A DNA stretch of 36,991 nt from Blautia sp. AF19-10LB (GTDB taxonomy: Bacteria > Bacillota > Clostridia > Lachnospirales > Lachnospiraceae). Numbering within the stretch: the first letter of the stretch is position 1; every line of letters begins with the position of its first letter. Location: assembly GCF_003461245.1 (NCBI RefSeq), contig NZ_QTWS01000035.1:1-36991 (forward strand). Direction: 5' to 3'. The position numbers and the translations under genes are program-made. Below the pieces are notes generated by a model. It saw only the letters and a program-made list of their open reading frames with translations. It searched no databases and was not told where the DNA came from. Below are positions 1-36,991 of this stretch, one piece after another.

Positions 1-763
1 CTTTTTATCGAACTTATGATAGTGATAATAGCTCAGAAAGTCCTTACCTTTCTCTACAGATTTGCCTTTGACCTTTTTCATTTCCAGTAAAAGGTCTATA
101 AATGCAGATGCCCACTTCTGTTCAGAATGATTTTCATCAATCCCCGTTAATTCACGGAGAAGATGTGCACACCAGAGTTTTTTATCCACTCTGGTTCCTG
201 TTTCATCGAAATGTCCAAGTGCGGAACCGATCATTTTATCCTTGATCTTACCTACTGTTTCACTCAGACTGTCAGCGCATCTTTTTACCATGCTGCTGAT
301 TGTTCCTGTTGCAATCGGAATGTTAAATACTCCGGAAAGGATCTCATGGGTGCGTTTGATGCTGACTGCACCTACGGTATTCAACGCAACAGCTAATGAC
401 TGAAGGTTTTCGCCATACTGTACGGCTGCTTTTACGTCAGAAGGGAAAGTGCCTCTGCGTGTATCTCCATACAGCATACAGATTGGAAGTTCCAGTGCCT
501 GATGTCCGTTCTGTCCACCAGCCTTTTTACCGGATGGTTTTCGCAGACTCTTTGGGGCAGGCTTTTTGAAACCATCACTTTGAAGGTGGTTTGGAACTGT
601 TTTTGGAGTTCTTATTAAGCTGTTCCTTTAGTTCCTGTATTGCCTGATTGAGTTGAGCGATCAATTGTGTTTGCGCATTGATTGTAGCATTCAGGGAATC
701 TACAGTTGATGTTAATGAATTAACCTGTTGTAATAACTTCTTATTCATTTCATCTTTTGTCAA
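1..763 (-). pseudogene. IS66-family transposase (TnpC) remnant, cut by the window edge
   Basis: The N-terminus (TTG start at 763, ribosome site AAGGTGG) has the IS66 leucine-zipper-like coiled coil ending in NSSKPPS. An extra A near 574 then shifts the frame; the next frame continues SDGFKKPAPKSLRKPSGKKA. Downstream the family landmarks are recognisable: GGQNGHQ, VALNTVG, RTHEILSGVF, IPIATGTI, HFDETGTRVDK and CAHLLRELTGI. Two stretches expected in IS66 transposases seem to be missing: the zinc-finger region after GGQNGHQ, and the segment between DETGTRVDK and CAHLLREL that carries the second catalytic Asp. The copy therefore looks dead rather than merely frameshifted. The C-terminus lies beyond base 1. 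No TnpA or TnpB gene is visible upstream. The deletions are judged from memory of the family, not from an alignment. Confidence 0.85.
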
Positions 764-778
764 TCAGCCCACCTTCTT

Positions 779-809
779 CCGTTAAAATTTGATACTTCTA
801 TTTTAACGG
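779..809. repeat. Perfect 10-bp inverted repeat upstream of the IS66 remnant
   Basis: CCGTTAAAAT (779-788) and ATTTTAACGG (800-809) form an exact inverted repeat with an 11-nt spacer, 16 nt upstream of the transposase start. It could be a regulatory hairpin or operator of the insertion sequence. No T-run supports a terminator. Confidence 0.5.
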
Positions 810-860
810 AAAATGGGGTAAAAAGCGAATCGTAAGATTTTGGCATACTGTCAAAATGAC

Positions 861-1010
861 GGTGGATAACCCAAAAAATCAGAGATTAAATGCTGATAAC
901 ACCCGGATAAAATCCACAAAAATGCTGTTATCTGGATAAAACTAAGGAGTTATGTTTCAGTAATCCACAAACCCAAAGCACTTGGCAGCCAAACTGAAAA
1001 ATTATCCACA
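861..1010. other. Gene-free stretch with a cluster of DnaA-box-like 9-mers
   Basis: No credible gene lies between 764 and about 1290. Within it, TTATCCACA at 1002-1010 matches the DnaA box exactly. Near matches are GGTGGATAA (861-869, reverse orientation), AAATCCACA (910-918), TCTGGATAA (931-939, reverse) and TAATCCACA (961-969). There is also an imperfect direct repeat that starts ATGCTG at about 891 and 922. The region is AT-rich. No replication initiator gene is in the window, so an origin function is only a possibility; chance clustering in AT-rich DNA is the main alternative. Confidence 0.3.
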
Positions 1011-1085
1011 TTTTGCACTAAAACGATGACGAAACAGAAATTTTATTTTCTCTGTTTTGCCGAAAAATCAAGATGTACTTAATGG

Positions 1086-1316
1086 GGTACTGAATAGTTA
1101 CCTCAAAACTTACTCCGTCAGGTGATATTATTGCCACTGTAAATGGAACAAATTTGTATTATGTACATTATATGTAACTATTCAGTAGGTAGTATCCCGC
1201 GAGGTGTTTTGGCATGTTTTTGCCAAAATCCCGAGACATACAAGGCAAAATGCCATCACCGAAGGTGATTTGGAATGCATTTTGACTCGTAACTGTGAGG
1301 GTACTGAACAGTTACC
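1086..1316. repeat. Composite palindromic intergenic repeat, copy 1
   Basis: TACTGAATAGTTAC (1088-1101) and GTAACTATTCAGTA (1174-1187) are a perfect 14-bp inverted pair. Next comes a core at 1195-1241: CCCGCGAGGTGTTTTGGCA, a short loop, then TGCCAAAATCCCGAGACATAC, containing the hairpin TTTTGGCA/TGCCAAAA. A third copy of the end motif, GGTACTGAACAGTTACC, lies at 1300-1316 and forms its own small inverted repeat with GTAACTGT (1289-1296). The core recurs in reverse complement at about 8577-8624. Nothing coding is seen inside, so it looks like a short non-autonomous repeat of REP or MITE type. Confidence 0.7.
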
Positions 1317-1558
1317 ATTATATAAATAAAGTGGTATCGGATGATTACGAATTGACAGAACAAGATAAAAAAGACCAGTCCAGTGGAAAAGTTGTATTCA
1401 GTTACGATGACAATGCTTCTCAGATTGAAGTCAGTCAGGTTCAAAGCGTTAACTGGAATAAGGATGGCATCCAGTATGATTTGCTGCAAATAGATGGAAA
1501 ATTATCTGCCGGAGAACTTGCAGATATGGCGAGAGAGGTTATTAATAACAGAAGATAA
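1295..1558 (+). pseudogene. C-terminal fragment of an unrecognised protein
   Basis: The open frame (87 codons from a GTG that lies inside the adjoining repeat) reads convincingly as protein only from about 1319. It contains KVVFSYDDNASQIEVSQVQS, then VNWNKDGIQYDLLQIDGKL and a helix ending AREVINNRR. This resembles the last part of extracytoplasmic DUF4367-like domains, but the match is from memory and weak. No ribosome site precedes the GTG, and the upstream part appears replaced by the palindromic repeat. The TAA stop shares its final base with the 3' end of the group II intron relic. I read it as a truncated gene end, not a functional gene. Confidence 0.4.
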
Positions 1559-1878
1559 TCGAGCAGGAAGGGAGTGATTAGCTCCCGTCCTCTCATTGAA
1601 ACCGCCGTGCGTACCGTTCGGTACCACACGTTTCTTTTTCCCCATATATCTGCCACATTTACTATAGTTAATTCCGAGCAGTTATTGGATTTTGGTTTGT
1701 TTGGCGGCCTTATCCTTAACAATAGCCTGATGTGATTTCTGTTCGTCAGACCAGAGATTTGCCACTTTCCTTCAGATTCCAACTCACGATGGACACCCTT
1801 GGTCTTGGCTGTATCCTTCCCACTACCAGGGCGAATTGGGGACTTTCACCCGTTAGAAATGTGCACCGCAAGGCACAC
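1558..1878 (-). mobile_element. Relic group IIC intron without reverse transcriptase
   Basis: Read on the minus strand, the element starts GTGTGCC (1878-1872). It then shows landmarks known from class IIC introns such as Oceanobacillus iheyensis O.i.I1: GGGTGAAAGTCCC, AAGGGTGTCC, TGGAATCTGAAGGAA, GGTCTGACGAACA and CACATCAGGCTA. It ends with TACCGAACGGTACGCACGG (domain V), then AATGAGAGGACGGGAG and a CTGCTCGAT 3' end (domain VI). At 321 nt it has no room for the RT/maturase ORF. Domain V looks damaged: the 5' strand reads GAAACGTGTGGTACC where the 3' strand GGTACGCACGGCGGTTT would pair with AAACCGCCGTG. The bases carrying the catalytic triad therefore seem deleted. It sits directly behind the T-tract of a terminator, the usual IIC target. 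Confidence 0.85.
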
Positions 1879-1916
1879 CAAAAAAGCCAGAAAATCCTTT
1901 ACTGATTTTCTGGCTT
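1879..1916 (-). terminator. Intrinsic terminator used as intron insertion site
   Basis: AAGCCAGAAAATC (1884-1896) and GATTTTCTGGCTT (1904-1916) form a perfect 13-bp stem with a 7-nt loop. Read on the minus strand it is followed by a T-run ending at 1879, after which the intron begins. It would end transcription from the malic enzyme gene and the isochorismatase scrap. Confidence 0.85.
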
Positions 1917-1952
1917 CTGCTTTACCTTATTCCATATCTTTTTGTAATCCGT

Positions 1953-2090
1953 TCATCCAACAATATCTATCTGGCACGCTTTCATGGCCTTCAGTGCAGT
2001 CTCATGACTTTCTGGAGTCACTCCTGCACAACATGCAGCATCTACTTTGATTGGGACTTCTGGAAGTTTCTTTCCCTCCTGCGTATCTCG
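1953..2090 (-). pseudogene. C-terminal scrap of an isochorismatase-family cysteine hydrolase
   Basis: Directly downstream of the malic enzyme stop, a 46-codon open frame reads KLPEVPIKVDAACCAGVTPE, then SHETALKAMKACQIDIVG, and stops (TGA at 1953-1955). The VDAACCAGVTPESHE..ALKAMKxCQ signature is typical of the C-terminal end of nicotinamidase/isochorismatase-like hydrolases and contains the Cys found there. The N-terminal part, with the Asp and Lys of the catalytic triad, is absent, and there is no start codon or ribosome site. A deletion that fused the malic enzyme 3' end to this tail is the simplest explanation. The family call is from the motif only. Confidence 0.65.
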
Positions 2091-2091
2091 T

Positions 2092-3267
2092 TTAAATACG
2101 AGCTACACCGGTTCTCTTTGCTGCCTCAGCAACCGCTTTGGCTACCGCTGGTCCTACTCGCTTATCGAATGCCTTCGGAATGATATATTCCGGAGAAAGT
2201 TCCTCATCTGTGATCAGATTTGCAAGTGCTTCAGACGCTGCCAACTTCATTTCGTCATTGATTTCTTTTGCTCTCACATCAAATGCACCACGGAAGATTC
2301 CCGGGAAAGCAAGTACGTTGTTGATCTGGTTCGGGAAATCACTTCTTCCTGTGGAAACAACTTTTGCTCCGCCTGCCTTTGCGTCATCCGGGAAGATCTC
2401 CGGAGTCGGGTTCGCACATGCAAAAACAACTGCATCTTTGTTCATGGTCTTAACCATCTCTGTTGTAACAGCACCCGGTGCAGAAACACCGATAAATACA
2501 TCTGCGCCAACCAACATATCTGCAAGAGAACCGGATTTTTTAGCCAGGTTAGTAACTTTAGCCATTTCATCTTTGACCGGATTCATGCCTTCCGGGCGTC
2601 CCTCGTAGATTGCACCCTTTCTGTCGCAGAGAGTGATATCTTTGAATCCTGCTGTCAGAAGGAGACGTGCAATAGAGATTGCAGCAGCTCCTGCTCCGTT
2701 CATAATGATACGAACATCTTCTTTTTTCTTTCCTACAACCTTCAGTGCATTGGTCAGACCAGCAAGAGTGATGATAGCTGTACCGTGTTGGTCATCATGG
2801 AAGATCGGAATATCACATTTTTCTTTCAGTTTTTTCTCAATCTCAAAGCATCTCGGAGCAGAAATATCTTCCAGATTTACTCCGCCAAAAGAACCGGAGA
2901 TCAGATAAATTGTATTAACGATTTCATCCACATCATTGCTCTTGATACAAAGAGGGAATGCATCTACATCGCCAAACGCCTTGAAAAGTACACATTTTCC
3001 TTCCATTACCGGCATTCCGGCCTCTGGTCCGATGTTTCCAAGTCCAAGAACAGCTGAGCCGTCAGTTACTACCAGACACATGTTCCATCTTCTGGTAAGA
3101 TCATAAGATTTATCCACATTCTTCTGGATTTCGAGACAAGGCTGTGCAACACCTGGTGTATAGGCAAGTGACAGATCATCCTTATTTTCTACAGGTACTC
3201 TTGTTACAACTTCAATCTTACCTTTCCATTCTCCATGCAATCTTAAAGATTCTTTTGCATAATCCAT
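2092..3267 (-). CDS. NAD(P)-dependent malic enzyme
   Basis: Cytoplasmic enzyme that oxidatively decarboxylates malate to pyruvate. The 391-residue length fits the short bacterial malic enzymes. The N-terminal domain has the family YTPGVAQPCLEI and VTDGSAVLGLGNIGPEAGMP, followed by MEGKCVLFKAFG with the catalytic lysine. FHDDQHGTAI is the metal-binding aspartate motif. The NAD-binding domain starts near MNGAGAAAISIARLL, and CANPTPEIFPDDA and FPGIFRGAFDVRA follow. A GGGAGGACAATAGAA ribosome site supports the ATG at 3267. It lies 98 nt downstream of an Ldh2-type dehydrogenase in the same direction; together they could funnel malate or lactate to pyruvate. The gap contains a 7-bp hairpin (TTGCTGT/ACAGCAA) without a T-run, so co-transcription is possible. 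Cofactor preference cannot be read from the sequence. Confidence 0.95.
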   Translation of the reverse strand: MDYAKESLRLHGEWKGKIEVVTRVPVENKDDLSLAYTPGVAQPCLEIQKNVDKSYDLTRRWNMCLVVTDGSAVLGLGNIGPEAGMPVMEGKCVLFKAFGDVDAFPLCIKSNDVDEIVNTIYLISGSFGGVNLEDISAPRCFEIEKKLKEKCDIPIFHDDQHGTAIITLAGLTNALKVVGKKKEDVRIIMNGAGAAAISIARLLLTAGFKDITLCDRKGAIYEGRPEGMNPVKDEMAKVTNLAKKSGSLADMLVGADVFIGVSAPGAVTTEMVKTMNKDAVVFACANPTPEIFPDDAKAGGAKVVSTGRSDFPNQINNVLAFPGIFRGAFDVRAKEINDEMKLAASEALANLITDEELSPEYIIPKAFDKRVGPAVAKAVAEAAKRTGVARI

Positions 3268-3365
3268 TTCTATTGTCCTCCCTGATATCTTAAATTTTGT
3301 AAAACCGTATCATTCGACTCTTCTATTGTTGCTGTTCACTCCGTTCACAGCAATCTTCTAATCTA

Positions 3366-4496
3366 TTAATAATTACCGGTAAAGAATTTGCTTTCTTTTG
3401 GAAGCTCATATCCGTCAAAATATTTATCAAAGTCAAGTTTGAGATATCCACACAAATTAGCAAGTTCGACCATCGTATTGTCGTTTACAGGTAATCCATG
3501 CTCTCTTCTGTCTTTTTCCGCAAAAACTTCTTTTTCACCATGTGTATAAATACGATCTTTGCCTTCTGCCTTCGGACTTTCTCTCAAAGCTTCCAGGTAT
3601 TCTGAAAAGTGTCTGCGAATTGCCTGAGGATCACCAAATGCAGCCGGATCGATTGCCATAAATCCATGGCAGATTCCTGTTTTATCCGGGAATGTGCAAC
3701 AATGATCCGAAGTAACACCCATAGAAAGAATGGAACTGAATAGTTCACACAGCATACCATATCCATATCCTTTGTGGCTTCCTGTAACCTCTTCATTTCC
3801 ACCAAGGGGCATGATTCCACCGCCCTTCTTTGCAACAATATTGGAAAGGACATCCGGTGCATCTGTACTTGCATGGCCATCTTTGTCCAGCGCCCATCCA
3901 TTCGGAAGCGGTTTCTCCATTTTGTTGTACATTTCGAGTTTTCCTCTTGTAACTACCGTGGTAGAAGAGTCAAAGAAAAACGGATACGGATCTGCCGGCA
4001 TAGCTACTGCGATTGGGTTTGATCCAAGCATGGCTTTTTTGCCAAATGTAGGAACCATAATAGCCTCTGAATTTGTACAGGCCATTCCCAGAAGTCCCTC
4101 ATCGCACGCCATCTTTGCATAATATCCGGCGATACCGAAATGATTGGACTCACGGACAGTTACAATTCCAACTCCGGTTTTTTTGGCTTTTTCAATTGCT
4201 TTTTTCATTGCATAAACGGAAATAAGCTGTCCCATTCCATTATGACCATCAATCACTGCAGATATCGGTGTTTCAAATACAATTTCAGGCTTTGCCTGCG
4301 GATGGATCGTTCCCTTTTCGATTCCCTTATGATAACGCACCATTCTCTGCATACCATGACTTTCAATTCCATAAAGATCAGCCGTAAGAAGCACATCCTT
4401 GATCTGATTGCTTTCTTCCTCTGTAAAACCAAACGCCTTGAATACGTCTCCGCAAAAATGATTCAGTGTCTCATATGACCATTTCACATATCCCAT
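3366..4496 (-). CDS. Malate/L-lactate dehydrogenase (Ldh2) family oxidoreductase
   Basis: NAD(P)-dependent 2-hydroxyacid dehydrogenase of the Ldh2/YlbC/ComC fold, unrelated to classical lactate dehydrogenase. Signatures include GIESHGMQRMVRYHKGI, VIDGHNGMGQLIS, VRESNHFGIAGYYA (catalytic His), LGSNPIAVAMP, and GSHKGYGYGMLCELFSSILS. I take the ATG at 4496 (MGYVKWSYETL), preceded by GAGAGGCG, giving 376 residues. The longer frame to 4547 would run through an operator palindrome. The physiological substrate could be malate, lactate or another hydroxyacid such as ureidoglycolate or a sulfolactate. A sigma-A-type promoter with three GntR-like palindromes lies immediately upstream, so expression is probably repressed in the absence of an acid inducer. 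The neighbouring malic enzyme suggests a role in hydroxyacid use. Confidence 0.9.
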   Translation of the reverse strand: MGYVKWSYETLNHFCGDVFKAFGFTEEESNQIKDVLLTADLYGIESHGMQRMVRYHKGIEKGTIHPQAKPEIVFETPISAVIDGHNGMGQLISVYAMKKAIEKAKKTGVGIVTVRESNHFGIAGYYAKMACDEGLLGMACTNSEAIMVPTFGKKAMLGSNPIAVAMPADPYPFFFDSSTTVVTRGKLEMYNKMEKPLPNGWALDKDGHASTDAPDVLSNIVAKKGGGIMPLGGNEEVTGSHKGYGYGMLCELFSSILSMGVTSDHCCTFPDKTGICHGFMAIDPAAFGDPQAIRRHFSEYLEALRESPKAEGKDRIYTHGEKEVFAEKDRREHGLPVNDNTMVELANLCGYLKLDFDKYFDGYELPKESKFFTGNY

Positions 4497-4512
4497 TGTT
4501 TCGCCTCTCTTT

Positions 4513-4587
4513 CCGGTATTGCCGGTTTTATTTATTGGCATTACCAATTTGCATTTTGATTATACCACTGGTATTACCAAAATACAA
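4513..4587 (-). promoter_or_regulatory. ldh2 promoter with three GntR/FCD-type operators
   Basis: On the minus strand, TTGTAT (4587-4582) and TATAAT (4564-4559) are spaced by 17 nt. Three related palindromes overlap or follow it: TGGTATTACCA (4569-4579, inside the spacer), TTGGCATTACCAA (4535-4547) and CCGGTATTGCCGG (4513-4525). They share the core GGyATTrCC, and their centres are about 33 and 22 bp apart, close to whole helical turns. This is the shape of operators for FadR/GntR-family (FCD) repressors. Confidence 0.75.
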
Positions 4588-4630
4588 TAGAGGTCATATC
4601 AATTCATCCTGTAAAAATGACCAAAATTTC

Positions 4631-5110
4631 TCAGGATTTTTTTTGCATTTCTTCCATATAACGTTCAATCGTATCCATATGTTCGGACATACATCGTTCC
4701 GCCTGTTCTGCATCTCCGTTGATGATCGCCTCAACAAGCCGATGATGCTGGTCATCAACCTCTCTGGCAGAATTATTCTTTTTCATAATGTAGTCTCTCG
4801 TCCCGGAAACAATACTCTCAGTAAGCTGACCCGCTGCCGCAAGGACACTGTAAACCATCGGGTTATCTGCGATCTTTGCAATCTTCTTATGAAGTTCGCG
4901 ATCCAGTTCACCCCGTATCTTTTCATCTTCTGCGGCGTCCAGCCGTGCAAGAATCACCCATAATTCTGCTGCATCCAGCGGTGTGCACTTTCGCGCCGCA
5001 AGAATTGCCGCTTCTCTCTCCAGTGCCGCACGGAACTGCTGATTCTGGCGCAGATATCCATTATTTAATGTGTTAAACATCCCCGAAATAGATAAGTCAC
5101 AGCAAGTCAC
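4631..5110 (-). pseudogene. GntR-family regulator lacking its DNA-binding domain (FCD domain only)
   Basis: The frame encodes an almost complete FCD effector domain: FRAALEREAAILAARK, a long helical stretch with LDRELHKKIAKIADNPM, then DDQHHRLVEAIINGDAEQAE, with the conserved Asp and His metal ligands of that fold. Intact GntR/FCD regulators have about 70 more residues at the N-terminus carrying the winged helix. Here an in-frame stop lies just upstream, and the tRNA-Arg terminator begins about 25 nt beyond the frame start, so the helix-turn-helix is physically gone. GTG at 5110 is a nominal start without a clear ribosome site. It probably once controlled the adjacent ldh2 operators. A free FCD protein acting as a ligand sink or dominant-negative partner cannot be excluded. 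Confidence 0.7.
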
Positions 5111-5134
5111 AGGTTTTTACACAAACCTGAAAAC

Positions 5135-5180
5135 AAAAAAGAAGCCGGAAACCATTGATTTTTCAAGGTTTCCAGCTTCT
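5135..5180 (-). terminator. Terminator of tRNA-Arg
   Basis: GAAGCCGGAAACC (5141-5153) pairs with GGTTTCCAGCTTC (5167-5179) with one wobble. On the minus strand it is followed by TTTTTTG. It lies immediately downstream of the tRNA. Confidence 0.85.
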
Positions 5181-5188
5181 TAAATTAG

Positions 5189-5262
5189 CGTGCGTTAGAG
5201 GATTCGAACCCCCGACCTTTTGGTCCGTAGCCAAACGCTCTATCCAGCTGAGCTAAACGCAC
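5189..5262 (-). tRNA. tRNA-Arg (anticodon ACG)
   Basis: Full cloverleaf on the minus strand: acceptor GTGCGTT/AACGCAC with discriminator G, D-arm GCTCAGCTGGATAGAGC, anticodon loop CTACGGA, and T-arm loop TTCGAAT. CCA is not encoded. It has its own promoter and terminator. Confidence 0.95.
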
Positions 5263-5305
5263 ATCTCTTTTGTTTTGTGAGTACTTGTCGCTCACAACAA
5301 AATGT

Positions 5306-5334
5306 ATTTTATAGTATAACTGTCATTTTGTCAA
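5306..5334 (-). promoter_or_regulatory. tRNA-Arg promoter
   Basis: TTGACA (5334-5329) and TAAAAT (5311-5306) on the minus strand with a 17-nt spacer, about 45 nt upstream of the tRNA. The leader contains a small hairpin, TGTGAG/CTCACA. Confidence 0.75.
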
Positions 5335-5388
5335 CACTTTTTTTGAAAAAAATTTATTTTTTTTATTTTTATATTTTGAAGGTGCATT

Positions 5389-6276
5389 TCAGGCATTTTC
5401 GGACTCGGTTATGAGGCGGATGAATTCGCTCATTTCGCGGGTTTTGTACTTGTTCTTATGATAGAAGATCTGGCGGTACATGGAGATATCAATGTCGGTC
5501 ACGTCAAGCATGGTAATCCGGCCGCTGCGGATATATTTCTCCACTGCAAAATATGGAAGGAACGAAAGTCCGTCATTTCGCTCCACCATCTTAATGATAA
5601 ATTCCGTATCACTGATCTCAAGGACAGGATCCAGCGTGCGGTTCTCAAGCGCAAGATGCTGATCCAGCGCCTGCCTGTAGTTCGCATTTTTTTCCGTCAG
5701 AAAAAAAGGTTCTCCCAGGATATCCTGAAGCACCATTTCCTTCCTCAATGCAAATTCAGAATTTACAGATGCAACAAAAACGATCGGCTCTGCTGCCTCC
5801 ATGACCTTGATCCATTCCTTATTCCAGCGCGGCGTGTCCAGGATATAGATAAGATCCAGTTCATTGTGCTCCATCATACGGATCAGCTTCTCCGGTGAAT
5901 CCAGCGTGATCTGTATGTTCACCTTCGGATAAAGCGTATGAAACTGGCTCAGGATACGTGGAAACTTCGCTGTGCACAGAGATTCGATCGTACCAATATG
6001 AAGCGGATTCTCAAGCTCCCTGTCCTCATTCATCGCCATTATCGTCCTGTTCATTTCATAAAGGATACGGCTGGCATGCTCCAGGAAACGCTTCCCCTGC
6101 GGCGTAAGGCTGACTTTCTTACCCATACGGTCAAACAGTTTCGTGCCGAGTTCTTCCTCCAGAAGCCGGATCTGGACCGTAATGGCAGACTGTGAATATC
6201 CCATAGTCTCCGCTGCCCTGGAAAAACTTCCAAGTCTCGCAACATGAACAAAAGACTGCACCTGACGGATCTCCAT
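5389..6276 (-). CDS. LysR-family transcriptional regulator
   Basis: Protein of 295 residues from the ATG at 6276 (MEIRQVQSF). It has an N-terminal winged helix: FVHVARLGSFSRAAETMGYS, then QSAITVQIRLLEEELGTKLF and DRMGKKVSLTPQG. A two-lobe LysR substrate-binding domain follows from about residue 90. The ATG is preceded by GAGGGAGGGCG; a longer frame to 6309 is not needed. It is transcribed divergently from the broken symporter and the serine dehydratase genes. A dyad of the LysR T-N11-A type lies in the shared intergenic region, so serine-transport or serine-degradation control is a reasonable inference. The effector is unknown. Confidence 0.9.
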   Translation of the reverse strand: MEIRQVQSFVHVARLGSFSRAAETMGYSQSAITVQIRLLEEELGTKLFDRMGKKVSLTPQGKRFLEHASRILYEMNRTIMAMNEDRELENPLHIGTIESLCTAKFPRILSQFHTLYPKVNIQITLDSPEKLIRMMEHNELDLIYILDTPRWNKEWIKVMEAAEPIVFVASVNSEFALRKEMVLQDILGEPFFLTEKNANYRQALDQHLALENRTLDPVLEISDTEFIIKMVERNDGLSFLPYFAVEKYIRSGRITMLDVTDIDISMYRQIFYHKNKYKTREMSEFIRLITESENA

Positions 6277-6313
6277 GACGCCCTCCCTCTTATTATGAAA
6301 AATTTTCAACTAT

Positions 6314-6349
6314 ATCATAAATACTATGAATTTGCTTCATTTATATGTT
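6314..6349. promoter_or_regulatory. Candidate LysR-type binding site
   Basis: ATGAA (6326-6330) and TTCAT (6336-6340), spaced by 5 nt, fit the T-N11-A LysR box. They sit within a looser palindrome bounded by CATAAA and TTTATATG. The site lies between the LysR start and the divergent symporter remnant. Confidence 0.5.
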
Positions 6350-6384
6350 GATGATACAATACACTCACGAAGACGTCAATCATA

Positions 6385-6955
6385 TTTTTATGCAAAATCA
6401 GCAAAACTTTCTCGATCCTTGGAATCCTCTGGAAAGTTTTCCTTGTTGTTATCGCAATGCATCTGATCTGCATTTTTATCCAGTTCACGATCGCAGGTTC
6501 TGTCAGCAGGAAAAACCCTCTGACCCTTATAAAAAACCAGGTTCCTGGTTATACTACAGCTCTTGGAACACAGTCCTCTGCTACAACGATCCCGGTCAAT
6601 CTGCAGTGTGCAGAAGCTGACGGCGTGTGCAACTGCCGTCTGTCTGATGAACCAGCTTCCGATCAGTCTCGCAACTGTCATTCCGTTCATCATGACACTC
6701 GGCATCGCAATGGTCGCTTCCCCGGGAGCTCCTGGCGGTTCCATCATGACTGCTCTTCCGTTCCTGTACATGGTATTCGGCGCAGAAGCCGGAGATCCGG
6801 AAGGCGCGATCTGCGCCATCATGGTTGCACTTTACATCACACAGGATTCCTTCGGAACAGCCTGCAACATTTCCGGTGACAACGCTATCGGTATCATCGT
6901 AGACACTATTTATAAGAAATTTATCTTAAAAACACCACAGCCACAGGAGAATTAA
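6385..6955 (+). pseudogene. Broken Na+/dicarboxylate-amino acid symporter (DAACS, SstT-like), C-terminal part
   Basis: Two reading frames together spell the C-terminal half of a DAACS transporter. The first, from about 6385 to 6620, gives LGILWKVFLVVIAMHLICIF, then NPLTLIKNQVPGYTTALGTQ and SSATTIPVNLQC. The second, to the TAA at 6955, gives MNQLPISLATVIPFIMTLGI, then PGAPGGSIMTALP and ALYITQDSFGTACNISGDNA. Between them lies a frameshift near 6625, and apparently a loss of roughly 30 residues including the hairpin that holds the substrate and Na+ site. The N-terminal half is absent. SstT, a serine/threonine:Na+ symporter, is in this family, and the remnant stops 1 nt before sdaAB. It was therefore probably the serine importer of the operon. 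No function is expected now. Confidence 0.8.
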
Positions 6956-6956
6956 A

Positions 6957-7625
6957 ATGTCTTTTATCAGCGTATTTGATGTAATGGGACCAAACATGAT
7001 CGGTCCTTCCAGCTCCCACACAGCCGGAGCTGCCCGCATTGGTTTTCTCGCACAGAAAATGATCAATGGTCCACTGAAAAAAGTTGAATTTACACTGTAT
7101 GGATCTTTTTCCAGAACTTACAAAGGACATGGTACTGACCGCGCACTGCTCGGTGGTATTATGGGATTTTCCACAGACGATATGCGTATCCGCAACTCCT
7201 TTGAGATTGCAGAAAAAAAAGGACTCGAATTCACCTTTACGCCAAATGAGCTGGAAACAGATATCCATCCAAACACTGTTGACATCCATATGGTCAACGA
7301 AAGCGGTCAGGAAATGACCGTCCGCGGAGAATCTCTCGGAGGCGGCAAAGTCCGCATCGTAAGGATCAATTCCGTACAGGTTGATTTCACGGGCGAATAC
7401 AGTGCCGTGATCGTAACTCATCAGGACAAACCGGGCGTTGTGGCATACATCACCAAATGCCTCAGCGACCGAAACGTAAACATCGCTTTTATGCGTCTTT
7501 TCCGCGAATCCAAAGGCGAGATCGCCTATACGATCGTGGAATCTGACGGACGTCTTCCGGAGGATATCGGAGTCACGATCCGCCAGCACGAAAATATCCA
7601 CGAAGTCATGATCGTGCAGATGTAA
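6957..7625 (+). CDS. sdaAB: L-serine dehydratase, iron-sulfur-dependent, beta subunit
   Basis: Small subunit of the two-subunit, [4Fe-4S]-dependent L-serine ammonia-lyase, which converts serine to pyruvate and ammonia. The N-terminal domain begins SVFDVMGPNMIGPSSSHTAG and AARIGFLAQKM, the family signature. GHGTDRALLGGIMG follows. The C-terminal part (about residues 148-222) is an ACT domain: YSAVIVTHQDKPGVVAYITK, then FRESKGEIAYTIVESDG. The ACT fold likely senses serine. At 222 residues it is full length. AGGAGAATTAAA places the ribosome site over the end of the symporter remnant, showing that the genes were translationally adjacent. The alpha subunit follows after 18 nt. Confidence 0.95.
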   Translation: MSFISVFDVMGPNMIGPSSSHTAGAARIGFLAQKMINGPLKKVEFTLYGSFSRTYKGHGTDRALLGGIMGFSTDDMRIRNSFEIAEKKGLEFTFTPNELETDIHPNTVDIHMVNESGQEMTVRGESLGGGKVRIVRINSVQVDFTGEYSAVIVTHQDKPGVVAYITKCLSDRNVNIAFMRLFRESKGEIAYTIVESDGRLPEDIGVTIRQHENIHEVMIVQM

Positions 7626-7643
7626 GGAAGGAGATTTTTTATC

Positions 7644-8513
7644 ATGGATTTTAAAAATGCAAAAGAACTTCTGACGCTCTGCCAGGATCATCAGCTTCCG
7701 ATCTCTGAGATCATGCGCCAGAGGGAGATTATTGTCGGTGAGACGACCGACGAGAGTGTAAATTCACGGATGGCACGTGTCCTTGAGATCATGAAAGATG
7801 CCGCTTTTTCCCCGGTCAAAACCCCTGTCAAATCTATGGGCGGACTGATCGGCGGTGAAGCACAGAAGCTTTCCAGGCATCTTGCTTCCGGTAAAGGGAT
7901 CTGTGGAAATGTCCTGGAAAAAGCAATCACCTACGCAATGGCGACTCTGGAGACAAATGCTTCCATGGGACTGATCGTAGCCTCTCCTACTGCCGGCTCT
8001 GCCGGTATCGTTCCGGGACTTCTTCTTGCACTTCAGGAAGTTTATGATTTCTCTGACGAGGATATCCAGAAAGCACTTTTTAATGCTGGTGCGATCGGAT
8101 ATCTTGCCATGCGAAATGCAACCGTTGCCGGTGCTGTCGGTGGCTGTCAGGCAGAGACAGGTGTTGCAGCTGCCATGGCCGCTTCTGCCGCTACAGAACT
8201 GATGGGCGGTACGCCACTGCAGTGTACCTACGCCGCTTCTACCGTGCTTATGAACATGCTCGGGCTTGTATGTGACCCGGTTGGCGGTCTGGTGGAATAT
8301 CCGTGCCAGAACCGAAATGCTTCCGGTGTTGCGATTGCACTGGTCGCTGCGGAAATGTCCCTCGCAGGCATCACACAGCTTATCCCTCTCGATGAAATGA
8401 TCACGATCATGTTCACCGTAGGCAAAAAGCTTCCTGCGGAATTGAGAGAAACTGCACTTGGCGGCTGTGCAACTGCGCCGTCTGCTTGCGAATCCTGCCA
8501 TATGTGCGGGTGA
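7644..8513 (+). CDS. sdaAA: L-serine dehydratase, iron-sulfur-dependent, alpha subunit
   Basis: Catalytic large subunit, 289 residues, with a good AAGGAGATTT ribosome site. It shows SMGGLIGGEAQKL, ASPTAGSAGIVPGLLLAL, NAGAIGYLAMRNATVAGAVG and GCQAETGVAAAMAA, then GLVCDPVGGLVEYPCQNRNA. The cysteines in GGCQAE and VCDPVGGLVEYPC are the usual ligands of the oxygen-sensitive [4Fe-4S] cluster. The C-terminal CATAPSACESCHMCG adds a Cys-rich tail of the kind that can reach the active site in this family. It acts in the cytoplasm with SdaAB in serine catabolism. A hairpin terminator follows 24 nt after the stop. Confidence 0.95.
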   Translation: MDFKNAKELLTLCQDHQLPISEIMRQREIIVGETTDESVNSRMARVLEIMKDAAFSPVKTPVKSMGGLIGGEAQKLSRHLASGKGICGNVLEKAITYAMATLETNASMGLIVASPTAGSAGIVPGLLLALQEVYDFSDEDIQKALFNAGAIGYLAMRNATVAGAVGGCQAETGVAAAMAASAATELMGGTPLQCTYAASTVLMNMLGLVCDPVGGLVEYPCQNRNASGVAIALVAAEMSLAGITQLIPLDEMITIMFTVGKKLPAELRETALGGCATAPSACESCHMCG

Positions 8514-8537
8514 TATTTACTGATATCAAGACAGACA

Positions 8538-8573
8538 AATGACCGGGATCAAAAACTCTCCCGGTCATTTTGC
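8538..8573 (+). terminator. Terminator of the sdaAB-sdaAA unit
   Basis: AAATGACCGGG (8538-8548) and CCCGGTCATTT (8560-8570) form a perfect 11-bp stem followed by a short T tract. Confidence 0.75.
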
Positions 8574-8576
8574 CCC

Positions 8577-8645
8577 GTATGTCTCGGGATTTTGCCATAT
8601 CTATGGCAAAACACCTCGCGGGATATTACCTGTGAACAGTACCTG
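8577..8645. repeat. Palindromic intergenic repeat, copy 2 (inverted relative to copy 1)
   Basis: GTATGTCTCGGGATTTTGCC, ATATCTATGG and CAAAACACCTCGCGGGATA are the reverse complement of the 1195-1241 core, with a slightly different loop. The hairpin arms are TTTTGCCAT and ATGGCAAAA. The end motif GTGAACAGTACC (8632-8643) corresponds to GGTACTGTTCAC, related to GGTACTGAACAG of copy 1. It lies just behind the sda terminator. Confidence 0.7.
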
Positions 8646-8698
8646 CCTGTTAATTATGCGGATTTCTATGTCAAATTCAGATAATGTCGACTGTTTTA

Positions 8699-9733
8699 TT
8701 ATTCAGCGTCAGCGCTGTCATCTGTTGTCTCTGCAGCTTCGCTGTCGTCTTTGGATGCGTCATCTTTCTTGTCATCTGCCGGTGCTGCATCTTCTTTTGC
8801 TTCTGGTGCACCTGCATTCATTACAACAACTGCTGTTGCATTTCCATCTGCATCAAGAGTAACTTTGATGGTATCACCAACTTTGATGTCTGAGAATGCG
8901 ATTGCTTCTGTCTTCATCTCCGGAGCTTTTGTATCGTCTGGTTTTGCATCTTTGTCAGATGCATCTGCGGATTCGTCTGTTGTTTTATCTGCAGCACCTG
9001 CATCTGTGCTGTCGCTGTCTGCTGTTTCATCTGTGGACTCTGTGTCTGCGGACTCATCTGTAGAGTCTGTGTCGTCTGCTTTGGCGTCCTCGCTGTCAGC
9101 ATCCTTGGAATCATCTGCTTTCTGATCATCTGCCGGTGCTTCGTCCGGTTTTTCTGGCTGAGCTTCCTTCTCGTAAGTTGTAGTGTCTGTTACTGTGATC
9201 GTCTGAGATTCTCCTGTCAGATCCAGCATGGATGGAGCTTCGCCCTTGTCATCTGGAGCTTCTGCATCTTTCTCATCAGCTGCTGCCTCGTCTGTGCTGT
9301 CTTCTGTAGATTCGTCTGCTGCTTCTGTGTCTGCGGACTCATCTGTGCTTTCCTCTGTATCTTTGGAATCATCTGCTTTTTCATCTTTGCTGTCATCAGC
9401 TTTCTCGTCCTTGGAATCATCAGCCTTTGCATCTTTATCTCCAGCGTCTTTGCCATCCTCTGGTTTTTCACCCTTCGGGTCCTGTCCATCCGGCTGCTGT
9501 CCTTCTTTTGGAGTTCCTACATTGATCGTAATGCTGTCCTCTCCAACTTCTGTGACTTCACCGTAAACTTCTGTAGCTTCTGCCTCATCTGTAGTTGTAT
9601 CTGTGGAATCTGCGCTCTCGTCCTCTGCTGCAGCCTCTGTTGTCTCAGCAGTATCACTTGCTGCATATGCCATATTTACAGAAGTCAGTGCCATTGTCAG
9701 TCCTAATACCATTGCTGCATATTTACGTTTCAT
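8699..9733 (-). CDS. Secreted acidic low-complexity protein with a split beta domain
   Basis: Not assigned to a named protein. From the ATG at 9733 (SD GAGAGG) it is 344 residues with a signal peptide ending near AYA|AS (residue 24). More than half is Asp/Glu/Ala/Ser/Thr/Lys low complexity, including three tandem KADDSKD units at about 103-125. Between these tracts are three ordered-looking pieces: VYGEVTEVGEDSITINVG (57-73), SQTITVTDTTTYEKEA (176-191) and FSDIKVGDTIKVTLDADG (280-297), followed by NATAVVVMN. In order these read like the strands of a DUF5666-type beta domain interrupted by two acidic inserts. It has no anchor (no LPxTG, lipobox or membrane helix), so it is probably released. 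The DUF5666 comparison is from memory. Confidence 0.75.
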   Translation of the reverse strand: MKRKYAAMVLGLTMALTSVNMAYAASDTAETTEAAAEDESADSTDTTTDEAEATEVYGEVTEVGEDSITINVGTPKEGQQPDGQDPKGEKPEDGKDAGDKDAKADDSKDEKADDSKDEKADDSKDTEESTDESADTEAADESTEDSTDEAAADEKDAEAPDDKGEAPSMLDLTGESQTITVTDTTTYEKEAQPEKPDEAPADDQKADDSKDADSEDAKADDTDSTDESADTESTDETADSDSTDAGAADKTTDESADASDKDAKPDDTKAPEMKTEAIAFSDIKVGDTIKVTLDADGNATAVVVMNAGAPEAKEDAAPADDKKDDASKDDSEAAETTDDSADAE

Positions 9734-9874
9734 AATAATCAATTCCTCTCTTCTATTTTAATTTTTTCTTTTGTTTTGCTTTCTGTTGCTTACAGCTAAC
9801 AATATAGGCTGAATTTGTGACACTTATGTGATAAAAATAAGGAGATTTTATGAAATCGGTCACATTTTTTGCAC

Positions 9875-9908
9875 AAAAAATCCTTCACCTCGGGAAAGAT
9901 GAAGGATC
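9875..9908 (-). terminator. Terminator of the MacAB-like operon
   Basis: ATCCTTCA (9880-9887) and TGAAGGAT (9900-9907) form the stem. On the minus strand it is followed by TTTTTT. It lies 11 nt beyond the permease stop. Confidence 0.8.
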
Positions 9909-9918
9909 TTCGTTATAT

Positions 9919-11154
9919 TTAATTTCGTCTCAGCGCCTCGATCGGGCTCAGTTTTGCGGCTTTTCTTGCAGGGTAGATTCCAAAGAAAACACCTACCGCG
10001 CAGGAGAACAAAGTCGCTGCCAGCACGACTGTCGGGCTAATCCCTGGTGAGATTGCCATTCCCATACTGTTACTCATGACCGTACAGATTCCATATGCCG
10101 CCAGCACACCGAGCAGGATTCCGATCAGACCACCGATGACTGTCAGGATCGCTGCTTCTGCAAGGAACTGCAGCATGATAGAAGCAGTCTTGGCTCCAAG
10201 AGATTTACGGATACCGATCTCCCTCGTTCGCTCTGTGACAGACACAAGCATGATATTCATGACACCGATTCCACCGACAAGAAGAGAAATTCCGGCCACA
10301 AAAGAAATAAAAGTCGTGACCATGCCAAGCATCTCGTTCATAGATCTCATGATATCCTGGAAACTCTCAACCTGGAAATAATCTTCTCCGGCACACTGAT
10401 GGCGTTTTTCCAGCAGGTGAACGATCTGATCTGCAATCCCCTGAGAATCCTGTGTTTTGTCTGCCTGAACAGTGATCGAATAAAATTCATCAGATCCTAC
10501 AACCAGATCATCCATGGATGAATACGGGATATTCACCGTAACCGGCATTCCATCATAAGTATAACTTACAAAAGTTCCATTTTCTTTCTGAGTCGTGACA
10601 CCTATGATACGAAATGATTTGGAAGAATCATAACAGGTGATATCAAGGCTCATACCCACGACATCATCCGTACCAAACAGTCTTTTGGCATCGGAATCAG
10701 AAATGACACAGACGTTTTTGCCCTCCTCGATCTCCTGCTCTCCGAAATAATTTCCGTATTTCATTTCAGAGTTATTGATCATTTTGGCATCCGGACCCTC
10801 GCCGGTTAACATAATAGAAAAAGTACCCTTGCCGGTCACAGTCTCACCGTCATAACTGTTTGAAACACTGACTCCCTCTACATCATCCAGTTTACGGACT
10901 TCCTGCACATCTTCCGGTGTGATCCATTCGTCCTCTGTCATGGCATTACTACTGACGCTGATCGCGATCTTGCCGGCACCGATCCCATCGATCTCACTGT
11001 TCATCTGATTCTTGGTTCCCTCACCGATAGAAACGATCGCAATAACCGAGGCAATACCTATGATGATTCCAAGCATGGTCAGAAAAGAACGTCCTTTATT
11101 TGCGCGGATGTTCTGGACTGCCATTTTTATGTATTCATACAATCCGCCCATCAA
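9919..11154 (-). CDS. MacB/FtsX-type ABC transporter permease
   Basis: Membrane subunit of a three-gene MacAB-like export system, 411 residues. One transmembrane helix lies near residues 20-45 (FLTMLGIIIGIASVIAIVSI). A large extracytoplasmic MacB_PCD domain follows, about residues 50-280. The C-terminal FtsX domain has three helices, with GGIGVMNIMLVSVTERTREI, GIRKSLGAK and GIYPARKAAKLSPIEALR. These MacB signatures are unmistakable. The start overlaps the adaptor stop by 4 nt (ATGA), so translation is coupled. Such systems export peptides, antibiotics or lipids rather than import nutrients. The substrate cannot be inferred. Confidence 0.92.
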   Translation of the reverse strand: MMGGLYEYIKMAVQNIRANKGRSFLTMLGIIIGIASVIAIVSIGEGTKNQMNSEIDGIGAGKIAISVSSNAMTEDEWITPEDVQEVRKLDDVEGVSVSNSYDGETVTGKGTFSIMLTGEGPDAKMINNSEMKYGNYFGEQEIEEGKNVCVISDSDAKRLFGTDDVVGMSLDITCYDSSKSFRIIGVTTQKENGTFVSYTYDGMPVTVNIPYSSMDDLVVGSDEFYSITVQADKTQDSQGIADQIVHLLEKRHQCAGEDYFQVESFQDIMRSMNEMLGMVTTFISFVAGISLLVGGIGVMNIMLVSVTERTREIGIRKSLGAKTASIMLQFLAEAAILTVIGGLIGILLGVLAAYGICTVMSNSMGMAISPGISPTVVLAATLFSCAVGVFFGIYPARKAAKLSPIEALRRN

Positions 11155-12971
11155 GCACCTTCTTCTGTTTCTGTAACCACATCTTCTGCATCGGCAGGAA
11201 CAGCATCTGTTCCATCGGCACCTTCTGCGCTGGCATCCACGGCCTGTGCAGTCATCCCTTCCTGCAGGGAACCGATATCACGGATCACCTGTTCATCTGC
11301 CTCAATGCCATCCGTTACCTCGATATAATCATCAGAACTTATGCCTGTTGTGATATCTTTTCTGGTGATCACACCATCTTCAAGGATATAACAGAAAGAA
11401 CCTTCTTTGCCAATATTGACAACTTCGGACGGCAGAACGACAACATTCTCCGCTTTCTGTGCCTGGATCGTTACTTTGGCATCTACACCGAGAAAAATAT
11501 CGTCCGGATTTTTGATACGGATATCTGCTGAGATCAGGGATGCGCCTTTTTCATTCTGCGTCGCAATGTGGCTGACCTTGATAACTTCGCCTTCGTATGT
11601 TTTTCCTGCAAGTGTGATCTGTGCGCTCTGTCCTTCCTGAACCTTGTCGTAGTCATACTTGGAAATGTTTACCGTTACATCTACTTTATCTGTATTCTGC
11701 AGAGTAAAAAGTTCTGTACCAAGTGCTGTTGTAGAGCCTTCCACAACGGCAACCTTTGTCACTACGCCGTTAAAATCTGCGTGGATTCCTTTTTTGGCTG
11801 CTTCTACAAGTTCCTTGGCTGACATCTGATCCAGTTCTGCGAGGTTGTTGGTGATCTCCATTTTTTCTTTTTCTTCTTCGGTCACAGCTCCCGGGTCTGC
11901 TTCTGCAGTTGCTTCTTCACTGGACAGTTTGGACTGGAGCTCTGCAAGATCGCTGCTGGCTTTTTCCAGCTCAGATTCCAGAGCAGAGGTATCTGCTGTT
12001 ACTGCCGCTGTTTCTGTAGTATCCGAAAAATCAGAGGATGTTTCTGTCTTGGTTCCATCTGACACGATTGCAGAACTTTCTCCTGTGTAATCAGATAACA
12101 CCGGTGCTTCCGGCTTCTGTGCCTTATAATCTTCGTAGTCACGCTTTGCGTCCTGATATGCAATCTGTGACTCACTCCGTAACTGTTCTGCAATGGAAAG
12201 TGCATCTGCATTTTCGTCCGTCTGATCCGCCGACCAGGTCTGAAAAGCCATCTGATACTCACTCTCGGACTGATTGTATTCCTGAAGAGTCTGATTCATC
12301 GTATTGTTAAGTTCATTCAGCTTATTCTGATATGCCGGGAGTGTTTTGTTCTGATATGTACTGAGGTCGGCTGCATATTCCTGCTGGATTTTCTGCTGTG
12401 CAGCTTCCTGGGCGGCCTGCGCCTCGGCTGCTTTTCTTGCAGATTCTGCTGCTGCCTGTGCCTGTGCATTGGCTGTTACCTGAGAAATCTGTGCCTTAAG
12501 GCTCGCCACATAATCTTCCTGCGCTGCCACCTGCTGTTTCAGGCTTGCCGCATTACCTGCGGCATCTTTCTGTTTCTGGACTGCCTTGTCCGATTTGTTG
12601 ATCGTATTGGTCATGTCCAATTTCCCGGACTCTACGTTCAGATCAGCTTTTTTCTGTTCTCTTTCGAGATCCTTTTTGTCAAAAGCCACCAGCTCTGTTC
12701 CGGCTTTGACGGTGTCGCCTTCTTTGAAATCGACCTTGTCTACTTTGGCATTCACCGGTGAAAAATAAGTCTTGGATTCTTCGCTGACTACGGTTCCGCT
12801 TGCCTCCACGGTCTGCTGGACATCACCGATCCCGGCCTTTACCACCTCAACCTGTGGAACTGCCTCCTCGCCGGATGACCTGCCTCCCAGGACAGATACA
12901 CCGCCCACTGCCACAACTGCGATCACGCCTGCGCCGATCAGCAGTTTCTTTTTGGATTTTTTCTTCTTCAT
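11151..12971 (-). CDS. MacA-like membrane fusion (HlyD/RND-type adaptor) protein
   Basis: The 606-residue protein has an N-terminal membrane anchor (KKLLIGAGVIAVVAVGGVSV) and a lipoyl/barrel-sandwich half with FKEGDTVKAGTELVAFDKKD. A very long Ala/Gln/Glu-rich coiled coil follows, about residues 100-395. The second lipoyl half (GIHADFNGVVTKVAVVEGST) and beta-barrel domains follow (DVTVNISKYDYDKVQEGQSA; PDDIFLGVDAKVTIQAQKAE). The last roughly 30 residues are acidic and Ala-rich, like other exported proteins in this window. It links the MacB-like permease to the cell surface. It overlaps both neighbours by 4 nt. The hairpin is longer than in many Gram-positive adaptors. Confidence 0.9.
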   Translation of the reverse strand: MKKKKSKKKLLIGAGVIAVVAVGGVSVLGGRSSGEEAVPQVEVVKAGIGDVQQTVEASGTVVSEESKTYFSPVNAKVDKVDFKEGDTVKAGTELVAFDKKDLEREQKKADLNVESGKLDMTNTINKSDKAVQKQKDAAGNAASLKQQVAAQEDYVASLKAQISQVTANAQAQAAAESARKAAEAQAAQEAAQQKIQQEYAADLSTYQNKTLPAYQNKLNELNNTMNQTLQEYNQSESEYQMAFQTWSADQTDENADALSIAEQLRSESQIAYQDAKRDYEDYKAQKPEAPVLSDYTGESSAIVSDGTKTETSSDFSDTTETAAVTADTSALESELEKASSDLAELQSKLSSEEATAEADPGAVTEEEKEKMEITNNLAELDQMSAKELVEAAKKGIHADFNGVVTKVAVVEGSTTALGTELFTLQNTDKVDVTVNISKYDYDKVQEGQSAQITLAGKTYEGEVIKVSHIATQNEKGASLISADIRIKNPDDIFLGVDAKVTIQAQKAENVVVLPSEVVNIGKEGSFCYILEDGVITRKDITTGISSDDYIEVTDGIEADEQVIRDIGSLQEGMTAQAVDASAEGADGTDAVPADAEDVVTETEEGA

Positions 12972-13684
12972 GCCTCTGCCTCCTGGTCAAAATCCTCATT
13001 TATTGTGTCGGATTCGATTTTTCCGTCCATGATACGTACCACACGGCGTGCCTGGGCCGCAATTCCATTGTCATGTGTGATCAGGATCACGGTTCGTCCT
13101 GACTTGTGCATCTTTTTGAGGATTGCGAGAATCTCTCTGCTGGATGCAGAGTCCAGGTTTCCGGTCGGCTCATCTGCCAGGATCACCGGCGGCTGTGCGG
13201 CAATGGCTCTCGCGATGGCAACTCTCTGCTGCTGACCACCGGACATTTCGCTTGGCTTATGATCCATACGTTTCTCCAGACCGACCAGTTTGAGCGAATC
13301 TACGGCAAGCTGGTGCCTTGTTTTCTTGTCTACGCCTCTGTAGATCAGGGGAAGTTCTACGTTTTCGATCGCGTTCAGATTTGCGATCAGGTTAAAGCCC
13401 TGGAAGATAAAACCGATCTCACGGTTTCGCACTTCTGAGAGTTCATTGTCCGTCATTTCGGACACATCTGTTCCGTTAAGATAATATCTGCCGGAAGTCG
13501 GAACATCAAGGCATCCAAGCATGTTCATAAACGTGGATTTGCCGGAACCGGACTGTCCGATGATCGCTACCAGTTCCCCTTTTTTGATCTCCAGGCTCAC
13601 ATGATCCAGAGCACGCACTTCGTTTTCTCCAGGATTGTAAATCTTGCATAAGTCTTCTACTTTGATCAGTGTATCGTTGTCCAT
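12968..13684 (-). CDS. MacB/LolD-type ABC transporter ATPase
   Basis: Nucleotide-binding subunit of 238 residues. Walker A is GQSGSGKST, the Q-loop region is FIFQGFNLIANL, the signature is SGGQQQRVAIARA, Walker B is VILADEPTGNLDS, and the switch His is in VILITHD. This is the LolD/FtsE/YtrE-like subfamily that works with FtsX-fold permeases. It has an excellent GAGGAGGATTT ribosome site. Gene order ATPase-adaptor-permease with two ATGA overlaps shows one operon. The M18 aminopeptidase lies 55 nt upstream in the same direction and could be read through. Confidence 0.95.
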   Translation of the reverse strand: MDNDTLIKVEDLCKIYNPGENEVRALDHVSLEIKKGELVAIIGQSGSGKSTFMNMLGCLDVPTSGRYYLNGTDVSEMTDNELSEVRNREIGFIFQGFNLIANLNAIENVELPLIYRGVDKKTRHQLAVDSLKLVGLEKRMDHKPSEMSGGQQQRVAIARAIAAQPPVILADEPTGNLDSASSREILAILKKMHKSGRTVILITHDNGIAAQARRVVRIMDGKIESDTINEDFDQEAEA

Positions 13685-13739
13685 AAATCCTCCTCTGGTG
13701 CCCCTTCATGGAGCCTGCTTATTGCTGTTTCAGATATCT

Positions 13740-15131
13740 TCATGCATCAAGCAAAAATGCTTTGTAGGCTTTCTTTGCTTCGTAAATATCGGCTTTGCTT
13801 GTGACTTCCCACGGAGCATGCATGCTTAAGACTGCCACACCGCTGTCGATCACGTTCATTCCATAAAGGGCTGCGATATATGCGATGGTTCCGCCGCCGC
13901 CTACATCGACCTTACCAAGTTCTGCGGTCTGGAATGCAACCTGATGGTCGTCAAAGATCCTGCGGACCTCTGCAACATATTCAGCATTTGCATCGTTGGA
14001 GCCGGATTTGCCTCTTGCTCCTGTGAATTTATTGAGCACGATGCCTCTTCCGAGATATGCAGCATTCTTTTTCTCGAAGCATTCTCCATAAGCCGGATCA
14101 TAGCCCGCGCTTACATCAGAGGAAAGCATGCTGGAGTTGCGGAGAGTTCTTCTGAGTGCCAGATCAGAATAGCATCCCATTCCATCCAGAAGTTCTGCAA
14201 CGGTATTTTCAAAAAATCTGGACTGCATTCCGGTTGCGCCGACGCTTCCGATCTCTTCTTTGTCTGTCAGGAGACAGCAGCTTGTGCGTTTCGGTGCGTC
14301 CATTTCCATCATTGCGACAAAGGAAGTATAGGCGCATACGCGGTCATCCTGTCCATATGCGGCTACCATACTTCTGTCCAGACCGCAGTCACGTGCCTTG
14401 CCTGCCGGAACGATCTCAAGCTCTGCTGAAAGGAAATCCTCCTCTTCTACATCGTATTTCTCTTTGAGGATACGGAGAACATTGGATTTGACTGCTTCTT
14501 TTTTCTTCTCATCGGTGCTTTCGCTGAGCGGTCTGCTTCCGATCAGGATGTCGAGATTTTCACCTTCGATGACCTCGGCTGCTTTTTTCTGAAGCTGTTT
14601 GCCTGCAAGGTGGATCAGAAGGTCTGTGATGTATACGACCGGATCATTTTCATCTTCACCGATGGTAACGTTGACTACGCTGCCGTCTTTTTTTGCGATC
14701 ACGCCGTGGATCGCGAGTGGAAGAGCTACCCACTGATATTTCTTGACACCGCCATAGTAGTGGGTATCGAGGTATGCAAGGTCTGTGTCTTCATACAGAG
14801 GATTCTGTTTTACGTCGAGACGTGGGGAGTCGATGTGTGCGCCGAGGATGTTCATACCTTTTTCCAGCGGTTCCTGGCCTACGTGGAACAGTGCCATGAT
14901 CTTTTTCATTCCGACTGCATATACTTTATCTCCCGGCTGGATCTTCTCGCCTGCTGCCTGTTTTGCTTCAAGGCTGACATATCCGTTGGCTTCTGCTTCT
15001 CTGACAAGTTCCGTCACACATTCACGCTCTGTCTTGCCTGCATCAAGGAATGCGCGGTAATCCTTTGTAAGTTTCTCCATCTCTTTCTCATCCGATTCTC
15101 CATAAGAAAGCCATGCGTTTTTTCTTTCCAT
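13740..15131 (-). CDS. M18-family aminopeptidase
   Basis: Cytoplasmic dizinc aminopeptidase that removes N-terminal, often acidic, residues from peptides. It is 463 residues from the ATG at 15131 (MERKNAWLSYG). Metal-ligand motifs are in order: GAHIDSPRLDVKQNPLY, AAYGQDDRVCAYTSF, LTDKEEIGSVGATG (catalytic and ligand Glu), SSDVSAGYDPAYGE, and SGVAVLSMHAPWEV (C-terminal His). KVDVGGGGTIAYIAALYGMN is also typical. The length suits the bacterial M18 ApeA-like group. The upstream GTG in the same frame is poorly placed relative to AAAGG. A conspicuous stem-loop lies in its 5' leader. Confidence 0.93.
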   Translation of the reverse strand: MERKNAWLSYGESDEKEMEKLTKDYRAFLDAGKTERECVTELVREAEANGYVSLEAKQAAGEKIQPGDKVYAVGMKKIMALFHVGQEPLEKGMNILGAHIDSPRLDVKQNPLYEDTDLAYLDTHYYGGVKKYQWVALPLAIHGVIAKKDGSVVNVTIGEDENDPVVYITDLLIHLAGKQLQKKAAEVIEGENLDILIGSRPLSESTDEKKKEAVKSNVLRILKEKYDVEEEDFLSAELEIVPAGKARDCGLDRSMVAAYGQDDRVCAYTSFVAMMEMDAPKRTSCCLLTDKEEIGSVGATGMQSRFFENTVAELLDGMGCYSDLALRRTLRNSSMLSSDVSAGYDPAYGECFEKKNAAYLGRGIVLNKFTGARGKSGSNDANAEYVAEVRRIFDDHQVAFQTAELGKVDVGGGGTIAYIAALYGMNVIDSGVAVLSMHAPWEVTSKADIYEAKKAYKAFLLDA

Positions 15132-15178
15132 AATATATAAAACCACCTTTCGATTGATTAATTTACTCCGATATTAAC

Positions 15179-15211
15179 GAATTGCTCCGCTGCAAGCAGC
15201 TCCCGCAATTC
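15179..15211 (-). other. Stem-loop in the aminopeptidase leader
   Basis: GAATTGC (15179-15185) pairs with GCAATTC (15205-15211), and GCTGC (15189-15193) with GCAGC (15196-15200). They are separated by a symmetric 3+4 internal loop. There is no T-run, so it is not a plain terminator. It lies about 50-80 nt upstream of the start codon. Confidence 0.55.
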
Positions 15212-15323
15212 TGCATATCTCCCACATTATAAATCAAATACTTCCATATTTCTACAATCCTCACAATTCTTAATCAAAAAATAAGAATTCCATTACTTAT
15301 TTCACAGTTTTCTCAAATTTTTC

Positions 15324-15351
15324 TTGAAAAATTCGCCTCCGCCGTTACAAT
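15324..15351 (+). promoter_or_regulatory. Candidate promoter of the ABC-class ATPase gene
   Basis: TTGAAA (15324-15329), a 16-nt spacer, and TACAAT (15346-15351), about 60 nt upstream of the start codon. Confidence 0.5.
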
Positions 15352-15411
15352 AATATTATTCATATTCAAACTACAATTCGTATTTATTTTATGATTATGG
15401 AGGTCATCTAC

Positions 15412-17124
15412 ATGCAGCAATCCACCGATCTACAGAATCTTCTGCATTCTGTACACAGAAAGAGTTATCCTGCCTATAAATCTCTGAAGGGCAGTTACCA
15501 GTTTGACAATTATATCCTCTCAATCGACCACGTACAGGGGGATCCTTTTGCTTCGCCTTCTCATATCAGTGTACGGATTTCGCACAAAACTGCGGGATTT
15601 CCACGGGAATATTATAGCGATCATGTTACCCGCATCACGCTGTCTGATTATCTTACCAGACAGTTTGAAAAACAGGTCAGCCACTACACCTTCCGTGCCA
15701 AAGGCTCCGGCAAGAGCGGTCTGATCTCGGTGAGCCACTGTGGGCAGGAAATCCTGGAGCGGACCGCCTGCGAGATCACAGAAAAAGGGATCACTGCCCG
15801 TTTCTTCATCGGTTTTCCGGCCAACGGAAGAACGATCAATGCCACTGAGCTGGAAAAAATCCTCTTCGACTTTCTCCCGGTCTGCGTGCAGAAAGCTTTC
15901 CTTTACAAAAATATCAATCACAAAGAACTGGAACAGACTATCTTTCTCGCCGAAGACCAGACCTATATCCGAAGCCAGCTTGCCAAACGAAATCTCGTTG
16001 CTTTTGTCGCAGATGGCTCCATTCTTCCACGAGAAAGCGGCATTTCCTCTCGTCCAATGAAAGTCTCCATTCCTTTTACCTCACCGGAATCTCTGCGCGT
16101 CACCATGGATCTTCCGCACAAAGGCAAAATCTCCGGCATGGGAATCCCTGAGGGGATCACTCTGATCGTGGGCGGCGGCTATCATGGCAAATCCACGCTT
16201 CTGAATGCCCTGGAGCTTGGCGTCTACAACCATATTTCCGGTGACGGCCGCGAATACGTCATCACAGACGATACTGCGCTGAAACTTCGCTCCGAAGACG
16301 GACGTTTTATTAAAGATGTAGATATCTCTCTGTTCATCAATGATCTTCCGAATAAGAAAGACACTCGTTGTTTTTCTACAGAAGACGCCAGTGGAAGCAC
16401 CTCCCAGGCGGCTGGCATCGTAGAAGGAATGGAGGCTGGAAGCAGAGTTTTCCTGCTGGACGAAGATACGTCTGCCACAAATTTCATGGTGCGTGATACT
16501 TTCATGCAGGAAGTGATATCCAGAGAAAAAGAACCAATTACCCCATTTCTTGAACGTGCCGAAGATCTTTATAAAAAGGCCGGGATATCCACAATCCTCG
16601 TAGCCGGAAGTTCCGGAGCATTTTTCCACATTGCAGACACGATTATCCAGATGGATTCCTATCATCCTGTGGATATCTCCGAAAAAGTCATGGCATTATG
16701 TGGAAAGTATCCTCTGAATCCCGTCAAAGCCCCGGAATTCAGATTCCCGGAGAGCCATCGCATCATGCAAAAACAGACTCCCTCGATCCGTTCTCACGGA
16801 AGAAACGCCGGCCGACCGGAACAGCTCAAAATAAAAGTACATGGAAAAGATGGTTTCCTGATCGGAAAACAGGATGTCGATCTCCGCTACGTGGAGCAGC
16901 TGATTGATCCGGAGCAGACAGCAGCACTTGGACTGCTTCTCAAATATGCCATCGAAAAGCTTGCCGATGACCGCCGCACTGTCGCAGACATCATTGAAAT
17001 TCTTTCCGGACAGCTTGAGCAGAACGGACTCTCCTTCCTGTCCGGAGGTTCTTATATTTCCTGTGGCTATGCCATGCCAAGACTCCAGGAAATCTATTCC
17101 TGTTTTAATCGTTATCGGAGGTAA
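15412..17124 (+). CDS. Predicted ATPase of the ABC class (PF09818 family)
   Basis: Soluble 570-residue protein. The start at 15412 is chosen because GGAGG lies 8 nt before that ATG. An N-terminal domain of about 240 residues (SVRISHKTAGFP, RFFIGFPANGRTINATEL) precedes a P-loop GGGYHGKSTLLNALELGVY at about 253-271. REYVITDD and FINDLPNKKDT follow, then SGSTSQAAGIVEGMEAGSRV with FLLDEDTSATNFM, the Walker B and adjacent acidic residues (about 342-356). TILVAGSSGAFFHIADTII follows. This is the standalone ABC-class ATPase family, which is common in Clostridia but without an established role. No transporter partner is adjacent. It has its own promoter candidate and terminator, so it is monocistronic. 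Confidence 0.88.
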   Translation: MQQSTDLQNLLHSVHRKSYPAYKSLKGSYQFDNYILSIDHVQGDPFASPSHISVRISHKTAGFPREYYSDHVTRITLSDYLTRQFEKQVSHYTFRAKGSGKSGLISVSHCGQEILERTACEITEKGITARFFIGFPANGRTINATELEKILFDFLPVCVQKAFLYKNINHKELEQTIFLAEDQTYIRSQLAKRNLVAFVADGSILPRESGISSRPMKVSIPFTSPESLRVTMDLPHKGKISGMGIPEGITLIVGGGYHGKSTLLNALELGVYNHISGDGREYVITDDTALKLRSEDGRFIKDVDISLFINDLPNKKDTRCFSTEDASGSTSQAAGIVEGMEAGSRVFLLDEDTSATNFMVRDTFMQEVISREKEPITPFLERAEDLYKKAGISTILVAGSSGAFFHIADTIIQMDSYHPVDISEKVMALCGKYPLNPVKAPEFRFPESHRIMQKQTPSIRSHGRNAGRPEQLKIKVHGKDGFLIGKQDVDLRYVEQLIDPEQTAALGLLLKYAIEKLADDRRTVADIIEILSGQLEQNGLSFLSGGSYISCGYAMPRLQEIYSCFNRYRR

Positions 17125-17136
17125 TAAACAACTCAA

Positions 17137-17184
17137 AAAAGATACCCAGAAATCATGCATCATAATTTCCAGGTATCTTTTTTT
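17137..17184. terminator. Bidirectional terminator between convergent genes
   Basis: GATACCCAGAAAT (17141-17153) pairs with ATTTCCAGGTATC (17165-17177). TTTTTTT follows on the plus strand, and the AAAAAA before it gives a T-run on the minus strand. It serves the ATPase gene and xylulokinase. Confidence 0.85.
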
Positions 17185-17185
17185 A

Positions 17186-18643
17186 TTAAAATAAGGGGGT
17201 TAATGTAGGATATAACTTTCTAAATCTCTGGTAACATTCTTCATATTTCGCCACCAGTTCTTCTTCCGGCTCAACGGTGTCTACTACGTGAGCCATTTTC
17301 TTTCCGATGGTCTCAACATCCAGATATGCTCCGCATCCTACGGCTGCCAGCATGGCTCCGCCCATGGACGGGCCTTCCTCAACTTCAAGGACATCTACTT
17401 TAAGGTTCATCACATTTGCGATGATCTTTTTCCAAAGCGGACTCTTCGCACCGCCACCACAGATCTTGGTTCGTTCGATCTTAATGCCGAGTTTTCTTGC
17501 TACTTCCAGAGAATCACGAAGTCCGAAAGCCACACCTTCCAGAACAGCCTGTGTCATGTCAGCTCTTGTGGTGTCCATGGACATTCCAAAGAACACACCT
17601 CTTGCATCCGGATTGTTGTGCGGTGACCGCTCTCCCATCAGGTACGGAAGGAAGAATACATGATTTTCACCAAGCTTCTCGATCGGAGCCTGTTCTGCTG
17701 CAAAATCCTTGGTCTGAAGGATTTCTTCTGCCCACCATTTGTTGCAGGATGCCGCACTTAACATACAGCCCATCAGATGATAGCTTCCATCTGCATGGCA
17801 GAAAGAATGCAGTGCGTTATTCTCATCAACGCCGAAGTTCTTGCTGGAGATAAAAATGGTTCCTGACGTTCCAAGAGAAATATTGCACTGTCCGTCACCA
17901 ACGGTTCCTGTTCCGACCGCAGCTGCTGCATTATCTCCGGCACCTGCCACAACTTTGACATCAGCAGAAAATCCGAGTTCCGCTGCCACTTCCGGCTTCA
18001 GCGTTCCGACCACTTCCCAGCTCTCATACAGTTTCGGAAGCTGTTCTTCTCTTACGTCGCAAATCTCCATCATTTCCCTGGACCAGCAGCGGTTCTTTAC
18101 ATCAAGAAGGAGCATACCGGATGCATCAGAAACATCTGTGCAGAAAGATCCGGAAAGTCTGTAAGCAAGATAGTCTTTCGGAAGCATGATCTTGGCGATT
18201 TTTGCAAATTTCTCCGGCTCATTTTTCTTCATCCACAGGATCTTCGGAGCTGTAAAACCTGCAAAAGCAATGTTTGCTGTATATGCAGACAGTTTCTCTT
18301 TACCGATCTCGTTGTTGAGATATTCTGTTTCTTTCTGGGAACGTCCATCATTCCAGAGGATTGCCGGGCGAATGACCTTGTCATTCTCATCCAGCGTTAC
18401 CAGTCCATGCATCTGTCCCCCGAAGCCAATTCCAGCAACCTTGGAACGATCAATCCCCTCTGTCAGTTCTTTCATTCCCTCTACGCTCTGCGTAAACCAA
18501 TCCTCCGGATTCTGTTCTGACCAGCCCGGATGCGGAAAAAATAATGGATATTCTTTTGATACTGTTTTCAGTATCGTTCCATTTTCATCCATTGCCAATA
18601 ATTTAACAGCAGATGTTCCTAAATCAATACCAATATAAATCAT
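17186..18643 (-). CDS. xylB: Xylulokinase
   Basis: FGGY-family carbohydrate kinase of 485 residues that phosphorylates D-xylulose to D-xylulose 5-phosphate, feeding the pentose phosphate route. Signatures: YIGIDLGTSAVKLLAMDENG at the N-terminus (phosphate 1 loop), GWSEQNPEDWF, GFGGQMHGLVTLDEN, ILWNDGRS, GAGDNAAAAVGTGTVGDGQ, and SLGTSGTIF. Near the C-terminus is ICGGGAKSPLWKKIIANVMN, the second nucleotide-binding segment. The MHG and WND motifs are characteristic of XylB rather than glycerol kinase. It begins 3 nt after the dehydrogenase stop, making it the last gene of the polyol operon. A dehydrogenase that makes a ketose plus this kinase is the standard route for xylitol or D-arabitol. Confidence 0.95.
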   Translation of the reverse strand: MIYIGIDLGTSAVKLLAMDENGTILKTVSKEYPLFFPHPGWSEQNPEDWFTQSVEGMKELTEGIDRSKVAGIGFGGQMHGLVTLDENDKVIRPAILWNDGRSQKETEYLNNEIGKEKLSAYTANIAFAGFTAPKILWMKKNEPEKFAKIAKIMLPKDYLAYRLSGSFCTDVSDASGMLLLDVKNRCWSREMMEICDVREEQLPKLYESWEVVGTLKPEVAAELGFSADVKVVAGAGDNAAAAVGTGTVGDGQCNISLGTSGTIFISSKNFGVDENNALHSFCHADGSYHLMGCMLSAASCNKWWAEEILQTKDFAAEQAPIEKLGENHVFFLPYLMGERSPHNNPDARGVFFGMSMDTTRADMTQAVLEGVAFGLRDSLEVARKLGIKIERTKICGGGAKSPLWKKIIANVMNLKVDVLEVEEGPSMGGAMLAAVGCGAYLDVETIGKKMAHVVDTVEPEEELVAKYEECYQRFRKLYPTLTPLF

Positions 18644-18646
18644 AGA

Positions 18647-19699
18647 TTATTTTACCTTTATAACTGCTTTAACAAGGTCTGTCTTGTTATTTACAGCTTC
18701 ATCATATGCGTCTTTAATATGATCCAGATCAAACTCATGTGTTACAATATTCTTAACATCAATTGCTCCACTTGCAACTGCTGCAATTGCTTTTGGATAA
18801 ATATTCTTATAACGGAACACAGATTTAATTGTTGCTTCCTTGTCCATAATCTGAGCAAAATTATAATTGATTTCTTCTTTTGAGGAAATTCCAACTAATG
18901 TAATTGTTCCCCCTCTTCTGACAATAAATGGAGTCTGTGCAATAGTCACAGGTGATCCGGCAGTCTCAAATACTACATCTGCACCTCTTCCACCGGTCAG
19001 TTCTTTGATTTTTTCAAGAGCATCTTCCTTTCCACTGTTAATCACAGCTGTTGCTCCAAGTTCCATGGCTTTATCCAAACGAGCCTGAACAAGATCTGCT
19101 ACAATGATCTGACCTGCACCATGTGCTTTGCATGCCAACAGGGTTACAAGACCAATACATCCAGAACCAAGGATTACAACTGTATCTCCAGTTCCTACAT
19201 TTCCCTGCTCAGCTGCATAAAATCCTACTGACAATGGCTCAATCAGTGCACCTTCTTTTGTAGATACATTTTCTGGAAGTTTAAAACACATATCTTCTGG
19301 AAAAGCGATAAATTCTTCATTACATCCCTGAACTGGAGGAGTTGCAAGAAATACAACATCTGGACATAAATTATAATGTCCTGATTTACAGAATTCGCAT
19401 TTACCACAAGTAATTCCCGGTTCCAGAGCAACGCGATCTCCGACTTTAAGATTTTCCACATCTTTACCCACTTCAACGATCGTACCTGCACACTCATGTC
19501 CTAACATGAAATCCTCTGAAAGATCCACTTTGTATGCACCACAGCATCCATTATGATAATAGTGTACATCTGATCCACAAATTCCAACATATTCTAATGA
19601 TACAAGAACCTCTTTTTCTTTAATCTGAGGAACAGGAATCTCTTTAATTACCATATTATCTGTGCCTCTCATAACAGCACTTTTCTGTAACATCTTCAT
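18647..19699 (-). CDS. Zinc-dependent polyol dehydrogenase (xylitol/sorbitol dehydrogenase type)
   Basis: Medium-chain dehydrogenase of 350 residues that oxidises a polyol to a ketose with NAD+. The catalytic zinc is held by Cys and His in YVGICGSDVHYYHNG and by the GHE of MLGHECAGTIVEVG. The structural-zinc lobe is CGKCEFCKSGHYNLC. IEPLSVGFYAAEQGN and the Rossmann motif VVILGSGCIGLVTL follow. The HYYHNG and IEPLSV features are those of sorbitol/xylitol dehydrogenases. With xylulokinase directly downstream, xylitol or D-arabitol is the likeliest substrate, but sorbitol is possible. AAAGGGGAAG supports the start. An intergenic hairpin separates it from the binding-protein gene. Confidence 0.9.
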   Translation of the reverse strand: MKMLQKSAVMRGTDNMVIKEIPVPQIKEKEVLVSLEYVGICGSDVHYYHNGCCGAYKVDLSEDFMLGHECAGTIVEVGKDVENLKVGDRVALEPGITCGKCEFCKSGHYNLCPDVVFLATPPVQGCNEEFIAFPEDMCFKLPENVSTKEGALIEPLSVGFYAAEQGNVGTGDTVVILGSGCIGLVTLLACKAHGAGQIIVADLVQARLDKAMELGATAVINSGKEDALEKIKELTGGRGADVVFETAGSPVTIAQTPFIVRRGGTITLVGISSKEEINYNFAQIMDKEATIKSVFRYKNIYPKAIAAVASGAIDVKNIVTHEFDLDHIKDAYDEAVNNKTDLVKAVIKVK

Positions 19700-19724
19700 T
19701 GTAACTTCCCCTTTCTTAGAGTAA

Positions 19725-19754
19725 TTGCCCGATATGTTCTGGCATACCGGGCAA
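19725..19754 (-). promoter_or_regulatory. Intercistronic hairpin between binding protein and dehydrogenase
   Basis: TTGCCCG (19725-19731) pairs with CGGGCAA (19748-19754) across a 16-nt loop, without a T-run. In such operons this kind of element usually protects the upstream binding-protein mRNA or partly terminates, giving more binding protein than enzyme. Confidence 0.55.
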
Positions 19755-19769
19755 CACTTAATAACCTAA

Positions 19770-20816
19770 TTATTCTTCAGCTGCTTTCACATCATCTTCG
19801 GTAAGTTCACCATTATCAATATAGATCTGAATGTAATCATCTACGTTATCTGCATTGATTTCCGGAGCATCTACATAATCATTTACATCTGTTACTTCCA
19901 TTTCACCATTAACAACTTTTTCTGCGTACTCCAGATTCTTCTCAGCAAGGTCTGCTGCTGACTGTAATGCTGTAGAAGTAAGAAGTCCTTCTTTGATCAG
20001 GAGACATCCCTGTGCTGTTCCATCAACACCATATGCCAGAAAATTCGCTGTTCCATCTTCATTGAAATAATCTTTATTTTCTCTGATTGCTTCAATCGCA
20101 CCTGCTGCCATGTTATCGTTCATAGAAATGATAGCATCAATATGAGTTCCCGCCTGTACCCAGGATTCCATCAATGTAAGTGCTTCATCACTGTTCCAGT
20201 TTGCAAAATCTTCATAAAGAATATTTACATCTGTACGTTTGCTGAAGAAGTTCTCATCCCATGCTTCACGTCTTTTATCTGCATGATAATTTCCGGAAGG
20301 TCCTTTCAATACAACAACATTTGCATTTTCAGGAACTTCATCTACAGCTCTTGTTGCACTGACTTTTGCCTGCTCGATTGGATCTGCATCAACAGTACCC
20401 GTTCCTGCCATAACAGAAGTATCATCTCCACCATCCAGATCATTCTGATGTGTAGTCGGATTTGTTGTGATAACCGGAATTCCTGCATCTACAAGCTGCT
20501 GCACATACGGAGCCTGAGCACCATTATTATTTGACTGTACAATAACAAGATCATACTGTTTTGTAATACAATCTTCCAGCAGACCGTTTTCTTTATTATC
20601 ATCGCCCTCGCCACTTACACAGGTAAGTTCAATATCATCATACTTTTCTGCCTGCTTTTTCATTTCAGTTGTAAGCCATGCCGCAAAGGTATCTGAACTT
20701 GCTCTTGCAACAAAACATACTCTCTTTGCATCTGCTGCACTGACACTCATCGCCGGTACCATAGACACTGCCATAACACTTGCCAATAAAATTGCTCCGA
20801 TTTTTTTTGCCTTCAT
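19770..20816 (-). CDS. Sugar/polyol ABC transporter substrate-binding protein
   Basis: Periplasmic-binding-protein-like domain of the ribose/galactose (LacI-related) cluster, 348 residues. The signal peptide (KKIGAILLASVMAVSMVPAM) ends near VSAADA and looks like a signal-peptidase I type, with no lipobox cysteine. Features: CFVARASSDTFAAWLTTEMK, YDLVIVQSNNNGAQAPYVQQ, AGIPVITTNP, VVVLKGPSGNYHADKRREAW, IDAIISMNDNMAAGAIEAIR and FLAYGVDGTAQGCLLIKEG. It captures the polyol or pentose for the permease and ATPase encoded upstream. AAGGAGGAAGTAATTT precedes the start. Specificity cannot be read; xylitol or arabitol is inferred from the catabolic genes. Confidence 0.9.
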   Translation of the reverse strand: MKAKKIGAILLASVMAVSMVPAMSVSAADAKRVCFVARASSDTFAAWLTTEMKKQAEKYDDIELTCVSGEGDDNKENGLLEDCITKQYDLVIVQSNNNGAQAPYVQQLVDAGIPVITTNPTTHQNDLDGGDDTSVMAGTGTVDADPIEQAKVSATRAVDEVPENANVVVLKGPSGNYHADKRREAWDENFFSKRTDVNILYEDFANWNSDEALTLMESWVQAGTHIDAIISMNDNMAAGAIEAIRENKDYFNEDGTANFLAYGVDGTAQGCLLIKEGLLTSTALQSAADLAEKNLEYAEKVVNGEMEVTDVNDYVDAPEINADNVDDYIQIYIDNGELTEDDVKAAEE

Positions 20817-20885
20817 AAATTACTTCCTCCTTAATAAAATGTGATTTACTTATACTGTCACTTCCTCGACAGAATAGTTTCTCTT

Positions 20886-21866
20886 TTACGCCTGTTTATT
20901 CCCCTCTTCTTTAACAATGATCACTTTTCTTGATTTTTTAGATTTGCTTACCACATCAAATGCTACTGCAAGAACAATAATTGCACCTTCAATAATCTGC
21001 TGAATATAAGAGTTAACACCCAGAAGATTCATAACATTTTCCAGAAAACCAATGATAAATGCTCCGGCTATTGTTCCACTTACTGTACCAATACCGCCTG
21101 TAAAAGAAGTACCGCCAACGATTGCTGCTGTCAGACCTGTCATTTCATATCCAATTGCACCGTTAGGAAGACCTGCATTATTTCTTGCCATAAAAATCAT
21201 TCCTGCAAGTCCTGTCATAATACCATTTAATATGTAAGATTTATAAATATTTCTCTTTGCATTAATACCACTCGCTTCTGCTGCCGCACGACTTCCACCG
21301 ATTGCATATAGTGCACGTCCATATCGTGTATTATTGACCAGATACCAGACAACAATTGTTACAAGTATCACCAGAATTACTGGCACTGGCACCGGACCTA
21401 CCATTCCCTGTCCGATCTTAACAAAATTTCCTAACTGAAGAATATTCTGTCCACCGGTAAAATAAAGGGCAAGTCCTCTGGCTGCCTGCTGCATACCAAG
21501 CGTCGCAATGAATGCCGGCACATTAAACTCCGCAATGAAAAATGCATTGACAAGATTACATCCCACACCAGTTGCTACTGCTACGATAAGTGCAAGTAAA
21601 ATAGAGTTTGTCGCTTTGTAAACAGATACAGAATAAACACCTGCCAATGCAAGTACAGAACCAACCGACAGATCAAGAAATCCACTGATAATCAGAAGCA
21701 TTTCACCATATGCAATCAGAATTCCGACGCATAACTGCCTTGTAACATTGATCAGGTTGCTGTACTGAAGGAAATATGGACTGATAATGCTACATGCCAC
21801 AAACAATACGATCAGTACAATATAAATACTAAATTTTTGTAAGTTATTTATTTTTTTTGTTTTCAT
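20886..21866 (-). CDS. Sugar ABC transporter permease (RbsC/XylH type)
   Basis: Polytopic membrane protein of 326 residues in the BPD_transp_2 family. I start it at the ATG at 21866 (MKTKKINNLQKF), which has GGAGGGTAAAGAG upstream and lies 20 nt after the ATPase stop; the open frame extends further into the ATPase gene. Typical features are NVTRQLCVGILIAYGEMLLI, SGFLDLSVGSVLALAG, NVPAFIATLGMQQAARGLAL, ALYAIGGSRAAAEASGINAK (the coupling loop), and AIVGGTSFTGGIGTVSGTIA. About ten hydrophobic segments can be counted. It forms a homodimer with the double-domain ATPase. Confidence 0.93.
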   Translation of the reverse strand: MKTKKINNLQKFSIYIVLIVLFVACSIISPYFLQYSNLINVTRQLCVGILIAYGEMLLIISGFLDLSVGSVLALAGVYSVSVYKATNSILLALIVAVATGVGCNLVNAFFIAEFNVPAFIATLGMQQAARGLALYFTGGQNILQLGNFVKIGQGMVGPVPVPVILVILVTIVVWYLVNNTRYGRALYAIGGSRAAAEASGINAKRNIYKSYILNGIMTGLAGMIFMARNNAGLPNGAIGYEMTGLTAAIVGGTSFTGGIGTVSGTIAGAFIIGFLENVMNLLGVNSYIQQIIEGAIIVLAVAFDVVSKSKKSRKVIIVKEEGNKQA

Positions 21867-21886
21867 TCTCTTTACCCTCCGCACAT

Positions 21887-23383
21887 TCAACCGTTCTTTA
21901 AGCCAGTTGCGTATCTCATAATTACTTCCTGAGAGAATTCCTCTCTGTTGATACATCCGCTTATTTTACCCTGGCACATGATATAGATTCTGTCACACAT
22001 TCCAATCAGTTCCGGAAGCTCTGAGGATACCATGATGACCGCTTTGCCTTCCTTTACAATATCTGTAATCAGTTTATAGATTTCAAATTTTGCTCCGACA
22101 TCGATACCTCTTGTCGGCTCATCCAGGATCATAATATCTGGCTCACACAAAAGCCATCTTGCTAAAAGTACTTTCTGCTGATTTCCTCCGGAAAGTGTGG
22201 AAATAGCGGTATCAAGAGTCGGTGTCTTTACATGCATCTTCTCGAAGCTTTCTTTTACACTCTGTTTTTCTTTTGCCTTATGCGTATAACCCTTGTAGAT
22301 AATTCTTTCCAGACTGGCAAGACTGGCGTTTTCCATAACACTCCTGACAGGAATAATTCCGTCATCTCGTCTGCTCTCAGAAAGCATGACCATCTTCTGT
22401 TGAATACTGTCATGAGGACATTTAATCTTTGCCTCTTTTCCATTAATAAAAACCTGACCTGAATCATGAGGATCCAAACCAAAAATCGCTCTCATAGTCT
22501 CTGTTCTTCCAGCTCCGACCAATCCGGCAAAACCAACAATCTCACCTTTCGCAACATGGAAATTTATATCTTCAAAGAGATCTTTCTGAGAAAAATCCTT
22601 TATCTCAAGAGCTTTGTCTCCAATCGGAACTGTTTCTTTCGGATATACATTATCCAGTTTTCGTCCAACCATTCTGGCAATGACCGTATCAAGATCAAGA
22701 TCTTCCGCTCTGTCTGTTGAAACTACAGCACCATCTCTTAAGACTGTAATGTCATCTGCGATTCGGAAAACTTCCTCCATCTTATGTGAGATATAAATAA
22801 TTGAAATACCCTGTGCTTTCAGTTCTTCTATCTTACGGAAAAGATTTTCAACCTCACGATCTGTAATAGAAGATGTCGGCTCATCCATAATAATAACCTG
22901 TGCATTATTTGTAACTGCTTTGATAATCTCAAGCATCTGAATATCCGATACTGTCAGAGTTTTCAGTTTCTGTGTTGGTTCATATGGAAGATTCTCATCT
23001 TTAAGAAACTGTCTGGCATCCCGTCTTATTTTTCTCCAGTCTACTTTTCCGAATCTGTTAACTGGAAGCCGCCCCAAAAAAAGATTCTCCTCTACAGAAA
23101 GTTCCGGCACATAATTTAATTCCTGTGCTACCATGGAAATTCCCATTTCCATAGCCTGTATAGGATTCTTGATTGTTACTGGTTTTTCATCAAGATATAT
23201 CTGACCCTTATCTGCCTGATACAATCCCATGATAATTTTCATCAGTGTAGATTTTCCGGCTCCATTTTCACCACAAAGTGCATGAACGGTTCCTTTTCTT
23301 ACTGCAAAATCAATTCCGCTCAATGCTTTTACGCCAGGAAAGGATTTCTCTACTCCGCTGACCCGCATCTTGATTTCGTCCAT
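21887..23383 (-). CDS. Sugar ABC transporter ATP-binding protein (RbsA/XylG type)
   Basis: Tandem ABC ATPase of 498 residues. In domain 1, Walker A is GENGAGKST, the signature region is the degenerate LTVSDIQMLEIIKAV (typical for this family), and Walker B is VIIMDEPTSSIT. Domain 2 has a degenerate P-loop GLVGAGRTETMRAIFGLDPH but an intact LSGGNQQKVLLARWL and MILDEPTRGIDVGAKFEIY. This asymmetry is normal for carbohydrate importers of the CUT2 class. It is the first gene of the polyol operon, and a consensus promoter lies 46 nt upstream on the minus strand. Energises uptake through the RbsC-like permease. Confidence 0.95.
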   Translation of the reverse strand: MDEIKMRVSGVEKSFPGVKALSGIDFAVRKGTVHALCGENGAGKSTLMKIIMGLYQADKGQIYLDEKPVTIKNPIQAMEMGISMVAQELNYVPELSVEENLFLGRLPVNRFGKVDWRKIRRDARQFLKDENLPYEPTQKLKTLTVSDIQMLEIIKAVTNNAQVIIMDEPTSSITDREVENLFRKIEELKAQGISIIYISHKMEEVFRIADDITVLRDGAVVSTDRAEDLDLDTVIARMVGRKLDNVYPKETVPIGDKALEIKDFSQKDLFEDINFHVAKGEIVGFAGLVGAGRTETMRAIFGLDPHDSGQVFINGKEAKIKCPHDSIQQKMVMLSESRRDDGIIPVRSVMENASLASLERIIYKGYTHKAKEKQSVKESFEKMHVKTPTLDTAISTLSGGNQQKVLLARWLLCEPDIMILDEPTRGIDVGAKFEIYKLITDIVKEGKAVIMVSSELPELIGMCDRIYIMCQGKISGCINREEFSQEVIMRYATGLKNG

Positions 23384-23428
23384 TACTTCACCGCCTTTTT
23401 AATTTGCTTGACCTGTTTTCTATTTAAG

Positions 23429-23457
23429 AGTATATTCCTGCGTTTTACTTATGTCAA
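23429..23457 (-). promoter_or_regulatory. Promoter of the polyol transport/catabolism operon
   Basis: TTGACA (23457-23452) and TATACT (23434-23429) on the minus strand with an exact 17-nt spacer, 46 nt from the ATPase start. Confidence 0.85.
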
Positions 23458-23471
23458 TACTTTTATGTAAG

Positions 23472-23491
23472 TTTGTAGAATATATAACAAA
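23472..23491. promoter_or_regulatory. Candidate ROK-repressor operator
   Basis: TTTGT (23472-23476) and ACAAA (23487-23491) form an inverted repeat with a 10-nt AT-rich spacer, just upstream of the operon -35. Half-sites of the TTTGTT/AACAAA type are known for XylR-like ROK repressors. The arms are short and the position is upstream of the promoter, so this is tentative. The rest of 23492-23687 is AT-rich and contains a TTGACA at 23546-23551 without a good -10. Confidence 0.35.
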
Positions 23492-23687
23492 TTATAATTA
23501 TTCATTTGTGCATTTTTTATATTCAAGCCTGTTTCATCTTATGTATTGACATTTTTTTCACATTATTTGCATCAATGTTTTAACAAAAGTTTTTATTTAT
23601 CCTCTAGTATTCACTCAACAAAAATGCTATTATATGCATATAAGCAATATATTTTTTATATATTCTGCATAAAAGGAGGCCAACCTA

Positions 23688-24803
23688 ATGGAAGAGTATC
23701 TTAATAAATCTAAAATATCCGGAGACATTTTCAGATTTCTATACTTAAATAAACAGAGTTCCCGACAGGAAATTGCACAATCTCTCGGCATCAGCCTTCC
23801 TACAACTACCCGTAACCTTAATGCACTGCAGGAATCTGGTTTTATTGAAAATGCCGGAGAATTCCAATCCACCGGAGGGCGAAAAGCAATTAGATATCAA
23901 TGTGTCGCAAATTCCAGATATGCGATTGGTATTGATATCACTCGAAATCATCTTTCTATCGTATTGATTGATCTTGCTTTAAATATCATTGATAATACAA
24001 GACTTCGAATTCCATTCCACGAAAGTCACGACTACTTTTGCATTCTGAAACAGGAATTCGAAAAAATTGTTTCGAAGAACATACCTGACCGTTCTAAATT
24101 ACTTGGAGTTGGCATTGCTCTTCCAGTCATCATAGGCGAAGATCATAAGACTGTAACATACGCAACCGTAATCCCTCTGTCTTTAAACATTTACAATTTC
24201 TTCAGCGACTATATACATGAACCGTTTTTATTCTTCAATGATGCAAACTCTGCCGGCCTGGCAGAAAGCTGGAAAGGAGATTATAAAGATGCTGTGGCAT
24301 ATCTTTCTCTAAGCAGTAGTATTGGTGGTGCATATATGAATAATAAAATGATCTACGGAGGCTCCAATAACAGAGGCGGTGAATTCGGTCATATGACAAT
24401 CATACCTCATGGAAAGCGCTGTTACTGCGGTAGATATGGATGTCTGGATGCTTACTGTACTGCCAATGTACTAACTGATTTCACAGAAGGAAATTTAAAA
24501 GAATTTTTTGATATTTTAAAATCAGGAACTAACCGAGGAATTCAGAATATATTTGAAGATTATACAGATTATCTGGCAATCGCCGTAAATAATCTTCGAA
24601 TGTGCTTTGACTGCGATGTTATACTAGGAGGAAATGTTGGTGCCTATATGGCAGATTATATCGAGGATTTTCGTGAAAAAGCATCAAAGTTAAATCCTTT
24701 CGAGAGAGATGGCAGCTATATCCGCGTATGCCATTATCGCACAGAAGCTGCTGCCGTAGGTGCTGCTATTTATTATATTGACCAGTTCATTCAAAATTTC
24801 TAA
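23688..24803 (+). CDS. ROK-family transcriptional repressor (XylR/NagC-like)
   Basis: Protein of 371 residues with an N-terminal winged helix (IFRFLYLNKQSSRQEIAQSL, GISLPTTTRNLNALQESGFI) fused to a ROK sugar-kinase-fold domain. The ROK zinc motif is present as GEFGHMTIIPHGKRCYCGRY with GCLDAYC, giving the His and three Cys ligands. IGIDITRNHLSIVLIDL is the start of the first kinase-like lobe; the expected DxGxT is IDITRN, so ATP binding is likely degenerate, as in repressors. A GGAGG ribosome site precedes the ATG. Being divergent from the polyol operon, it most probably represses it until the polyol or its ketose is bound. Confidence 0.9.
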   Translation: MEEYLNKSKISGDIFRFLYLNKQSSRQEIAQSLGISLPTTTRNLNALQESGFIENAGEFQSTGGRKAIRYQCVANSRYAIGIDITRNHLSIVLIDLALNIIDNTRLRIPFHESHDYFCILKQEFEKIVSKNIPDRSKLLGVGIALPVIIGEDHKTVTYATVIPLSLNIYNFFSDYIHEPFLFFNDANSAGLAESWKGDYKDAVAYLSLSSSIGGAYMNNKMIYGGSNNRGGEFGHMTIIPHGKRCYCGRYGCLDAYCTANVLTDFTEGNLKEFFDILKSGTNRGIQNIFEDYTDYLAIAVNNLRMCFDCDVILGGNVGAYMADYIEDFREKASKLNPFERDGSYIRVCHYRTEAAAVGAAIYYIDQFIQNF

Positions 24804-24836
24804 TCTTTAAAACCTATAAATCAATCGGATAACAGA

Positions 24837-24898
24837 AAACTGCCGCCATCCCGGTGAATCTTACCAGATGGCGGCAGTTTAAAGTTCTGTTTTATTTT
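24837..24898. terminator. Strong convergent terminator hairpin after the ROK gene and metQNI
   Basis: AAACTGCCGCCATC (24837-24850) and GATGGCGGCAGTTT (24867-24880) form a perfect 14-bp stem. On the minus strand it continues GTTTTCTGTT; on the plus strand a looser T-rich tail follows. It lies between convergent genes. Confidence 0.75.
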
Positions 24899-24899
24899 T

Positions 24900-25059
24900 A
24901 GGGAAAGGAAAGAGTTCCGGCAACTCTCCCGGCATTGAAGTGTTACCGGAGGTCTTAAAAGGCTTTTCCTTTAAGACAATTACATCTTACAATATAAATG
25001 TGAGGAGTTTTTGTCCTTTTTCTAATAAATTTATAAAATTTCTAACATAATTATAAATT
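24900..25059. other. Intergenic stretch downstream of metI with small hairpins
   Basis: No gene is seen. On the minus strand there are two small inverted repeats: GTCTTAAA/TTTAAGAC (about 24953-24979) and AGAGTT/AACTCT (about 24911-24927). They may be additional 3'-end structures of the metQNI transcript. No recognised RNA family is evident. Confidence 0.35.
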
Positions 25060-25722
25060 TCAGGCTTTTCTTTTGTCTAATTTTCTGGAAAGCATCATGC
25101 CAAGTCCCTGAAGAATCTGTACAAGAACGACAAGGATCACGATCGTAACCAGCATGATGTCTGTCTGATAACGATAATATCCATAACGGATCGCGATATC
25201 ACCGAGACCGCCACCGCCGACAGTTCCTGCCATAGCAGAATATCCGAGGATCGTTCCGACTGCAATGGTAACTCCTACGAGGAGGGAAGTTCTTGCCTCT
25301 GCGAGAAGGACTTTCCAGATGATCGTTCCTGTTCCTGCGCCCATGCTGACTGCTGCCTCGATCACACCCGGCTCAACTTCTTTGAGGGAAGATTCTACCA
25401 TACGTGCAATGAACGGTGCTGCAGCGATCACCAGCGGAACGATCGTTGCGCTGGAACCGTAACTCTGACCCACGATCAGCTTGGTGAGCGGGATCACCAG
25501 GATCAGAAGGATCAGGAACGGAATACTTCTGAGGATGTTTACGATCACATCCAGAACTTTATATAATGGTGCATTTGGACGGATACCTTCTTTGTCTGTA
25601 ACTGCAAGCAGGATTCCAAGAGGGAGCCCCAGAACATATCCGAAAAATGTGGAGACAAGCGTCATGTATAACGTATCTCTTGTGCCTTCCAGCAGCATCG
25701 TAATTGTTGCATTATCCCACAT
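25060..25722 (-). CDS. metI: Methionine ABC transporter permease
   Basis: Membrane subunit of the MetNIQ methionine importer, 220 residues. Five hydrophobic segments are visible. MetI features: LEGTRDTLYMTLVSTFFGYV, LGLPLGILLAV, VNILRSIPFLILLILVIPLT, and VIEAAVSMGAGTGTIIWKVL, the EAA coupling loop with the conserved Gly. GYSAMAGTVGGGGLGDIAIR follows and is nearly diagnostic for MetI. The gene overlaps the end of metN by 11 nt, and its ribosome site (GAGGAGG) lies inside metN. It is the last gene of the operon. Confidence 0.95.
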   Translation of the reverse strand: MWDNATITMLLEGTRDTLYMTLVSTFFGYVLGLPLGILLAVTDKEGIRPNAPLYKVLDVIVNILRSIPFLILLILVIPLTKLIVGQSYGSSATIVPLVIAAAPFIARMVESSLKEVEPGVIEAAVSMGAGTGTIIWKVLLAEARTSLLVGVTIAVGTILGYSAMAGTVGGGGLGDIAIRYGYYRYQTDIMLVTIVILVVLVQILQGLGMMLSRKLDKRKA

Positions 25723-26722
25723 CTGAGCTCACCTCCTCTACGCCCATATTGATATCTCTGAGATACTGGATCATCTTATTCGCCACTTCCTCGATCTCGG
25801 GAAGCTGCAGGATCATCTCTCCCTGTGCCTGTCCATTAATGTTCTTGGTATCAGCATACAGAATGTTGACCGGTGTCCGGTAAGTAAGGACCAGGTTTGC
25901 AATCACCGGCTCGAAGGAAGATTTCTCCTGGAACGTTACACGTACCAGACGTTTGCCCTTCATTTCCTGGATCTGGGTCCTTCCGCTGAATACCAGCTTT
26001 TTGGCTTCATCTGTCTTTGGATTGCGGAAAAGTTCTTCCACAGTTCCGATTTCTACGAGAGCTCCTCGTTCCAGAACTGCTACCTTGTCGCAGATCTCCT
26101 GTACGACACTCATTTCATGTGTGATGACAACTACAGTGATCCCATAATCCCTGTTGATCTCTTTGATCAGTTCCAGGATCGCCTTGGTCGTCTGCGGGTC
26201 CAGTGCACTGGTCGCCTCGTCACAGAGAAGGATCTGCGGATCACTTGCCAGCACTCTCGCGATCGCAACTCTCTGCTTCTGTCCACCGGAAAGCTGTGAT
26301 GGATAAGAAAGTGCTTTCTCCTCAAGTCCTACGATCTTGAGATATTCCAGAGCTTTCTTACGTGCCTCTGCCTTCTTAATCCCGGCGATCTCCATTGGAA
26401 AACAGACGTTATCCAGTGCTGTTCTCTGCATGAGCAGATTGAAATGCTGGAAGATCATTCCTATCTTCTGACGCTCTTTACGAAGCTCTTTTTCTGAGAG
26501 CTCCGTAAGATTTTTGCCATTGACTCTGACTGTTCCTGATGTTGGTCTTTCCAAAAGGTTCAGACATCGTACCAGAGTACTCTTGCCTGCACCGGAGAGA
26601 CCGATGATGCCGAAGATCTCTCCTTTTTCGATGGAAAAACTGATGTTTTTGGCTGCCTCTACCGTTCCACCTTTGGTGTTGAAACGCTTGCAGAGGTTCT
26701 CTACCTGTATCATCGGTTCCAT
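25712..26722 (-). CDS. metN: Methionine ABC transporter ATP-binding protein
   Basis: ATPase of the MetNIQ importer, 336 residues. It has Walker A (GLSGAGKST), Q-loop (MIFQHFNLL), signature LSGGQKQRVAIARVLASDPQ, Walker B (ILLCDEATSALDPQT) and switch TVVVITHEMSV. The C-terminal NIL/ACT-like regulatory domain (about 260-336: RLVRVTFQEKSSFEPVIANL, PEIEEVANKMIQYLRD) is present. In MetN this domain binds methionine and inhibits transport (trans-inhibition). Import is therefore probably controlled both by this feedback and by the leader described upstream. It lies between metQ and metI. Confidence 0.95.
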   Translation of the reverse strand: MEPMIQVENLCKRFNTKGGTVEAAKNISFSIEKGEIFGIIGLSGAGKSTLVRCLNLLERPTSGTVRVNGKNLTELSEKELRKERQKIGMIFQHFNLLMQRTALDNVCFPMEIAGIKKAEARKKALEYLKIVGLEEKALSYPSQLSGGQKQRVAIARVLASDPQILLCDEATSALDPQTTKAILELIKEINRDYGITVVVITHEMSVVQEICDKVAVLERGALVEIGTVEELFRNPKTDEAKKLVFSGRTQIQEMKGKRLVRVTFQEKSSFEPVIANLVLTYRTPVNILYADTKNINGQAQGEMILQLPEIEEVANKMIQYLRDINMGVEEVSSDVG

Positions 26723-26767
26723 TTATATCATTTCCCCCTGTCCCTTAATAAACATCCTGAACTTAAA

Positions 26768-27694
26768 TTATTCTGCTTCTTCAGCTGCTGCTTCTGTTGT
26801 TTCAGCGTCTGCATCTGCAGTTTCATCTTTAGCTTCGTCTGCTGCTTCTTCTGTGTCATCTGCAGAATCTTCGAATGGAACAACTGCTCCGTCGTATTTC
26901 TCGTTGATGAAGTCTTTGATCTCGTCAGATTTCAGAGTATCTACCAGAGCTTTGATCGCTTCGCTGTCTTCGTTTCCTTCTTTGACTGCGATTACGTTTA
27001 CATAAGTTTTTGCTGCTTCAGAATCAGAAGTTTCGTGTGCGATGGAATCGTTGGATACGGAATATCCGGCCTGCAGTGCGTAGTTACCATTTAATACAAC
27101 GAATGCAACTTCATCTTTGACACGGGAAACCTGTGCAGCTTCCAGCTCTTCGATCTTGATGTTCTTCGGGTTTTCTTCGATATCTTTGACAGTTGCCTCA
27201 AGTCCTGCTCCGTCTTTCAGAGTGATCACTCCATTGTCCTGGAGAAGAAGAAGTGCTCTTGCTTCGTTTGTTGTATCGTTCGGAACTGCGATGGTGTCGC
27301 CGTCTTCCAGATCATCAAGAGTTTCTTTTGTTCCTGGATAGATTCCGAATGGCTCGTAGTGGATTCCGCCGGCATTTACAAGGTGTGTTCCCTGCTCTTC
27401 GTTGAAGTTATCAAGATATGGGATATGCTGGAAGTAGTTTGCATCGAAATCTCCGCTCTCTACTACAAGGTTTGGCTGTACATAGTCATCAAATACGGTA
27501 ACTTCCAGATCCCATCCCTCTGCCTCAAGGAGCGGTTTTGCTTCTTCAAGGATCTCTGCGTGTGGTGTTGCGGAAGCTGCTACTTTGATGGTTCCTTTCT
27601 CTGCGTCAGCGCTTACGATCACGCCGTTTGCTGTGAGTGCTCCGATTGCCAGTGCTGCTGTAAGTGATAATGTGATGATCTTTTTTGCTTTCAT
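26768..27694 (-). CDS. metQ: Methionine-binding protein (NlpA/MetQ family) without lipobox
   Basis: Substrate-binding protein of the methionine importer, 308 residues. Family landmarks: TIKVAASATPHAEILEEAKP, VTVFDDYVQPNLVVESGDFD, ANYFQHIPYLDNFN, GIYPGTKETLDDLEDGDTIA and VPNDTTNEARALLLLQDNGV. Two things are unusual. The signal sequence (ITLSLTAALAIGALTANGVI, VSADA) has no lipobox and the whole protein lacks cysteine, although MetQ proteins of Gram-positive bacteria are normally lipoproteins. The last roughly 35 residues are an acidic Ala/Glu/Asp/Thr tail not needed for the fold. GAGAGGGAAAGAACT precedes the start. Its transcript carries the Met-rich leader peptide and terminator. Confidence 0.92.
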   Translation of the reverse strand: MKAKKIITLSLTAALAIGALTANGVIVSADAEKGTIKVAASATPHAEILEEAKPLLEAEGWDLEVTVFDDYVQPNLVVESGDFDANYFQHIPYLDNFNEEQGTHLVNAGGIHYEPFGIYPGTKETLDDLEDGDTIAVPNDTTNEARALLLLQDNGVITLKDGAGLEATVKDIEENPKNIKIEELEAAQVSRVKDEVAFVVLNGNYALQAGYSVSNDSIAHETSDSEAAKTYVNVIAVKEGNEDSEAIKALVDTLKSDEIKDFINEKYDGAVVPFEDSADDTEEAADEAKDETADADAETTEAAAEEAE

Positions 27695-27808
27695 AGTTCT
27701 TTCCCTCTCTTATTCCTTTTATTTTTGATTTTTTTGTTTATTCTTTATTAAGTTGTAAGTGGCTGCGACCTCCTGCATGTGTCTATCCGTTCCCGGAACT
27801 CTTATTCA

Positions 27809-27846
27809 TAAAAAAATAACAGGAAGTCCTCTGGATCCTCCCTGTT
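27809..27846 (-). terminator. Attenuator terminator between leader ORF and metQ
   Basis: On the minus strand AACAGGGAG (27846-27838) pairs with CTTCCTGTT (27826-27818), nine pairs with one G-U, and is followed by ATTTTTTTA. It stands about 115 nt before metQ and 58 nt after the leader ORF stop. Full read-through is required for metQNI expression from the leader promoter. Confidence 0.8.
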
Positions 27847-27934
27847 CATGCAATCTGTCCGGCATTAAAAAATGCTTTATTTACATCTCGGTATCTGTCA
27901 TCTCTTATACGTGGTCGGCAGATATCTCAGGAAG
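27838..27934 (-). promoter_or_regulatory. Predicted antiterminator overlapping leader ORF and terminator
   Basis: In RNA sense, CTTCCTG (27934-27928, leader codons 37-39) can pair with CAGGGAG (27844-27838), which is the terminator's 5' arm. Directly inside, ATCTGCCG (27923-27916, codons 40-43) can pair with CGGACAGAT (27861-27853) with one bulged A. The two helices are mutually exclusive with the terminator. A ribosome that reaches the leader stop would cover the upstream strand; one stalled at the Met codons would leave it free. Pairing was done by eye. Confidence 0.65.
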
Positions 27935-28042
27935 TGTCCGATACATAGAAGTACAGCAAAACATAGACATGCACATGTCCATACACATCTCCTGATCCAT
28001 CATACACATGACTTCTCTCTGAACTGCATTTCCTGTAAACAT
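27905..28042 (-). CDS. Methionine/cysteine-rich leader peptide of metQNI
   Basis: A 45-codon ORF too short to be found by usual gene callers. It begins with ATG at 28042 after a perfect AAGGAGG seven nt upstream, and ends with TAA at 27905. Ten of 45 residues are Met and five are Cys. Codons 12-27 read MCMMDQEMCMDMCMSM, eight Met in 16 codons, followed by F-C-C. It lies under a consensus promoter and directly ahead of an intrinsic terminator and metQ. By analogy with trp, his and leu leaders, its translation is probably the sensor: scarcity of Met-tRNA stalls ribosomes in the Met block, allowing the antiterminator. Cys codons may add sensitivity to sulfur starvation. The peptide itself need not have a function. 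Confidence 0.8.
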   Translation of the reverse strand: MFTGNAVQREVMCMMDQEMCMDMCMSMFCCTSMYRTLPEISADHV

Positions 28043-28092
28043 GATTCTTCCTCCTTTTTACTTATTGATAAATTTCTTCCGGAAAATGTATT

Positions 28093-28111
28093 ACCTATTT
28101 CTCCGATAGGT
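28093..28111. promoter_or_regulatory. Inverted repeat at the metQNI transcription start
   Basis: ACCTAT (28093-28098) and ATAGGT (28106-28111) with a 7-nt spacer, immediately downstream of the -10, where a repressor site would lie. The shape resembles Rrf2-family (CymR-like) operators, but no regulator is nearby. Confidence 0.4.
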
Positions 28112-28113
28112 TG

Positions 28114-28142
28114 AATATAACATGTCTCATTCACAATGTCAA
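28114..28142 (-). promoter_or_regulatory. Promoter of the leader-metQNI transcript
   Basis: TTGACA (28142-28137) and TATATT (28119-28114) on the minus strand with a 17-nt spacer. The predicted start is near 28107, about 65 nt before the leader ORF. Confidence 0.85.
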
Positions 28143-28261
28143 CACATTTTTTATTTTTTTCCCGGAGCGCGTCTCCTCATTGCTTGACACTGATTTCTTA
28201 TAATGATACCATAAATTAAATCACTCTACAATCCAATCTACAATCAACAGGAGAAAAATTT

Positions 28262-29374
28262 ATGAATAAAAAAGCGATCATTGCCATGAGCGGCGGTGTT
28301 GATTCCAGTGTTGCAGCCTATCTGATGGTTCAGCAGGGCTACGACTGCGCCGGTGCCACTCTGAAGCTTTATGATAATCCACAGTGCAGCTATCCTGGAC
28401 ACCGGGCATGCTGTACTCCTTCCGATACAGAGGATGCCAGAAGTGTTGCCGCACGTCTCGGCATGCTTTATTACGTATTTCCCATGCAGGAGAAATTCCA
28501 CGAAAGCGTCATCGATAAGTTCGCAGATACTTATCTTCACGGAGGCACACCGAACCCGTGTATCGACTGTAACCGTTTCCTGAAATTCTCCGCCCTTCTC
28601 GATAAGGCAAGAGAACTTGGCTGTGAATATATCGCAAGCGGTCACTATGCACGCAGAGAGCAGGATCCGGAGACAGGACGTTTTATCCTCAGGAAAGGAC
28701 TCGACCCGACCAAGGATCAGAGCTATGTGCTCTACGCCATGACTCAGGATCAGCTTGCCCACACATTCTTCCCGCTCGGTACCTACACCAAGAAAGAAAT
28801 CCGTCAGATCGCGCAGGAGCAGGGCTTCATCAATGCTGACAAACCGGACAGCCAGGATATCTGCTTCGTTCCGGACGGTGACTATGCGTCCTTCATCGAG
28901 CAGTACACCGGACAGGCTTCCGAACCTGGCGACTTCGTTGACAAAGAAGGTAAAGTCCTCGGCAAGCACAAAGGTCAGATCCACTACACTATCGGCCAGC
29001 GCCGTGGTCTCGGTATTTCCGCACCGGAATCCCTCTATGTCTGCGGCAAATCCCTGGATACCAATAAGGTCATCCTCGGAGGTAAGGATGACCTTATGAG
29101 TAATTACTGCTATATCAACGATATCAATCTGATCCCATGGAATCATCTGGACAAACCGATCCAGTGCAAAGTCAAGACACGCTACCGTCAGCCGGAACAG
29201 CCAGCAACTGTTGAGCAGCTTGGAGACGATCTCATCAAGATCACCTTCCAGGAGCCGCAGAGAGCCGTCACACCTGGACAGGCTGCCGTTCTCTACGACG
29301 GAGATATGGTACTTGGCGGAGGAACGATCCTCAGCGAAGAAGCCGCAGCAAAAGCAGTCGCTTCCACCAATTAA
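28262..29374 (+). CDS. mnmA: tRNA-specific 2-thiouridylase
   Basis: Cytoplasmic enzyme that forms 2-thiouridine at position 34 of Lys, Glu and Gln tRNAs, using ATP and sulfur relayed from a cysteine desulfurase. It has 370 residues. The PP-loop is AMSGGVDSSVAAYLM. TPNPCIDCNRFLKF carries the first catalytic cysteine, and ADKPDSQDICFVPDGDYASF the second. GQIHYTIGQRRGLGISAPES and the C-terminal beta-barrel (KVKTRYRQPEQPATVEQLGD; EPQRAVTPGQAAVLYDGDMV) complete the family pattern. CAGGAG supports the start. It diverges from the metQNI leader; a weak promoter (TTGACA near 28184, TACCAT 17 nt later) may lie in the shared region. The sulfur link with methionine/cysteine sensing may be coincidental. 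Confidence 0.95.
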   Translation: MNKKAIIAMSGGVDSSVAAYLMVQQGYDCAGATLKLYDNPQCSYPGHRACCTPSDTEDARSVAARLGMLYYVFPMQEKFHESVIDKFADTYLHGGTPNPCIDCNRFLKFSALLDKARELGCEYIASGHYARREQDPETGRFILRKGLDPTKDQSYVLYAMTQDQLAHTFFPLGTYTKKEIRQIAQEQGFINADKPDSQDICFVPDGDYASFIEQYTGQASEPGDFVDKEGKVLGKHKGQIHYTIGQRRGLGISAPESLYVCGKSLDTNKVILGGKDDLMSNYCYINDINLIPWNHLDKPIQCKVKTRYRQPEQPATVEQLGDDLIKITFQEPQRAVTPGQAAVLYDGDMVLGGGTILSEEAAAKAVASTN

Positions 29375-29410
29375 TTTCAGCCCATCTGTACGATTACATG
29401 ATATTCTTTT

Positions 29411-30235
29411 TTACCGGGGATCAGAGGAATCTGGCTGGATTCCGAGAAGTTCCTGCGACAGATTCACAAACGTCCACGCTGCGGTCCCTGTCAGCCAGCT
29501 TTTTTTTGCCTCGCCAAACCGCGGTGCATCTGCTCCTGCCACCATCTGTGAATATACATATGGTTCCGTTCTGTGGATGTCGCTGATCTCCTCGATGCAG
29601 GACGGACAGATCTTGCGGTAAATTTCAAATGCGCGGTCTCCTCTTCCGATCATTGTCTCTGCGATCGAGATCCACGGATTATTATGACAGAAGATTCCTG
29701 CATTTTCCTTGTATCCCGGCGGGTAAGATGTGATCTCGCCAAGTTCCAGATGATATCTGGTGTATGCCGGCTGCAGAAGCATGATGCCATATTTTGTCTC
29801 GAGATGTTTCTGTACAGAATCGAGAGCTTTTTCTGCCTCTGCTGCCAGTTTTTCCCTGTCTGTACATCTGCAGATCTCTGCAAATTCCCTGCCATATTTT
29901 ACAAACATTGCCGCGATAAATACCGACTCTGCCACCGATCCCTCAGAAGGTCCTGTCGTCTGGAAAGGTTCACCCGGCTCACTGGAGAAGCAGTTCAGGT
30001 TCAGACAGTCATTCCAGTCCGCCCTTCCGATCAGTGGAAGTCTGTGCGATCCGAGATGTGTCACAGTAAACTGGAAAGACCGGTTCAGATGCTCAAACAG
30101 AGGCTCTTCGGTTCCCTTTTTGCAGTCAAACGGCACTGGCTCATCCAGGATCTCATAATCACCCGTCTCTTTGATGTATGCCACCACTGCCGCGATCAGC
30201 CACAGCGGGGCATCGTTAAATCCACTTCCAATTCT
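29411..30235 (-). pseudogene. Central fragment of a GH94 cellobiose/cellodextrin phosphorylase
   Basis: About 270 codons of the (alpha/alpha)6 catalytic domain: [60 protein letters not shown] with the catalytic Asp, [20 protein letters not shown], and [22 protein letters not shown]94 enzymes are about 800 residues. Here roughly the first 450 are absent: the reading frame stays recognisable only to about 30232. The C-terminal beta domain is also lost, because after ELLGIQPD the sequence diverges and stops. No ribosome site is present. Intact relatives phosphorolyse cellobiose or cellodextrins in the cytoplasm. The adjacent permease and its broken partner belong to the same sort of pathway. Confidence 0.85.
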
Positions 30236-30287
30236 CGACCTGTTCTACAAAGCAGTCGTAGAAAAATATCCAGAACTTACTTACTAA
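30231..30287 (+). pseudogene. C-terminal scrap on the opposite side of the GH94 breakpoint
   Basis: The frame [18 protein letters not shown] then TAA (30285-30287) looks like the genuine end of a protein and is followed by a terminator. Its upstream part is replaced by antisense GH94 sequence. The parent family is not identified; a binding protein or glycosidase of the same locus is possible. Confidence 0.4.
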
Positions 30288-30300
30288 GCCCCACAACCAA

Positions 30301-30333
30301 CGTGCCTGCCTGACCATCAGGCGGGCACGTTTT
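30301..30333 (+). terminator. Terminator hairpin before the sugar permease
   Basis: CGTGCCTGCCTGA (30301-30313) pairs with TCAGGCGGGCACG (30317-30329) with one wobble, loop of 3, then TTTT. Confidence 0.75.
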
Positions 30334-30364
30334 ACATTATGGAAAAGACTTATGGAGGACAAAA

Positions 30365-31288
30365 ATGGCAAAGAATAATAACCATAAGGCGGTCAGCTAT
30401 AACAAATGGGGTTATATCTTTCTGATACCGTTTGTAGTAGTATACCTCATATTCCAGCTTGTTCCGCTTATCACTACAATTTATAACAGCTTCTTTGAAA
30501 ATTACAGATCGGGACTTACGCAGGTCGGACCGAACTTTGTGGGCTTTGCCAACTATGCAAAACTCTTCCAGGACGGTGAGATCTGGATCTATTTCAAAAA
30601 CACGATGATCATGTGGGTGATGGGATTTGTTCCGCAGATCCTGGTTTCCCTGCTCCTCGGTGCATGGTTTTCCAACCCTAGCCTCCGTCTTAAGGGACAG
30701 AGATTTTTTAAGACTGTGATTTACCTTCCGAACCTTATCATGGCATCTGCCTTTGCAATGTTGTTTTTTACCTTATTTGCAGACGGCGGTCCGATCAATG
30801 CCATGCTGGTCCATGCGGGGATCCTGAAACAGGCATATTCTTTTTTCAGCCACAAATGGAGTGCCCGGACGCTTGTTGCACTACTGAACTTCCTGATGTG
30901 GTTCGGTAATACAACGATCCTTCTGATGGCAGGCATGATGGGCATTGACCCGTCACTCTATGAGGCTGCAGAAGTGGACGGTGCGACATCCTCCCAGATT
31001 TTTAGAAGGATCACTCTCCCGCTTCTCCGCCCGATCCTGATCTACGTTATGATCACATCCCTGATCGGCGGCATGCAGATGTTTGACGTACCACAGATCC
31101 TTACAAACGGAACCGGTGATCCGATGCGTTCCACCATGACACTGATCATGTACCTGAACAAGCATCTGTTCAGCAAGAACTACGGCATGGGCGGTGCACT
31201 GTCCGTATTCCTGTTTGTCATCACAGGGCTTCTGAGCCTGATCGTATTCCGTTTCAACCAGACAAGAAAAAAACACTTCCTGTACTGA
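30365..31288 (+). CDS. Sugar ABC transporter permease (MalF/LacF/UgpA type)
   Basis: Polytopic membrane protein of 307 residues in the CUT1 binding-protein-dependent family. It starts with KWGYIFLIPFVVVYLIFQLV and has the usual six helices. The coupling motif is EAAEVDGATSSQIFRRITLP, followed by LLRPILIYVMITSLIGGMQM and FDVPQILTNGTGDPMRST. The last is typical of oligosaccharide (cellobiose or lactose-like) permeases. TGGAGGACAAAA is a strong ribosome site. CUT1 importers need a second permease, a binding protein and an ATPase. Here the partner permease is only a 3' scrap and no binding protein is present, so this gene, although open, is probably orphaned and non-functional. Its C-terminus (RFNQTRKKHFLY) looks intact. 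Confidence 0.85.
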   Translation: MAKNNNHKAVSYNKWGYIFLIPFVVVYLIFQLVPLITTIYNSFFENYRSGLTQVGPNFVGFANYAKLFQDGEIWIYFKNTMIMWVMGFVPQILVSLLLGAWFSNPSLRLKGQRFFKTVIYLPNLIMASAFAMLFFTLFADGGPINAMLVHAGILKQAYSFFSHKWSARTLVALLNFLMWFGNTTILLMAGMMGIDPSLYEAAEVDGATSSQIFRRITLPLLRPILIYVMITSLIGGMQMFDVPQILTNGTGDPMRSTMTLIMYLNKHLFSKNYGMGGALSVFLFVITGLLSLIVFRFNQTRKKHFLY

Positions 31289-31440
31289 TCGCACAGCTTC
31301 GAAGTGCAGATTTCCTGAAGTTTGATATGGGACAGGTTTATGTGATGATCGCATTTTCCATCTTCCCGGTTATCATCGTGTACATCCTGCTTTCCCGGTT
31401 TATCGTATCAGGCGTTGTGCTTGGCGGTGTAAAGGGGTAA
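31289..31440 (+). pseudogene. C-terminal scrap of the partner sugar permease (MalG type)
   Basis: About 48 codons, from roughly 31290 to TAA at 31440, read LKFDMGQVYVMIAFSIFPVI, then IVYILLSRFIVSGVVLGGVK G. The ending GVKG after a last helix is characteristic of MalG-type permeases. The first roughly 230 residues, including the EAA loop, are missing. The scrap begins right at the stop of the MalF-type gene, so an internal deletion between the two tandem permeases is likely. Confidence 0.75.
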
Positions 31441-31531
31441 AACAGCGCACTCTCAGCCTAAATTTGGGACATGTCTTTCAGAATGTCTATTGCATACCCT
31501 TTCGGTTTGTGATTTAATTAAAAGTAACGAT

Positions 31532-31566
31532 AATACAGACTGAAACGTGTCTTTTTCGTCTGTATT
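31532..31566 (+). other. Stem-loop in the leader of the unidentified gene
   Basis: AATACAGAC (31532-31540) and GTCTGTATT (31558-31566) form a perfect 9-bp stem enclosing a 17-nt loop that contains CTTTTTC. It lies 30 nt before the next start codon. It could be a terminator of upstream read-through or a 5' stabiliser; no T-run follows. Confidence 0.45.
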
Positions 31567-31596
31567 CCACAACTTTTCTATCGAAGGGATATCAAA

Positions 31597-32598
31597 ATGA
31601 CAGCAAAAACTTCTCGAATTGTTATAAAGACTTTTATAAAGACTGCGCTCAAAGATTCCGATGAATCTCCGGAGCGATGCACCCGAAATCTCGTAGATAT
31701 GGCACTGAACTTTGCAAACGGCCGGTTCCAGCAGTCTTTTTTTGAAATATCACGTGCAATGCTGAACAACGAAAACAGCCCTTATTATCCACTGATCGAG
31801 GATATCCTCAAGCACATGGATAAGGAGAAACTGATCGACTTTGGTCTGAATATCGGTTACAATGGCTGCACGACAGGCGCGCACATGATCCGTAAACTGA
31901 AACGCACAGAGGATATCAATGTTCCATGGCTGCTTTCACTGGTCATCGATACTTCCCTGCCGGATTTTATTACAAAATATGATTCTGTACTGAAACAGGG
32001 CAAGGAACTTGGAATCTACACTTACTTCCTCTATACGAAGGATGATCCCGCAGAAATACTTCCTCTTATCCAGAATAACCCGGACTGTGCGATCATCCTT
32101 CTCTGTGATCCTTCCAGAATAACAGAAGAGCTCGCAGAAAAATCTGAAGCACTGAACAACGTCTTGTTCGCAGTGAAATACGATGATCAGGCAGAGGCAG
32201 CCTGCCTCGTACTCAGAGACCATCGTCTCCTGTACTCTCTGTATCATCTCTATTCTGAGGAAGACCGTGATGAGATCCTGGCCGGCACTTACTTCCGTTT
32301 TGCAGAAGAAATGCACTGCCCGTTCGCCGCTGTTTTCAGCAATGTGGACTGCTCCATTGAGACCCGCCACGCCATCTACCAGAAAATAACCGAAGACCGG
32401 AGTGCCCAGCGATACCGCACGATCCCACTGGATCTGTTCTGCGATACAGAAGTGATCGGAAATATCATCTCTTCTCCGACCAGTGTCGTCGGCTTCGGAC
32501 CTGACGGTACGCTCTATACACCTGGCAGAGAAGTTTTCAGGACACCGTACAACCTCTTTGACCAGCCACTGAAAGAACTTTTTACCAAAGCACTTTAA
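31597..32598 (+). CDS. Unidentified 333-residue protein, possibly a radical-SAM-like barrel without cluster motif
   Basis: I do not recognise this protein. It has no signal peptide or membrane helix. Residues about 1-75 are helical. From there the pattern alternates strand and helix: LIDFGLNIGYNGCTTGAHMI, INVPWLLSLVIDTSLPDFIT, KQGKELGIYTYFLYTKDDPA, NPDCAIILLCDPSRI, and NNVLFAVKYDD. It ends with DLFCDTEVIGNIISSPTSVV and GFGPDGTLYTPG. The order and the GPDGTLY end remind me of radical SAM barrels, but there is no CxxxCxxC, so any such kinship is a degenerate one. Six or more cysteines are scattered without a recognisable motif. GAAGGGATATCAAA supports the ATG. It stands alone between the decayed sugar locus and a bidirectional terminator. 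Confidence 0.75.
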   Translation: MTAKTSRIVIKTFIKTALKDSDESPERCTRNLVDMALNFANGRFQQSFFEISRAMLNNENSPYYPLIEDILKHMDKEKLIDFGLNIGYNGCTTGAHMIRKLKRTEDINVPWLLSLVIDTSLPDFITKYDSVLKQGKELGIYTYFLYTKDDPAEILPLIQNNPDCAIILLCDPSRITEELAEKSEALNNVLFAVKYDDQAEAACLVLRDHRLLYSLYHLYSEEDRDEILAGTYFRFAEEMHCPFAAVFSNVDCSIETRHAIYQKITEDRSAQRYRTIPLDLFCDTEVIGNIISSPTSVVGFGPDGTLYTPGREVFRTPYNLFDQPLKELFTKAL

Positions 32599-32604
32599 CT
32601 CCAC

Positions 32605-32655
32605 CAAAAAAGCCTTATTCATTCGTTTGCTGAGTGAATAAGGCTTATATTTTTG
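32605..32655. terminator. Bidirectional terminator
   Basis: AAGCCTTATTCA (32610-32621) and TGAATAAGGCTT (32635-32646) form a perfect 12-bp stem, with ATATTTTT after it on the plus strand and an A-run before it (T-run on the minus strand). It serves the unidentified gene and the TetR gene. Confidence 0.85.
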
Positions 32656-32660
32656 TACTT

Positions 32661-33203
32661 TTATGCGTCAAGTCTTTCCTGTGTCTTGATGATCACTTTG
32701 ATGCAGGATTTGAGTAATTTCACAAATTCCTTCGGTGGTACCGGATTTCTCTCTGAGATCCATCTGCCGAACGCGCAGATGATCGCATCATTCCAGAAGT
32801 TTACATAAAAATCCGTGTTCGTCTGATCTCCAAGGATTTCTTTGATATCCTCTGCCATGACCGGTCCTACGATATCCCGGAAATGATTGGAAAACGAATT
32901 CTGATCTTCTACTTTCATGACTTTCCTGTAAAAATCTTTATTTTCATAAAAATAATCGCAGAGATGAAGGACACTGTCCCATCCGATCAGATCTACGCCA
33001 AGCTGTACGTGGCTCAGATACTCCACATCAAAGATCCAGTTCACAAGGTCAAACTTGTCCTTGAAATGATAGTAGAAACTTTTGCGGTTCATATTGCATT
33101 TTGCACAGATATCTGAAACGGTGATCTTACTGAATGGGGTAGATTCCATCAATTCCTTTAATGCCGATGCCAGTGCACGCTTCGTAATATTAGAGTCTGC
33201 CAC
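32661..33203 (-). CDS. TetR-family transcriptional regulator
   Basis: Regulator of 180 residues. The N-terminal helix-turn-helix (ITKRALASALKELMESTPFS, KITVSDICAKCNMNRKSFYY, HFKDKFDLVNWIF) is the standard TetR fold; the C-terminal half resembles the DhaS-like group (TetR_C). The start is GTG at 33203, fixed by AGAAGGAGGTACTATC. It lies 15 nt downstream of the dehydratase/activator gene and is last in that transcription unit, so it probably regulates it and itself. The ligand is unknown. The C-terminal domain has two cysteines (CIK, ICAFGRW) that might be redox-sensitive, but that is speculation. Confidence 0.9.
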   Translation of the reverse strand: MADSNITKRALASALKELMESTPFSKITVSDICAKCNMNRKSFYYHFKDKFDLVNWIFDVEYLSHVQLGVDLIGWDSVLHLCDYFYENKDFYRKVMKVEDQNSFSNHFRDIVGPVMAEDIKEILGDQTNTDFYVNFWNDAIICAFGRWISERNPVPPKEFVKLLKSCIKVIIKTQERLDA

Positions 33204-33218
33204 GATAGTACCTCCTTC

Positions 33219-34868
33219 TTACATTTCTGTTGCAAATAATGCTGCACCAAGAGCTCCGCAAAGCTGTGATTTATCGCTGATCACCAGCTTCGTTCCCAGT
33301 CTCTCCTCCAACGTTTTGACAAGACCCTGATTCTGTGCAACACCGCCAGTCATCATATATGCCTCTTCCCCTCCGACACGTTTCACGAGGGAGGCTGTTT
33401 TGGCCGCAACCGCCTTATTCAGTCCATGGACGATGTCATCGGTTGCTTTGTTCTGTGCGATCAGGGAAACCACCTCTGATTCGGCAAAAACTGTGCACAT
33501 ACTGGAGATCGTAATATCCTCCTGATAGGAAAGTCCTACTTTACTGAGTTCATCCAGGTTCATTTCCATGGTTTTTGCCATCATCTCCAGGAATCTTCCT
33601 GTTCCGGCGGCACATTTGTCGTTCATGACGAAGTTTTTGACAGAACCGTCATCATTCAGGCGGATAACTTTGCTGTCCTGCCCGCCGATATCGACGACCG
33701 TTCTGACAGATGGATCCAGGAAATGGGCGCCCCTTGCATGGCAGGTGATCTCTGTGATACTCTTGTCGCCATCAGAGATCGCAGTTCTTCCGTATCCTGT
33801 GGTCACGACTGCATCGATGTCTTCTCTGTTAAGGTTAGACTGTCTGAGTGCTTCTTCCAATGCACGCTCCGCGCCATTCGCGGCCCCTGCTCCTGTCGGC
33901 ATGATCACGCTGGAAACAATCTTTTTGTCTCTGTCCAGGATCACAACATCCGTGCTGGTAGAACCACTGTCGATTCCTGCAAAATATCCTTTACCCATGG
34001 TTTTCTCCCTTCTCGTTTCTGTCTCTATGTTCAGGCTCTCTGCAAAAGCCTCCAGACGTGTGCTCAGCTGCCCGCTGCTCTGCACGGTATAATCCGATTC
34101 GATCTTGAGGAGCGGCACATCGGTATGGCCTTTGATATCAGAATATTCAAAGCTGTAAAAATCACAGAACTTTACGGTATGATAAATGATCCCCTTTAAA
34201 GATGGATCCTGATAAAGCTGTTTACGGCCTGCATGATCCATCATGCGCATGCACGGGATCTGGTGAAGAAGTTCCTCCGCATACCATTCCATAAGCTGGT
34301 CAAAGTCCAGATCTGCTTCCGGGAGGGTGTCTCCCACAGAACGGTTGTTGACACAGGTCTCATTCACTACAGGAAGCGGCATGGCATCCTGTGTCATCTG
34401 AAAAAGTTCATTTCCCATTCTTGCTCCGAGAACTGCAAGATGCGGATCCTGCGTTCTCTTTTTTGGATGAAAAGCTTTGAGAAATTTCTCTTTATTGAAG
34501 GTAGTTCCTTTATATTCACCGTAGGCTCTTACAAGATCTTTTAACTGTGCTGCAGTTCTCTCATGGCTGCAGCTCGTATCGCAGTGAAGCATATCCACCA
34601 TATACAAAAAATCCATCTCGCCGCTGTCTTCCAGAATGTCATAGACGCTTCGGATCGTATCGCAGCAGTTGACCAGGACCAGTTCTTTTACTTTGCCTGC
34701 CAGAACTGCTTCAAGGACTGCCTTTCCAAATCCACAGATATTCGGATGTGCTACCTGCTCTGCCAGATCAAATCCCTCCGGCATATCATTCAGGATCTCG
34801 CACTCACCTCCAAGGGCTTCAAGAAGTTCTACCGGTGTATATTTACAGACATAATATGTTTTATTCAT
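33219..34868 (-). CDS. Fusion: 2-hydroxyacyl-CoA dehydratase D-component-like domain plus activator ATPase
   Basis: From the ATG at 34868 the protein has 549 residues. Residues 1 to about 280 form an HgdB/BcrC-like D domain with scattered cysteines (NICGFG 44-48, NCCD 67-70, HCDTSC 95-100, ETCVNN 170-175, KFCDFYSFEYSDIKG 233-247) and the family end SSGQLSTRLEAFAES. From 291 (MGKGYFAGIDSGSTSTD) there is a complete activator of the HgdC/BadF/YjiL type: VVDIGGQDSKVI, NDKCAAGTGRF and SSMCTVFAESEVV. Those two Cys would hold the inter-subunit [4Fe-4S] cluster; GGVAQN completes the ASKHA ATPase. It would use ATP to push one electron at low potential into the partner. The start overlaps the upstream gene by 8 nt, so translation is coupled. 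Confidence 0.88.
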   Translation of the reverse strand: MNKTYYVCKYTPVELLEALGGECEILNDMPEGFDLAEQVAHPNICGFGKAVLEAVLAGKVKELVLVNCCDTIRSVYDILEDSGEMDFLYMVDMLHCDTSCSHERTAAQLKDLVRAYGEYKGTTFNKEKFLKAFHPKKRTQDPHLAVLGARMGNELFQMTQDAMPLPVVNETCVNNRSVGDTLPEADLDFDQLMEWYAEELLHQIPCMRMMDHAGRKQLYQDPSLKGIIYHTVKFCDFYSFEYSDIKGHTDVPLLKIESDYTVQSSGQLSTRLEAFAESLNIETETRREKTMGKGYFAGIDSGSTSTDVVILDRDKKIVSSVIMPTGAGAANGAERALEEALRQSNLNREDIDAVVTTGYGRTAISDGDKSITEITCHARGAHFLDPSVRTVVDIGGQDSKVIRLNDDGSVKNFVMNDKCAAGTGRFLEMMAKTMEMNLDELSKVGLSYQEDITISSMCTVFAESEVVSLIAQNKATDDIVHGLNKAVAAKTASLVKRVGGEEAYMMTGGVAQNQGLVKTLEERLGTKLVISDKSQLCGALGAALFATEM

Positions 34869-36132
34869 GATCAAAATCCCCCAGCATCTCCAGAAATGCT
34901 CCCAGTCTCGTGGAAGTCTGTCCTTCTCCGCCATGGCTCCTGTCACAGCCATCTCCATCCAGGATCAACAGTGGGATCCCTGCTTCCTCAAAGCGTTTCT
35001 TGGCGATTCTGGAACCTCCAAGGGTATGCTTGCATCCCCAGTGATTGAACCAGACAACACCGTCTGCTCCCGCCTGTTTTGCATGACGGATCCCTGCTTC
35101 GATTCTCCGTGAAACGGGACCATTCAGGGCATGATATACAAGGCGCAATGCCATCTCCTCATAAGGATCCTCGGAATGCTTCGTGATGTCCGCCACCTGT
35201 GCAAGCTCACATCCTACGATCTGTGCCTCCTCTTTCAGAAGAAGTGCATCTTTCACGGCTTCTGACCAGAACGGGATCGTATGCATCCAGTAGATGTGTC
35301 TGCCTTTTTTGGCAGGGGCTTTGCTGACATCTTCAAGAAGTTTTTGTGTATAAAGTTCTTCTTCCTCTGTTCCAAGAAGAATGTTGTTTGTCATTCCGCT
35401 GTAAAGCGGAGAAACAAGGTCTGAAGGTATGTATTTATCTGCTCTTGCGCTCTGGAACTTATCATAATTCTGCAATGTCCTCCGGCTTCTTGCAAGACGT
35501 TCCTTCAGTTTTGATTCATCAATCGTTCTGCCGGTCACTTTCTCAAGGAAAGGAACCAGCGCCCGAAGCTGTGTTGCTACATAAGACACATTTGCCGGTG
35601 TCTGTGCAGATGGTATATCAATAGAAAAAACCGGGATGTCAAAAAACTCTGCCAGTCTGTGAAATGTAAGAAGGTTTGCGTCACACGCCAGGTTCGTATA
35701 AACGATACATTTTGGTTTCGGAAGAAGCCCCTTCTCTGCCGCTCCGATAAATGTCTTGTGGTAGCTGCAAAGCGTTTCTGAAATTCCAGAATCCTCTGCT
35801 CCCTGAAGAAAAGGTCTCTCTACCTGTGATGCCGCAAGATAGCAGGAAAAGCTTTCTACATTGTATGGATACAGTCCTGCCTCCTGAAGCAGTTCGCACG
35901 GAGTAAATACACTTACCATAACCGAACTTTCTGGATGCTTCAGCGGCTGTGTCATAACGTTCATCATCATGCCGGCCAGATACTGATCCGATGGATTCAA
36001 CTGCCCTTCTGGAAGAAAACGAAATTTCAGGTTCTGCGCTTCCCATCCTGTCTTTAAAAGCCACCTCGCTCTTTCCGGTGACGTTTCACACCATTTCTCT
36101 ATGTAATTTCCAAATGTCTTCACTATCTCCAT
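34861..36132 (-). CDS. 2-hydroxyacyl-CoA dehydratase / double-cubane-type D-component protein
   Basis: HGD-D family protein of 423 residues from the ATG at 36132 (MEIVKTFGNY). Cluster-ligand motifs are in place: VFTPCELLQEAGLYPYNVES, LCSYHKTFIGAAEKGLLPKP, YTNLACDAN, and VWFNHWGCKHTLGGSRIAKK with ILDGDGCDRSHGGEGQTSTR. These match both 2-hydroxyacyl-CoA dehydratase subunits and the YjiM/double-cubane cluster proteins. No acyl-CoA transferase or second dehydratase subunit of standard form is nearby, which favours the YjiM-like group. It is reduced by the downstream activator fusion. The substrate is unknown. An earlier TTG in frame is unlikely to be the start. Confidence 0.85.
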   Translation of the reverse strand: MEIVKTFGNYIEKWCETSPERARWLLKTGWEAQNLKFRFLPEGQLNPSDQYLAGMMMNVMTQPLKHPESSVMVSVFTPCELLQEAGLYPYNVESFSCYLAASQVERPFLQGAEDSGISETLCSYHKTFIGAAEKGLLPKPKCIVYTNLACDANLLTFHRLAEFFDIPVFSIDIPSAQTPANVSYVATQLRALVPFLEKVTGRTIDESKLKERLARSRRTLQNYDKFQSARADKYIPSDLVSPLYSGMTNNILLGTEEEELYTQKLLEDVSKAPAKKGRHIYWMHTIPFWSEAVKDALLLKEEAQIVGCELAQVADITKHSEDPYEEMALRLVYHALNGPVSRRIEAGIRHAKQAGADGVVWFNHWGCKHTLGGSRIAKKRFEEAGIPLLILDGDGCDRSHGGEGQTSTRLGAFLEMLGDFDHE

Positions 36133-36192
36133 ATTTTGGTCTGACCGCCTTTCTTCCAAACAGTATATAGCAAATCATCGTTTATGACAAGC

Positions 36193-36223
36193 AAAAAAAA
36201 CTTCAATCCAATTTGGATTGAAG
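36193..36223 (-). terminator. Terminator of the tRNA array
   Basis: CTTCAATCCA (36201-36210) and TGGATTGAAG (36214-36223) form a perfect stem; read on the minus strand it is followed by TTTTTTTT. Confidence 0.9.
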
Positions 36224-36233
36224 TTCATATCAC

Positions 36234-36319
36234 TGCCGCAGACCGGAATCGAACCGGTACGGGTATCACTACCCACGGGATTTTAAGTCCCGGGCGTCTG
36301 CCAGTTCCGCCACTGCGGC
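36234..36319 (-). tRNA. tRNA-Leu (anticodon TAA)
   Basis: Acceptor GCCGCAG/CTGCGGC with discriminator A, long variable arm (GGGTAGTGATACCC region), anticodon loop CTTAAAA, and T-loop TTCGATT. Last tRNA before the terminator. Confidence 0.95.
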
Positions 36320-36330
36320 ATATTCAAAAA

Positions 36331-36403
36331 TGGGACCTATAGGGCTCGAACCTATGACCCTCTGCTTGTAAGGCAGATGCTCTCCCAGCTGAGCTAAGAT
36401 CCC
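36331..36403 (-). tRNA. tRNA-Val (anticodon TAC)
   Basis: Acceptor GGGATCT/AGGTCCC with one wobble, discriminator A, D-arm GCTCAGCTGGGAGAGC, anticodon loop CTTACAA, T-loop TTCGAGC. Confidence 0.95.
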
Positions 36404-36411
36404 TAAAAAAA

Positions 36412-36485
36412 CGACCCAGATGAGACTCGAACTCACGACCTCCGCCGTGACAGGGCGGCGCTCTAACCAACTGAGCTAAAGGTCC
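36412..36485 (-). tRNA. tRNA-Asp (anticodon GTC) with a poorly paired acceptor stem
   Basis: D-arm GCTCAGTTGGTTAGAGC, anticodon stem-loop CCGCCCTGTCACGGCGG and T-arm GTGAGTTCGAGTCTCAT are normal. The 5' acceptor strand is GGACCTT, but the 3' strand is CTGGGTC plus discriminator G. Only about four of seven positions pair in the standard register. Confidence 0.8.
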
Positions 36486-36489
36486 AAAA

Positions 36490-36562
36490 AGCCGATGATC
36501 GGACTCGAACCGATAACCTGCTGATTACAAATCAGCTGCTCTGCCAATTGAGCCACATCGGC
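36490..36562 (-). tRNA. tRNA-Thr (anticodon TGT)
   Basis: Acceptor GCCGATG/CATCGGC, discriminator T, D-arm GCTCAATTGGCAGAGC, anticodon loop TTTGTAA, T-loop TTCGAGT. A TATAAT on the minus strand (36585-36580) just upstream, without a good -35, may be a weak internal promoter. Confidence 0.95.
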
Positions 36563-36635
36563 ATATAACTATATGATGTATTATACACCAAATGTCGTAA
36601 TCAAGTCATCCAAAAATCACAATTATTATTTTTAA

Positions 36636-36707
36636 TGACTCCAAGGGGATTTGAACCCCTGTTACCGCCGTGAAAGGGCGGTGTCTTAACCGCTTGACCA
36701 TGGAGCC
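36636..36707 (-). tRNA. tRNA-Glu (anticodon TTC)
   Basis: Acceptor GGCTCCA/TGGAGTC with one wobble, discriminator A, D-arm GGTCAAGCGGTTAAGAC, anticodon loop CTTTCAC, T-loop TTCAAAT. Confidence 0.95.
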
Positions 36708-36719
36708 AGGTATAAAAAA

Positions 36720-36792
36720 CTCCCCCTGTTGGACTCGAACCAACGACACTGCGGTTAACAGCCGCATGCTCTACCGACTGAGCTAAGGAGGA
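36720..36792 (-). tRNA. tRNA-Asn (anticodon GTT)
   Basis: Acceptor TCCTCCT/AGGGGGA, discriminator G, D-arm GCTCAGTCGGTAGAGC, anticodon loop CTGTTAA, T-loop TTCGAGT. First tRNA of the array after the 23S gene. Confidence 0.95.
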
Positions 36793-36841
36793 TTATTAGA
36801 AGATACCATATCTTCAAAACCACATACATGTTGACTAAGCA

Positions 36842-36870
36842 ATTATATCATAACCAAGCTTGTTGGTCAA
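36842..36870 (-). promoter_or_regulatory. Promoter of the tRNA array overlapping the 23S rRNA 3' end
   Basis: On the minus strand TTGACC (36870-36865), a 17-nt spacer, and TATAAT (36847-36842) with an extended -10 (TGATATAAT). The -35 coincides with the last bases of the 23S gene. The start would be about 45 nt before tRNA-Asn. Confidence 0.65.
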
Positions 36871-36991
36871 GCCCTCACCCTATTAGTAGCAGTCAGCTCC
36901 ATGCGTTACCACACTTCCACCTCTGCCCTATCAACCTCGTCGTCTTCAAGGGGGTTTACTCCTTTCGGATGGGATATCTCATCTTGAGGGG
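36865..36991 (-). rRNA. 23S ribosomal RNA, 3' end (partial)
   Basis: On the minus strand: GAGATATCCCATCCGAAAGG, AAGACGACGAGGTTGATAGG, GAGCTGACTGCTACTAATAG and GAGGGCTTGACC, the conserved 3' terminus of bacterial 23S rRNA. The gene continues beyond the right edge. No 5S gene lies between it and the tRNAs. Confidence 0.95.

Follow-up and report, generated by a model that had tools for sequence, protein, structure and literature searches.

In Proteobacteria, the trp, his, leu and thr operons are preceded by leader peptides, in which stalling of the ribosome at cognate codons selects an antiterminator over a terminator. Several related systems have been described in other bacteria. In the Firmicutes, the leader-peptide attenuators encountered in the literature are for histidine; such leaders have been assigned to hisS and hisZ in bacilli (PMC2965389) and to the his operon in the B. 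cereus group, some Eubacteriales and Erysipelotrichales (PMC9413887). Leaders for Trp, Cys and Leu have been described in Actinobacteria, where no conserved RNA structures were reported before methionine operons (PMC1262725), and a candidate Cys attenuator, uORFC-8-2, has been placed before cysS in Rhodobacterales (PMC8632094). The methionine genes of Firmicutes are described as being mostly under the control of SAM-I riboswitches, together with Met T-boxes in Lactobacillaceae (PMC4239095), and a uORF motif before fthC in Streptococcus has been speculated to respond to methionine through the initiator tRNA and the speed of initiation (PMC11109978). A literature search, with subscription papers outside its scope, returned no paper on a methionine leader peptide.

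The window, by which is meant the whole stretch of 36,991 nucleotides analysed from Blautia sp. AF19-10LB, harbors on its minus strand a metQNI operon, whose 5' leader is very probably a ribosome-mediated transcription attenuator, as judged from sequence comparison and a folding model. The signal sensed would be the charging of methionine tRNA and probably also that of cysteine tRNA, because Cys codons recur together with Met codons. The operon is composed of metQ (26768-27694), encoding a methionine-binding lipoprotein of the NlpA family (PF03180), metN (25712-26722), encoding an ATPase with a C-terminal NIL domain (PF00005, PF09383), and metI (25060-25722), encoding the permease (PF00528). 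Upstream of metQ, the preliminary description had listed a consensus promoter, the sequence AAGGAGG and a 45-codon ORF with 10 Met and 5 Cys, eight of the Met falling within codons 12-27, and all of these were confirmed on the minus strand. The putative sigma-70-type promoter (28114-28142) reads TTGACA-17-TATATT with a TG before the -10 element and was assigned by consensus match (11 of 12); promoter-like sites are no commoner in the stretch than in its shuffles, so the call depends on this match and on its location. The Shine-Dalgarno sequence AAGGAGG lies at 28050-28056, and the leader ORF extends over 27905-28042, so that, as in ribosome-mediated attenuators, a short ORF with a ribosome-binding site stands between the promoter and the first gene. 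Its Met codons are numbers 1, 12, 14, 15, 19, 21, 23, 25, 27 and 33 and its Cys codons numbers 13, 20, 24, 29 and 30, which yields a cluster cognate to the regulated pathway in codons 12-30 (27953-28009), the predicted stall region.

Among the ORFs of 12-90 aa in the window, this leader is the richest in Met and Cys, with 9 of 12 residues as opposed to 5 of 12 in the runner-up. Twenty homologous small proteins were found in a large protein database; when these are aligned, identity amounts to 95% in the Met/Cys columns, the start Met being included, and to 85% in the others. When relatives of the window were sought by DNA in 299 genomes, 30 gave matches, the best with 73% identity in mnmA, and none over the leader. 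One homologue, P0002 (78 aa), continues past the position of the window stop at 27905 and through the terminator region, where two stop codons are apparently missing on comparison by eye.

The intrinsic terminator claimed before metQ was recovered at 27846-27810 as a hairpin (27846-27818), which alone has a folding energy of -12.0 kcal/mol and is followed by AUUUUUUU, with the U run at 27817-27810. It is absent from the output of a pattern scan of the stretch, and the minimum-energy fold of 27904-27800 contains its upper part only, the lower part being paired elsewhere. The proposal that codons 37-43 could pair with the 5' arm of this terminator and with the sequence upstream of it is borne out by two complementary stretches. 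In predicted antiterminator helix 1, CUUCCUG of codons 37-39 (27928-27934) faces CAGGGAG (27838-27844), which is common to the terminator 5' arm, with -8.3 kcal/mol; in predicted helix 2, AUCUGCCG of codons 40-43 (27916-27923) faces CGGACAGAU (27853-27861) with -8.4 kcal/mol. Folded to minimum energy, the segment 27940-27810 adopts the antiterminator form. The stability of the whole leader RNA is ordinary (z -0.8), and the RNA signal in the window is one of specific complementarity, not of overall stability.

According to the proposed mechanism, transcription would start near 28107, a position deduced from the promoter, and a ribosome would begin translation of the 45-codon leader. When charged Met-tRNA, and probably also Cys-tRNA, is scarce, the ribosome would stall within the Met/Cys cluster of codons 12-30, and codons 37-43 would be left free for pairing with the sequence at 27861-27853 as well as with the terminator 5' arm (27844-27838). 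The antiterminator so formed would preclude the terminator, and metQNI would be transcribed. When Met and Cys are plentiful, the ribosome would reach the stop codon at 27905 and cover codons 37-43, upon which the terminator at 27846-27810 would stop transcription. The attenuation reading of the leader, first put forward in the preliminary description, is supported by sequence comparison; what we infer is that, in vivo, the leader is translated, ribosomes stall on it and cells respond in this way to methionine or cysteine.

This arrangement shares its stall logic with the trp, his, leu and thr leaders of Proteobacteria, from which it differs in amino acid and taxon, in the mixture of two sulfur amino acids, and in the position of the antiterminator leader strand, which lies just past the cluster and, in the window, within the same ORF. 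The histidine leaders of Firmicutes likewise possess a short leader ORF with cognate codons, a terminator and an antiterminator, but they concern histidine, carry single-codon runs and belong to other families. The element uORFC-8-2 before cysS and the Cys leaders of Actinobacteria resemble the present leaders in having cysteine codons before cysteine-related genes, whereas they involve cysteine only and occur in other phyla; the mycobacterial Cys leaders, unlike those described here, are reported to be without conserved terminator hairpins (PMC1262725). The fthC uORF is also proposed to respond to methionine supply, yet it precedes a folate gene, would act through initiator tRNA and the speed of initiation, and is not known to have a Met codon cluster. 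SAM-I (S-box) riboswitches and Met T-boxes are comparable as RNA-level control of methionine genes in Firmicutes, although neither model matched here and the proposed sensor is the translation of an ORF. The proposed mechanism is classical, and the amino acid, the mixed sensing of Met and Cys and the regulon appear to be new. In principle, methionine is an odd choice for an attenuator, given that initiation on the leader requires it too, and for this very reason such an attenuator would provide a direct test of how the cell separates a shortage of elongator from one of initiator.

Control of the window operon by a SAM riboswitch or a T-box was considered and rejected. A known riboswitch at this place had been named beforehand as evidence against attenuation; the window showed no Rfam match to the covariance models of the SAM-I riboswitch or the T-box. 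At the leaders themselves, scans of the window and of 42 leader-bearing loci gave no match to any Rfam family. The SAM-I riboswitch itself is present in 25 of 29 leader-bearing genomes, one in each except for a genome with two, and 19 of the 20 SAM-I loci read stand at metK (18 by script and L198 by eye), while the last runs off a contig end. The Rfam scans also returned a group II intron domain (RF02001, 125 bits) at 1626-1793 of the window, minus strand, far from the leader, and a Clostridiales-1 RNA (RF01699, 121.6 bits) at L193:1267-1438, between the leader terminator and metN.

By computation, the parts of the attenuator, their recurrence before met and other sulfur genes, a complementarity specific to each locus and the position dependence in a folding model are all observed. 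A Met-rich short ORF with its pairing recurs, for the class as a whole, in related Lachnospiraceae, the comparison that the preliminary description had proposed. A small upstream ORF in which a stretch of 15 residues holds at least six Met was encountered in 6 of 81 sense regions (80 loci upstream of met importer operons and the window, with two, L075 and L077, wrongly delimited), in 0 of 81 antisense regions and in 0 of 395 dinucleotide shuffles. A first search before metQ for Met-rich ORFs had brought out L053 as its one clear leader, since the gene order in many relatives is metN-metI-metQ and the leader there precedes metN. More leaders were found when Met and Cys were counted jointly over the whole upstream stretch. 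With duplicates merged, 35 distinct Met/Cys-rich leaders, the window included, were found upstream of metQ against 2 antisense matches (196 regions, 184 distinct), a number that is a lower bound, as the sequence available upstream of metQ is shorter than 1.6 kb in 39 of the 196 regions and a later search added six leaders; 149 of the 184 distinct regions gave no leader by the Met/Cys filter. The met importer loci are mostly labelled Lachnospiraceae, the leader-bearing L040 is labelled Oscillospiraceae, and named-strain records such as Roseburia inulinivorans DSM 16841 (L070) and Anaerobium acetethylicum GluBS11 (L042) are included among the leaders.

The first HMM (A1) recognised, with E values up to 10, only 18 of the 29 leader-bearing genomes and is thus insensitive; it added four leaders (L227, L229, L233, L234) and two non-leaders (L235, L236). 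When 299 genomes of the family were searched with HMM A4, which was built from 15 metN/metQ-type leaders, 14 of them gave matches with E values of 0.01 or below, at one place each, and all 14 places lie on the same strand within 3 kb upstream of metQ. Six of these matches are outside the training set, one of them (L297) being nearly identical to training row L045, and in all six a Shine-Dalgarno sequence and a terminator are present. The search for Met-type leaders in a phylum-wide sample of 199 returned a single weak match, which lies inside a 317-aa frame and was taken as chance, so the Met-type leader looks confined to this family or its surroundings. In all, 70 small leader ORFs were collected (64 tallied and 6 later), to which the proposed mechanism would give a role.

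The intrinsic terminator between leader ORF and gene that marks ribosome-mediated attenuators is found in the window and in the class, where a hairpin of -8 kcal/mol or lower with a U run occurs within 110 nt after the leader stop in 33 of 35 leaders, against an average of 3.4 (range 0-6) in shuffles. The two that fall short are L157 (-7.4) and L069, in which no terminator was found and which was left out of the pairing and folding-model analyses. The terminator stems start 17-59 nt past the leader stop (four set by hand). Over the remaining 34 loci, the duplex between the region after each Met/Cys cluster and the terminator 5' arm of its own locus has a mean energy of -18.0 kcal/mol, compared with -13.5 kcal/mol for permuted partners (sd 0.54; reached in 0 of 20,000), in permutation statistics that assume independence even among related loci. 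Relative to dinucleotide shuffles, these duplexes have a mean z of -1.9, and that of the window duplex (-17.5 kcal/mol) is also -1.9. Pairing in L043, L090, L105, L187 and L193 is no better than in dinucleotide shuffles, and L040 failed the shuffle test while giving a perfect 10-nt match once anchored on the conserved motif. Across the class, the complementarity between leader and terminator is locus-specific. The mutually exclusive antiterminator expected of such attenuators is represented by the pairing in the class, and in the window by complementarity and the minimum-energy fold rather than by covariation of its own.

In the folding model, the RNA outside the ribosome was folded with the A site placed at each codon, and the terminator probability was read out. 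Over 34 loci, the mean terminator probability was 0.66 with the A site in the cluster and 0.96 at the stop codon; 29 loci went in the expected direction, in which a stall gives less terminator, 14 with a gap above 0.3, and none was clearly reversed. The mean gap between stall and stop was 0.33 against 0.026 in shuffled leader-to-terminator RNA, and the 14 loci with a gap above 0.3 compare with 1.5 on average, and 4 at most, in the shuffles. The window gave a mean of 0.39 in the cluster (lowest 0.11) and 0.88 at the stop; in the comparison with shuffles, its gap was 0.63 against 0.00. The position-dependent structure of an attenuator is thereby seen, within this model, clearly in the window and 13 other loci, and is weak or absent in 20 of 34. 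In those 20, where the gap is 0.3 or less, equilibrium favours the terminator in almost every state, so that any switch would need to be kinetic.

The predicted switch point of the window lies between codons 31 and 32, just after Cys 29-30. The earlier proposal that stalling at Met codons frees the antiterminator holds in the model for the Met/Cys codons 14, 15 and 23-30, at which the terminator probability is about 0.1-0.35, and fails at codons 12, 13, 19, 20 and 21, where, as from codon 32 onward, it is about 0.65-0.9. A stall at Met 12, 19 or 21 or at Cys 13 or 20 would leave the terminator in place, so not every Met codon would count. The preliminary description had further suggested that an untranslated leader, as after failed initiation, would relieve termination; the model lends this no support, since the RNA free of ribosomes has a terminator probability of 0.64 in the window (mean 0.74 over the loci), nearer to termination than to read-through.

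A sister type of leader, of the form MCCCRMLFSRA and here termed CRM, precedes metY, other amino acid transporters and MetQ/MetN. HMM A2, built from twelve leaders of this form, gave matches at E 0.01 in 49 of the 397 genomes of the family that were searched, nine of them training genomes and about four to be expected by chance. In a class sample of 291 genomes, it matched 7 at E 0.001. Downstream of the 64 tallied leaders stand metN (19), metY (15), SBP3-type genes (15), metQ (9) and a permease (2), with 4 not placed. The metY of L238, the one scored against NCBIfam, is above the TIGR01326 cut-off. The binding proteins and the permease matched cystine, arginine and other models below their cut-offs, and as the transporter scores of L237, L241 and L263 are below the curated cut-offs for any substrate, the label 'cystine' is not claimed.

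The make-up of the leaders varies with the gene that follows, the mean numbers of internal Met and of Cys being 7.4 and 3.7 before metN (19 leaders), 4.3 and 2.8 before metQ (9), 1.7 and 2.3 before metY (15), and 2.8 and 3.9 before SBP3-type proteins (15), in a comparison that pools screens with unlike thresholds and in which the count covers the entire peptide if the CRM motif is lacking but stops short of the motif if it is present. These numbers fit a tuning of Met/Cys content to the downstream gene and are a lead rather than a test. A broader reading, to which we give an even chance, is that the leaders read both Met- and Cys-tRNA charging and have, in some of the Lachnospiraceae, replaced the SAM riboswitch at all sulfur amino acid genes except metK, with codons tuned to the gene, being Met-rich before methionine importers and Cys-leaning before metY and SBP3-type transporters. 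If true, it would constitute a regulon-wide attenuator for sulfur amino acids and the first ribosome-mediated attenuator for methionine. The methionine attenuator proposed here would also make the supply of sulfur amino acids in common gut bacteria readable at the level of codons.

The same counts bear on an alternative in which cysteine is mainly sensed and the Met codons are minor, so that a methionine importer would happen to be under the control of an attenuator for cysteine. Of the 64 tallied leaders, 63 contain one or more Cys codons in the counted part, CC or CCC is frequent in the CRM type, Cys codons 29-30 of the window are among the best-placed stall sites in the model, and precedents exist in the Actinobacteria, which have Cys leaders (PMC1262725), and in the Rhodobacterales, where such a leader precedes cysS (PMC8632094). 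This alternative is nevertheless improbable, for Met dominates before metN operons (means of 7.4 Met and 3.7 Cys in 19 leaders, partly a bias of the screen) and the window leader has 9 internal Met against 5 Cys.

The attenuation reading is further supported by the pairing in 38 CRM leaders, which were chosen by motif ([RL]M, one or two residues and S[RQ], after Met/Cys), so that the Met there is present by construction. In 35 of the 38, the codons that follow the cluster find a 10 of 10 nt match, G-U pairs being allowed, in a segment beyond the stop. Linked changes occur on both sides, as in CCCGGG/CCCGGG, CCCAGG/CCTGGG and CCCGGACA/TGTCCGGG, and the last pair varies jointly among A/T, T/A and G/C. 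For 14 distinct segment pairs, 9.8 of 10 pairs form with the own partner and 9.2 with swapped partners, the margin being small because the segment is so conserved; the longer duplexes average -32.1 with the own partner against -29.4 when permuted (0 of 20,000).

The residues after the CRM cluster are highly conserved as R-M-x-x-S-R/Q, and of the six possible codons for the Arg that precedes the antiterminator strand, CGA is used in 36 of the 37 leaders with Arg there. This codon may be a slow one, or it may serve in RNA pairing with the terminator 3' arm and the U run, a pairing visible in L144, L156 and L164. TnaC and ErmCL are arrest peptides that sense their own ligands in the ribosome tunnel, and both features would be in keeping with a nascent chain of this kind that senses free methionine, cysteine or SAM, in which Met and Cys would form an arrest motif instead of starvation codons. 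Such arrest is a decidedly unlikely explanation: the class peptides align poorly (mean column identity 23%) and have Met/Cys content as their common trait, and the conserved CRM residues are largely those encoded by the antiterminator strand, so that RNA pairing explains most of the conservation, though not the CGA. Scarcely credible, finally, is a functional Met/Cys-rich small protein (e.g., metal-binding) with no role in control. Public data do list homologues of the leader as proteins, and copper can be bound by peptides rich in Met and Cys, but the place before met genes, the terminator after the ORF and the locus-specific pairing with it would be unexpected, and no match was given by Pfam at cut-off for the window leader or by NCBIfam for the five leaders tested.

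Some of the SBP3-type amino acid binding proteins behind the leaders are fused to MetQ. At L241:1745-3112, a single frame behind a CRM leader encodes an SBP3-type binding domain followed by a MetQ/NlpA domain, and other loci with frames of about 560 aa resemble it; the interpretation of these frames as a fused metI-metQ was dropped in view of the domain order in L241. In L255 and L234, the CRM leader before metY adjoins a gene for an Rrf2-like regulator, and in L234 a cysK-like gene adjoins it as well, these names having been given by eye.
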